Part shown: piece after piece, positions 1 through 46,006 of the stretch
Position numbering within the stretch: position 1 is the stretch's first letter
Layout of the letters: each line of letters starts with the position of its first letter
Translations under genes and position numbers: made by a program
IMG/VR virus record: IMGVR_UViG_3300048586_000582
Span: 1-46,006 of that record
DNA length: 46,006 bases
Origin: a virus
Direction: 5' to 3' (one strand)
The notes under the pieces: model-generated
What the model was told of the DNA's origin: nothing
Databases searched by the model: none
What the model saw: only the letters and a program-made list of their open reading frames with translations

Positions 1-132
1 GTCGGGCTGGTCGCCCCCGTCCCGGCCGACGACCCCAATCGCGAGACCCAGTGGATCCGCCGCGCCCCCGCCGCCGCGATCCCGATCCTCACCGAGCTCG
101 AGATCGTCGGCGCCCGGGCGCCGGCCACCTGA
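1..132 (+). CDS. 3' end of the amidase endolysin (partial, junction copy)
   Basis: The frame is open from base 1 to a TGA at 130-132 and matches the last 43 codons of the endolysin at 45119-45988, except that the final residue is Thr here and Pro there. It is not a second gene: it is the C-terminal tail cut by the contig ends. The tail lies beyond the amidase domain and probably forms part of a wall-binding or linker region, which I cannot identify. Confidence 0.85.
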   Translation, partial: VGLVAPVPADDPNRETQWIRRAPAAAIPILTELEIVGARAPAT

Positions 133-150
133 ACCGATGACCACGCCGAA
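1..150. repeat. Left copy of the 150-bp contig-end overlap
   Basis: The first 150 bases repeat the last 150 bases (45857-46006) at 148 of 150 positions. The mismatches are at 127 (A here, C at 45983) and 150 (A here, G at 46006). The repeat carries the last codons of the endolysin gene and 18 bases beyond its stop. This is the usual sign of a circular or circularly permuted genome assembled as a line. A real short terminal direct repeat is possible, but the two mismatches make population variation or assembly-edge error more likely. Confidence 0.9.
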
Positions 151-183
151 CGGCGGGGTGATTCCGACGGAATCACCCCGCCG
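151..183. promoter_or_regulatory. 33-bp perfect palindrome containing GTGATTCCGACGGAATCAC (copy A)
   Basis: Two perfectly complementary 16-base arms flank a central A at 167. The core 158-176 is GTGATTCCGACGGAATCAC, which recurs at 10856-10874, 24056-24074 and 33988-34006. It lies just after the endolysin stop and before the next gene's ribosome binding site. No T-run follows, and the core recurs elsewhere without the long arms. A protein-binding site (ParB, repressor or other) is therefore at least as likely as a terminator. The long GC arms at this copy could also stop transcription after the lysin. Confidence 0.7.
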
Positions 184-225
184 GCGACGCGCAGTCCCTC
201 ACACCAACCACCGTAGGAGAGGCAG

Positions 226-519
226 GTGATCCCATGGCTCTCCCTCGCACAGTCCGAAGCGGCCCCACCAGCGCCCTGGCTCGACTCCCTCGGCCCGTTC
301 GTGGCCTTCGGTGGGCTGGCCCTCCTCGTCATCTGGTGGCAGCAACGCCAGATCCTCGAGGAGCGCAAGGCCAGCCGCGAGCAGACAGACCGCCTGATCG
401 AGATGGCCGAGCGGCACCTCCCGCTACTCGAGACCACCAACCACGCCCTCGAGGAGAACAGGCGCGCCCTCGACGACGCACGACGGTCGATCGACCGCCA
501 ACGACGGGCGACGTCGTGA
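226..519 (+). CDS. Small membrane protein, holin-like candidate
   Basis: 97 residues from a GTG start with a good Shine-Dalgarno (AGGAGAGG at 214-221). One hydrophobic segment (about residues 22-38, ending Val-Ile-Trp-Trp) follows a short N-terminal part. A charged, heptad-like helix rich in Glu and Arg runs to the end. On the closed circle it is the first gene after the amidase endolysin, separated only by the palindrome. This makes a role in lysis (holin or holin regulator) plausible. I cannot assign it to a named holin family, and a membrane-anchored coiled-coil protein of another function remains possible. The next gene overlaps its stop by GTGA. Confidence 0.7.
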   Translation: MIPWLSLAQSEAAPPAPWLDSLGPFVAFGGLALLVIWWQQRQILEERKASREQTDRLIEMAERHLPLLETTNHALEENRRALDDARRSIDRQRRATS

Positions 520-698
520 ACCGCATCGCCAACCTGCGAGCGGCGGCAGTCGAGCTCGTGTGGGGCGCGACGACTCGCGCTCGTCGCGCCGAAGCGGCCT
601 CGGCCCTCGACCAGATCGACCAGGCGAGCGCTCGAGCGGTCGCTGCTGCAGAGCGCGTCGTCTACCGGCCGCGCCCAGAGCCCACGGAGACCCCATGA
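516..698 (+). CDS. Small Ala/Arg-rich helical protein, unknown function
   Basis: 60 residues starting at a GTG that overlaps the previous stop (GTGA), so it is probably translated by coupling. The sequence is nearly all helix-forming (Ala, Arg, Glu, Asp, Gln) with no membrane segment. It lies between two single-span membrane proteins downstream of the endolysin, so it could belong to the lysis cassette. Sequence alone does not show a function. Confidence 0.55.
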   Translation: MNRIANLRAAAVELVWGATTRARRAEAASALDQIDQASARAVAAAERVVYRPRPEPTETP

Positions 699-1069
699 CC
701 CACCCAGCCACCAACCCGGAACCGGTGAGCGCAGAGCTCACCGTCCTCCAAGGGATCCGCGACGACTTCGCCCGGCTCACCGCCGTCGTCGTCGCCGAGC
801 GCAAGGGCCGACGCTCCTCGACCACCCTCGCCGTCGTCTGCCTCGCAGCACTCCTCGCCGCCTCGACCCTGTGGGGCCTCGACGCCCGCCGCGAGGCCTC
901 GATCACCTGCGCCCAGCGCACCGAGTCCCGCATCGAGATCCGCGCCGCGATCGAAGCCGGCGTCGACGAGGTCGCCGACTTCGGCCAGCTTGCCCCCGAC
1001 CGCCGCAACGTGCTCACCGCTCGAGTCGAACAGCGCATCCTCGACGAGCTCCCACCACCGACCTGCTGA
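695..1069 (+). CDS. Single-span membrane protein, lysis-cassette candidate
   Basis: 124 residues, with ATG overlapping the previous stop (ATGA). Residues 1-43 are polar. One hydrophobic helix covers about residues 44-63 (Leu-Ala-Val-Val...Trp-Gly-Leu). The C-terminal part is acidic and amphipathic with two cysteines (one at the extreme C-terminus). An N-in single span with a long C-terminal tail would fit a second holin-like or spanin-like factor of a Gram-positive phage, but no family is recognised. It is the last gene before a strong terminator, which closes the lysis transcript. Confidence 0.7.
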   Translation: MTHPATNPEPVSAELTVLQGIRDDFARLTAVVVAERKGRRSSTTLAVVCLAALLAASTLWGLDARREASITCAQRTESRIEIRAAIEAGVDEVADFGQLAPDRRNVLTARVEQRILDELPPPTC

Positions 1070-1096
1070 CGCGCATCATCACCACGTTCGAGCGCA

Positions 1097-1123
1097 GCCC
1101 CCGGCCCTACCCAGGCCGGGGGC
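1097..1123 (+). terminator. Rho-independent terminator after the lysis genes
   Basis: A 10-bp perfect GC-rich stem (GCCCCCGGCC / GGCCGGGGGC) with a 7-base loop starts 28 bases after the stop at 1069 and is followed by TTC. The T-tract is weak, as is common in very high-GC genomes. Converging leftward genes begin at 1192, so it may act in both directions. Confidence 0.8.
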
Positions 1124-1191
1124 TTCGTCGCGTCACAGGCCCGGCGCCGAGGTGCGCCGAGGACGGGAGTCGGCGGGGTGGATCTGGAGCC

Positions 1192-1464
1192 TCAGCCCTT
1201 CCGCAGATCGCGCCAGCACGACTCGCAGTAGGTCCTGTTCTTGAACGCAAAGCGCTTCGACGACTGGCCTCTGCCGATGCGGATGCGGCACATCGCGCAC
1301 TTCTTGCTGGAGAGCGTGCCGCGCTTCGAGTGCTCGATCTTCGGTGCCCTCTCCTGCGCCGGCGGAGACGACCTCGAGCCGCTGTGCACCTCGTTGTGGT
1401 GCCGTCGAGCATCCTCGTCGCTGGTCGGCTGGTACGTGCACCTTGTGCACCTCGGTTGCGCCAT
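1192..1464 (-). CDS. Small zinc-finger protein, unknown function
   Basis: 90 residues on the minus strand. The N-terminus has a C2H2-like arrangement (Cys6, Cys9, then His21-His22 and His27), and the C-terminal half has CxxC (KKCAMC) and CxxC (YCESC) pairs, i.e. a second treble-clef or ribbon-like zinc site. Such proteins usually bind nucleic acid or act as small regulators. It lies downstream of the integrase on the same strand, so it may be in the repressor-integrase transcript and expressed in the lysogen. Conserved cysteine spacing supports it as a real gene; function is unknown. Confidence 0.6.
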   Translation of the reverse strand: MAQPRCTRCTYQPTSDEDARRHHNEVHSGSRSSPPAQERAPKIEHSKRGTLSSKKCAMCRIRIGRGQSSKRFAFKNRTYCESCWRDLRKG

Positions 1465-1532
1465 GGCGCTTGCTCCCGCCTCATCTGTGGCCGCTCCACC
1501 CGCGGCACCCTCACGGGCCGCAAGGTAGCGCC

Positions 1533-2396
1533 CTAGAACAGCGGCTGCTCGGCCCGCACGGCGCCGAGCGAGCGCACCGCGCAGCGGGCATCGTCATCGC
1601 AGAAGGCCGTGTAGATCGCTGTGGTCGTCGGCGATGAGTGGCCGAGCAGGCCCTGCACCGTCCGCAGGTTCTTCGAGGCATTCAAGGTGCGGGTCCCGAA
1701 CCAGTGCCGGAACTGGTGCAGCGTGGCGTCGACCCCGATCCCGTGCAGGTACACGCTGCCAGCGCGCGAGAGAGCGGCTGGTGTCCACGGCCCCCCGGAA
1801 GGCCGGGTGAAGATCGGCCGGTTGACCCGAGGCATCGGCCACGAGCGGAGCTCCTCGAGCACGATGGGCGACATTGGCACCATCCGCTCCTTCGCGCCCT
1901 TGCCGGTGACGTGGAGCAGCTCCTGGTCGAAGAGCACGTCGTCGCGCGACAGCACCGCCATCTCGCCGACGCGCATGCCGGCGTAGGCAGCCAGGATCAC
2001 CCACCGCCGCTCCATCGGTGGAGCGAGCGCGATCGCCATCGCGAGATCCGCGTCCGACACGGGACGCGGCAGCGTCCTCCGCAGCTTCGGTCGCACGATC
2101 CTCTGCGTCGGATCGACGTCGAGCCGCTCCTCGAGCACCGCCCACGCGTAGAAGCAGTGCAGCGCCGAGATCCAGGTGTAGCGCGTGCGAGCACCGATCT
2201 CCTTGCCATCGAGGAAGCGCTCGAGATCCTCCCGGCCCGCCGTGCCCAGGCCGAGCTCACGAGCCTCGCACCACCGCGCCCAGCCCCGCACCATCGTCAT
2301 CCGCCGCACGATCGTCGACGCCATCAACCCCCGCCGCTCCTGATCCAACCGCCATCCCGCCAGCAGCTCGCCCGCTTCGCTCATCCGCAACTCCAC
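1533..2396 (-). CDS. int: Tyrosine recombinase (phage integrase)
   Basis: 287 residues. The N-terminal SAM-like core-binding domain spans about residues 8-92 and the catalytic domain about 110-275. The tyrosine-recombinase residues are all visible: Arg142 (AGMRVGE), Lys in GKGAKER (165-171), His227-x-x-Arg230, His253 (LLGHSS) and nucleophile Tyr262. It joins phage and host DNA at att sites for integration and, with a directionality factor, excision. It lies next to the repressor on the same strand, the usual lysogeny arrangement. No arm-binding domain is evident, so it is of the shorter XerC/D-like type. A start at Met5 is also possible. Confidence 0.93.
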   Translation of the reverse strand: MELRMSEAGELLAGWRLDQERRGLMASTIVRRMTMVRGWARWCEARELGLGTAGREDLERFLDGKEIGARTRYTWISALHCFYAWAVLEERLDVDPTQRIVRPKLRRTLPRPVSDADLAMAIALAPPMERRWVILAAYAGMRVGEMAVLSRDDVLFDQELLHVTGKGAKERMVPMSPIVLEELRSWPMPRVNRPIFTRPSGGPWTPAALSRAGSVYLHGIGVDATLHQFRHWFGTRTLNASKNLRTVQGLLGHSSPTTTAIYTAFCDDDARCAVRSLGAVRAEQPLF

Positions 2397-2421
2397 CGTG
2401 ATGAAGGGCCCAGCCGAATCC

Positions 2422-2449
2422 GGGCCACTGAAGCGAGGCAGTGTGGCCC
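2422..2449. promoter_or_regulatory. Interrupted hairpin between integrase and repressor (candidate attP core or terminator)
   Basis: Inverted arms CACTG (2426-2430) and CAGTG (2439-2443) flank an 8-base spacer; outer GGGCCAC (2422-2428) and GTGGCCC (2443-2449) also pair. Short inverted arms around a 6-8 base spacer are what a tyrosine recombinase core site looks like, and it is directly upstream of the integrase gene. The same structure could be the repressor gene's terminator. The real attP can only be set by finding the matching bacterial attB. Confidence 0.3.
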
Positions 2450-2463
2450 GTCAGCACCAGCGA

Positions 2464-2835
2464 TCAGGCGTCGCCCTCGCCCCTCACCAGGCGAAGCGCC
2501 GGCCCTGCCGCAGCCGGAAGCGGCTCGCTCTCGGCACCCGTCGTGACCTCGTCGAACGACGCGATGCATCTACTTCTGAACAGCTCCTCCGGATCTCGGA
2601 AGAACACGGCGGGCTCGAGGTCGTAGTGCTCGGCGATCAACGCCAGCTCGTCGACCGTCATCTTCCGCGTCCCCCGGAGCATCTTGCTGACCGCGCTCTG
2701 GTTGATGAAGAGGACGCCAGCAAGGTCTTCCTGGTCCTCGCCGCGCATGGCCATGAGGCCCTTGATGATCGTAGCGATGCGGACCTGGGTCGGCCGATCG
2801 TCGGTCGATGAGTGGGCAAGGAAGACCTGCGACAT
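2464..2835 (-). CDS. Xre/CI-type phage repressor
   Basis: 123 residues. A helix-turn-helix of the Cro/CI family covers about residues 20-75: Ile-Ala-Thr-Ile..., then Asp-Leu-Ala-Gly-Val-Leu-Phe, then the recognition helix Gln-Ser-Ala-Val-Ser-Lys-Met-Leu-Arg-Gly, then Thr-Val-Asp-Glu-Leu-Ala-Leu-Ile-Ala. The C-terminus is short, with no Ser-Lys LexA-type peptidase domain, so RecA-driven self-cleavage is not expected. It is divergent from a small candidate Cro/excisionase gene and upstream of the integrase. This makes it the likely immunity repressor. Its ATG sits about seven bases after a candidate -10 (TACGGT), and no Shine-Dalgarno precedes it, suggesting a leaderless message. Confidence 0.85.
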   Translation of the reverse strand: MSQVFLAHSSTDDRPTQVRIATIIKGLMAMRGEDQEDLAGVLFINQSAVSKMLRGTRKMTVDELALIAEHYDLEPAVFFRDPEELFRSRCIASFDEVTTGAESEPLPAAAGPALRLVRGEGDA

Positions 2836-2839
2836 GTCG
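2827..2839. promoter_or_regulatory. Candidate operator half of a pair, CTGCGACATGTCG
   Basis: This 13-mer contains the 10-bp palindrome CGACATGTCG (2830-2839) and covers the repressor start codon. A closely similar 13-mer, CTGCGACAGTTCG, lies at 2909-2921 over the candidate -10 of the rightward gene. Two related sites at the two divergent starts fit repressor operators. This comes from pattern only. Confidence 0.45.
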
Positions 2840-2926
2840 AAACCGTACGGTCTGCAATAAAATCTCGCAAGGGAATCACGCGATCGGCCTTGACAAGTTC
2901 AAAATCGACTGCGACAGTTCGTGCCC
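2836..2926. promoter_or_regulatory. Divergent repressor / early promoter region
   Basis: Rightward: TTGACA at 2890-2895 and a weak GACAGT at 2913-2918 with a 17-base spacer, placing the start of transcription next to the ATG at 2927. Leftward: TTGCGA (2870-2865) and TACGGT (2847-2842) with a 17-base spacer, placing transcription at or next to the repressor ATG (2835). The perfect palindrome ACCGTACGGT (2842-2851) overlaps the leftward -10. A lone GGAATCAC (2872-2879) matches half of the 19-bp palindrome found four times elsewhere. This is the likely lysis-lysogeny switch. Confidence 0.6.
2909..2921. promoter_or_regulatory. Candidate operator CTGCGACAGTTCG over the rightward -10
   Basis: It matches 11 of 13 bases of the element at 2827-2839 and overlaps the candidate -10 of the rightward early promoter. 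Binding here by the repressor would block that promoter. This is inference from position and similarity. Confidence 0.4.
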
Positions 2927-3163
2927 ATGGAACCCGCAGTCCCCTCACCGACCAGGCGGCTTGCCGATCTGCTCCTGGGCGACGCCGGGCCCCTCGAGAA
3001 GTTCGTGCAGGAACGCCGGGACGCCGACCCCAAGGTCTCGTGGCGCCGGATCGCTATCGAGCTGCGTGAAGCGACGTCGCGAGACGGAGTCGAGGGTGTC
3101 GACCTGACCGACCAGACCCTCCGGACCTGGTTCCAGGATGCTCCTGCTGAGGCGTCGTCGTGA
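2927..3163 (+). CDS. Small DNA-binding protein, candidate Cro/excisionase
   Basis: 78 residues from ATG 2927 (a GTG at 2921 would add two residues). A helix-turn-helix-like stretch runs from Ser-Trp-Arg-Arg-Ile-Ala-Ile-Glu-Leu (about residue 38) to Thr-Asp-Gln-Thr-Leu-Arg-Thr-Trp-Phe (about 62-70). The closing Thr-Leu-Arg-x-Trp-Phe is typical of actinobacterial phage HTH proteins. It is the first gene rightward from the repressor, the position of Cro or an excisionase. No clear Shine-Dalgarno precedes the ATG. GTGA overlap leads into the next gene. Confidence 0.7.
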   Translation: MEPAVPSPTRRLADLLLGDAGPLEKFVQERRDADPKVSWRRIAIELREATSRDGVEGVDLTDQTLRTWFQDAPAEASS

Positions 3164-3321
3164 TCGCTCGTGGTGAACGGGAAGCGCTGCCGGGTGAGGT
3201 GTGCGAGTGCGGTCGGCCAGCCGTGCTGGTGTTCGTGACCGAGCGCCATGGCGATGTGGCGTGGTGCGGCGTGTCCGACGGTGGGGGCCAGGCGTTGGCT
3301 CTACTGGTGCGGGCGTCGTGA
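3160..3321 (+). CDS. 53-residue Cys-containing small protein
   Basis: Starts at GTG 3160, overlapping the previous stop as GTGA, and ends TGA 3319-3321, which in turn overlaps the next ATG. It has Cys15-Glu-Cys17-Gly and Trp-Cys36-Gly, which resembles half of a degenerate zinc ribbon, with a hydrophobic strand (Val-Leu-Val-Phe-Val) between. Double-sided start-stop overlaps support translation. Function unknown. Confidence 0.55.
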   Translation: MIARGEREALPGEVCECGRPAVLVFVTERHGDVAWCGVSDGGGQALALLVRAS

Positions 3322-3563
3322 TGGTCTCCACGGCTGCTGCGGTTCCGCCGCCGCTCGGTCGTGGTCGGGGGCCGGCGCGGGGATCCGCCGCTCTGCGCCG
3401 CCCCCTCGTTCTCGGTGACGTGTTGCTCGCGCTGGCGGGCGTCGGCGTGGTCGCAGCTGTGAGGCAATGGCGGTATGAACGGTCGCCGGCCGTCGTTGAG
3501 CTTCGAGCCATGCGTCGTGAGCTCCGCGAGACGTACTCCAACCTTCCGTGGCTTCAGCCGTGA
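3321..3563 (+). CDS. Small protein with one membrane segment, unknown
   Basis: 80 residues from an ATG that overlaps the preceding TGA. A basic, Gly/Arg-rich N-terminus precedes a hydrophobic stretch (about residues 35-52, Val-Leu-Leu-Ala-Leu-Ala-Gly-Val), and then a charged helix ending Tyr-Ser-Asn-Leu-Pro-Trp. It contains the first copy of a 35-bp exact repeat (3358-3392). Its 3' end runs into the 3' end of a leftward gene (3554), overlapping by ten bases. Confidence 0.5.
   Translation: MVSTAAAVPPPLGRGRGPARGSAALRRPLVLGDVLLALAGVGVVAAVRQWRYERSPAVVELRAMRRELRETYSNLPWLQP
3358..3392. repeat. 35-bp exact direct repeat, copy 1
   Basis: Identical to 3936-3970, and similarity continues imperfectly for about 27 more bases in both copies. 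Copy 1 lies inside a small coding region; copy 2 lies in the gap between two divergent genes. A weaker relative (GTGGTCGCCGG then CCGGCGCGGCGGGTCC) lies near 4585-4615. It may be a remnant of a local duplication or a structured leader element. Confidence 0.75.
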
Positions 3564-3826
3564 CGGGCTTCGAGGGACTCGAGGCGCGCTGCCAGGTGCG
3601 CAAGGGCCATGCCCATGTGCGGCATGAGGTGCGCGATGTGCTCGATGAGGTAGCCGGTCTCCGCGGGCGTGAGCGGCTGGTCAGGTTCGTGGGTCTCGAG
3701 CATCACGGCGATTGCGCTGTGGTGCTTCACCATGCGTGTGAAGGTCTGGGCGAACCACTGGGGGGTGAGCTCGATGGCCTCGATGGCGCGTCCGTACGCG
3801 TCGTCCGGGTGGCTGGGAGTGGGCAT
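3554..3826 (-). CDS. 90-residue helical protein, unknown (leftward)
   Basis: Minus-strand ORF starting at ATG 3826 with AGGAAGG eight to ten bases upstream. The protein is mixed acidic and amphipathic (Ile-Glu-Leu-Thr-Pro-Gln-Trp-Phe-Ala-Gln-Thr-Phe; His-His; Ile-Glu-His-Ile-Ala-His-Leu-Met-Pro-His-Met), unlike the Arg-rich shadow frames around it. That composition and the ribosome site make it a likely real gene. Its 5' leader shares a 15-base element with the other leftward unit at 5375. It may be transcribed in the prophage, against the early operon. No family recognised. Confidence 0.65.
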   Translation of the reverse strand: MPTPSHPDDAYGRAIEAIELTPQWFAQTFTRMVKHHSAIAVMLETHEPDQPLTPAETGYLIEHIAHLMPHMGMALAHLAARLESLEARHG

Positions 3827-3836
3827 TCGGGTGCCT

Positions 3837-3851
3837 TCCTGGTCGGGCCGG
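3837..3851 (-). promoter_or_regulatory. Shared 5' leader element of leftward genes, copy 1
   Basis: TCCTGGTCGGGCCGG here and at 5386-5400; on the minus strand it reads CCGGCCCGACCAGGA and runs into the Shine-Dalgarno of both leftward units. It may be a common translation or transcription control element. Only two copies were noticed. Confidence 0.5.
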
Positions 3852-3935
3852 CACCGGGCGGTAACCCGGTGTCGGCAAGTTCTGTTGTTCGTCGAACGCT
3901 ATGCGCCGCCTCTGACATCGAGGCTGGGTCGTGGC

Positions 3936-3970
3936 GTCGTGGTCGGGGGCCGGCGCGGGGATCCGCCGCT
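3936..3970. repeat. 35-bp exact direct repeat, copy 2
   Basis: Exact match to 3358-3392, 578 bases away, with diverged homology continuing to about 3997. See copy 1. Confidence 0.75.
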
Positions 3971-4134
3971 TCGTGCCGGTCCCTGGTTCTCTCCGACCGC
4001 GTGGTCCCTCCCGCGCGTTGGTCGGGGAGCCGTTGCGGCCTTGGTGGCTCGGTCGCAGCGGCTGGTGGTCGACGTCGGGGCTCCCGCCTCCCCGGCGTCG
4101 GCCACCGTGATCTCGCGGCTGGTGGTGTGCGCTG

Positions 4135-4557
4135 ATGGGGTGGGAGCGGTGGGCCGACGAGGCCGGTGACGGCCAGTTCCACGAGGGCTACCTGATCGGG
4201 GTCGAGCGCGTCACGACCACCGATCGCTTGGGGTGCGTGGTGAGCACGAACGAGTGGCGCGAGGTTGGCGCCGACTTCGACCACGAGAGCGATGACCCGG
4301 CCCAGCGCCAGCGCAGGCCGGTGCATCACGTCCAGGTGGTGTGCGGGTGCGGGTGGCGGTCGGAGCGGATGCACGCGCCGCTCGGCACCTACTGGGCGCC
4401 GTGCACGACGGAGCTGCCGGTCACGTTCGACTTCGAGCAGGCCGCCGATGAGGTGACCTTCCTGATGTGGCGCGCTCACGTCGACGGGCTCGGATCGTTC
4501 AGCCTCGGCGAACGTGGCCGTGCGCACCTCGCTGAGCAGTCCGTGGTGGCCCGTTGA
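4135..4557 (+). CDS. 140-residue protein with CxC motif, unknown
   Basis: ATG 4135 overlaps a TGA in another frame. The product has a natural composition rich in Trp, Glu and Asp. A Val-Val-Cys-Gly-Cys-Gly-Trp-Arg-Ser motif sits near residues 66-74, and a lone Cys near 87, suggesting a partial zinc site or a structural cysteine cluster. The first two thirds read like beta strands (Gly-Tyr-Leu-Ile-Gly-Val-Glu-Arg-Val). It lies in the early region between two leftward units. No family recognised. Confidence 0.65.
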   Translation: MGWERWADEAGDGQFHEGYLIGVERVTTTDRLGCVVSTNEWREVGADFDHESDDPAQRQRRPVHHVQVVCGCGWRSERMHAPLGTYWAPCTTELPVTFDFEQAADEVTFLMWRAHVDGLGSFSLGERGRAHLAEQSVVAR

Positions 4558-4664
4558 GCGCGCTCGTCGACGCTCCGGGTCGCGTGGTCGCCGGTGGCCG
4601 GCGCGGCGGGTCCACCCGCTACCGCTGTGTCGGCCGCCGGTGCTTCCTCGGCCCGGCCCGGTAG
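4554..4664 (+). CDS. Possible 36-residue ORF
   Basis: A TTG overlapping the previous stop (TTGA) opens 36 codons ending TAG at 4662-4664. The product is basic, with Cys-Val-Gly-Arg-Arg-Cys. The only support is its fit between neighbours and the overlap. The stretch also carries the weak third relative of the 35-bp repeat, so it could instead be non-coding. Confidence 0.25.
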   Translation: MSALVDAPGRVVAGGRRGGSTRYRCVGRRCFLGPAR

Positions 4665-4674
4665 AGGCGAAGCG

Positions 4675-4836
4675 ATGGTGGTGGGAGGAGCGACCGGTGC
4701 GTTCATCGTTGGCGTCGCCGTTGGCATCGGTGCAGCGCTCGTGGCCGGGTTCGCGGCGCGGGCGTTCGTGCGCGAGCTCCGTCGCCGTCGCGTTGCAGCG
4801 GTAGGGCACGGTCCGGCCGGAGGGTGGATCCGGTGA
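4675..4836 (+). CDS. 53-residue single-span membrane protein
   Basis: ATG 4675 with GAGGCGA upstream. Residues 1-25 form a Gly/Ala/Val-rich membrane helix (Gly-Ala-Phe-Ile-Val-Gly-Val-Ala-Val-Gly-Ile-Gly), followed by a strongly basic tail (Arg-Glu-Leu-Arg-Arg-Arg-Arg). This is an N-out or signal-anchor type mini-protein. Early phage membrane peptides of this kind often affect superinfection or membrane state, but nothing specific can be claimed. Confidence 0.5.
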   Translation: MVVGGATGAFIVGVAVGIGAALVAGFAARAFVRELRRRRVAAVGHGPAGGWIR

Positions 4837-4897
4837 GCTCTGTCGAGCGGGGGTGGCTGAACGGTGGCGGCCAACAGCTTCGTGCTGTGGTGTCGGG

Positions 4898-5314
4898 TCA
4901 GGTGCCCTCGGCCTCGCGCCAGGTCCCGAGGGCGGTCGTCCACGTGACGCGCCATCGCGGGAACGCTGGTGGTACGAGCAGGACGTCCATGCTGGCGCTC
5001 CCGGTTCGTGGGTCGCGGATGGGTAGGTCGATCCGGTCGAGCGGGGCAGCGGTGTCGAGCTCGATGAGGAAGAGCTGGCCGTACACCTCGCCGGTGATGC
5101 GGACCGACAGGGCGGTGTCGGTGCCGTCGTTGGCCATGAACCACCCATCGCTGTCGCGGTCCATGAGCCAGTGCACGTCGTTGCGTTCGATCGTTCGGCG
5201 CTCGTTGCGGCGTTCGATGACCAGCACCCATCCGGCGAGCAGGGCGCCGATGGTCGCGACGAGGAGTCCGGTCACCTGCAGTGGCCAGTCGGAGGCGATC
5301 ACGTCACCGGCCAT
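4898..5314 (-). CDS. Membrane-anchored beta-rich protein, unknown (leftward)
   Basis: 138 residues from ATG 5314 on the minus strand. The sequence begins Met-Ala-Gly-Asp-Val-Ile-Ala-Ser, has a membrane helix at about residues 12-33 (Leu-Leu-Val-Ala-Thr-Ile-Gly-Ala-Leu-Leu-Ala-Gly-Trp-Val), then an Arg/Glu-rich juxtamembrane segment, then alternating strands (Trp-Phe-Met-Ala-Asn-Asp-Gly-Thr; Ala-Leu-Ser-Val-Arg-Ile). This layout fits a single-pass protein with a small cytoplasmic or surface beta domain. The start lies inside the end of a tiny upstream ORF (5304-5375), suggesting translational coupling. Leftward expression next to early rightward genes suggests a prophage-expressed function. 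Confidence 0.65.
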   Translation of the reverse strand: MAGDVIASDWPLQVTGLLVATIGALLAGWVLVIERRNERRTIERNDVHWLMDRDSDGWFMANDGTDTALSVRITGEVYGQLFLIELDTAAPLDRIDLPIRDPRTGSASMDVLLVPPAFPRWRVTWTTALGTWREAEGT

Positions 5315-5375
5315 GGGTGTAGTCCTCGGCGAGCCCCGCCGAGCGGTGGTCGTCTGGGCGATCGGGTCGGGACAT
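5304..5375 (-). CDS. 23-residue leader ORF coupled to the membrane protein
   Basis: ATG at 5375 has an excellent Shine-Dalgarno (AGGAGG, about eight bases upstream on the minus strand). The ORF is 23 codons and its last codons overlap the ATG of the downstream gene at 5314 (frame +1, ATGGCCGGTGA). The downstream ATG lacks an obvious site of its own, so this mini-ORF probably delivers ribosomes to it. The peptide is polar (Asp/Arg/His-rich). Confidence 0.5.
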   Translation of the reverse strand: MSRPDRPDDHRSAGLAEDYTHGR

Positions 5376-5385
5376 GTGCGTGTCC

Positions 5386-5400
5386 TCCTGGTCGGGCCGG
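5386..5400 (-). promoter_or_regulatory. Shared 5' leader element of leftward genes, copy 2
   Basis: Identical to 3837-3851 and placed just upstream of the ribosome site of the leader ORF. The region 5376-5485 separates this leftward unit from the rightward gene at 5486 and should contain both promoters. I see no strong -35/-10. Confidence 0.5.
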
Positions 5401-5485
5401 TGTCGAGAGGTGATGGCCTCGGCACCGGCGATCTCGCGGTGGTTGCACGCTACGAGCCAGGCTCGGCCGTCTCGGCGGACCCGGC

Positions 5486-5809
5486 ATGGTGACGCTCGAG
5501 GAGTGGACCCGGCGGGTGGTGATGGCGTTGCGTCGGACTCAGGGCTGCGACGCGGCACGTGCGGTGCTGGCGGCGACGTCGTCGGCTGGTCACGATCTCG
5601 ACGGGTACGACACGACCGAGCTGGTGGCGCAGTGGGTGGCTGAGGCGCTCGATCCTGGCGGTCTTCGCATGCTGGTGGGGGAGCAGGGCCCGGCGCGGTT
5701 GCCGGCGTTCTACCGGCTGCATGGTCTCGGCTGCCCGGGCCATTACGGCGAGGACCTGGCCGGCGTGTGCGCGTTGTGCGGTGACGAGCGTGCGGCGGTG
5801 ACCTCGTGA
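5486..5809 (+). CDS. 107-residue protein with His/Cys motif, unknown
   Basis: Starts ATG 5486. The helical N-terminal two thirds end in a Cys/His-rich tail (Gly-Cys-Pro-Gly-His-Tyr...Val-Cys-Ala-Leu-Cys-Gly-Asp), which can coordinate one zinc. Its stop overlaps the next GTG (GTGA). It opens the rightward operon that leads into the replication gene. No family recognised. Confidence 0.65.
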   Translation: MVTLEEWTRRVVMALRRTQGCDAARAVLAATSSAGHDLDGYDTTELVAQWVAEALDPGGLRMLVGEQGPARLPAFYRLHGLGCPGHYGEDLAGVCALCGDERAAVTS

Positions 5810-6252
5810 GCCAGCTCGATCTCGTCGTGCAGAGCGCTGGCCGAGATCTGGCGGGCTCGGCCGGCCGGATGTTCACCGCAGCGTGCGCCGATGACCGGGT
5901 GTCGTACCTGAGGGCGGCGAAGGGCGCTGCGGATGCGGTGACCCGAGTGCGTGACCATCGGTCGCCGGAGGCGGCGATCGATCTCGTGGTGGAGGAGATC
6001 TGCGCCCGGGCCCGGACGGTCGTGGCGCTGATCGAGGGCGCCGGCACCATGCTCGCACTGGTCGGTCTGCCACCGGAGCTCGCAGAGCGGATGCAGCTGG
6101 CGGACGCGGCGATCACCGCGGTGGCCGCCGGCGACGAGAGCGGCGTCCGGTTGCTGGTGGCGCGGGCCGATCGGCCGCTGTCGTTCGGGCTGCAGCTGCT
6201 GTTCGACCTGGTGCAGGTTTCGGCGCTTATCCCAGGAGCACGAGCACTGTGA
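5806..6252 (+). CDS. 148-residue all-helical protein, unknown
   Basis: GTG 5806 overlaps the previous stop. The product is almost entirely Ala/Leu/Val/Arg helices, without cysteines clustered for metal and without a continuous membrane segment. It lies directly before, and is overlapped by, the replication initiator gene (GTGA at 6249-6252). A role in replication or its regulation is suggested only by context. Confidence 0.6.
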   Translation: MSQLDLVVQSAGRDLAGSAGRMFTAACADDRVSYLRAAKGAADAVTRVRDHRSPEAAIDLVVEEICARARTVVALIEGAGTMLALVGLPPELAERMQLADAAITAVAAGDESGVRLLVARADRPLSFGLQLLFDLVQVSALIPGARAL

Positions 6253-7550
6253 GCGCCTCAGCGAGCGAGCGGTGGCTCGTCGTCGACGAGCGCCGGTTCC
6301 CGTCGATCGTGTTCGACACCCGCGTCCTGGCCGACACCCTGATGACCCCGGTGCCGGTCGTTGCCTACGCCGCGGTGGCGTGGCACACGAAGATGCGCCA
6401 GTTCCCTGCGCCGGTGCTTGCGGCTGAGGTCGCCGCATACGCCCGCTGCGGTGAGCGCACCGCCCGCGATGGGCTCAGGACCGCACAGGACCTCGGCTAC
6501 GTGTCGTCGACGCCACGGGCTGGGAAGGCGCCTCTCTACGAGCTCGTCGCCGCACGGGACTTCCCGCTGCCGTTGTGGCCGTCGCCGTGGCGGCACGAGG
6601 CCCGAGCCCCTGGACTTCGCACGCCGGCCCCGCAAGCCCAGGGCGAGCACCGGTGGCTGGTCGACGTCGACGTGCACATGAACAGCTACGTCCAGCTCGA
6701 CTGCCGGGTCCTCGCCGACACGCGCCTCGATGCGCTGTCGGTGGTGCTCCACGCGTCGCTCGGCTGGCATGCGGGGGCGGCGAGCCGCTCCACGTGGCTG
6801 TCGCTCGTGTCGCTCGCGGCCTACACCGGGGCGCATCAGGCGACGGTCGCCGACCGTCTCGAGCGGCTCGTCGACGCCGGCTACATCACCCAGCACGCCC
6901 GGCCGGGCCGCACGCACCTGTTCACGCTCATCGATCCGCCAGCGCCCGACGAGGGGTCGCCGTGGACCCCGGCAGCAGGTCGCGGGGTCGCGGACCCTGG
7001 GCCGCGCGAAACCCCAGAGGCGCCCAGCGCGCGCGAGAACGGCTTCCAGGGGCCTCTCCGCGCGAAACACGGGCCCGGGGGCGACCCTCCGACCCCGGCA
7101 GCAGATCGCGGGGTGTTTTCCACAACCCCGGCAGCAGATCGCGGGGACCCCGGCAGCAGATCGCGACGTACTACAAACCCCACCAACCATGTCCCTGGTT
7201 CTGGTTCAACGCGGAGTTCCACCGGCAACGGCCGGCCTGGGGATGATGATCGAAGCGGCTCGTCCGACGACCAGGTTTCGCGCGAAACCCCAGGTCATCG
7301 CGCGGCCACCGAGCGAGCAACGTTTCGCGCGATTCGCCTCGCCCCGGCCTACGCCGTGCACGTCGCCGACGACCCGACCCTGCTCGAGGACTTCTGCGAC
7401 CGGATTCGCAACGACATCACCCACCACCGGGACCGGCACCTCATCGACGCCGACTCGGTGATCGACGCCGCCCGCAGCCACCTGCTCGAGCACCTCGCCC
7501 GACCCGCGGCCGCTGCACCCCGGGTCATCGACGACGGGACGCCCCGATGA
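6249..7550 (+). CDS. Replication initiator-like protein with two winged-helix domains and embedded iterons
   Basis: 433 residues. Two winged-helix-like units occur in tandem and resemble each other: residues about 8-100 (RWLV...FDTRVLADT...ERTARDGLRTAQDLGYV) and about 135-228 (RWLV...LDCRVLADTRL...HQATVADRLERLVDAGYI). A low-complexity Gly/Pro/Ser/Arg linker (about 233-375) is encoded by DNA carrying four iterons and a parS-like palindrome. A compact acidic C-terminal helical region follows (about 376-433). This is the arrangement of lambda O: an N-terminal origin-binding domain, an origin inside the gene, and a C-terminal partner-binding domain. I infer an initiator that binds the iterons and recruits host replication proteins. 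The alternative is a plain regulatory HTH protein. Confidence 0.7.
   Translation: MSASASERWLVVDERRFPSIVFDTRVLADTLMTPVPVVAYAAVAWHTKMRQFPAPVLAAEVAAYARCGERTARDGLRTAQDLGYVSSTPRAGKAPLYELVAARDFPLPLWPSPWRHEARAPGLRTPAPQAQGEHRWLVDVDVHMNSYVQLDCRVLADTRLDALSVVLHASLGWHAGAASRSTWLSLVSLAAYTGAHQATVADRLERLVDAGYITQHARPGRTHLFTLIDPPAPDEGSPWTPAAGRGVADPGPRETPEAPSARENGFQGPLRAKHGPGGDPPTPAADRGVFSTTPAADRGDPGSRSRRTTNPTNHVPGSGSTRSSTGNGRPGDDDRSGSSDDQVSRETPGHRAATERATFRAIRLAPAYAVHVADDPTLLEDFCDRIRNDITHHRDRHLIDADSVIDAARSHLLEHLARPAAAAPRVIDDGTPR
6966..7168. other. Candidate replication origin: four 22-bp iterons
   Basis: Copies at 6966-6987, 7092-7113, 7125-7146 and 7147-7168. Each starts ACCCCGGCAGCAG, continues with RTCGC and ends in G-rich bases; copies 2 and 3 are identical, copy 1 has one change, and copy 4 diverges in its last three bases. 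Starts are 126, 33 and 22 bases apart, close to whole helical turns. Each unit has CCCCG and CGGGG as inverted ends. A DnaA-box-like TTTTCCACA sits between copies 2 and 3. The less GC-rich stretch just after copy 4 (about 7168-7215) could be the unwinding site. Confidence 0.7.
7116..7124 (+). promoter_or_regulatory. DnaA-box-like site TTTTCCACA
   Basis: It differs by one base from the consensus TTATCCACA and lies in the gap between iterons 2 and 3. An isolated 9-mer match can be chance; the position inside the iteron cluster raises its weight. Confidence 0.5.
7274..7289. promoter_or_regulatory. parS-like palindrome GGTTTCGCGCGAAACC
   Basis: A perfect 16-bp palindrome that matches 12 of 16 bases of bacterial parS (TGTTTCACGTGAAACA) and keeps both GTTTC/GAAAC arms. 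A near copy, GTTTCGCGCGATTC, is at 7322-7335, and half sites (CCGCGCGAAAC) are at 7002-7012 and 7056-7066. The cluster lies about 1.1 kb before the ParB-family gene and next to the iterons. It is a candidate centromere for that ParB, or alternatively an initiator or host ParB site. Confidence 0.5.
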
Positions 7551-7645
7551 GCCAGCCCGTCACCCAGCGCGCCTCCCGTCGCCCGAGCTCGACGCGCCTG
7601 GACCTCGAGATCTCCACCACCAAACCCAACAACCACAGGAGCTGA
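7547..7645 (+). CDS. Possible 32-residue ORF
   Basis: ATG overlaps the initiator stop (ATGA), and the ORF ends TGA at 7643-7645 next to an AGGAG that serves the following gene. The product is Ser/Arg/Thr-rich with no motif. It may only keep ribosomes moving through the gap. Confidence 0.35.
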   Translation: MSQPVTQRASRRPSSTRLDLEISTTKPNNHRS

Positions 7646-7652
7646 TGCCCCC

Positions 7653-8024
7653 ATGAACAACAACCCCACGCCCACCGCCACCAGCGCGGTGGCCACGCGT
7701 CGCGAGGAGCTCTGCACGTTCCTCATCGAGCTGCCCAGCGGCGTCGACGTCGTGGTCGACGCCGCAACCTTCGAGCACCTCCGCTCCGCGACGGCACCCA
7801 CCAGCTGCATCCTGTCGCCGCTGCAGACCCGGATGATCCTGGCCCGCACCATCGACTTCGGCCGCCGAGTGGTCCACCTCGACAGCCACTCCGAGGCCCT
7901 CGAGCTCGCCGAGGCGCTCCTCGCCGCAGGCGACGACGCCACCGTCACCGACGTCCTGCTCGCCAACGAGCTCCGCGACCTCCTCCACGACCTCGTCGGC
8001 GATCTCGCCGACGCCCGGAGCTGA
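7653..8024 (+). CDS. 123-residue protein, unknown
   Basis: ATG 7653 follows AGGAG at 7637-7641 by eleven bases. A Thr/Pro-rich N-terminal tail (about 15 residues) precedes an alpha/beta domain (Cys-Thr-Phe-Leu-Ile-Glu-Leu-Pro-Ser-Gly-Val-Asp-Val-Val-Val-Asp; Arg-Arg-Val-Val-His-Leu) and long acidic helices. It lies between the initiator and the ParB gene. No known family is recognised. Confidence 0.65.
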   Translation: MNNNPTPTATSAVATRREELCTFLIELPSGVDVVVDAATFEHLRSATAPTSCILSPLQTRMILARTIDFGRRVVHLDSHSEALELAEALLAAGDDATVTDVLLANELRDLLHDLVGDLADARS

Positions 8025-8026
8025 CC

Positions 8027-8416
8027 GTGCCCACGATCACCTCCGACCTCACCCCGGTGCAGGCCGACATCCTCGCCGACCTCACCTTCGCCTACGACGA
8101 CATCGCAGCCACCCCCGCCGCCCGAGCTCTCGCACGCCGCGGGATCCTCGAGACCACCACCGACGACCCGGGCCGCTACCGCCTCACCGTCGACGGCGCC
8201 CTCCTCGCCCTCGCCGCGCTCGCCGGCTGGGACATACCCGCCGACTCCGGCGACCCCTACGTCGTCGACCTCTGCGCCCGCAGCGCCCTCGGCACCGCGG
8301 AAGCACACGGCGCCCACCCGACCATGGCCCGCACCGTCATCGACCGCCTCCTCACAGATGCCGGGCTCAAGCCGCTCGACCCCAACGCCACCCCGTACCG
8401 AGGGGAGTCACGCTGA
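8027..8416 (+). CDS. 129-residue winged-helix-like protein
   Basis: GTG 8027, two bases after the previous stop. The pattern Leu-Thr-Pro-Val-Gln-Ala-Asp-Ile-Leu-Ala-Asp-Leu, then Ala-Ala-Arg-Ala-Leu-Ala-Arg-Arg-Gly-Ile-Leu-Glu, then Gly-Arg-Tyr-Arg-Leu-Thr-Val-Asp-Gly looks like a winged helix with its wing strand. The C-terminal half is helical. Its stop overlaps the ParB start (TGATG), so the two are probably made together, and it may help regulate replication or partition. Function is inferred from fold and context only. Confidence 0.6.
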   Translation: MPTITSDLTPVQADILADLTFAYDDIAATPAARALARRGILETTTDDPGRYRLTVDGALLALAALAGWDIPADSGDPYVVDLCARSALGTAEAHGAHPTMARTVIDRLLTDAGLKPLDPNATPYRGESR

Positions 8417-9948
8417 TGGGCGCCGCACGACACCTCGAGCCCGTCGCCGATGCCGTGACGGGCCCGGTCCCGTTCGATGCCGAGCTGCCGATCGACTCGA
8501 TCGTCCCGGACCCGCACAACATCCGTGGCGACGTCGGCGACATCGGTGGCCTGGTGGCCTCGATCAAGGCGATCGGGATCCAGCAGCCGGTCGGTGTCGC
8601 CGCGCTCGAACGCAAGGCTCGAGGCCGGCAGCGCTACGCCCTGATCTGGGGTCACCGCCGCTACGCCGCCGCGAAGAAGGCCGGGCTCACGGTCGTGCCA
8701 GCGATGGTCCGCCACGGCCTCGACGACGTCGCCCGCCTCGAAGCCCAGATCACCGAGAACCTGCAGCGCCAGGACTTGTCGATCATGGAGGAGGCCCGAG
8801 CGTTCGCCCGTCTCGCCGAGCACGGCCGCTCGCAGCGAGCGATCTGCCAGCTGGTCGACCGGTCCCAGGCTCACGTCTCCAAGCGGCTCTCGCTGCTCGC
8901 CCTCGACCCGCCAGACCAGCAGGCGCTCGACGCCGGCAAGATCACCATCGCCGAAGCGCTCGAGCTCACCCGTCTCGCCGACCACCCCGACGCGTACCGC
9001 CGGGCCCGGAAGGCCTGCGGTGACGAGCGCCTGTTTCGCACCGTCATCCGCGACGCCCTCGACGAGCTGAGGTGGGCACCAGCGCGCGAGCTCGCCCTCG
9101 AGAACCTGCCCGCGGGCACCACGATCGTGGAGTGGCCCCGCGACTGGTGGGCCGCCAAGTTCAAGGCGACCATCGACAACCAGCGCGTGCTCGACGAGCG
9201 GGGCGATGCCCGGTTCGGGCCCGCCAACACGGCCGTGCTCCGCTCGCACATGCTCGCGGACTGGTCGATCCACAGCTGCGATCGCCACGCCGCGGTGACG
9301 ATCGCGCCCAGCGGCGACGTCATCTTGGTCTGCACCGACCCCAAGTCCCACGACAAGGCCTCGACCAAGGTCCGCAAGAGCCGGGCCGAGGCCAATGCCG
9401 AACGTCAGCGCGTGGCCAAGCGCGCCGCGGACCGGCAGCGTGACCGGCGCACCAGCGAGCTGCTCGATCCCGACTCCGGGCCCGGCCAGGCGTTCGCCGC
9501 GACGATCGCCGAGCTCGTGGCCGCTGCGCCGCCCAACAGCCCGACCCGGATGCTGCTCGAGGTGTTCGTCGCCGACAGCTACGGACGGAACCTGCGCCCG
9601 GTCGCGAAGCGTCTCGGCATCACGCCGGTCGACCTTCCCTACGGCCAGAAGGACTTCACCGCCGGCGCCGACAACTGGGTCGCGCTCGGCGCAACAGACG
9701 AGGACCGCTTCACCCGGCGCGTCACCGTCGCGATCGCCCGGGCCATGGTCGAGATCGCCGACGCGCTCCGCAACGGCTGGACGCCCCCGGCAGGCACCGT
9801 GGCGCTCTACCGGCTCCTCGCCTACCACTCGTCCGTCCCGCTCGGCGCTGACGACTTCGCCGGGATCCCCGAACAGGCCGCCGTGACGATCGATCAGTAC
9901 CTCACCCTCGACCGCATCTCCGGTCGGCACGCCGGGACCGAGCGATGA
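8416..9948 (+). CDS. ParB/Spo0J-family nuclease-like protein
   Basis: 510 residues. The N-terminal ParB domain shows Pro-x-His-Asn-Ile-Arg near residue 33, Gly-His-Arg-Arg-Tyr-Ala-Ala-Ala-Lys (79-87, the GxRR box of ParB CTPases) and Glu-Asn-Leu-Gln-Arg-Gln-Asp-Leu-Ser (114-122, the ENxxRxxL box). A helix-turn-helix follows at about 138-165 (Gln-Arg-Ala-Ile-Cys-Gln-Leu-Val...Ser-Lys-Arg-Leu). The C-terminal ~330 residues are longer than in chromosomal ParB and unrecognised. ParB proteins load at centromere sites and spread as CTP-dependent clamps. In phages, relatives serve partition, gene silencing or anti-host roles. No ParA is seen nearby. Confidence 0.88.
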   Translation: MGAARHLEPVADAVTGPVPFDAELPIDSIVPDPHNIRGDVGDIGGLVASIKAIGIQQPVGVAALERKARGRQRYALIWGHRRYAAAKKAGLTVVPAMVRHGLDDVARLEAQITENLQRQDLSIMEEARAFARLAEHGRSQRAICQLVDRSQAHVSKRLSLLALDPPDQQALDAGKITIAEALELTRLADHPDAYRRARKACGDERLFRTVIRDALDELRWAPARELALENLPAGTTIVEWPRDWWAAKFKATIDNQRVLDERGDARFGPANTAVLRSHMLADWSIHSCDRHAAVTIAPSGDVILVCTDPKSHDKASTKVRKSRAEANAERQRVAKRAADRQRDRRTSELLDPDSGPGQAFAATIAELVAAAPPNSPTRMLLEVFVADSYGRNLRPVAKRLGITPVDLPYGQKDFTAGADNWVALGATDEDRFTRRVTVAIARAMVEIADALRNGWTPPAGTVALYRLLAYHSSVPLGADDFAGIPEQAAVTIDQYLTLDRISGRHAGTER

Positions 9949-10313
9949 GCCGTCGAGCCGAGCTGCGCCGCCAGGCCCGAGCTGCGAGCCGGCCCCCGCT
10001 GCCGCCCACCACCCCTGACCACATGGTCGCCGTGGTCCCCGGGTGGTGCCTGAGCGCCGACGACCTGCCCGCCACCCGGCAAGCCACCCACGACATCCTC
10101 ATCCAGCTCGCCGGCGACCAACGCTGCAGCGGTGTCAGCTGGCGCACCCTCGACGGCCCCACCGCCGTCGCAGCCATCACCGACATGGGCTCATCGGGCA
10201 GCGCCGAGTGGCGCCGCCACTGCGAGACCATCGGCCAGATGCTCATCGAGCGCGGCGGCTACCTCGTGCTCGCCACCGCCGACGGGAACCCCAACCTCGA
10301 GGGGGAGACCTGA
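9945..10313 (+). CDS. 122-residue protein, unknown
   Basis: ATG overlaps the ParB stop (ATGA). A basic N-terminal tail (Arg-Arg-Ala-Glu-Leu-Arg-Arg-Gln-Ala-Arg) is followed by an alpha/beta core with a Cys-Ser-Gly-Val-Ser-Trp-Arg segment and a C-terminal Tyr-Leu-Val-Leu-Ala-Thr-Ala-Asp-Gly strand. The tight overlap links it to the ParB unit. No family is recognised. Confidence 0.65.
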   Translation: MSRRAELRRQARAASRPPLPPTTPDHMVAVVPGWCLSADDLPATRQATHDILIQLAGDQRCSGVSWRTLDGPTAVAAITDMGSSGSAEWRRHCETIGQMLIERGGYLVLATADGNPNLEGET

Positions 10314-10627
10314 TGGGACGGCCCCGCGCCCGTGACTGGTCCGACGAGGACCTCCACCAGGCCGCCCAACGGGTAGCCGGCGGCGACCAGTCGGTCCGCC
10401 AAGCCGCAGCAGCAGCGGGCGTGTCGATCGGCACGCTCCGCAACTACCTCGCCGCCCACCCCGAGCTCCGCACCGTCCCCGCGGCCGCCGTCGCCCGGGA
10501 GGTCCTCGTGAAGCTCTGCCGAGGCGTCGACCTCGCGCTGCTCACACCGACCGGCACCGACACCGATGCCGTCCAACGCGCCTACGACGACCTCGTCGAC
10601 CGCATCGAGAACGGCACCTTCCCATGA
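10313..10627 (+). CDS. 104-residue helix-turn-helix protein
   Basis: ATG overlaps the previous stop (TGATG). The N-terminal HTH looks like the Psq/Myb-type or transposase-style fold: Asp-Trp-Ser-Asp-Glu-Asp-Leu-His-Gln-Ala-Ala-Gln-Arg-Val-Ala-Gly-Gly, then Ser-Val-Arg-Gln-Ala-Ala-Ala-Ala-Ala-Gly-Val-Ser, then recognition helix Ile-Gly-Thr-Leu-Arg-Asn-Tyr-Leu. It is probably a sequence-specific DNA binder. The C-terminal 50 residues are acidic helices. Confidence 0.7.
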   Translation: MGRPRARDWSDEDLHQAAQRVAGGDQSVRQAAAAAGVSIGTLRNYLAAHPELRTVPAAAVAREVLVKLCRGVDLALLTPTGTDTDAVQRAYDDLVDRIENGTFP

Positions 10628-10899
10628 AGCGCCGACCTCGCGTCACCATCCCGAACAACCACACAGCGATCGTCGAACTGCAGCCGCCCGAACCCGAGCT
10701 GCTGCAGATCGACCTCGATGACGATGAGCTCGACCTCATCCTCGAAGGACTCGCCCACCTCGCTGCCAGCTCGAACCTGCACCTGGTGGCCGATGTCGAC
10801 GTCCTCGACGCCTGGCTCCGCTACCAGCACGCCCGACAACGCCGAGCCCGCCTCACCGATTCCGCCGGAATCACCGGCCACGGAGCGACCCACCCATGA
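10624..10899 (+). CDS. 91-residue acidic protein, unknown
   Basis: ATG overlaps the previous stop. A short basic N-terminus leads to a beta strand and then a highly acidic Glu-Leu-Leu-Gln-Ile-Asp-Leu-Asp-Asp-Asp-Glu-Leu-Asp-Leu-Ile-Leu run. Helices and an Arg-rich tail follow. The last codons carry palindrome copy B, so the same DNA may serve as a binding site in front of the ATPase gene. Confidence 0.6.
   Translation: MKRRPRVTIPNNHTAIVELQPPEPELLQIDLDDDELDLILEGLAHLAASSNLHLVADVDVLDAWLRYQHARQRRARLTDSAGITGHGATHP
10856..10874. promoter_or_regulatory. 19-bp palindrome family, copy B (17 of 19 bases)
   Basis: Reads CCGATTCCGCCGGAATCAC against the consensus GTGATTCCGNCGGAATCAC; the two differences are the first two bases. 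It is inside a coding region, so it cannot be explained as an intergenic terminator. See the copies at 158, 24056 and 33988. Confidence 0.6.
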
Positions 10900-12641
10900 C
10901 CCGCCGCGCCCACGACTACGGCCTCGAAGGCCCGATGCGCGACATCCTCGGCGACCCCGAGGTCCTCGCCCGGCTCGTCACCGAGACGCTCGCCATCTTG
11001 GCCAAGCGCGGCGCTGGCAAGTCCAACGCCGCAGTGGTGTTCGCCGAGCTGATGTTCGACGGCGGGTTCCCCTGGGTGGCGATCGATCCGAAGGGCGACT
11101 GGTGGGGGATCCGATCAGCCGCCGACGGCAAGAGTCCCGGCCTACCCATCGCAGTCTTCGGCGGCGAGCACGGCGACCTGCCCCTCGAGCCCACCGCTGG
11201 CGAGCTGCTCGCCCGGCTCGTGATCGAGCGCAACATGACCTGCGTCCTCGACGTCTCCGGGTTCTCCAAGGCAGAGCAGATCCGCTTCGTCACCGACTTC
11301 GCCGAGACCCTGTTCAAGCTGATCCGCCGCGACCCTCGGGCCCTGCACCTCATCCTCGAGGAAGCCGAGGAGTTCCTGCCCCAGCGCGTCGATGCCCGCG
11401 CTGCACGGATGGTCGGCGCCTACTCGAAGATCGCGAAGCAGGGCCGGGCGTTCGGGCTCGGCGTCACGCTCGTCAGCCAGCGATCAGCCAGCCTGAACAA
11501 GGACGCGCTCTCCCAGACCGACACGCTGGTCCTGTTCCGCACGCCTTCGCCGCACGACCGGAAGGCCGTCGTCGCATGGGCCGAGCACGACACCGAGGCC
11601 GCCGAGGTGGCCGCCACCCTCGCCGAGCTCCAGCCCGGCGAGTCCTGGATCGTGTCGCCCGGGTTCCTCCGCAGGGTCGTGCGCGTCCGCTGGCCACGAC
11701 GGCGCACCTTCGACTCCGGCGCCACCCCCGCCGCCGGCGCCCGCCGACGCGACCCAGTCTCGCTCGCCGACATCGACCTCGCCGAGATCTCCGGGCTCAT
11801 GGCCGACACCATCGAACGCGCCGCCGGCGACGACCCCAAGGCGCTCCGCCAGCGGATCGCCGAGCTCGAGCACCAGCTGGCCACCCAGCCAGCCCCCGAG
11901 CCCACCGTCGAGCGCATCGAGATCCCCGTCGTCAACCTCGGCCTGCTCGACCAGGCCCGCAGCGAGCTCGCTGCCATCGCGTCCGCCATCGGCCAGCTCG
12001 ACAACCGCCTGGGCGCGGAGATCCTCAACGCGATCGCCGACACCCCGACCGAGCCTCCGCCCCCAACCGCTCGCGCCTCCGCGCCCACTAGCGGCCCCAG
12101 CGCCAGCCCCCCGCCAAGGCCGACATCGTCGCTCGGTAGATCCGGCGGCTGGGAGCCCGGCCTCAAGCTCGCCGAGCGCAAGATCCTCACCGTCCTCGCG
12201 ACCTACGGTCCCATCAGCCGACGACGCCTCGCGCTCCAGGCCGGCTACTCCGCGAAGGGCGGCGGGTTCGGCAACGCCCTGTCCAGGCTCCGCACCGCCG
12301 GACTGATCGCCAGCGGTGACCCCATAGAGCTCACCGCTGCGGGCGTCACCGCGGTCCCCACCAACCTGCCCGAGCTTCCTACCGGCCAAGCGCTCGTCGA
12401 CCACTGGATCTCCCAGCTCACCAAGGCCCCCGGCCTGATCCTGCGAGCCCTCGTCGACGCCCACCCCCGCGCTCTCACCAAGCACGAGCTCGCGGAGCTC
12501 ACCGGGTACGACCCCGCCGGCGGCGGGTTCGGGAACGCCCTCTCACGACTTCGCACCCTCGACCTGATCGTCGGCGAACGAGGCCAACCCCTCGCCCCAG
12601 CACCCGACCTCATCGCCGCGATCACCGGAGCACCCCGATGA
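10896..12641 (+). CDS. HerA/FtsK-like DNA-translocating ATPase with winged-helix tail
   Basis: 581 residues. Walker A is Ala-Lys-Arg-Gly-Ala-Gly-Lys-Ser (36-43) and Walker B is Leu-His-Leu-Ile-Leu-Glu-Glu-Ala-Glu-Glu (150-159). A sensor/arginine-finger region is suggested by Leu-Val-Ser-Gln-Arg-Ser-Ala. This matches the HerA/VirD4/FtsK (DUF87-type) branch. A Pro/Ser-rich linker near 365-400 leads to two repeated winged-helix units, each with Gly-Gly-Gly-Phe-Gly-Asn-Ala-Leu-Ser-Arg-Leu-Arg. It likely forms a hexamer that moves along or remodels DNA. With ParB and a second Xer-like recombinase in this genome, a DNA segregation or dimer-resolution role is possible but unproven. Confidence 0.82.
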   Translation: MTRRAHDYGLEGPMRDILGDPEVLARLVTETLAILAKRGAGKSNAAVVFAELMFDGGFPWVAIDPKGDWWGIRSAADGKSPGLPIAVFGGEHGDLPLEPTAGELLARLVIERNMTCVLDVSGFSKAEQIRFVTDFAETLFKLIRRDPRALHLILEEAEEFLPQRVDARAARMVGAYSKIAKQGRAFGLGVTLVSQRSASLNKDALSQTDTLVLFRTPSPHDRKAVVAWAEHDTEAAEVAATLAELQPGESWIVSPGFLRRVVRVRWPRRRTFDSGATPAAGARRRDPVSLADIDLAEISGLMADTIERAAGDDPKALRQRIAELEHQLATQPAPEPTVERIEIPVVNLGLLDQARSELAAIASAIGQLDNRLGAEILNAIADTPTEPPPPTARASAPTSGPSASPPPRPTSSLGRSGGWEPGLKLAERKILTVLATYGPISRRRLALQAGYSAKGGGFGNALSRLRTAGLIASGDPIELTAAGVTAVPTNLPELPTGQALVDHWISQLTKAPGLILRALVDAHPRALTKHELAELTGYDPAGGGFGNALSRLRTLDLIVGERGQPLAPAPDLIAAITGAPR

Positions 12642-12919
12642 CCTACGACCTGAGCCTCACCTGCCCCTGGTGCGACAAGCGCAACGAGCTCGTCTCCGAG
12701 GTCCGGGGCAACCAGCGCAGCATGCCCACTCCAGGATCGGTGTCGATCTGCTGGGGCTGCCACCGGCCCGCCCTGTTCACCCCCGATGCTGCCGGCGACC
12801 TCACCCTCACGCAGCCCAGCACCGACGAGCTCGCCGAGCTCCTCGCGCAGCCCCACATCGCCGAAGCGATCGCCGCGCTCGAACTGGCCGCCGCGATGAT
12901 CGACCTCGGACAGCCCTGA
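12638..12919 (+). CDS. Zinc-ribbon protein
   Basis: 93 residues. Two CxxC knuckles (Cys-Pro-Trp-Cys-Asp-Lys at residues 9-12 and Cys-Trp-Gly-Cys-His-Arg at about 38-41) form a four-cysteine ribbon, followed by helices. This is a common small phage protein type that binds nucleic acid or a protein partner. ATGA overlaps with the ATPase stop and TGATG with the next gene put it in the same transcript. Confidence 0.7.
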   Translation: MTYDLSLTCPWCDKRNELVSEVRGNQRSMPTPGSVSICWGCHRPALFTPDAAGDLTLTQPSTDELAELLAQPHIAEAIAALELAAAMIDLGQP

Positions 12920-13152
12920 TGACCTCCCAGCGCCGCTACGACGGGCCCGTCCCGCGCAGCACCGGCATCTGCCCGATGCTCCGACACCAGCTCGACCTCG
13001 CCGACACCACCCCCGGCGCCCTCGAACCCGGTCAGCCCACCCGCGCGACCACCCGCCAGGCCCTCCACCTCCACGGATGGATCACCCGCCGCGACACCCC
13101 GCCCGCTCAGCTGCGCACCCTCACCTGGGCCGCGCTCACGTTCCACCGCTAG
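12919..13152 (+). CDS. 77-residue small protein, unknown
   Basis: Starts by TGATG overlap with the zinc-ribbon gene. It is basic and rich in Thr, Arg and Pro, with a Gly-Ile-Cys-Pro-Met-Leu-Arg-His motif. The end (Leu-Arg-Thr-Leu-Thr-Trp-Ala-Ala-Leu) is helical. No fold is clear. Confidence 0.5.
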   Translation: MTSQRRYDGPVPRSTGICPMLRHQLDLADTTPGALEPGQPTRATTRQALHLHGWITRRDTPPAQLRTLTWAALTFHR

Positions 13153-13165
13153 GAGCCCATCCGAG

Positions 13166-13609
13166 ATGCCCAACGACGAGTACCAGCCGATCGCCGGCGA
13201 CGAGAACATCCTCGAGCTCCGCCTCGCCATCGGTGGCATCGGCCAACAGCACCTCCACGTCGACGACGTCACCACGTTCGCCGCCGAGGTCTTCACCGCC
13301 GACGGCACCGACCACCAGATCGCGATCATCCTCGAGACCGCCGGCCGCTACAACCGCACCGACCAACGCGGCGACGCCAAGCTCATCTGCTCCCTCGAAG
13401 CCGCCGTCTCCATCCTCGAGAACCTCGGCCACACCATCCGCCAAGCGATCGCCGCCGGCGCCACCCTCGACGGCCGCCGCTGCCGCACCTGCGGCTGCAC
13501 CACGCTCACCGCGTGCGCCGGAGGCTGCACCTGGGCACCCCCGCACCCCGACGGCGGCGACCTCTGCAGCAGCTGCGCCGCGGCCCTCGGCCTCCCCACC
13601 GAGCCATGA
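13166..13609 (+). CDS. Protein with C-terminal zinc cluster, unknown
   Basis: 147 residues with AGGAG upstream. Residues 1-100 form an alpha/beta domain. The tail has Cys-Arg-Thr-Cys-Gly-Cys-Thr...Ala-Cys...Gly-Cys-Thr-Trp...Leu-Cys-Ser-Ser-Cys, a motif (CxxCGCTxxxAC...GCxW...LCSxC) recurrent in phage and prophage proteins of high-GC and other bacteria. It can bind two zincs. The biochemical role is not known to me. Confidence 0.7.
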   Translation: MPNDEYQPIAGDENILELRLAIGGIGQQHLHVDDVTTFAAEVFTADGTDHQIAIILETAGRYNRTDQRGDAKLICSLEAAVSILENLGHTIRQAIAAGATLDGRRCRTCGCTTLTACAGGCTWAPPHPDGGDLCSSCAAALGLPTEP

Positions 13610-13962
13610 CCACCGCCCCCACCGTCGTGGCCGCCATCACCGACCTGTCCGAGCTGCCCGACCAGCCCGGCATCTGGGTCGCCCGCGGCGACTGGCGCGG
13701 CGCGTATGTCGCCCGCCTCGACGACCACCGTTGGGTCGGCGTCACCGCCTTCATCTTCACGTACGCCGTCGTCTGGGGCTGGATCGGCGACCCCCACGCC
13801 GTCCACGAGGAGCGCTGGTGCTACCCGACCCCCGGCCAAGCCTTCGCCGCCGCAGCCACCTGGGACGGCACCGGCGACCCCGCAGACGGATGGCTCCGCC
13901 ACTTCCCCTCTGGCCGCCGGCGGACCAACGGAGACCCGACCACCGAACGGACCGAACCATGA
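13606..13962 (+). CDS. 118-residue Trp-rich protein, unknown
   Basis: ATGA overlap with the previous gene. Beta-rich sequence with many tryptophans (Gly-Ile-Trp-Val-Ala-Arg-Gly-Asp-Trp-Arg-Gly; Val-Val-Trp-Gly-Trp-Ile-Gly). This suggests a small barrel or SH3-like fold. No catalytic motif is visible. Confidence 0.65.
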   Translation: MTTAPTVVAAITDLSELPDQPGIWVARGDWRGAYVARLDDHRWVGVTAFIFTYAVVWGWIGDPHAVHEERWCYPTPGQAFAAAATWDGTGDPADGWLRHFPSGRRRTNGDPTTERTEP

Positions 13963-14336
13963 ACAACGCCATCGCCCACCCCGCCGGCATGTGCCCCGCC
14001 TGCGGCAACCGGACCCTCACCGTCCAAGCCGCCCACTTCACGCTCCGCTGCACCGACCCCGGCTGCCCCCGACCCACCCTCCTCGCCGAACTCCTCGAGC
14101 AACCCGACCTCCACCGCCACATCGTCGACCTGCTCCCGGAACGGTTCCACACCCAGCACCCCGTCACCTGCCGCATCGACGGCCTCACCGCATGCCCCGT
14201 CGACGGCTTCATCAGCGCCCTCGACGCCCCACCCGCCCCGCTCGGCCGCTACTACGCCGACCTCACCACCGACGACGTCCTCACCCTCCAGCACGTCCGC
14301 GGCGGCGCACCGATCACCGTGCGAGACAACACCTGA
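13959..14336 (+). CDS. DUF6085-like zinc-ribbon protein
   Basis: 125 residues. The N-terminal ribbon has Cys-Pro-Ala-Cys-Gly-Asn (12-15) and Arg-Cys-Thr-Asp-Pro-Gly-Cys-Pro-Arg-Pro-Thr (about 30-36), followed by Leu-Leu-Glu-Gln-Pro-Asp-Leu-His-Arg-His-Ile-Val-Asp-Leu. This arrangement resembles actinobacterial phage proteins of the DUF6085 type. The second half has a Cys-Arg-Ile-Asp...Cys-Pro-Val-Asp pair. Function unknown. ATGA and TGATG overlaps on both sides. Confidence 0.65.
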   Translation: MNNAIAHPAGMCPACGNRTLTVQAAHFTLRCTDPGCPRPTLLAELLEQPDLHRHIVDLLPERFHTQHPVTCRIDGLTACPVDGFISALDAPPAPLGRYYADLTTDDVLTLQHVRGGAPITVRDNT

Positions 14337-15469
14337 TGGCCACCAAGATCGAGTGGACCGACGAGACCTGGAACCCGATCATCGGGTGCTCGAAGGTCTC
14401 CGAGGGCTGCGACCACTGCTACGCGATCGGCACCGTGCACCGCGGCCTCGTGGTCCAGCACCGCGGCGTGACCGTCCACACCCCCGGAGCCGGCACCGAC
14501 TGGACCGGCGACATCAACCTCGCGCCCGAGGCCAGGCTCCTCGAGCCGCTCCGGAAGGCGACCCCGACCCGCTACTTCGTCAACTCGCTGTCGGACCTCT
14601 TCCACCCGAACCTGGCCGTCGAGGACCTGGCCCGCGTGTTCGCCGTCATGGCGCTCACCCCGAAGCACACCTACCAGGTCCTCACGAAGCGCCCCCAGCG
14701 GATGGCGGCGCTCATGGCGTCCGAGCAGCTCATCGTCCAGGTGTGCTCGGAGATCCTGGCGATGCCCGGCGTCACGCGCGAGCAGCGCGACGCCGCCTGG
14801 CACTGGCCGCTCCGCAACGTGTGGCTGGGCACCTCGGTCGAGCTCGACAAGTACTCGTGGCGCGCCGACCACCTCCGAGCCACCCCCGCCGCCGTGCGGT
14901 TCATCTCGGCCGAGCCGCTCCTCGGCCCGCTCCCGTCGCTCGACCTGACCGGCATCGACTGGCTGATCGTCGGCGGTGAATCCGGGCCCGGCGCCCGCCC
15001 CATGCACCCCGCCTGGGTGCGCGACCTGCGCGACCGGTGCACGCCGCCCTCGCCCTCCGAGGACTGCCCGGTGGCACCCGAGGACGATCCCGGGCACTGT
15101 GGCCACTGGTACGACTGCGAGCCCTGCCACCGCTGCGGGGACGACACCCGAGACCCCGGCTGCGACTGCGACACCTGCCTGGCTGCGCGCCCGCCGGCGT
15201 TCTTCTTCAAGCAGTGGGGGTCGTGGCTGCCGTTCGAGCCCGATGCCCAGCCGCCGTTCTGGAACGGCCAGCACCCCGACCACCAGCTCGTCGACGGCCA
15301 CACCTTCCCGGCAGAGCTCACGACCGGCGACGAGCCCGCTCCGGTCGGCTGGTCCTACGCCGAGGACCCGACCGGTGATCCGGTCGTGTGGCGCCGCTTA
15401 CCGAAGGCCGAGACCGGACGCACCCTCGACGGCCGCACGTGGGACGAGCTCCCCGGGGCACCACGGTGA
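14336..15469 (+). CDS. DUF5131 (phage Gp37/Gp68-like) protein
   Basis: 377 residues. The N-terminus Lys-Ile-Glu-Trp-Thr-Asp-Glu-Thr-Trp-Asn-Pro-Ile-Ile-Gly-Cys, then Glu-Gly-Cys-Asp-His-Cys-Tyr-Ala, is the hallmark of this family. Its three cysteines (CxnCxxC) recall radical-SAM iron-sulfur sites. Other family marks are Asn-Ser-Leu-Ser-Asp-Leu-Phe-His, Val-Leu-Thr-Lys-Arg-Pro-Gln-Arg-Met, Val-Trp-Leu-Gly-Thr-Ser-Val-Glu, Ser-Ala-Glu-Pro-Leu-Leu and Gly-Gly-Glu-Ser-Gly-Pro. A Cys-rich insertion (about residues 235-285, ten or so cysteines) precedes the usual Phe-Phe-Phe-Lys-Gln-Trp-Gly. The activity is undefined in my knowledge; a nucleic-acid or small-molecule modification is guessed from the fold. 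Confidence 0.85.
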   Translation: MATKIEWTDETWNPIIGCSKVSEGCDHCYAIGTVHRGLVVQHRGVTVHTPGAGTDWTGDINLAPEARLLEPLRKATPTRYFVNSLSDLFHPNLAVEDLARVFAVMALTPKHTYQVLTKRPQRMAALMASEQLIVQVCSEILAMPGVTREQRDAAWHWPLRNVWLGTSVELDKYSWRADHLRATPAAVRFISAEPLLGPLPSLDLTGIDWLIVGGESGPGARPMHPAWVRDLRDRCTPPSPSEDCPVAPEDDPGHCGHWYDCEPCHRCGDDTRDPGCDCDTCLAARPPAFFFKQWGSWLPFEPDAQPPFWNGQHPDHQLVDGHTFPAELTTGDEPAPVGWSYAEDPTGDPVVWRRLPKAETGRTLDGRTWDELPGAPR

Positions 15470-15483
15470 ACGCGACCACGCAC

Positions 15484-15945
15484 TCATCCGCCGGCGGCGT
15501 CGCTGTCGAGCTGGATGCGGTAGCGACCTCCGCCCATGTCGCCGGCGGCGTCAACGGTGAAGCGGCTCGCGTTGGGCGGCACTGCGACCTCCCAAGTGAC
15601 CGCGAGCTCGTACACGTGGAGCCCGCCAGCGCGATATCCGCCCGGGCCGTAGTTCGTGCCGATGTCGTCGCTGGCCGCCCACAGGTTGAGCGCCTGGTGC
15701 TCGATGGCGTTCGTAGGCGGCCGGGGGGCCATGACCTTGTCGATCTCGAGACCCGAGGCGCATGCGTAGAGCGTGGTGCGGGTGTCGAAGAGGGCCAACG
15801 CGATCAGGTTCAGCTGCGACGCGATCGCCGAGGGAGGCAGAGCGAACGCGATGGCGAGCGGGATCACTCGCTGGATCTTGAGACTCGCGGATACGGCCAG
15901 CTCCTCGAAGAGCTCGTCGTCGGACCGTCCACCGTCGCCCATCAT
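15484..15945 (-). CDS. 153-residue protein, unknown (leftward)
   Basis: Start ATG 15945 is chosen because AGGAGG lies just upstream on the minus strand; an in-frame ATG at 15990 has no such site. The N-terminal part is helical, with a hydrophobic, helix-breaking stretch (Val-Ile-Pro-Leu-Ala-Ile-Ala-Phe-Ala-Leu-Pro-Pro). The C-terminal half has strands (His-Val-Tyr-Glu-Leu-Ala-Val-Thr-Trp-Glu-Val-Ala-Val). It is an isolated gene opposite to its neighbours, a common position for prophage-expressed cargo such as defence or exclusion genes. No known domain is recognised. Confidence 0.65.
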   Translation of the reverse strand: MMGDGGRSDDELFEELAVSASLKIQRVIPLAIAFALPPSAIASQLNLIALALFDTRTTLYACASGLEIDKVMAPRPPTNAIEHQALNLWAASDDIGTNYGPGGYRAGGLHVYELAVTWEVAVPPNASRFTVDAAGDMGGGRYRIQLDSDAAGG

Positions 15946-16022
15946 CGGCCGCCCTCCTCGCCGCGAAACGCCCAGGTCACGCCCGAGCATAAGTGGAGTT
16001 ATGTGCGGCAGGCGGTCCGCCC
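15946..16022. promoter_or_regulatory. Divergent promoter gap with CATAA...TTATG inverted repeat
   Basis: Between the leftward gene (15945) and the rightward gene (16023). CATAA (15988-15992) and TTATG (15999-16003) form an inverted repeat in the only AT-containing patch. Read leftward it contains TATGCT and rightward TTATGT, both -10-like. It is a plausible back-to-back promoter or operator, without clear -35 boxes. Confidence 0.35.
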
Positions 16023-16493
16023 ATGACGATCGACATCACGGGGCTCGACCCCGCCGAGGTCCTCCTGGCCCTGGTGCGCGGCACCACCGCACGCGGGCTC
16101 GGCGTCCTGCAGGAGAGGCCGGGAGGCCTCCAGCTCGAGGACGCCCGCACCATCCTCGAGCACCACCAGGCACACCTCGCCGGTCGCTTCGACTACCTGA
16201 TGGGCCGGCCGCTCAAGATCGACCTCCCCGCCGGCGCCACCAGCATCGACGCCACGCTCTACGACCGCGACGTCACGGTGTCCGCCGCGCAGTCGATCGC
16301 CGAGCTGCGCGAGCGCACCCACGATCCTCTCGACGTCGACGAGGACGACCGCCTCGAGGAGTGCACCTTCTGCCGTGGTGACGGCGTCACCGACTGCGAC
16401 GACCCGATCCAGTGCCTCGACCCAGCCTGCACCGGCACTAGCTGCACCTGCAGGGCCTGCGACGGGCGCGGCTACGACCAGAGGATCTGGTGA
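16023..16493 (+). CDS. Protein with C-terminal DnaJ-type zinc repeats
   Basis: 156 residues from ATG 16023 (an in-frame ATG at 15993 is less likely). The N-terminal two thirds are alpha/beta. The tail carries Cys-Thr-Phe-Cys-Arg-Gly-Asp-Gly, then Cys-Asp-Asp-Pro-Ile-Gln-Cys, then Cys-Thr-Cys-Arg-Ala-Cys-Asp-Gly-Arg-Gly. These CxxCxGxG knuckles are like those of DnaJ-family zinc domains. It probably binds zinc and unfolded or nucleic-acid partners. Function unknown. Confidence 0.65.
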   Translation: MTIDITGLDPAEVLLALVRGTTARGLGVLQERPGGLQLEDARTILEHHQAHLAGRFDYLMGRPLKIDLPAGATSIDATLYDRDVTVSAAQSIAELRERTHDPLDVDEDDRLEECTFCRGDGVTDCDDPIQCLDPACTGTSCTCRACDGRGYDQRIW

Positions 16494-17032
16494 TGGCCAA
16501 CGCGACCCATGCCCTCGAGACCGCCGCACGCGCCTCGGCCGCCAAGCGCCTGTCCGCGCTGCGCAGCCAGGCACGCCGTCGACCATGGAACGGACACGGG
16601 ATCCCGGCCCGACCCGAGCGGATGTCGGCGCTCACCGAGCCCGGGCGACCGACCAGCGTGATGCTCTCGTTCGACCAGGGCACCCACGCGTCGGGATGGT
16701 GGCGCAACAGCGAGTACGACAGCTGCTTCCACCTGTCGATCACCCACCTCGCCGATGACGGTCGATCGCTCGAGTGCCCGACCGATGCCGAAGTCCGCGC
16801 CTGGGCCCGCGCAGCGTTCCCGCAGCACTACGCGTGGACCTGGACCGAACCCCCCCTCGAGCTCGGCCACGCCGTCCAGTCGACTGAGCGCTGCGGCGTC
16901 GAGCGCCTGCCTCACGTCGCGCACGTCCGGCTCTTCACCGACCGCGCTGGCATCCCGATCTTCCCGCGAGGCGAGGTCTACGACCTGGTGCCCTATCCGG
17001 ACGGCTCGAGCCCGGCGAAGGTCTTCCGCTGA
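16493..17032 (+). CDS. 179-residue protein, unknown
   Basis: TGATG overlap with the previous gene (a GTG at 16490 is in frame). An Arg/Ala-rich helical N-terminus precedes a beta-rich, Trp-rich domain (Gly-Trp-Trp-Arg-Asn-Ser-Glu-Tyr-Asp-Ser-Cys-Phe-His-Leu; Tyr-Ala-Trp-Thr-Trp-Thr-Glu-Pro-Pro). No known family is recognised. Confidence 0.6.
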   Translation: MANATHALETAARASAAKRLSALRSQARRRPWNGHGIPARPERMSALTEPGRPTSVMLSFDQGTHASGWWRNSEYDSCFHLSITHLADDGRSLECPTDAEVRAWARAAFPQHYAWTWTEPPLELGHAVQSTERCGVERLPHVAHVRLFTDRAGIPIFPRGEVYDLVPYPDGSSPAKVFR

Positions 17033-17223
17033 TGGCCATCGAGGTGCACGAGCTGTCGATCGTCCTCGTCGACAACGAGATGCATCCGGGCGTGGCCGTG
17101 TGCTCCTGCGGCTCGTGGGAGCAACCGGTCGCGTCGAGCGACGAGGCCGAGGAGAGGTTCGAGCTGCACTGCGACGCCGTGTTCGCCGAGCGCTGTGAGG
17201 AGACCGGTGGGTGGTGGGCGTGA
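17032..17223 (+). CDS. 63-residue Cys/His protein
   Basis: Starts by TGATG overlap. Cys-Ser-Cys-Gly-Ser-Trp-Glu at about residue 24 and a later Leu-His-Cys...Glu-Arg-Cys form a possible zinc site. Similar short CxCG...HC proteins are common in high-GC phages. The stop overlaps the next GTG. Confidence 0.6.
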   Translation: MAIEVHELSIVLVDNEMHPGVAVCSCGSWEQPVASSDEAEERFELHCDAVFAERCEETGGWWA

Positions 17224-17363
17224 AGCGGTTCCGTTCGATCAACGTGGGCGACCACCTGGTGGCGCTCCACCTCGACGGGCGCGCGTCGCACGTGGTCGTT
17301 GACGTGGTGCCCGCCGATCGGCGGGATGACTCGGGCTCGCTGGCCACGAGCACGCGCCGGGGG
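17220..17363 (+). pseudogene. 5' part of a frameshifted gene
   Basis: GTG 17220 overlaps the previous stop (GTGA) and opens a coding-looking frame (Lys-Arg-Phe-Arg-Ser-Ile-Asn-Val-Gly-Asp-His-Leu-Val-Ala-Leu-His-Leu). That frame degrades to Arg-rich shadow sequence after about 17345 and has no stop until 18200. Deleting one G from the GGGGG run at 17359-17363 would join it in frame to the convincing downstream frame that ends at 17775, giving a protein of about 184 residues. The extra G may be a natural mutation, a programmed slip or a sequencing error. Confidence 0.55.
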
Positions 17364-17424
17364 AGCAGCCCACGCCTGGGTTCGGATCGCACCAGAGCAT
17401 CCGCCTACGCCGTGGCCGACCTCG

Positions 17425-17775
17425 ATGCTGCACTGGCCGGCCCACATGGCCGACGTCGCCTGCAGGTGCCACCTCTTCGTCCTCGCCGCCGAAGCTGCGG
17501 AAGCACTCGCCTGGGGCGCAGACACCGGGATCCCTCGCCAGCGATGGACCTACATCGCCGGACCCGCCACGATCGAAGGCCGGGCGATCACCACCCACCA
17601 GGTGGTGCACGTGCCCGGATGGTCTCGACGACGCAACGCCGAGCAGCTCGAGCAGCTCCTCGCTCGCAGCCTGGCACGCACGGACACCCGCTATGGGTGC
17701 GCCTCGCAGCCTCCCTGCGGCATCGAGCTCATCCGGCGCGCCGAGCTCGGCTCGACCGGCGGAGGCCCGTCGTGA
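17425..17775 (+). CDS. 3' part of the frameshifted gene, unknown function
   Basis: The frame from ATG 17425 (or the coupled upstream frame) gives 116 residues: His-Met-Ala-Asp-Val-Ala-Cys-Arg-Cys-His-Leu-Phe-Val, then Trp-Thr-Tyr-Ile-Ala-Gly-Pro-Ala-Thr-Ile-Glu-Gly-Arg-Ala-Ile, a Val-Val-His-Val-Pro-Gly-Trp strand, and a helix. No ribosome site precedes 17425, so independent translation is doubtful. This supports the idea that it is the body of the gene beginning at 17220. The next gene overlaps its stop (GTGA). Confidence 0.6.
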   Translation: MLHWPAHMADVACRCHLFVLAAEAAEALAWGADTGIPRQRWTYIAGPATIEGRAITTHQVVHVPGWSRRRNAEQLEQLLARSLARTDTRYGCASQPPCGIELIRRAELGSTGGGPS

Positions 17776-18200
17776 CCGAGACCCCACATCTCCTGGGCCC
17801 GATGTGGCGCTGGCAGACCCAGCTCGTGCTCAGCGACCCCGCCACCGACACGATGGGGGACTGCTGGCGCACCTGCATCGCCGCCCTCCTCGCCGTGCGC
17901 GCATCGACGATCCCGCACTTCGTCCAGGACCACGAGACCATGCACGACGTCGAGGTGGCCACCAGCGCCTGGCTGAGGGCACGAGGCCTCGAGCTGCAGT
18001 GGACCAGCCCGTTCGAGCTCGAGGGGTCGACCGCTCTCACCATGCTCACCGGCACCTCGCCGCGCGCCGTGCGCCACCCCGTCGTCGGGCGCGGCAACCA
18101 GGTGGCCTTCGACCCCCACCCCACCCGCGCCGGGCTGGCCTCCACCACCGGCGCCTACCTGATCATCCCGCTCGACCCCGCCACCGTGAGGCCCCGGTGA
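17772..18200 (+). CDS. 142-residue protein, cysteine-peptidase-like N-terminus (weak)
   Basis: GTG 17772 overlaps the previous stop. The stretch Asp-Thr-Met-Gly-Asp-Cys-Trp-Arg-Thr-Cys-Ile-Ala-Ala-Leu-Leu, followed much later by His-Pro-Val-Val-Gly-Arg-Gly-Asn-Gln-Val-Ala-Phe-Asp-Pro-His-Pro, recalls the nucleophile-Cys and His regions of small papain-like peptidases (C39-like). It is similar to hypothetical phage proteins with GDCxxxCxAxLL. Catalytic assignment is an inference; it may instead be a structural homologue. Confidence 0.6.
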   Translation: MTETPHLLGPMWRWQTQLVLSDPATDTMGDCWRTCIAALLAVRASTIPHFVQDHETMHDVEVATSAWLRARGLELQWTSPFELEGSTALTMLTGTSPRAVRHPVVGRGNQVAFDPHPTRAGLASTTGAYLIIPLDPATVRPR

Positions 18201-18580
18201 GCACGCGCCGCCGACCCGGCCGGCTCATGTCCGTCGCGCTCACCATCGACCAGGTCCGAGCCGGGACGAAGACGGTGACGCGCCGGCTCGGATGGAGGTA
18301 CCTCAAGCCCGGCGACCGACTCCAGCTGTGCGAGAAGGTCCGCGGCCGCCGAGCCGGCGAGCAGCTCGTACGGCTCCGAGACGTCGTCGTGGTCGCCGTG
18401 GACATCGTCCGTCTCGACTCGATCGACCAGGCCGACGTCGTCGCCGAGGGCTTCCCGAGCTGGACGCCGCACGAGTTCATCGAGTTCTTCTGCCGCACAC
18501 ATCCGCCTGCGAACGAGACCACCGAGGTGACGCGCATCGAGTGGCGCTACGTCACGACCGAAGACGGAACGCACCGATGA
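18197..18580 (+). CDS. ASCH/PUA-like domain protein
   Basis: 127 residues. Leu-Thr-Ile-Asp-Gln-Val-Arg-Ala-Gly-Thr-Lys-Thr-Val-Thr-Arg-Arg-Leu-Gly-Trp, then Leu-Lys-Pro-Gly-Asp-Arg-Leu-Gln-Leu, then Ala-Asp-Val-Val-Ala-Glu-Gly-Phe-Pro-x-Trp-Thr-Pro-x-Glu-Phe-Ile-x-Phe-Phe match the ASCH-type fold seen in many actinophages. Such domains bind RNA or modified nucleic acids. The start is GTG with GTGA overlap; an internal ATG (residue 11) is possible. Confidence 0.75.
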   Translation: MSTRRRPGRLMSVALTIDQVRAGTKTVTRRLGWRYLKPGDRLQLCEKVRGRRAGEQLVRLRDVVVVAVDIVRLDSIDQADVVAEGFPSWTPHEFIEFFCRTHPPANETTEVTRIEWRYVTTEDGTHR

Positions 18581-18960
18581 GCACCGACCGGCCTCAAGCG
18601 GCCGTGCTCACGTGCCCCCTGTGCGGCCGAACGATGCGCTGCTACGGCCGCCACTTCGTGCTCGAGCACGGCGAGGAGCCAGGCCAGCCGATCTCCCCGA
18701 CGCGCGTCGCCGTGGCGATCGCCTGCGCAGACCGCGTCATCGTCGAGCGCGCCGCCGACGCCGTCGAGTGCGGCCGCCGCACCGGGCACCTCGATCCTGA
18801 CGACCGCCTCGCCGTCGCCGTCGAGCTCGCCCGCCGCGGCAACAACCTCACCACGATCGCCGCCTGCGGGCTGAGCGGCGCTGTCGCCCGACGGGTAGCC
18901 GAGCTCGTGGCCACCGACACCATCCCCGCCCTCCTGACCCTCGCGGAGCCAACCCCATGA
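18577..18960 (+). CDS. Zinc-finger plus HTH-like small protein
   Basis: 127 residues, ATGA overlap. Cys-Pro-Leu-Cys-Gly-Arg-Thr-Met...His-Phe-Val-Leu-Glu-His (about residues 13-31) is a C2H2-type finger. The C-terminal part has Asn-Asn-Leu-Thr-Thr-Ile-Ala-Ala-Cys-Gly-Leu-Ser-Gly-Ala-Val-Ala-Arg-Arg-Val, an HTH-like helix pair. It is a likely DNA-binding regulator. The target is unknown. Confidence 0.65.
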   Translation: MSTDRPQAAVLTCPLCGRTMRCYGRHFVLEHGEEPGQPISPTRVAVAIACADRVIVERAADAVECGRRTGHLDPDDRLAVAVELARRGNNLTTIAACGLSGAVARRVAELVATDTIPALLTLAEPTP

Positions 18961-19805
18961 TGCAGCTCACCCTCGCCATGCCCGCCTCGCCCGATGAGCT
19001 CGCCACCTTCGCCGAGCTCTGCCGCCAGCTCGGCACCCGCACCATCCTCGCCAACTACAACAACCTCTCCGCCAGCGTCGACGCACCAGCGCAACCCCCT
19101 GGCGGACCCCTCGCACTCGCACCCGGCCAGCCCGAGTCCGAGCCGGAGGTGGCGCCCGAGTCCGAGCCGGAGGTGGCGCCCGAGTCCGAGCCGGAGGTGG
19201 CGCCCGAGTCCGAGCCGGAGGTGGCGCCCGATCCCGAGCCGGAGGTGGCGCCCAAGGAGGAGGGCACGGCTCCGGTGCCGGAGGGCGCGTTCGGCACTCG
19301 CCCCGGTTGCGCCCGGGAGTTGCTGCAGTACCTCGTCGCGGTCGGTGGCACCTGGACCCAGTCGGCCACGCAGCTTGCGCTCGACGTCTGGGAGCACTCC
19401 CCGAAGACGGCGCTCCTCGAGCTCGGCAAGCTCGAGGACGAAGGCCTCGTCGTGCGGCACCGCAGCACCGGCACCCGCATCGATCGTGTCGATCTCACCC
19501 CCGCCGGATGGCGGCGAGCCGGCGCAACCCCACCCACCTCGGCCGACGCACCGGGCGCCGAGCTGGACGAGGGCGACCACGAGGCCGAGGCGCCCCGCAC
19601 GCACGGCCGGGGGCGGGAGGACGGCCGGTTGGCCGCAGTGCGGGAGGAGCGCCTCGAGGCCGCCGCAGCGGCGCCTTCCGGGCGCGCCTCCTCGACAGCG
19701 CAGCCGGGCGGCGGAGCAGCTCCGGCATCGATCGATGCGGGCCCGATGCAGCGCCGGCGCTTCGATCCCGATGAGGCACGCCGCCGCGCTGCGGATGCGC
19801 TCTGA
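18957..19805 (+). CDS. Winged-helix protein with a tandem ESEPEVAP repeat linker
   Basis: 282 residues. A short N-terminal helical domain (1-40) is followed by a linker containing five copies of an 8-residue repeat (Glu-Ser-Glu-Pro-Glu-Val-Ala-Pro). A winged helix spans about 118-190: Leu-Leu-Gln-Tyr-Leu-Val-Ala-Val-Gly-Gly-Thr-Trp-Thr-Gln-Ser-Ala, Lys-Leu-Glu-Asp-Glu-Gly-Leu-Val-Val-Arg-His, Arg-Val-Asp-Leu-Thr-Pro-Ala-Gly-Trp. The tail is Ala/Arg-rich and disordered. It is probably a DNA-binding regulator with a flexible acidic tether. No family is named. Confidence 0.65.
   Translation: MMQLTLAMPASPDELATFAELCRQLGTRTILANYNNLSASVDAPAQPPGGPLALAPGQPESEPEVAPESEPEVAPESEPEVAPESEPEVAPDPEPEVAPKEEGTAPVPEGAFGTRPGCARELLQYLVAVGGTWTQSATQLALDVWEHSPKTALLELGKLEDEGLVVRHRSTGTRIDRVDLTPAGWRRAGATPPTSADAPGAELDEGDHEAEAPRTHGRGREDGRLAAVREERLEAAAAAPSGRASSTAQPGGGAAPASIDAGPMQRRRFDPDEARRRAADAL
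19131..19250 (+). repeat. Five 24-bp tandem repeats in coding sequence
   Basis: Units start at 19131, 19155, 19179, 19203 and 19227. The first four are identical; the fifth has two substitutions (GAGTCC to GATCCC). The period is a multiple of three, so copy-number change keeps the frame. The repeats encode the acidic linker. Perfect identity suggests recent expansion by slippage. Confidence 0.95.
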
Positions 19806-19812
19806 TCTACCC

Positions 19813-20034
19813 ATGGCCCGCAAGCCCCGCGTGAACCGGCCGCAGCCGCTCGGCACCTGCCCGACGACCGGAAAGCTGCAGTACTCCCGCATCGATGCCG
19901 CCGTCGCAGCCGAGTCGCGGCGGCGCCGCAACCAGGACCCTCGTCTCGCCACCTACCGGTGCCCAACGTGCGACCGGTGGCACATCGGCCACGACGTCCG
20001 CCCGGAGGGACGCCGCCGGCGGCCACCAACTTGA
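19813..20034 (+). CDS. 73-residue Cys/His zinc protein
   Basis: ATG 19813. A basic N-terminus, Thr-Cys-Pro-Thr-Thr-Gly-Lys, then Tyr-Arg-Cys-Pro-Thr-Cys-Asp-Arg-Trp-His-Ile-Gly-His, is a compact C-C-C-H type knuckle seen in small phage proteins, ending in a poly-Arg tail. It is a probable nucleic-acid binder. It sits immediately before the second recombinase. Confidence 0.6.
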   Translation: MARKPRVNRPQPLGTCPTTGKLQYSRIDAAVAAESRRRRNQDPRLATYRCPTCDRWHIGHDVRPEGRRRRPPT

Positions 20035-20057
20035 CAGCGCGCGGCAGCGTGGTGGCC

Positions 20058-21029
20058 ATGGCCCACGCCCGAGGCGACGACGTCGACGCCCCGACACCGG
20101 ACCGTCTCCCCGGTGTCGTCGTGCCAGGCCCCTCGGGCTGGCCAGCGATCGTTGAGCTGTTCCTCGCCGGGAAGAGGGGCAACACTCGCACCGCCTACGC
20201 CGGCGACCTCAACCAGTTCACCACCTGGTGCCGCCAGCTCGAGATCGATCCGCTCACCGCAACGCGCGCCGACCTGGCTGCGTTCGTGCTGCTGCTCGAG
20301 CAGCGCGGCCGCGCACCGTCGACCATCAGCCGGAAGATCTCCGCGATCGCCGGCGCCTACCGCACGGCGCTCGTCGAGGACGTCATCAGCCGCTCGCCGA
20401 CGACCTACCTCGAACGGCCCAAGGTCCCCGACGAGACCCCCACGGCGTGCCTCGACCGCCAGGGCCTGCTCGACGTCATCGCAGCCTCACGCGCCCACAG
20501 TCCCCTCGCATGGGCGCTCGTGGCCACCCTCGGGCTGAACGGCCTGCGCGTCTCGGAGGTGTGCGGTGCGGACGTCTCGGGCCTGCGGAAGGCGAGCGGG
20601 CACCGGGTGCTCAGCGTCACCCGCAAGGGCGGCAAGCCCAGGCTCATTCCCCTCGCGGAGCCCACGCAGTCGGCGATCGACCACTACCTCGCTGGCCGCA
20701 AGACCGGCCCGCTGCTGCGTGGCCGCGACGACGGCCGACTCTCGCGCCACGCAGCAGCCCGGATCGTCGCCCGCTGTGGCGTCGACGCCGGGATCGAGGA
20801 CGACCTCACCCCGCACAGCCTCCGCCACACCTACGTGACGCTGTGCCGACGCGCTGGCGTCCGGCTCCAAGACGTCCAGGAGTCCGCCGACCACGCCGAC
20901 CCCCGCACGACCCAGCGCTACGACCACGCGCAGCACCGCCTCGACGAAGCGCCCACCTACCGGCTGGCCGACTACCTCGCCGGCCGCATCGGCGATGGGG
21001 GAGCGGACCCCCAAGGGCGCCTCTTCTGA
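20058..21029 (+). CDS. Second tyrosine recombinase (Xer-like)
   Basis: 323 residues. The core-binding domain spans about 25-115 and the catalytic domain about 130-310. All active-site residues are present: Arg164 (Gly-Leu-Arg-Val-Ser-Glu), Lys193 in Arg-Lys-Gly-Gly-Lys-Pro-Arg, His253-x-x-Arg256, His279 (Asp-His where Gly-His is usual) and Tyr288. It is not a close copy of the integrase at 1533 and is transcribed with the early region instead of the repressor. It may resolve multimers, act in integration at another site, or be the main integrase with the other as accessory. An upstream in-frame start cannot be excluded. Confidence 0.9.
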   Translation: MAHARGDDVDAPTPDRLPGVVVPGPSGWPAIVELFLAGKRGNTRTAYAGDLNQFTTWCRQLEIDPLTATRADLAAFVLLLEQRGRAPSTISRKISAIAGAYRTALVEDVISRSPTTYLERPKVPDETPTACLDRQGLLDVIAASRAHSPLAWALVATLGLNGLRVSEVCGADVSGLRKASGHRVLSVTRKGGKPRLIPLAEPTQSAIDHYLAGRKTGPLLRGRDDGRLSRHAAARIVARCGVDAGIEDDLTPHSLRHTYVTLCRRAGVRLQDVQESADHADPRTTQRYDHAQHRLDEAPTYRLADYLAGRIGDGGADPQGRLF

Positions 21030-21030
21030 C

Positions 21031-21258
21031 ATGCGCGCACCAGGACGCGACGACCCCGGCACCCAAGACGACGACGAGCACGCCCGGATCTACCACCCCG
21101 ACCGCACCCTGGAACCGGCCGCCGCCCTCGACGTCGACGTCGAACCCAGTCCGATCGTGGCGACGCTCCTCGGACCACGCGGCGAGGTCCTCGTCGAGCT
21201 GCGCGCCCGCCCGACGATCGCCTTCGGCTTCCAGAAGAATCCTCCCAGAAACTGTTGA
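21031..21258 (+). CDS. 75-residue protein, unknown
   Basis: ATG 21031 lies one base after the recombinase stop. The acidic N-terminus (Asp-Asp-Pro-Gly-Thr-Gln-Asp-Asp-Asp-Glu) is followed by a strand pair (Ile-Val-Ala-Thr-Leu-Leu-Gly-Pro-Arg-Gly-Glu-Val-Leu-Val-Glu-Leu). Its last codons overlap the promoter of the next gene. No family recognised. Confidence 0.55.
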   Translation: MRAPGRDDPGTQDDDEHARIYHPDRTLEPAAALDVDVEPSPIVATLLGPRGEVLVELRARPTIAFGFQKNPPRNC

Positions 21259-21294
21259 CGGCGTACTCTCCCTCCTATATATTGACGGTGTCAA
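21255..21294 (+). promoter_or_regulatory. Strong promoter with palindromic operator
   Basis: TTGACG (21255-21260) and TATATT (21278-21283), spacer 17, is the best sigma-70-type promoter in the window and sits in an unusually AT-rich patch. TTGACGGTGTCAA (21282-21294) is a perfect inverted repeat (TTGAC-3-GTCAA) over the expected transcription start, and TTGACGGCGT at the -35 is a direct partial repeat of it. This fits repression, probably by a local regulator such as the HTH protein at 21598. Confidence 0.8.
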
Positions 21295-21314
21295 CTAAAG
21301 GAGGTAGAAACCGT

Positions 21315-21512
21315 ATGAACAAGGAGGTCGAGGAGCTGATCTCCACCGTGAAGTCCTGGAAGGGCTGGCGAGTCGAAGATCGGAAGAAGGGCTACTTGGT
21401 CTTTCCGCCCGACAAGGCCCACCAGCCGATCCCGATCCATCGGACCCCCTCAGGGCACCGATGGAAGGCCAACACGGTGGCCAAGCTCCGGCGGGCGGGC
21501 GGTCCCATCTAG
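21315..21512 (+). CDS. HicA-like toxin/dsRNA-binding-fold protein
   Basis: 65 residues from ATG 21315, with a near-perfect Shine-Dalgarno (AAAGGAGGT). The fold pattern Trp-Arg-Val-x-Asp-Arg-Lys-Lys-Gly-Tyr-Leu-Val-Phe-Pro-Pro, then Pro-Ile-Pro-Ile-His-Arg-Thr-Pro-Ser-Gly-His-Arg, then Leu-Arg-Arg-Ala-Gly-Gly resembles HicA mRNA interferases, whose catalytic His sits in the second strand (here the His of Ile-Pro-Ile-His). It has its own regulated promoter, an arrangement typical of toxin-antitoxin or lysogen-expressed genes. No classical HicB is adjacent; the HTH gene at 21598 is the candidate partner. Confidence 0.7.
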   Translation: MNKEVEELISTVKSWKGWRVEDRKKGYLVFPPDKAHQPIPIHRTPSGHRWKANTVAKLRRAGGPI

Positions 21513-21532
21513 GGGCCGCCCACCCCGGGCCC

Positions 21533-21550
21533 GTGGCTCTCCGGAGCCAC
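21533..21550 (+). terminator. Hairpin after the HicA-like gene
   Basis: GTGGCTC (21533-21539), loop TCCG, GAGCCAC (21544-21550) in a GC-rich stretch, 21 bases after the stop. No T-run follows, so it may be an attenuator between the HicA-like gene and the HTH gene rather than a full terminator. Confidence 0.45.
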
Positions 21551-21597
21551 CGGCCCTCGGCCGAACCTCCAACCCCCGACCAGAAGGACCCCGCCCC

Positions 21598-22074
21598 ATG
21601 GACTACACCGCCACGATCACGTGGCTCCCCGCCCACACGCCCAGCGCCGACGCGCTCCTCGACCTCGCCGGCGACGACCACGGCACCGTGGTCTCGCAGG
21701 AGGGCGACCAGCTGGTCGCCGTCCTCACCGTCGACGGCACGACCCCCACCGACGCTCTCGCCTCGGCGATCGACCACTGCCTCCGCGCCCACCCCGGGAC
21801 CCTCGCCGCGGCCGAGATCGCCACCACCGCCGAGCACGACCGCCGCCTCGCCCTCGACGCCCGCCCCCAGCTGGTCGGCCTCAGCGAGATCGCCGAGCAG
21901 CTCGGCGTCACCCGCCAGCGGGCCAACACGCTGCGCCGCTCGCGCAGCGACTTCCCCGACCCCGCCGCCGAGCTGCGCGCCGGTCCCGTCTGGTTCGCCG
22001 CTGACGTCACCCGCTTCGTCGAGACCTGGTCCCGGCGCCCGGGCCGCCCGCCCAGCACCACCACGACCACCTGA
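21598..22074 (+). CDS. HTH regulator, candidate partner of the HicA-like protein
   Basis: 158 residues with AAGGA upstream. The N-terminal alpha/beta domain (about 1-78) has Gln-Leu-Val-Ala-Val-Leu-Thr-Val-Asp-Gly and Ala-Leu-Ala-Ser-Ala-Ile-Asp-His-Cys-Leu. The C-terminal MerR/AlpA-like winged HTH (about 96-150) has Leu-Ser-Glu-Ile-Ala-Glu-Gln-Leu-Gly-Val-Thr-Arg-Gln-Arg-Ala-Asn-Thr-Leu-Arg, then Phe-Pro-Asp-Pro, then Gly-Pro-Val-Trp-Phe-Ala-Ala-Asp-Val. This two-domain form occurs in many actinobacterial small regulators. Position after the HicA-like gene suggests antitoxin or autoregulator; that is inference. Confidence 0.7.
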   Translation: MDYTATITWLPAHTPSADALLDLAGDDHGTVVSQEGDQLVAVLTVDGTTPTDALASAIDHCLRAHPGTLAAAEIATTAEHDRRLALDARPQLVGLSEIAEQLGVTRQRANTLRRSRSDFPDPAAELRAGPVWFAADVTRFVETWSRRPGRPPSTTTTT

Positions 22075-22126
22075 GCCTCGAGCACTCAGCCACCGCTCGC
22101 ACCGGCTCAGCGGCGAGAATGGGACC

Positions 22127-22741
22127 ATGGCCGTAGGGGGAGGGGCAGCGCTCGACACCGACACGCGCCGCCGCGCCCACGGCAAGGCCTCCCAGCTCCG
22201 CGCCGACACCACCGAGATCGCCGCGCTGACCGCCGTCTTCCAAGCCACCGGCTACGACCTCATCGCCCGTGCCGCCATCGGCGGGTTCACCGGATACGGG
22301 CCAGGCCGAGGCGCCAGCGACGTCGGCCGATCCAGCACACGCTCCGACCCGACCGCCGCCGGCGCCGAAGCCCTCGAGCACCTCCGCGAGCACCCCGAAC
22401 GCGCCGACCCCGTCGCCCACCACACCGCCGCCTTCCTCGACCACCTCCACCAAGGACTCGAGCAGCTCCGCCTCGCCGAAGCCGCCCGGCAGGCCGCCAC
22501 ACGCGTCCCAGCCCGCGAGCTCGAACCCGGCGAACGACGCGCCCCGGGCTGCGTGAACTGCGAGCGCTTCGAGATCTGGGCCATCGTCGAGAAGGCCGGC
22601 CGCTGCGGGCCCTGCTACATGTACCGCCACCGCAACGACCTACGCGACGCCCCAGAGCACGTGGTACTCGCCCGACCCGAGGTCACCGGCAAGCGAGAGC
22701 GGATCCGCATCGACCCCACCCAACCCGGAAGCGGCCAGTGA
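22127..22741 (+). CDS. 204-residue protein with C-terminal zinc knuckles
   Basis: ATG 22127. The N-terminal Gly-rich start and long helices span about 10-145. Cys-Val-Asn-Cys-Glu-Arg-Phe-Glu-Ile-Trp then Arg-Cys-Gly-Pro-Cys-Tyr-Met-Tyr-Arg-His form a four-Cys ribbon (about 155-185). GTGA overlap with the next gene. It resembles recruitment or recombination-linked small phage proteins only in a general way. Function unknown. Confidence 0.65.
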   Translation: MAVGGGAALDTDTRRRAHGKASQLRADTTEIAALTAVFQATGYDLIARAAIGGFTGYGPGRGASDVGRSSTRSDPTAAGAEALEHLREHPERADPVAHHTAAFLDHLHQGLEQLRLAEAARQAATRVPARELEPGERRAPGCVNCERFEIWAIVEKAGRCGPCYMYRHRNDLRDAPEHVVLARPEVTGKRERIRIDPTQPGSGQ

Positions 22742-23007
22742 CCGACCAAGCCCTCGACCTCGAGAGCCTCCCGACCGATCACGCCGACGTCGTGCTCTCG
22801 CCCGGGGACCACGAGCGCCTGGCGCACGTCGTCGTCCCTGCCTCGGCCGTGCTCGAGGCCGCCATCTCGGGCACGCCGGTCACCGCGCTGTGCGGCAAGA
22901 CCTGGGTCCCCGACCGCGACCCCCGCAAGTTCGCGCCCTGCCAGACCTGCCAGGACCTCCTCGCCGCCATGGTGCTCGAGGCCTACGGCCACCAGCCGCG
23001 CAGCTGA
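22738..23007 (+). CDS. DUF3039-like zinc protein
   Basis: 89 residues from GTG. His-Val-Val-Val-Pro-Ala-Ser-Ala-Val-Leu-Glu-Ala...Gly-Thr-Pro-Val-Thr-Ala-Leu-Cys-Gly-Lys-Thr-Trp-Val-Pro-Asp-Arg-Asp-Pro then Pro-Cys-Gln-Thr-Cys-Gln is the signature of the actinobacterial DUF3039 family. The three visible cysteines plus the His make a zinc site. This family is a good marker for an actinobacterial host. Role unknown. Confidence 0.75.
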   Translation: MTDQALDLESLPTDHADVVLSPGDHERLAHVVVPASAVLEAAISGTPVTALCGKTWVPDRDPRKFAPCQTCQDLLAAMVLEAYGHQPRS

Positions 23008-23028
23008 GCCGACACGAAGGACGCTCCG

Positions 23029-23283
23029 CTACGGGCCCGTCACCTCGAGGCAGGCATCGCAGATCCCAACGCCGGGATCGATCGACGGTGGCCACGCCGA
23101 GCCGGTGATCGTCCACGGCCCCTGATCGCCGCACGCGGCGTTCCCCTCAGCATCGATCGCATGGAGCGTCGACGCCGGTACCGGTCGCCGATCGGCCGAT
23201 TCGCCCTGCTGCCCGTAGCGCATCCCGGCTTTCGCCGACACCCACCGCACCTGCTTCGCACCCTGCCGCCACCCCTCAGCCAT
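23029..23283 (-). CDS. 84-residue Cys-containing protein (leftward)
   Basis: Minus-strand ORF; ATG 23283 chosen (an in-frame ATG at 23292 adds three residues). Lys-Gln-Val-Arg-Trp-Val-Ser-Ala, Leu-His-Ala-Ile-Asp-Ala-Glu-Gly-Asn-Ala-Ala-Cys-Gly, and Gly-Ile-Cys-Asp-Ala-Cys-Leu give a small beta domain with three cysteines near a zinc-ribbon pattern. It converges with the DUF3039-like gene. Single leftward genes like this may be prophage-expressed. Confidence 0.55.
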   Translation of the reverse strand: MAEGWRQGAKQVRWVSAKAGMRYGQQGESADRRPVPASTLHAIDAEGNAACGDQGPWTITGSAWPPSIDPGVGICDACLEVTGP

Positions 23284-23457
23284 GGTCCCCATCGTCGCGC
23301 GCCCAGCACGCCCCGGCCGGTTACACGGTTACACGCCTGACCTGCAGGTCCGCTCGCGGCTTGACAGCGCCTGCTACGACTGGAGGCAGCTTGAGCGCCG
23401 TGCACCTCCCCAGAGGTTGCCGGCGCTCTTTCCGTTCCCGACGGAGGAGGGCTGCCG
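23284..23457. promoter_or_regulatory. Divergent gap with GGTTACAC direct repeat and TTGACA box
   Basis: The gap upstream of the late-region genes holds GGTTACAC twice in tandem (23319-23334) and TTGACA at 23361-23366. A 17-base spacer from TTGACA leads to no convincing -10; TACGAC at 23375 is too close. The tandem 8-mer may be an activator or repressor site. It is the likely promoter region for 23458 onward and perhaps for the packaging genes. Confidence 0.4.
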
Positions 23458-23649
23458 GTGGACGCAGCCGAGCGAGCGGCCCGCGAGCGCGAGGCCCGGA
23501 TCGCCAAGTTCCTCCGCAGGCTCCGCGACGACCTGGTCCTGGCCGGCGTCGACCGCAGCCTGGTCGAGACCCTCTCGACTCGGGAGCTGATCGAACGCCA
23601 CAGCCGGGCCTTCCGCCAGCTGCAGGCCACACCCCCCGGAGGACGATGA
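23458..23649 (+). CDS. 63-residue coiled-coil protein
   Basis: GTG 23458 with GGAGGAGGG six bases upstream. Nearly all charged helix (Glu-Arg-Ala-Ala-Arg-Glu-Arg-Glu-Ala-Arg-Ile-Ala-Lys-Phe-Leu-Arg-Arg-Leu). It overlaps the next gene (ATGA). It may be a small partner of the following protein. Unknown. Confidence 0.6.
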   Translation: MDAAERAAREREARIAKFLRRLRDDLVLAGVDRSLVETLSTRELIERHSRAFRQLQATPPGGR

Positions 23650-24059
23650 TGGCCCGACTCTCGAACGCCAAGGTCGTCGAGCTCGCCAAGGCGTACAAGG
23701 CGGCCAAGGCCAGGACCCGGCCCACGCCGGCACAGGCCGCCGCCGAGGAGGAGGCGAGCGTGCTCCGAGACGAGCTGCTCGAGCAGCTGCGGATCCGCAA
23801 GGTCGAGCAGCTCGAGCTCGACGGGGTGCTCATCACGAGGAAGGCCAAGCGGACCCGGATCTACTCGATCGATCGCCTGCGCGAGCGCCTCAGCAGAAGG
23901 CAGCTGGCCATCGTGGTCCCGCCGACGGTCGACGTCGCCGCTCTCGACGCAGCGATGAAGCGAGGCGAGATCTCCGAGGAGCTCGCCGCGGAGTGCCTCG
24001 AGCGCACCGACGAGGGCAAGCCGTACATCGACGTCCGCCTGACCAAGCCCGACGAGTGA
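23646..24059 (+). CDS. 137-residue basic helical protein, unknown
   Basis: Starts Met-Met-Ala-Arg-Leu-Ser-Asn with ATGA overlap. Long charged helices (Lys-Val-Val-Glu-Leu-Ala-Lys-Ala-Tyr-Lys-Ala-Ala-Lys), then Leu-Asp-Gly-Val-Leu-Ile-Thr-Arg-Lys-Ala-Lys-Arg-Thr-Arg-Ile-Tyr-Ser, a strand-turn unit, and a C-terminal Asp-Val-Arg-Leu. Phage siphovirus Gp157-like proteins have a related look, but I do not claim it. Its TGA lies in palindrome copy C. Confidence 0.6.
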   Translation: MMARLSNAKVVELAKAYKAAKARTRPTPAQAAAEEEASVLRDELLEQLRIRKVEQLELDGVLITRKAKRTRIYSIDRLRERLSRRQLAIVVPPTVDVAALDAAMKRGEISEELAAECLERTDEGKPYIDVRLTKPDE

Positions 24060-24074
24060 TTCCGGCGGAATCAC
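24056..24074. promoter_or_regulatory. 19-bp palindrome family, copy C (perfect)
   Basis: GTGATTCCGGCGGAATCAC, overlapping the stop codon of the preceding gene and 32 bases before the next ATG. All 18 paired positions are intact; the centre is G. Flanking bases do not extend the arms, unlike copy A, so a structured terminator is unlikely here. Confidence 0.7.
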
Positions 24075-24106
24075 CCGCCGCTCGCAGCGCCCGTAGGCTC
24101 CGGGCG

Positions 24107-24706
24107 ATGGTCCCAGCCCCAGGAGCCGAGCCCACCTTCGACGCCACGCACTTCACCTGCCCGCACTGCGGCGTCGTGGCATCGATGAACTGGCACCGGA
24201 TGCGCACCGGCAACTCCTCGGAGATCGACGCCCGCATCAAGCGCTCCACCTGCCTGTCATGCTCGACGTCTTCCTACTGGGTCGACGGCGAGCTGGTCTC
24301 GCCTCGGGCACGCCTCGGCGAACCCGCCAGCCCGGACCTTCCGGCCGCGCTCCAGGCCACCCACGCCGAAGCCCGAGACATCGCCGCCCGCTCCCCCCGC
24401 TCTGCAGCTGCGCTGCTTCGCACCCTCGTCGAGCACCTGGCCGCGGAGCTCGGCTACGGCAACGGCACCCTCTACGAGCGGATCAAGCGCATGTCCGACG
24501 ACGGCAAGGTCCCCGCCACGGTCGTGCTCGGCATGGATGCGGTGCGATCCGCCGGCAACCAGGCCGTCCACGAGGGCACCCTGCCCGACGTGACCGACAG
24601 CGACCTCGACACCGTGCTGCTGCTCTTCGGCATCGTCGAGGACATCGTCGCGGCGGCCATCACCCGCCCCCGCCAGATCCAGGAGCTCACCCGCCGCAAC
24701 CCCTGA
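24107..24706 (+). CDS. DUF4145 domain protein with N-terminal zinc ribbon
   Basis: 199 residues. Cys-Pro-His-Cys-Gly (about 19-22) and Cys-Leu-Ser-Cys (about 50-53) form a zinc ribbon. Residues about 80-190 match DUF4145: Ala-Ala-Ala-Leu-Leu-Arg-Thr-Leu-Val-Glu-His-Leu-Ala, Thr-Leu-Tyr-Glu-Arg-Ile-Lys-Arg-Met, Asp-Ala-Val-Arg-Ser-Ala-Gly-Asn-Gln-Ala-Val-His-Glu. DUF4145 is often found in restriction or defence systems and as a stand-alone regulator. In a phage, a role in host interaction or superinfection control is possible. Confidence 0.75.
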   Translation: MVPAPGAEPTFDATHFTCPHCGVVASMNWHRMRTGNSSEIDARIKRSTCLSCSTSSYWVDGELVSPRARLGEPASPDLPAALQATHAEARDIAARSPRSAAALLRTLVEHLAAELGYGNGTLYERIKRMSDDGKVPATVVLGMDAVRSAGNQAVHEGTLPDVTDSDLDTVLLLFGIVEDIVAAAITRPRQIQELTRRNP

Positions 24707-24723
24707 GCACCCGGAGGTGGCCA

Positions 24724-25095
24724 GTGCCTCGACACCGCGCCGCCACCGTGTGCACAGTCGCTGGCTGCCCACTCGACCAGCCTTGCCCCACCCACGCCCG
24801 TCGAGCGTGGGCCAACGCTCGGACCCGCCGCCCGGGCGAGCTGAGCGGCCGCCGGCTGCAAGAGCGCAACCGGCGGATCCTCGAGCGGGATAGCTGGCGC
24901 TGCCACGTGTGCGGGCGACCTGGGGCCACCGAGGTCGACCACGTGGTGCCCGTCGCCGAGGGCGGCACCGATGCGGACGCCAACCTGGCTGCCATCCATG
25001 CCGGACCGGGCAGCTGTCACGAGGCCAAGACCCGAGCCGAGTCGCTCCGGGGGCGTCGCCGAGGGGGAGGGGGGAGGGGCTCCCCCCGGGCCTGA
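24724..25095 (+). CDS. HNH endonuclease (packaging-associated)
   Basis: 123 residues from GTG with GGAGG upstream. Cys-His-Val-Cys-Gly-Arg-Pro, Glu-Val-Asp-His-Val-Val-Pro, Gly-Gly-Thr-Asp-Ala-Asp-Ala-Asn-Leu and Cys-His-Glu-Ala-Lys-Thr give the beta-beta-alpha metal fold with the catalytic His of Asp-His. An earlier Cys-Pro...Cys-Pro-Thr-His motif adds a zinc site. HNH proteins next to the terminase genes are needed for cos-end cutting in many siphoviruses, so cos packaging is likely. Confidence 0.85.
   Translation: MPRHRAATVCTVAGCPLDQPCPTHARRAWANARTRRPGELSGRRLQERNRRILERDSWRCHVCGRPGATEVDHVVPVAEGGTDADANLAAIHAGPGSCHEAKTRAESLRGRRRGGGGRGSPRA
25063..25087 (+). other. G-run hairpin between HNH and small terminase
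   Basis: G5-A-G6-A-G4 (25063-25079) followed by CTCCCCCC. GGGGGGAG (25069-25076) pairs with CTCCCCCC (25080-25087) over a 3-base loop, and the G-run alone fits a four-tetrad-type quadruplex pattern. It lies at the end of the HNH gene, about 110 bases before the small terminase start, where cos or packaging sites are usual. It could equally be a weak terminator. Confidence 0.4.
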
Positions 25096-25196
25096 CCTGG
25101 AAGACGCTGAGGTGTGGCCCTCGCCATGTGTACGGGTCTGGCGCTCTCGCCCGGCCGGCCGGCAAGGCCGCCGAGGACTACCACTGGAGGCCCGCC

Positions 25197-25724
25197 ATGG
25201 GTGGACGTGGACCACTGCCGACCGGCGACGCCGTGCGCCGCAACAAGCCGACCATCCCCACCAGCACGCTGCCAGCATCGGGGCGAGAGGACCCGATTCC
25301 CGACCCGCCGGCCGAGTACTTCTTCGGACCAGCCGCTGAGGACTGGTGGGCGTGGGCGTGGCGCACACCCCAGGCGTGCGCGTGGGACGACGGTGCCCTG
25401 TTCGTCGTCGCGCGGCGCGCCCAGCTCGAAGACGACGCCTCGGTCCTCGAGAACGTCGACATCGACTTCGACTTCCTCATCGGTGACGAGCCCGGCGAGG
25501 CCGCCCGCAACCTCGGGTTCCTCGTCGGGAAGCTGAAGGCGCTCGCCGGCGGGAAGATGGGCGTGCTGCGCGAGATGCGCGAGCTCGACGACCGACTGGG
25601 CCTGACCCCTCGCGGTCTCGCCGCCAACCGGTGGAAGATCGTCGACGTCGACGAGAACCAGAAGGGCCCGGCCGCTCCGGGCCCGGGCGCCGGTGGCGGC
25701 CGCCGACGCCTCACCGCCGTCTGA
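25197..25724 (+). CDS. terS: Terminase small subunit
   Basis: 175 residues from ATG 25197 with GGAGG seven bases upstream. It sits between HNH and the large terminase and overlaps the latter by TGATG. The central part (Trp-Trp-Ala-Trp-Ala-Trp-Arg-Thr-Pro-Gln-Ala-Cys-Ala-Trp-Asp-Asp-Gly-Ala-Leu-Phe) and the helices that follow are typical of actinophage small terminase subunits. The Gly/Pro-rich tail ends Arg-Arg-Arg-Leu-Thr. It would recognise the packaging site. The call rests mainly on context. Confidence 0.75.
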   Translation: MGGRGPLPTGDAVRRNKPTIPTSTLPASGREDPIPDPPAEYFFGPAAEDWWAWAWRTPQACAWDDGALFVVARRAQLEDDASVLENVDIDFDFLIGDEPGEAARNLGFLVGKLKALAGGKMGVLREMRELDDRLGLTPRGLAANRWKIVDVDENQKGPAAPGPGAGGGRRRLTAV

Positions 25725-34081: not shown

Positions 34082-34864
34082 ATGGGCGTGTTCGATCCCA
34101 CCAAGGCCGAGTACTGGCCGTTCGCCGACGTCTACATCGCGCCGCTCGGTTCGCCGAAGCCGGCCAACATCTCCGCCGCATGGCCCAGCCAGTGGAAGCC
34201 CGTCGGCGCCCTCGACGGCTCCGCCGGGTTCCCGCTCGGCTACGGCCAGTCCGTCACCCCGCGGCGCGCCTGGGGCGGCTACCTGCTCCGCCTCATCCGC
34301 AAGGACGACGAGATCACCGTCGGGTTCACCTGCCTCGAAGGCCGCCGCAAGGTCGTCGAGGACCTCTGCTGGCCCGGCAGCACCGCCTCCAAGCTCAAGC
34401 TCCGCCGCCCCCAGCCGGTCCTGCTCGGTCTCGAAATGGTCGAAGGCGGCACCAAGAAGCGCATCATCGCCGCCAACTACGTCGAGGTCGACCTCGACGG
34501 ATCGCCCACCGCCAAGGACGACGACGTCGTCGCCTACACCTTCAAGGCGACGTTCTTCCCCAACGCTGACGACGAGTGGGGCATCCGCCAGCCCGACTCG
34601 ACCGACATCACCCTCGTGTCGCTCACCGTCGCGCCGTCCACGCTCACCGTCGCCGACGACGAGATCGGCAGGCTCACCGCGACCGCCACCTACTCGGACT
34701 CGTCGACGCTCGACGTCACGGCCTCGGCGGTGTGGACCAGCAGCGACCCGACCAAGGCGATCGTCGACCACGGCTACGTCACCGGCACCGGTGTCGGCAG
34801 CGCCGTGGTCTCGGCCGAGTTCATCGGCCAGAGCGACACCTGCGCGGTCACCGTCACCAGCTGA
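34082..34864 (+). CDS. Major tail (tube) protein with C-terminal Big2-like domain
   Basis: 260 residues with AAGGAGG upstream. The N-terminal tube domain (about 1-165) contains Val-Tyr-Ile-Ala-Pro-Leu-Gly, Ile-Thr-Val-Gly-Phe-Thr-Cys-Leu-Glu and Tyr-Thr-Phe-Lys-Ala-Thr-Phe-Phe-Pro. The C-terminal part (about 177-260) has Leu-Val-Ser-Leu-Thr-Val-Ala-Pro-Ser-Thr, Ala-Val-Trp-Thr-Ser-Ser-Asp-Pro-Thr-Lys-Ala and Gly-Ser-Ala-Val-Val-Ser-Ala, the pattern of bacterial Ig-like Big2 domains found as surface decorations on tail tubes. The gap before it may give it extra expression. Confidence 0.9.
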   Translation: MGVFDPTKAEYWPFADVYIAPLGSPKPANISAAWPSQWKPVGALDGSAGFPLGYGQSVTPRRAWGGYLLRLIRKDDEITVGFTCLEGRRKVVEDLCWPGSTASKLKLRRPQPVLLGLEMVEGGTKKRIIAANYVEVDLDGSPTAKDDDVVAYTFKATFFPNADDEWGIRQPDSTDITLVSLTVAPSTLTVADDEIGRLTATATYSDSSTLDVTASAVWTSSDPTKAIVDHGYVTGTGVGSAVVSAEFIGQSDTCAVTVTS

Positions 34865-34967
34865 GCGACGCACGATCGCCGGGCTGCGAGGACCGGCTCC
34901 CCCTCGCAGCCCGGCACCGCGCCGCGTGCCGCAGGAGCCCTACACCGCCGCACCACCTGGAGTCACG

Positions 34968-35297
34968 ATGCCCAAGGACAAGCCCGACCACGATCAGCCG
35001 AACGCGGCCGCCGCCGAAGCCACCGGCGCTCCGCTCACGTTCACGTTCGACGACGAGCAGTGGACGATCCCGCCCGGCGACTTCTGGACGCTCGACGCCG
35101 CCGACGCGTTCGCCGAGATCGCCGACAGCCGCGACAACCCCGCCCGTCTCCCCAAGTACGTGCGCCGCTTCGTCATCGCGGTCCTCGGACCCACCCAGTG
35201 GCACCGCTTCGCCGCCAAGCCGGGCCGCACCTCGGGCGACCTCAACAGCCTCTACAGCGAGATCTTCGCAGCGCTCGGGTCCAGCTCGGGGGAATGA
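34968..35297 (+). CDS. Tail assembly chaperone, upstream ORF (gpG-like)
   Basis: 109 residues from ATG 34968, with GGAG in the leader. Acidic: Phe-Thr-Phe-Asp-Asp-Glu-Gln-Trp-Thr-Ile-Pro-Pro-Gly, Arg-Phe-Val-Ile-Ala-Val-Leu-Gly-Pro-Thr-Gln-Trp-His-Arg-Phe. Position between tube and tape measure is diagnostic for the first of two chaperone ORFs that coat the tape measure during assembly. It ends at TGA 35295-35297 just after GGGGGAA, a possible -1 slippage site. Confidence 0.85.
   Translation: MPKDKPDHDQPNAAAAEATGAPLTFTFDDEQWTIPPGDFWTLDAADAFAEIADSRDNPARLPKYVRRFVIAVLGPTQWHRFAAKPGRTSGDLNSLYSEIFAALGSSSGE
35288..35294 (+). promoter_or_regulatory. Candidate -1 frameshift site GGGGGAA
   Basis: The zero frame reads TCG-GGG-GAA-TGA. 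A one-base backward slip lets the P-site GGG re-pair perfectly with GGG and leads into the downstream ORF frame (GGA-ATG-ATC). This would fuse the two chaperone ORFs as in lambda G-GT. The alternative is simple re-initiation at the overlapping ATGA. Confidence 0.5.
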
Positions 35298-35698
35298 TCC
35301 GCCTCCACCTGCTGCTCCGGGACCACCCGGCCGCAGTGGAGGCCCACCTCTCCCGGTACGACCATCTCGACCTGCGCGACCTGTACACGACGCCTCCCAA
35401 GCTCACCCGCCGCCAGATCGCCATCCGGCTCCGCTGGATCCCGGACGACTCGCCCGTCGCGATCGTTGAGCGCGGCACCGACTGGACCCGCCACGACGAC
35501 CTGCTCGACCGGATCCGGATGCAGACCGCAGCGCTCGTGCAGCGCCCCGAGGGCAAGCGCGTCGAGATCAAGCCGCACCCCCTGAGCCCGCACCACGAAC
35601 GCAACCGGCGCCTCGACCCCGGTCTCGCGTCCGCGCTCGACCGGATCGAGCAGCTCGCCGCCGAACGCGAGCACACCGCACCCGAGGAGGTGGTCTGA
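35294..35698 (+). CDS. Tail assembly chaperone, downstream ORF (T-like)
   Basis: 134 residues counted from the overlapping ATG; it may be made mainly as a -1 frameshift extension of the upstream ORF. Arg-Leu-His-Leu-Leu-Leu-Arg-Asp-His-Pro, then Thr-Arg-Arg-Gln-Ile-Ala-Ile-Arg-Leu-Arg-Trp-Ile-Pro-Asp-Asp-Ser-Pro, is the usual style of actinophage chaperone downstream halves. The C-terminus is Arg/Glu-rich. It directly precedes the tape measure gene. Confidence 0.85.
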   Translation: MIRLHLLLRDHPAAVEAHLSRYDHLDLRDLYTTPPKLTRRQIAIRLRWIPDDSPVAIVERGTDWTRHDDLLDRIRMQTAALVQRPEGKRVEIKPHPLSPHHERNRRLDPGLASALDRIEQLAAEREHTAPEEVV

Positions 35699-38600
35699 AT
35701 GGAGCAATGGGGCTACGCCGCCGTCCAGATCATCCCGTCGCTCAAGGGCGTCCAGGCCACCATGGACCGGGAGCTGTCGGCCATGGCCCCCGCCGTCGGT
35801 GCCAAGGCCGGCCGCAACCTCGGCGCCTCCACGCGACGTGGGTTCCGCGCTGGGCTCGGTGATCTCGGCGCCATCACCGCCCAAGCGGTCGCTGCCGGGA
35901 CCGTGGCGCTCGGCGCCGGCGCCGCTGCGGCGACTGTCTACGGCGTGAAGCTCGCCGCAGCCAACGAGGTGGCCACCGTCGGGTTCGAGACCACCCTCGG
36001 CTCCGCCGGCGCCGCAAAGGACTTCCTCGAGGACCTCGCCAGCTTCGCCGCGGACACCCCGTTCGATCTGCCCAGCCTCCGAACGGCAGCATCCCGGCTG
36101 ACCGCCGTCGGCCTCGAGGCCAACCGTGTGATCCCCATCATGGAGACCCTCGGCGACGCCACGTCCGGCATGGGCACCGGATCCGAAGGGATCGAGCGCG
36201 CCGTCCGGGCCCTCACGCAGATGCGCCAGAAGGGCAAGGTCCAAGCCGAGGAGATGCTCCAGCTCGCCGAGGCCGGCATCCCCGCCTGGGAGGCCCTCGC
36301 CGCGCAAATGAACGTCTCGATCGTCGAAGCCCAACGCGCGGTGACCGCCGGCACCGTGTCGGCCGACGTCGTGTTCGACGCCCTCGAGAACAAGGCGGGC
36401 CCAGCGCTCGGCCGTCTCACCGGCCTCATGGACAAGCAGTCCGAGACCCTCACCGGCCTGTGGAACACCTACCGCGACGAGGCCGGCCAGGACCTCGCCA
36501 AGTCCTTCGAGCCCACCGTCGACGAGCTCAAGGACATGCTGCCGCTGCTCACCGACGTCACCGGCGAGGTCATCGACCGCTTCGCCCCGGCGCTCGCCAC
36601 CGCCGCCGGCGAAGCCGCCGACCTCCTGCCCCCGCTCGTCGACGGGCTCGGCGAGGGCCTCGAGCTGCTCGAGAAGTACGGCCCCGCAGCTGCGGGCATC
36701 ACCGGCGCACTGGTGGGCCTCGGCAAGAGCTCGATCCCGTTCTTCGGCCAGTTCATCCCTGGTGGGCCCGTCGCGCTCGGGCTCGCCGGGCTGATCGCAA
36801 CCACCCCAGAGGCTCGCGACGCGCTCGTGGACCTCGGTGAAGACGTGGTCCCGGTGGCGATCGAGTTCGGTGAGCGGCTGCTGCCCGTGCTCGACGATCT
36901 GCAGGAGATCGCCGGGGACGTGCTGCCGGTCGCGCTCGACACCACCGGCGTCGCGCTCGTCACCGTGCTGAACGCCGGCATGCCAGTCGTGGAGCTCGTC
37001 GGCGACCTCAGCGGTCTCCTGGCCGACCACACCGAGATCGTCCTCGGCGTCGGCATCGCCTACGGCGCCGTGAAGTTCGGGTCGTGGGTGTCGGGTCTCG
37101 AGCTCGCGTCGAGCGGCGTGGTCGTGCTCGCACGCAACACGGTGTTCCTGCGGGACTCGATCACGACCCTCGCGGCCACCCGCGGCGTCTCCACGGCCGC
37201 AGCCAGCATGCAGGTCCTCGCCGCCTCCGCCCCGAACCTGGCGATGATGGCGTCGGGGGTCCGGGACCTGGCATCGGGCATGCTCACCGTGCCCGACTGG
37301 AACAAGCGGCTCACGCCCCGCTCCACCGCCGGCCTCGACAAGATCCGCACCGGGTTCTCCAACATCGCCAAGACCTCGGTATCGGCTGGCGCCATCGCCG
37401 GCGGTGCCCTTGCAGGCATCGCGATCGGCGCGACCGCGGCCTCGTTCGCGCTCGACAAGCTCCACGAGTCCGGCCGCCGCGACGCGTCGGAGTTCCTTGC
37501 CGGTCTCGACGACGTCGACACCAGCTCCCTCGACTCGATGGCCGGTCGGTCCGCGGACATCCTGGCCGAGATCCAGCGCCTGCAGCAGCTGCAGGCCGAG
37601 GGCTCCACGAACCGGTTCGATGACGAGAAGCTCGCCGCCGAACAGGCAGCGCTCGGCGTCGAGCTCGCCGCCAACAACGTGCTGGTCGAGCGCTCGGCGG
37701 TCGGGATGCGGATGTTCCGGGACGAGACCGGGCTCACCGCCGACCAGGTCATGGCTCTGGCCGACGCTGCGGGGATCGGGCTGCCGGACGCGTTCGACGA
37801 GACGGGCGCAGCGACCCCCGAGCTGATCGCCAAGTGGGAAGAGCTCCAGTCGGCCGCGAAGATCACCGGCACCGACATGGACGAGGCGCTGCGCCTCGAC
37901 CCCGAGATCCTCGCTGCGAACGTGAAGGTGATCGAGGAGGCCCAGTCGGCGGTCGCGGAGGCGTACGCCAGCTTCGGTGACGTGCTGCAGGTGACCGACG
38001 ACCCGGTCGACCCCAAGCAGGTCGAGGCCGCCCGCGAAGCCGTCGCCGAGGCCGAGCGGCGTCTGCGCGAGGTACGTGACGATGGCGACGCAGCTGCGCT
38101 CGAGCAGGCCCGCAAGGACCTCGACGACGCACGCGAGTCCCTGTCGGACCTGCTGGCCACCGACTCGCCGCTCAACCCGGACAAGATCGAGGCCTTCTAC
38201 CGCGACGTGCTGGCCGACACCGAGGACTTCTCGGCCGACATCCAGCGGGCCCTCGAGCTCGGCTACGACCCCGAGTACGTGACCCGCCTGATGCAGGCCG
38301 GGCCCGCCCAGGCGGGTCCGATCCTCGATCAGCTCACCGGCGACGTCGACCAGGCGTTCGTCGACATGGTCAACAACGCCGAGAACGCCATCTCGAACTT
38401 GTCGTCGTACGCGGTCGAGGCAGCGCGCCTGCAGCAGATCGCGATCACGACCACCGGTGAGGGTGGCCAGCAGATGTCCGAGGACCTCGCCACCGCCACC
38501 GCGATCTCGATCGAGATGATGAAGACCGGTGGGCTCGCCAGCATCGCAGAGCTCGCATCCGTCGCCGGGACCACTGAGGACGAGGTCGTGCGCATCGCAC

Positions 38601-39007
38601 GCGAGTTCGGCCTGAACCTCCAGACCCTCGACGAACGCGCTCAGATGATCATCGACAAGCTGTCGCTCGGGTCCGTGCTCGCAGCGAACGCCGGCGACTA
38701 CGGCGAGGGCTCGAGTGGCCGGCCCGGTCCACCACGCGCCGGGGGCGGGCCCGTGGTCCCCGGCGTGGTCTACCCGATCAACGAGTTCGGCCTGGAGGGC
38801 TTCGAGCCCGCGGTGCCCGGCGAGGTGATCCCCAACGCCGAGATGCGCCGACGTGCCGACGACGCGCGACGCCGCCCGACGGGCGGCCGCCGCTACCGAG
38901 GCGCCCGCGACGCTCCCAGCCGCCACGTCGTGGAGCTCGTCGGCGCCGGCCGGGCAGTCACCCGAGACGTCGGCCACGACTTCGTGTTCGGAGGCGACCA
39001 GTGGTGA
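35699..39007 (+). CDS. Tape measure protein
   Basis: 1102 residues. The N-terminal tape-measure domain (Val-Gly-Phe-Glu-Thr-Thr-Leu-Gly-Ser-Ala-Gly-Ala-Ala; Thr-Ala-Ala-Ser-Arg-Leu-Thr-Ala-Val-Gly-Leu; Ala-Glu-Glu-Met-Leu-Gln-Leu-Ala-Glu-Ala-Gly-Ile) fits the TMP_2 type. Hydrophobic stretches at about 55-80, 330-365 and 560-585 may insert in the host membrane. The C-terminal half is coiled-coil rich. At roughly 1.5 Angstrom per residue a tail of about 165 nm is predicted. No lytic transglycosylase or peptidase motif was seen inside it. Confidence 0.95.
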   Translation: MEQWGYAAVQIIPSLKGVQATMDRELSAMAPAVGAKAGRNLGASTRRGFRAGLGDLGAITAQAVAAGTVALGAGAAAATVYGVKLAAANEVATVGFETTLGSAGAAKDFLEDLASFAADTPFDLPSLRTAASRLTAVGLEANRVIPIMETLGDATSGMGTGSEGIERAVRALTQMRQKGKVQAEEMLQLAEAGIPAWEALAAQMNVSIVEAQRAVTAGTVSADVVFDALENKAGPALGRLTGLMDKQSETLTGLWNTYRDEAGQDLAKSFEPTVDELKDMLPLLTDVTGEVIDRFAPALATAAGEAADLLPPLVDGLGEGLELLEKYGPAAAGITGALVGLGKSSIPFFGQFIPGGPVALGLAGLIATTPEARDALVDLGEDVVPVAIEFGERLLPVLDDLQEIAGDVLPVALDTTGVALVTVLNAGMPVVELVGDLSGLLADHTEIVLGVGIAYGAVKFGSWVSGLELASSGVVVLARNTVFLRDSITTLAATRGVSTAAASMQVLAASAPNLAMMASGVRDLASGMLTVPDWNKRLTPRSTAGLDKIRTGFSNIAKTSVSAGAIAGGALAGIAIGATAASFALDKLHESGRRDASEFLAGLDDVDTSSLDSMAGRSADILAEIQRLQQLQAEGSTNRFDDEKLAAEQAALGVELAANNVLVERSAVGMRMFRDETGLTADQVMALADAAGIGLPDAFDETGAATPELIAKWEELQSAAKITGTDMDEALRLDPEILAANVKVIEEAQSAVAEAYASFGDVLQVTDDPVDPKQVEAAREAVAEAERRLREVRDDGDAAALEQARKDLDDARESLSDLLATDSPLNPDKIEAFYRDVLADTEDFSADIQRALELGYDPEYVTRLMQAGPAQAGPILDQLTGDVDQAFVDMVNNAENAISNLSSYAVEAARLQQIAITTTGEGGQQMSEDLATATAISIEMMKTGGLASIAELASVAGTTEDEVVRIAREFGLNLQTLDERAQMIIDKLSLGSVLAANAGDYGEGSSGRPGPPRAGGGPVVPGVVYPINEFGLEGFEPAVPGEVIPNAEMRRRADDARRRPTGGRRYRGARDAPSRHVVELVGAGRAVTRDVGHDFVFGGDQW

Positions 39008-39888
39008 CCCTGCCCGACGACCTCCCGGTCGACGCCATGGGCTGGGAAGGGCTCCTCATCGCCCGCCGCCCCGCCACCAACCCATCGGCCGACCCGCGGC
39101 TGATCCTCGGCGACGGCATCGACGGCCTCGGCGTCACTCCGCCGAACGACGACCCGACGCCACGCGCCCAGGGAGGGGAGTGGGGCGGCCGCCACAGCCC
39201 TCGAGGGCGCCTGGTGGCCACCGACTGCACCTCCAACGACCTCGACGCCCTGTGGGACCTCGCCGAGGTCATGCAGCCGATCGAGTCCCCCCTCGACGAG
39301 CGACCCCTGTACTGGCGCGGGCTGCTCTGGGGCGATGACCCCTGGTGCGTGTTCGCCCGGCCGGTGCGCTGCGACTGGCTCACCGACGAAGAGGCCGTCG
39401 ACAACGATCTGCCTGGCTTCGAGCTCGCCTGGAAGGCCACCGACCCCACCGCGTACGCCGCCGTGCCCACCCAGGCCAGTCTCGTCCCTACGGGATCACC
39501 GACCACCACCACCACGTTCCAGGCTCCGAACGAGGGCGGCTACCGGCGCTGGGCCCGACGAGCGTGGGACGTGCGCTTCACCGCACACGGCACCACCACC
39601 AACCCGCGCATCCACGTCGCCCACGACGACGGCACTTGGGAACGCTGGCAGTTCACCCTCACCCTCACCGGGGGCCAAGTCCTCACCATCCGCGAGGGCA
39701 TGCCCCGGCTCAACGGCGCCCCGATCCCAGGCAAGGTCCAGGTCTCGACCAACGCCGGCGGGCCGGGCCGAGCCCGCCGCCCGCTCCGCCTTCTCCGCTC
39801 CGACGGCACCGACGGCAACAACGTCGTGACGATGTCGGTCGCCACCGGCGCCTTCTCCGGGTTCTGCGATGTGCGGAGCACCCGCTGA
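39001..39888 (+). CDS. Distal tail protein (Dit-like minor tail protein)
   Basis: 295 residues from GTG 39001 with GGAGG six bases upstream (a second in-frame GTG at 39004). Gly-Trp-Glu-Gly-Leu-Leu-Ile-Ala-Arg-Arg, Arg-Pro-Leu-Tyr-Trp-Arg-Gly-Leu-Leu-Trp-Gly, then a beta-sandwich region (Phe-Thr-Leu-Thr-Leu-Thr-Gly-Gly-Gln-Val-Leu-Thr-Ile). This is typical of Dit proteins that join tube and tip. It follows the tape measure as expected. Confidence 0.8.
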   Translation: MVTLPDDLPVDAMGWEGLLIARRPATNPSADPRLILGDGIDGLGVTPPNDDPTPRAQGGEWGGRHSPRGRLVATDCTSNDLDALWDLAEVMQPIESPLDERPLYWRGLLWGDDPWCVFARPVRCDWLTDEEAVDNDLPGFELAWKATDPTAYAAVPTQASLVPTGSPTTTTTFQAPNEGGYRRWARRAWDVRFTAHGTTTNPRIHVAHDDGTWERWQFTLTLTGGQVLTIREGMPRLNGAPIPGKVQVSTNAGGPGRARRPLRLLRSDGTDGNNVVTMSVATGAFSGFCDVRSTR

Positions 39889-41594
39889 TGCCCGAGCTCG
39901 AGGGGCCCGCTGTTGATCCCACGATGCGCCGCCCGGCTCGCACCTGGTGGCGGTCGTCGGACCTGGCCGAGCCGATCCCGCCTGCGCCGGCCCCAACCTG
40001 GGCGATCGACCCCGGAGCGGACGCTCCAGTGATCGAGGTGGTGCTCGGCCGCGCGATCACCCGAGAGGTGATCGGCTCGATCGAGACCGCCGTCGTGGAG
40101 GACTGGGTCGACGACGTCGAGTTCCTCGTGACCCAGACGGCGTCGATCCGGGCGTCGTCGTGGGATCCGATCTGGCCGCTGGCCGGCACCTTGATCGGGA
40201 TCTCCGCCGACGGGCACCCCGTGTACGAGTGGGACCCGAAGGGGTTCATCGTCTGGATCGAGGTCGACGGGGCCGCGGTGTGGACCGGGATGTTCAGGTC
40301 ACCGATCAACATCGGCGGCGGCACCATGGTGCTGCCGGCGGTCGACCCGGGAGCGATCTGCGCCGAGCGGATCCTGGGCCGGCCCGAGCAGCTCGACCTC
40401 CTCGAGGACCGGGGCTCGTTCGAGCAGTACTCGTCGGTGGGCGACATGATCGCCGATGGCTGGCAGTTCGACGAGGGCGTGACGCCGTCGCTGGTAACGA
40501 CCGACGCGGTGCGGGGCACGAAGGCCCTGCGCGTGACCGGCAAGGGCTGGTGGTCGTCGCCGAAGGTCACCCTCGAGGGCGCCGACGGGTACGGCCGCAC
40601 CGTCGAGGGCGCGTGCTTCGCCCGCTTCAACGACGCGATCGAGCCGAACACCGAGGTGGTCCGCACCCGAGCGGTCCGGATCGGGAACTCGGCCGAGGAC
40701 GTCACCTACCGGAACAACCGGGCCGGCGGCCGCCCCGGCGCCGAGTCCGGCTGGTCCGACGGCCCGATCACCTCCGGAGCTCGGATGCAGCCCGTGGTGG
40801 CGTCGCACCGCTGCTGGGTCCAGGGCCGCTCCTACACCGGCTTCTCGACCGACTACGACCTCGTGACGCTCCGCCAGGGTGTCACCACCGGCGCCCCTCC
40901 CGGATCGACCCAGGACCTCTCCTGGTACTTCGAGCGGGTCTGGCGCGACCTGAACGCCCGGTCGCTCGGCGGCTCCCCGACCGGACTGTCCGTGCGGGCC
41001 ACCGACTGCGGCACCACGGCGACCGGGAAGCGCTGGGCGCACAACCAGCGCACGAAGGTCGGCGACGTCCTCGCCATGATCCTCGAGCGCGACGGCGCAC
41101 CCGAGGCCCGCATCACGCCCGGCTGGTGGATCGAGGTCGGACCGCGCCTGGGCGCCGACCGGACCGACCTAGCCATCACCACCCACGACCTCGTCGACCC
41201 CGGCTGGCAGGTCGACCCCGGCGCCCAGGTCGACGACTACGTGGTCGACACCGGCATCGGTTCCGGGACGTCGTGGGTGTCGGTCACCGTGTCCCAACCC
41301 GAGGTCTCGGACCGTCACCGGATCATCGCCCTCGTCACCGCCCCACCGGACCGGACCCTCAACGAGCTGCAGAAGTGGGCCGACGCCCACGCCCGCGCCG
41401 CGGCCCGGATCCACATCACCAAGACCGCCGTCGTGCCGTGGGAGCTCGGCATGGCGATCGACGCCGGCGACACGATCCCGGTCGTCGACCACGACGGCCA
41501 CCTCGGCCTCGATCGCACCATGCGCGTCGTCGCCCGCCGGCCGCTCCCCACCAAGATGCTCGTCGAGCTCGGCCTCGGCGCCACCGATGCCTGA
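39888..41594 (+). CDS. Tail tip hub protein (Tal-like)
   Basis: 568 residues, TGATG overlap with the Dit gene. N-terminal hub-like strands include Val-Glu-Phe-Leu-Val-Thr-Gln-Thr-Ala-Ser-Ile and Trp-Ile-Glu-Val-Asp-Gly-Ala-Ala-Val-Trp-Thr-Gly-Met-Phe. A likely jelly-roll insert, perhaps carbohydrate-binding, spans about 175-310 (Gly-Thr-Lys-Ala-Leu-Arg-Val-Thr-Gly-Lys-Gly-Trp-Trp). The C-terminal hub part ends Met-Arg-Val-Val-Ala-Arg-Arg-Pro-Leu-Pro. It would close the tail tube and may help in wall contact. Order strongly supports the call. Confidence 0.8.
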   Translation: MPELEGPAVDPTMRRPARTWWRSSDLAEPIPPAPAPTWAIDPGADAPVIEVVLGRAITREVIGSIETAVVEDWVDDVEFLVTQTASIRASSWDPIWPLAGTLIGISADGHPVYEWDPKGFIVWIEVDGAAVWTGMFRSPINIGGGTMVLPAVDPGAICAERILGRPEQLDLLEDRGSFEQYSSVGDMIADGWQFDEGVTPSLVTTDAVRGTKALRVTGKGWWSSPKVTLEGADGYGRTVEGACFARFNDAIEPNTEVVRTRAVRIGNSAEDVTYRNNRAGGRPGAESGWSDGPITSGARMQPVVASHRCWVQGRSYTGFSTDYDLVTLRQGVTTGAPPGSTQDLSWYFERVWRDLNARSLGGSPTGLSVRATDCGTTATGKRWAHNQRTKVGDVLAMILERDGAPEARITPGWWIEVGPRLGADRTDLAITTHDLVDPGWQVDPGAQVDDYVVDTGIGSGTSWVSVTVSQPEVSDRHRIIALVTAPPDRTLNELQKWADAHARAAARIHITKTAVVPWELGMAIDAGDTIPVVDHDGHLGLDRTMRVVARRPLPTKMLVELGLGATDA

Positions 41595-42165
41595 GACCCG
41601 CCCCCGTTCCTTCGGCGACGCCCAAGGACACGCTCGCACACGCACCGTCGTCGGGGCGTCGGCCGGCGCCGGGATCGCCGCCTCGCTCGAGCGCCTCGCA
41701 GCGAACGTGGGCGACGCCACCCGCGCCGCCGCCAAGAAGGCCTACCCGGAGATCCAGGAGCTGACCGGCTCCTCGGAGTTCTCCGGGCTCACGACCGGCA
41801 CCTCGGGCGAGACCATGGCCACGTTCACCATCCCCGCACTCGGGAAGTGGCAGCTGCTCGTGCTCGACGCCTACGCCGAGTTCTCCGCACCGACGGGCGG
41901 CGTCGACCACATCATCCCGATGGACGTCCGGTTCCGGCTCGCTGGCACGTCGGACCTCCTCGGCCGGACGTCGCAGCGGCTCCTCATCCCCGCCGGCGGC
42001 GCAGCCCTCGCTCTGCCGCAGCCGATCGGGATGCACACCTTCGACGACGAGGACCTCTTCGACGTCGAGATCCAGTTCTCCTCGCCTGCCAGCGACGGTT
42101 CCACTTCGGGCGTCGACGGCTACGTGACCTACCGGGCGGACTGGATCCGCCCGGTGTCGTTCTGA
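41587..42165 (+). CDS. Minor tail protein
   Basis: 192 residues overlapping the hub gene end by eight bases. An Ala/Arg-rich helical N-terminus (about 1-60) precedes a beta-rich domain (Ala-Thr-Phe-Thr-Ile-Pro-Ala-Leu-Gly-Lys-Trp-Gln-Leu-Leu-Val-Leu-Asp-Ala-Tyr-Ala-Glu), probably a trimeric fibre piece. It lies between the tip hub and the large fibre, so it may be the connector to the fibre. Confidence 0.7.
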   Translation: MPETRPRSFGDAQGHARTRTVVGASAGAGIAASLERLAANVGDATRAAAKKAYPEIQELTGSSEFSGLTTGTSGETMATFTIPALGKWQLLVLDAYAEFSAPTGGVDHIIPMDVRFRLAGTSDLLGRTSQRLLIPAGGAALALPQPIGMHTFDDEDLFDVEIQFSSPASDGSTSGVDGYVTYRADWIRPVSF

Positions 42166-42191
42166 CCACCTCGCAACCTCGGAGGCCCGCC

Positions 42192-44354
42192 ATGGCGATC
42201 ACCCGCTTCACCTTCCGCGCCGCTCGTGGCCACCTCGACACGTTCGACGGCACCGAGCTCGGCTGGCTGATCCTCGATCCCGATGGTGCAGCCGCGGCCG
42301 CCCCGTCGATGGCCACCGTCGCCGACCTGACCGGCGAGCTCTCGACCGACGACGCCCCCGACTACGAGCGCGGCACGATCGCCGTCGTGTGGGACGCCGA
42401 GCTCGGCCTGCTCAAGCGCGACCCCGAGGCGGCCGTCCCGGCCACCGACACGACCGGTGGCACCCCTCGAGCGGTCGTGTTCTACGCAGAGGGAGCGACC
42501 GAAGAGGACTCGGAGCTCGTCGCGATGCTCCCCGTGCCCGAGGGCCCCGGGTACGCCGACTGGGACATCGACCCCGCTGCCGGGATCGCCGTGGCCGACG
42601 ACGAGGCAGACTTCACGCTCGACGAGCTGGCCGACGTCGACACCTCGACCGATGCACCGACCAACGGTCAGGCCCTCGTGTGGGTCGCAGCCGACGAGAA
42701 GTGGAAGCCAGGCGACGTGGCTGGCGCTGGCGGCAGCGGCCCGATCGTCGACGTGTTCCTCGCCGACACCGACATGGCGGGCGGTGCGTTCACCGAGGTG
42801 ACCCTGTTCGGAGCTACCGACCCGATCGCCCGCTCGTTCCTCGAGGACCTCGACGTGCTCGTCGTCGATGGCGACGATCTTGGGCTCTGGACGATCACCG
42901 CGTCGGGCCCGTGCACCGCTGGTGCTGGGCTCGTGATCGGCGAGACCGTCACATCGCGCAACGGGTACTCGGGTGTCCCGTGGACCCTCGATGGGACGAC
43001 GATCGCAGCGGTGCGGGTGGCGGTGACGCCCGAGGAGTTCGCGGCGCTCGCAGAAGAGGGTGACGAGCTCGTCGACGAGGCGGCGCTGCTCGCCGACCTC
43101 GAGGCCACGGCGTCGGCCAGGCCGGCACCCACGATGTGGGCGCTGTGCGGATCCGATGGCGCAGGTCACTGGTACTGCCCGACCCTGCCGCCTGTGCCGA
43201 CCACCGAGCTGATCATCGAGGCGTGGGCGTGCGGCGTCGAGGGCGACGGCACCAGCACGATGTTCCAAGAGCACTACTCGATCCCGCAGGACTCGGGCGG
43301 CGTCGCGAACACCGGTGGCGTGTGGGATTGGGCCGAGTTGGCCCAGTGGCTGTTCGTGGGCCGCATGGTCGACTACTGGGAGTGGACCTCCGACGGCGGC
43401 TCGTCGGAATGGCACTCTGACGGCCGCTCGGTGCTGCCCCCGATCACCCGGTCGATCCCGCCGACGGCGTGGGTCCGGCGCCGCGTGAAGATGGACCTCA
43501 CCACCGGCGTGATCCTGCTGCAGCACGAGTCGACCTCGTTCTGGGACGAGGAGGACGCCGGCACCCGCTGGCGCACCACCTGCACCTACGACACCGGCGA
43601 CCCGATCGTGCTGGAGTCGTACACGGCGGTCGAGCAGTGGGTGGGCCGGGGCGAGGGCCTGTTCCGCATCGCCCGCGTTCGCCGCTGGGACGACGGCGTG
43701 CTCGTCGTCGACTTCGACCCGTCGACCGCAGCGGACGGGGCGACCACCATCGACGACGCCGTGCTCGAGTCGGCGCCCGGAACCCCCGCTGTGTGGACCG
43801 CCCGTCTCGACGCCGCCGTCGAGGCAGCGCCCGCGTCTGACCCGGTCCCGGCCGGGCGGACGCTCGCCGGCCTCGACCTCACCGCCGACCGCTCGGCATC
43901 GGATCTTCGCACTGCGATCGGTACTGGCCGGTACCTGCCGCCGGCGATCATCGCTGCCGCTGGGTGGCGCGGCTACTCGTCGGGTTCTGCGCCGGCACCG
44001 GCGCAGAGCTCGGCCCGCTGGTTCGCGTCGTACGTCGATCTCTCCCGCACCGCCACCGGCGGCTGGATCGAGTGGGAGAGCTGGTTCGACGCCGGCACCT
44101 GGACCCTGCGCGGGTTCTACGACCGACTCGCCGGCAACGGCGTGTGCACGATCTCGATTGATGGCGTCGACGTCGGCACGTTCGACCAGTGGAACTCGAC
44201 CACCCTCGTCGGCCAGTCCGCCGACCTGACCGGGATCACGATCGCCACCTCCGGGCTCTACCTGATCCGCTCGACCGTGACCGCCGGCGGCAACGGCGTG
44301 TCGACCAACGCCTCGCAGCGGTGGTCCGCGTTCCAACCCATCCGCACCGCCTGA
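42192..44354 (+). CDS. Tail fibre / receptor-binding protein candidate
   Basis: 720 residues with GGAGG upstream. The N-terminal 140 residues include a phage-fibre-like region (Leu-Ala-Asp-Val-Asp-Thr-Ser-Thr-Asp-Ala-Pro-Thr-Asn-Gly-Gln-Ala-Leu-Val-Trp), a pattern seen in many fibres (ALxDVDT...GQxLVW). A beta-rich LamG-like or jelly-roll stretch follows (about 310-530), then a second Trp-rich sandwich (about 590-715). It is the largest gene after the tape measure and the last of the tail module, so it is the best candidate for host recognition. The domain names are my reading. Confidence 0.75.
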   Translation: MAITRFTFRAARGHLDTFDGTELGWLILDPDGAAAAAPSMATVADLTGELSTDDAPDYERGTIAVVWDAELGLLKRDPEAAVPATDTTGGTPRAVVFYAEGATEEDSELVAMLPVPEGPGYADWDIDPAAGIAVADDEADFTLDELADVDTSTDAPTNGQALVWVAADEKWKPGDVAGAGGSGPIVDVFLADTDMAGGAFTEVTLFGATDPIARSFLEDLDVLVVDGDDLGLWTITASGPCTAGAGLVIGETVTSRNGYSGVPWTLDGTTIAAVRVAVTPEEFAALAEEGDELVDEAALLADLEATASARPAPTMWALCGSDGAGHWYCPTLPPVPTTELIIEAWACGVEGDGTSTMFQEHYSIPQDSGGVANTGGVWDWAELAQWLFVGRMVDYWEWTSDGGSSEWHSDGRSVLPPITRSIPPTAWVRRRVKMDLTTGVILLQHESTSFWDEEDAGTRWRTTCTYDTGDPIVLESYTAVEQWVGRGEGLFRIARVRRWDDGVLVVDFDPSTAADGATTIDDAVLESAPGTPAVWTARLDAAVEAAPASDPVPAGRTLAGLDLTADRSASDLRTAIGTGRYLPPAIIAAAGWRGYSSGSAPAPAQSSARWFASYVDLSRTATGGWIEWESWFDAGTWTLRGFYDRLAGNGVCTISIDGVDVGTFDQWNSTTLVGQSADLTGITIATSGLYLIRSTVTAGGNGVSTNASQRWSAFQPIRTA

Positions 44355-44367
44355 GGAGGCCCCCACC

Positions 44368-44619
44368 ATGCCCGCTGTCTCGATCCCAGGAGACCCCCAG
44401 CAGGCGACCGTCGTCGACCCCGGCGTGCCGCCCACCCCGCTCGACGATCCGGCGATGGCCGCCGCGATCCTCAGCGTCGCCGCCGGCCTCATCGACCGCG
44501 CCGGCGACCTCTGGGACGCCCTCGCCGAGATCGACCCGGCGAACGACGCCCGCCCCGCGATCGAGGTCGTGACCGACGTCGCGCTGACCGCGGTACTCAC
44601 CCTCGACCCGCTCGTCTGA
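44368..44619 (+). CDS. 83-residue protein after the fibre gene, unknown
   Basis: ATG 44368 with GAGGAGG upstream. A Pro-rich N-terminus precedes an Ala/Asp-rich helical part (Met-Ala-Ala-Ala-Ile-Leu-Ser-Val-Ala-Ala-Gly-Leu-Ile-Asp-Arg-Ala-Gly-Asp-Leu-Trp). It may be a fibre chaperone or small virion protein; sequence does not tell. Confidence 0.6.
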   Translation: MPAVSIPGDPQQATVVDPGVPPTPLDDPAMAAAILSVAAGLIDRAGDLWDALAEIDPANDARPAIEVVTDVALTAVLTLDPLV

Positions 44620-44664
44620 ACCTCAGCTTCACCCTCAACGTCAACCTGACCCTTGGAGGTCGCC

Positions 44665-44946
44665 ATGAACATGTCCACCGAGCCGATCCGGCTCCCCGCC
44701 CTCATCATCGCCACCGTGATCGTCGTGCTGGCGATCATCATCGCGGTCGTGCTCGGCCTCGAGCTCGACGAGGCCCTGATCCTCGTCCTCGGAGCGTTCA
44801 CGGCGTCGGGTGCGCTCGTGGCCAACGCGGAGACCAAGCGCGCCTTCACCGACTCGCCCGCCACGGTCGAGCGCCGCCTCAGCGACCTCGCCGGGTACCG
44901 GCTCCCCGAAGACGAGCGGTCGGGCTGCAGCGACCTGGAGGCCTGA
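44665..44946 (+). CDS. Holin-like protein with two membrane segments
   Basis: 93 residues from ATG 44665 with GGAGG upstream. Membrane helix 1 spans about 9-32 (Leu-Pro-Ala-Leu-Ile-Ile-Ala-Thr-Val-Ile-Val-Val) and helix 2 about 37-53 (Ala-Leu-Ile-Leu-Val-Leu-Gly-Ala-Phe). The C-terminus is polar and charged. Two spans, small size and position just before the endolysin fit a class II-type holin. The single-span proteins at 226 and 695 may then be accessory. Confidence 0.75.
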   Translation: MNMSTEPIRLPALIIATVIVVLAIIIAVVLGLELDEALILVLGAFTASGALVANAETKRAFTDSPATVERRLSDLAGYRLPEDERSGCSDLEA

Positions 44947-44951
44947 CCGTC

Positions 44952-45122
44952 GTGGCGACGGTCTCCCGGGCCCAGCTCGTCTCCCGGCACGGCTGGGGGG
45001 CGGTCTACCCCGACCCCATGGCATCGGAGCGTTGGACCGGCTGGCCCGACCGCATGCTGGGTCGCCGCCGTCACGCCCAGGCGCGCCGCTTGCGCCGAAG
45101 CATCGCAGGGGCGGTCCGATGA
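44952..45122 (+). CDS. 56-residue basic protein before the endolysin
   Basis: GTG 44952 to TGA 45120-45122, overlapping the endolysin ATG (ATGA). It is rich in Arg and Trp (Arg-His-Gly-Trp-Gly-Ala-Val-Tyr-Pro-Asp-Pro; Arg-Arg-Arg-His-Ala-Gln-Ala-Arg-Arg-Leu-Arg-Arg). Overlap-coupled translation supports it. Function is unknown. Confidence 0.5.
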   Translation: MATVSRAQLVSRHGWGAVYPDPMASERWTGWPDRMLGRRRHAQARRLRRSIAGAVR

Positions 45123-45988
45123 CCGGGCTCGCAATCCGCCGGCGCGGTCGCGCGCTGTGGCTTCCCGACGTGTTGCGCGACGCCGGGCTGCCTGTGCAGG
45201 TCGTGCCGGAGTTCGCCGTCGCCGGCAAGGACCCGAACGAGTGGCTGGCGATCGTCGACCACCACGACGCCTCCAACCGGCGCGCCGGCAACCTCGGTGC
45301 TCTCGAGACCGTGCGACGCGGCCGCCCCGACGTCCCGGGCCCGCTCGCCAACCTCACCCTCACCCGTGACGGGGTCCACATCTGCGTCGCCTCAGGCGCA
45401 GCCAACCACCCCGGCGTCTCCTACCTCCCCCACCGCGGCGGGATCAGCTCGGGCGTGAAGTACTGGGCCCTCGGTCGAGAGATCGCGCTCGACGGAATCG
45501 GCGAGCCGTTCCCCGTCGGCGGCCGCCAGTACGAGGCGATGATCCAAGGGAACGCAGCGATCTGCATCTACCTCGGCCTGCAGCCCGGCACCGACCTCTG
45601 GGACCACAAGTCGATCTGCCGACCCGCCGGGCGCAAGATCGACGTGCGCCCCTACGACCTCACCCAAGGTCGAGCCCGATGCGCACGCCGGATGACCGGC
45701 ACGCCGGCGGCCAGCCCGACCAACCCCACCACCGTCCCCACGGAGGATCCCGACATGGCACTCGCGTACCGTTTCCCCGACCGCAAGGTGTGGCTCTGCA
45801 CCGGTACCCACCGCGAGCACATCACCTCCACCCGCGCCCTCGAGCAGCGGGCCATCGTCGGGCTGGTCGCCCCCGTCCCGGCCGACGACCCCAATCGCGA
45901 GACCCAGTGGATCCGCCGCGCCCCCGCCGCCGCGATCCCGATCCTCACCGAGCTCGAGATCGTCGGCGCCCGGGCGCCGGCCCCCTGA
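45119..45988 (+). CDS. Endolysin, N-acetylmuramoyl-L-alanine amidase (Amidase_2-like)
   Basis: 289 residues. The zinc amidase pattern is visible: Ile-Val-Asp-His-His-Asp-Ala-Ser (His48/His49), Gly-Ala-Ala-Asn-His-Pro-Gly (His97), Trp-Asp-His-Lys-Ser-Ile-Cys-Arg-Pro-Ala-Gly-Arg-Lys-Ile-Asp (His163 to Asp175). It cuts the bond between muramic acid and the stem peptide. A Thr/Pro linker (about 195-212) leads to a C-terminal region of about 75 residues (from Ala-Leu-Ala-Tyr-Arg-Phe-Pro-Asp), probably wall-binding. The 3' end is duplicated at the start of the window. Confidence 0.88.
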   Translation: MTGLAIRRRGRALWLPDVLRDAGLPVQVVPEFAVAGKDPNEWLAIVDHHDASNRRAGNLGALETVRRGRPDVPGPLANLTLTRDGVHICVASGAANHPGVSYLPHRGGISSGVKYWALGREIALDGIGEPFPVGGRQYEAMIQGNAAICIYLGLQPGTDLWDHKSICRPAGRKIDVRPYDLTQGRARCARRMTGTPAASPTNPTTVPTEDPDMALAYRFPDRKVWLCTGTHREHITSTRALEQRAIVGLVAPVPADDPNRETQWIRRAPAAAIPILTELEIVGARAPAP

Positions 45989-46006
45989 ACCGATGACCAC
46001 GCCGAG
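45857..46006. repeat. Right copy of the 150-bp contig-end overlap
   Basis: Matches 1-150 with differences at 45983 (C vs A) and 46006 (G vs A). Joining at this overlap gives a circle of about 45.86 kb and one intact endolysin gene. Confidence 0.9.

What the first reader, a model, noticed from the sequence alone, without database searches (positions are those of the whole stretch)
21255..22074. HicA-like gene with its own strong promoter, palindromic operator and an HTH partner
The best promoter in the window (TTGACG, 17 bases, TATATT) with TTGACGGTGTCAA over the start site drives a HicA-like 65-residue protein, followed by a hairpin and an MerR/AlpA-type two-domain regulator in place of a normal HicB. 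The local AT-rich patch and ideal Shine-Dalgarno stand out. It may be a new toxin-antitoxin pairing, an exclusion function or a lysogen stabiliser.
Basis: partly seen in the sequence, partly recalled or inferred. Interest (0 to 1): 0.65.

Follow-up and report, generated by a model that had tools for sequence, protein, structure and literature searches.

The report
Phage HicA-like pair with shared operator
A bacterial virus carries a two-gene module, a small HicA-like protein followed by a DNA-binding partner, behind a strong promoter flanked by two copies of a short palindrome; the same pair and a similar palindrome recur in distantly related phages, plasmids and bacteria, so it is a widespread self-regulating toxin-antitoxin-like unit that has hardly been studied.

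Summary
At 21255-22074 there is the only sigma-70-like promoter of the window, an exact TTGACGGTGTCAA palindrome just downstream of the -10, a 65-residue HicA-like ORF, a hairpin, and a 158-residue regulator. In searches made with the regulator alone, most full-length relatives (20 of 24 loci listed) have a HicA-like gene directly upstream; none of 35 HTH-only relatives does. The palindrome is not local: a TTGAC-type dyad recurs 25-34 bases before hicA in 14 of 20 actinobacterial pairs (shuffles: 0.7), with arm covariation, and TTGAC/TTGTC dyads sit at the promoters of the related PADLOC candidate system PDC-M06 in Escherichia phage Cyrano and a Cupriavidus plasmid. The partner is not a standard HicB: the model gives a ferredoxin-like domain plus a MerR/AlpA-type winged helix. 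The HicA-like protein has the HicA fold, but the catalytic histidine is tyrosine here, as in half of the actinobacterial pairs. Best reading: an autorepressed, HicAB-like type II toxin-antitoxin module, a divergent actinobacterial branch of PDC-M06. Pairing and operator are well supported by sequence; toxicity, neutralisation and DNA binding are inferred. Excisionase is unlikely, because integrase adjacency is not conserved.

The parts
21255..21260 (+). -35 hexamer TTGACG
   Evidence: 10 of 12 consensus matches; only site in the window
21255..21264 (+). operator copy O1 (TTGACGGCGT), overlaps the -35; shares 9 of 10 bases with O2
   Evidence: an upstream copy 25-34 bp before O2 occurs in 8 of 20 related loci, 0.1 expected
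21278..21283 (+). -10 hexamer TATATT
21282..21294 (+). operator copy O2, perfect dyad TTGAC-GGT-GTCAA
   Evidence: none in 100 shuffles; conserved position and dyad in related loci
21297..21304 (+). Shine-Dalgarno AAAGGAGG
   Evidence: direct reading
21315..21512 (+). HicA-like protein, 65 aa; position of the HicA catalytic His is Tyr27
   Evidence: PADLOC HicA-like E 2.4e-5; phrog_2089 E 2.2e-8; HicA fold; alignment
21527..21556 (+). hairpin GGGCCCGTGGCTC-TCCG-GAGCCACCGGCCC between the genes, possible attenuator; no U tract
21598..22074 (+). partner protein, 158 aa, DNA-binding regulator and putative antitoxin
   Evidence: (PDC-M06B E 2.7e-9)
21604..21825 (+). N-terminal ferredoxin-like (beta-alpha-beta-beta-alpha-beta) domain of the partner, residues 3-76
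21871..22029 (+). C-terminal winged helix (MerR/AlpA-like), residues 92-144, followed by the family's W-x-R-x-PGRP tail

Best explanation
It is an autorepressed, HicAB-like type II toxin-antitoxin module carried by an actinobacterial temperate phage. The strong promoter transcribes the HicA-like gene and, through or past a hairpin, the partner gene. The partner dimerises, binds the two TTGAC dyads that flank the -10, and shuts the promoter. Its ferredoxin-like domain most likely holds the HicA-like protein inactive. If the partner is lost (prophage curing, phage takeover), the promoter opens and the HicA-like protein, an RNA-binding or RNA-cleaving protein with Tyr at the catalytic position, accumulates and stops growth. 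Shown here by sequence: conserved pairing, conserved operator position and dyad. Predicted: both folds. Inferred: DNA binding, neutralisation, toxicity.
For: Pairing: searches with the regulator profile alone found full-length relatives, and 20 of 24 loci (window included) have a HicA-like ORF directly upstream on the same strand, against 0 of 35 HTH-only loci. Of 14 full-length loci not used to build the HicA profile, 11 have it. Operator: exact TTGAC 25-34 bases before hicA in 14 of 20 loci, shuffles mean 0.7, maximum 4 in 2000; second copy 25-34 bp upstream in 8 of 20, 0.1 expected. Dyad arms covary: 93% paired, covariation 0.381 against 0.216, reached by 1 of 500 shuffles. TTGwC/GwCAA dyads in 7 of 26 promoters, 0.07 expected, including Escherichia phage Cyrano and Cupriavidus. 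Folds. Relatives annotated toxin/antitoxin. HicB proteins repress from palindromic promoter operators (PMC11594946, PMC10865869).
Against: The catalytic His of HicA is Tyr in this protein and in 10 of 20 actinobacterial paired HicA-like proteins; H31A or H31R inactivates the phage Adephagia toxin (PMC11373665), and an orphan phage HicA of LeBron was not toxic (PMC13148394). The partner's N-terminal domain does not have the partial RNase H fold of HicB. No experiment shows binding, toxicity or neutralisation. The foldseek E-values for the HicA-like model are not significant; only the TM-scores point to HicA.
Confidence: 0.55

Rival explanations
1. Not a toxin: the Tyr-type HicA-like protein is a catalytically dead RNA- or DNA-binding corepressor or anti-repressor, and the pair is a small regulatory switch of the prophage.
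For: Tyr, Phe, Ser or Gln replaces the catalytic His in 13 of 20 actinobacterial pairs while the fold and pairing are kept. HicA binding changes operator binding by HicB in known systems (PMC11594946).
Against: Seven actinobacterial pairs with recognisably the same partner keep His, as do the proteobacterial PDC-M06A proteins read here. Tyr serves as a catalytic residue in other RNase toxins such as RelE (own knowledge).
Confidence: 0.25
2. The partner is an excisionase (recombination directionality factor) for the tyrosine integrase encoded 285 bases upstream of the HicA-like gene, and the HicA-like gene is a passenger.
For: AlpA/Xis-like HTH; weak matches to PHROG families named excisionase and transcriptional regulator; integrase at 19959-21029; integrase 560 bp away in G043.
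Against: Of 13 genomes carrying the regulator, only two have a listed integrase close by (G043, and G634 at 3.4 kb) (listing truncated). Cyrano/SSU5-type phage-plasmids carry the pair next to replication and recombination genes. The regulator follows its HicA-like gene, not the integrase.
Confidence: 0.07
3. Anti-phage or superinfection-exclusion module, the role proposed for PDC-M06 and for HicA domains in general. The mechanism would be as in the best explanation, triggered by infection.
For: 11 of 12 regulators match PADLOC PDC-M06B, and P0005 of Cyrano matches PDC-M06A at 1e-19. HicA domains are argued to serve phage defence (PMC10865869).
Against: PADLOC lists PDC-M06 as a candidate only; no paper in the library names it. 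No defence genes were seen beside the pair in the window.
Confidence: 0.13

Closest known systems
PDC-M06 (PADLOC candidate defence system; pair in Escherichia phage Cyrano, Salmonella phage SSU5 and related phage-plasmids)
   Same: HicA-like gene first, HTH protein second; winged-helix domain matches PDC-M06B at E 2.7e-9; TTGAC-type dyad at the hicA promoter; terminator or hairpin between the genes
   Different: The HicA-like protein of the window does not match the PDC-M06A models; the N-terminal domain of the partner is too divergent to match; Tyr instead of His
Toxin gene 36 / antitoxin gene 35 of Mycobacterium abscessus prophage prophi91-4
   Same: Same actinobacterial family, same order, Tyr at the catalytic position, same operator type
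   Different: Genes overlap by 4 bases, longer C-terminal tails, no hairpin between the genes, different place in the phage genome
HicAB with HTH-type HicB (class 3 of Gerdes, mBio 2024, PMC10865869)
   Different: Partner has a ferredoxin-like N-domain and a MerR/AlpA winged helix instead of a partial RNase H fold with a classical HTH; catalytic His replaced
HicA-like toxins of Microbacterium phages (Dismasvirus) and Adephagia gp91/gp90
   Same: Small actinophage HicA-like protein, 40% identity over 62 residues to the Dismasvirus protein; Adephagia pair is an experimentally shown toxin-antitoxin system (PMC11373665)
   Different: Those keep the catalytic His; the Dismasvirus gene stands alone, without HTH partner or TTGAC operator; Adephagia HicB is a 65-residue protein encoded upstream

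Membership tests
HicA toxin | HicA fold (alpha-beta-beta-beta-alpha, dsRNA-binding-like) | tested here: met
   Model pLDDT 87 with that order; the highest full-length TM-scores in the PDB list are HicA of B. pseudomallei, S. pneumoniae and E. coli, 0.47-0.54, although the E-values are not significant
HicA toxin | sequence match to the HicA family | tested here: inconclusive
   PADLOC HicA-like E 2.4e-5; Pfam PF07927 matched by 2 of 21 family members (best 1.3e-4), not by this one
HicA toxin | catalytic histidine at the start of the second strand | tested here: not met
   Tyr27 in the aligned position
HicA toxin | toxicity and RNase activity | not testable with these tools
   needs expression and RNA cleavage assays
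HicB antitoxin | N-terminal partial RNase H fold | tested here: not met
   Model order beta-alpha-beta-beta-alpha-beta; PDB matches are ferredoxin-like proteins (ACT, CcmK, S6), no HicB among the 50 shown; moderate model confidence
[quoted passage not shown]
   Winged helix residues 92-144, pLDDT about 95; Pfam HTH_17 in 5 of 12 members
Type II toxin-antitoxin operon | conserved adjacent pair, toxin first as in hicAB | tested here: met
   20 of 24 full-length regulators against 0 of 35 HTH-only relatives
Type II toxin-antitoxin operon | autoregulation through operators at the promoter | tested here: inconclusive
   Conserved, covarying dyads at the promoter; binding not shown
PDC-M06 | PDC-M06B regulator | tested here: met
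   E 2.7e-9 over the winged-helix part; 11 of 12 family members match
PDC-M06 | PDC-M06A partner | tested here: not met
   The HicA-like protein matches PADLOC HicA-like but none of the PDC-M06A models
Excisionase / RDF | linkage to the integrase gene | tested here: not met
   Integrase close by in only 2 of 13 genomes (listing truncated)

The most novel reading that the evidence does not exclude
An actinobacterial and phage branch of HicA-like proteins has exchanged the catalytic histidine for tyrosine while keeping its dedicated regulator and operator, so that it either cleaves RNA by a tyrosine-based chemistry or has become a non-catalytic RNA-binding regulator, paired with a new antitoxin type (ferredoxin-like domain plus MerR/AlpA winged helix).
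Probability: 0.45. Interest if true: 0.65.

Novelty: new variant of a known kind. Interest (0 to 1): 0.5.

Why it matters
It links genes annotated separately as HicA-like toxin, excisionase or AlpA regulator, hypothetical, and PDC-M06 candidate into one module that recurs with its operator from actinophages to enterobacterial phage-plasmids. The operator predicts the regulator's binding site in each genome, which makes the system directly testable. The natural Tyr-for-His exchange in half of the actinobacterial members offers a way to ask whether HicA-fold proteins need the histidine or have another function.

Tried and rejected
Single-protein scans of viral contigs with P0001 and P0002 found nothing; relatives appeared only with profiles. 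Two wide alignments were too diverse for the pattern scan. Pfam and NCBIfam gave no family for either protein above threshold. Sequence search of the PDB found no relative; the weak penicillin-binding-protein, HAD and Prp31 matches were taken as chance. Vibrio phage matches of P0001 fall in a gene noted as integrase, about 30% identity, taken as chance. The 'palindrome alone' reading was dropped when the second copy and the relatives showed a two-site arrangement. Excisionase role rejected as the general function because integrase adjacency is not conserved. An RNA hairpin in the leader is an alternative for O2, but O1 lies in the -35 and is not transcribed, which favours a DNA operator. PDC-M06 is not described in any paper of the library.

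Full report
What is there. The window is a single virus record of 46 kb and 71% GC. It carries the gene set of an actinobacterial temperate siphovirus: terminase at 25631 and portal at 27348; head decoration, major tail protein and tape measure. Its portal resembles those of Gordonia, Nocardia, Mycobacterium and Streptomyces phages at up to 36% identity. The finding sits between a tyrosine integrase (19959-21029) and early genes.

The HicA-like protein. It matches the PADLOC HicA-like model (E 2e-5) and phrog_2089 (E 2e-8), and is 40% identical over 62 residues to proteins annotated HicA-like toxin in Microbacterium phages. The predicted structure is the HicA fold. Three HicA crystal structures give the best full-length TM-scores, around 0.5, but without significant E-values. 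The catalytic histidine of HicA aligns with Tyr27 at the start of the second strand. Among 20 actinobacterial paired proteins, 10 have Tyr, 7 His, and one each Phe, Ser and Gln. In phage Adephagia gp91, changing that His abolishes toxicity (PMC11373665).

The partner. PADLOC's PDC-M06B model matches its winged-helix part at E 2.7e-9. The model shows an N-terminal beta-alpha-beta-beta-alpha-beta domain and a C-terminal MerR/AlpA-type winged helix. Structure matches of the N-domain are ferredoxin-like proteins, and no HicB is among the 50 shown. HicB has a partial RNase H fold instead (PMC10865869).

The pair is real. Profiles of the partner alone were searched through 396 genomes of the phylum, 24 of one small class, 395 of the class of Kineosporia and 3 of another class, plus viral contigs. 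Hits that cover the N-domain have a HicA-like ORF directly upstream in 20 of 24 loci; the four without are L006, where a frame-disrupted remnant is visible, L056, L058 and L076. Hits to the HTH alone have none in 35; two of those 35, L062 and L064, also cover part of the N-domain. For 14 full-length loci that played no part in building the HicA profile, 11 had the partner gene. L053, L067 and L070 come from one genome and are not fully independent.

The operator is real. In 14 of 20 loci an exact TTGAC lies 25-34 bases before the HicA start codon, downstream of the -10; shuffles give 0.7 on average and at most 4. Because TTGACA is also the -35 consensus, one upstream copy is expected of any promoter; this downstream copy is not. 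In 8 of 20 there is also an upstream copy 25-34 bp away (0.1 expected). The downstream element is a dyad such as CCCTTG-N8-CAAGGG, and its arms covary: L073 has CTAG/CTAG, L009 GTTG/CAAC, L052 ATTG/CAAT. Strict TTGwC/GwCAA dyads occur in 7 of 26 promoters (0.07 expected), including Escherichia phage Cyrano (TTGACAGATGTCAA) and a Cupriavidus plasmid (TTGTCAGTTGACAA). A Vibrio plasmid has a perfect GTCTACAATTGTAGAC with a second partial copy 31 bp upstream, and a Mycobacterium intracellulare plasmid has repeated CAACAT sites. The Microbacterium orphan gene has no such element. A hairpin or terminator between the two genes also occurs in Cyrano, Klebsiella, V. alginolyticus and Kineosporia (read by eye).

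Mechanism. Shown by sequence: co-occurrence, gene order, operator position and dyad. Predicted: the two folds. Inferred: the partner binds the two dyads around the -10 and represses; it also holds the HicA-like protein in check; the HicA-like protein harms the cell when free. Excision control is unlikely because integrase adjacency is not kept (2 of 13 genomes). The main doubt is whether the Tyr-type protein is a toxin at all.

Comparison. The module works like HicAB and is closest to PDC-M06 and to the toxin/antitoxin pair of the M. abscessus prophage prophi91-4. It fails two defining features, the HicA catalytic His and the HicB RNase H fold, so it is not filed as a canonical HicAB. It is a new variant of a known kind; the conserved operator, the partner's domain make-up and the Tyr exchange are the new points.

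Noticed in passing
window 1533-2396 (-) and 19959-21029 (+): Two different tyrosine integrases in one phage contig; the first is next to an Xre-type repressor (2464-2835, -), the second is next to the finding.
   Followed up: no
window 2867-2902: Between the Xre repressor and the divergent gene lies CAAGGGAA...CCTTGACAAGTTCAA, one mismatch from TTGAC-N3-GTCAA, so the partner protein may also act on the lysogeny control region.
   Followed up: partly
window 8416-9945 and 10896-12638 (+): A ParB-like protein followed by a terminase/FtsK-like ATPase in the early region, in addition to the true terminase at 25631; possible phage-plasmid traits.
   Followed up: no
L017 about 1130-1205: The pair in genome G018 starts directly downstream of what reads as a tRNA gene, a typical integration site; its HicA-like protein is divergent in its N-terminal half.
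   Followed up: no
L003 2913-4222: The M. abscessus prophage prophi91-4 carries a second, unrelated annotated toxin/antitoxin pair convergent with the HicA-like pair.
   Followed up: partly
L004 2205-2240, L080 855-890, L083 820-850, L006 3600-3640: A hairpin or terminator lies between hicA and the regulator gene in several distant relatives, as in the window, which suggests attenuation between the genes.
   Followed up: partly
L076 1668-2174 and 3001-3495: One viral contig has two copies of the regulator in tandem, with TTGTC- or TTGAC-type dyads nearby, and no clear HicA-like gene.
   Followed up: no
window 18957-19805: ORF with repeated SEPEVAPE units in a 75% GC stretch.
   Followed up: no
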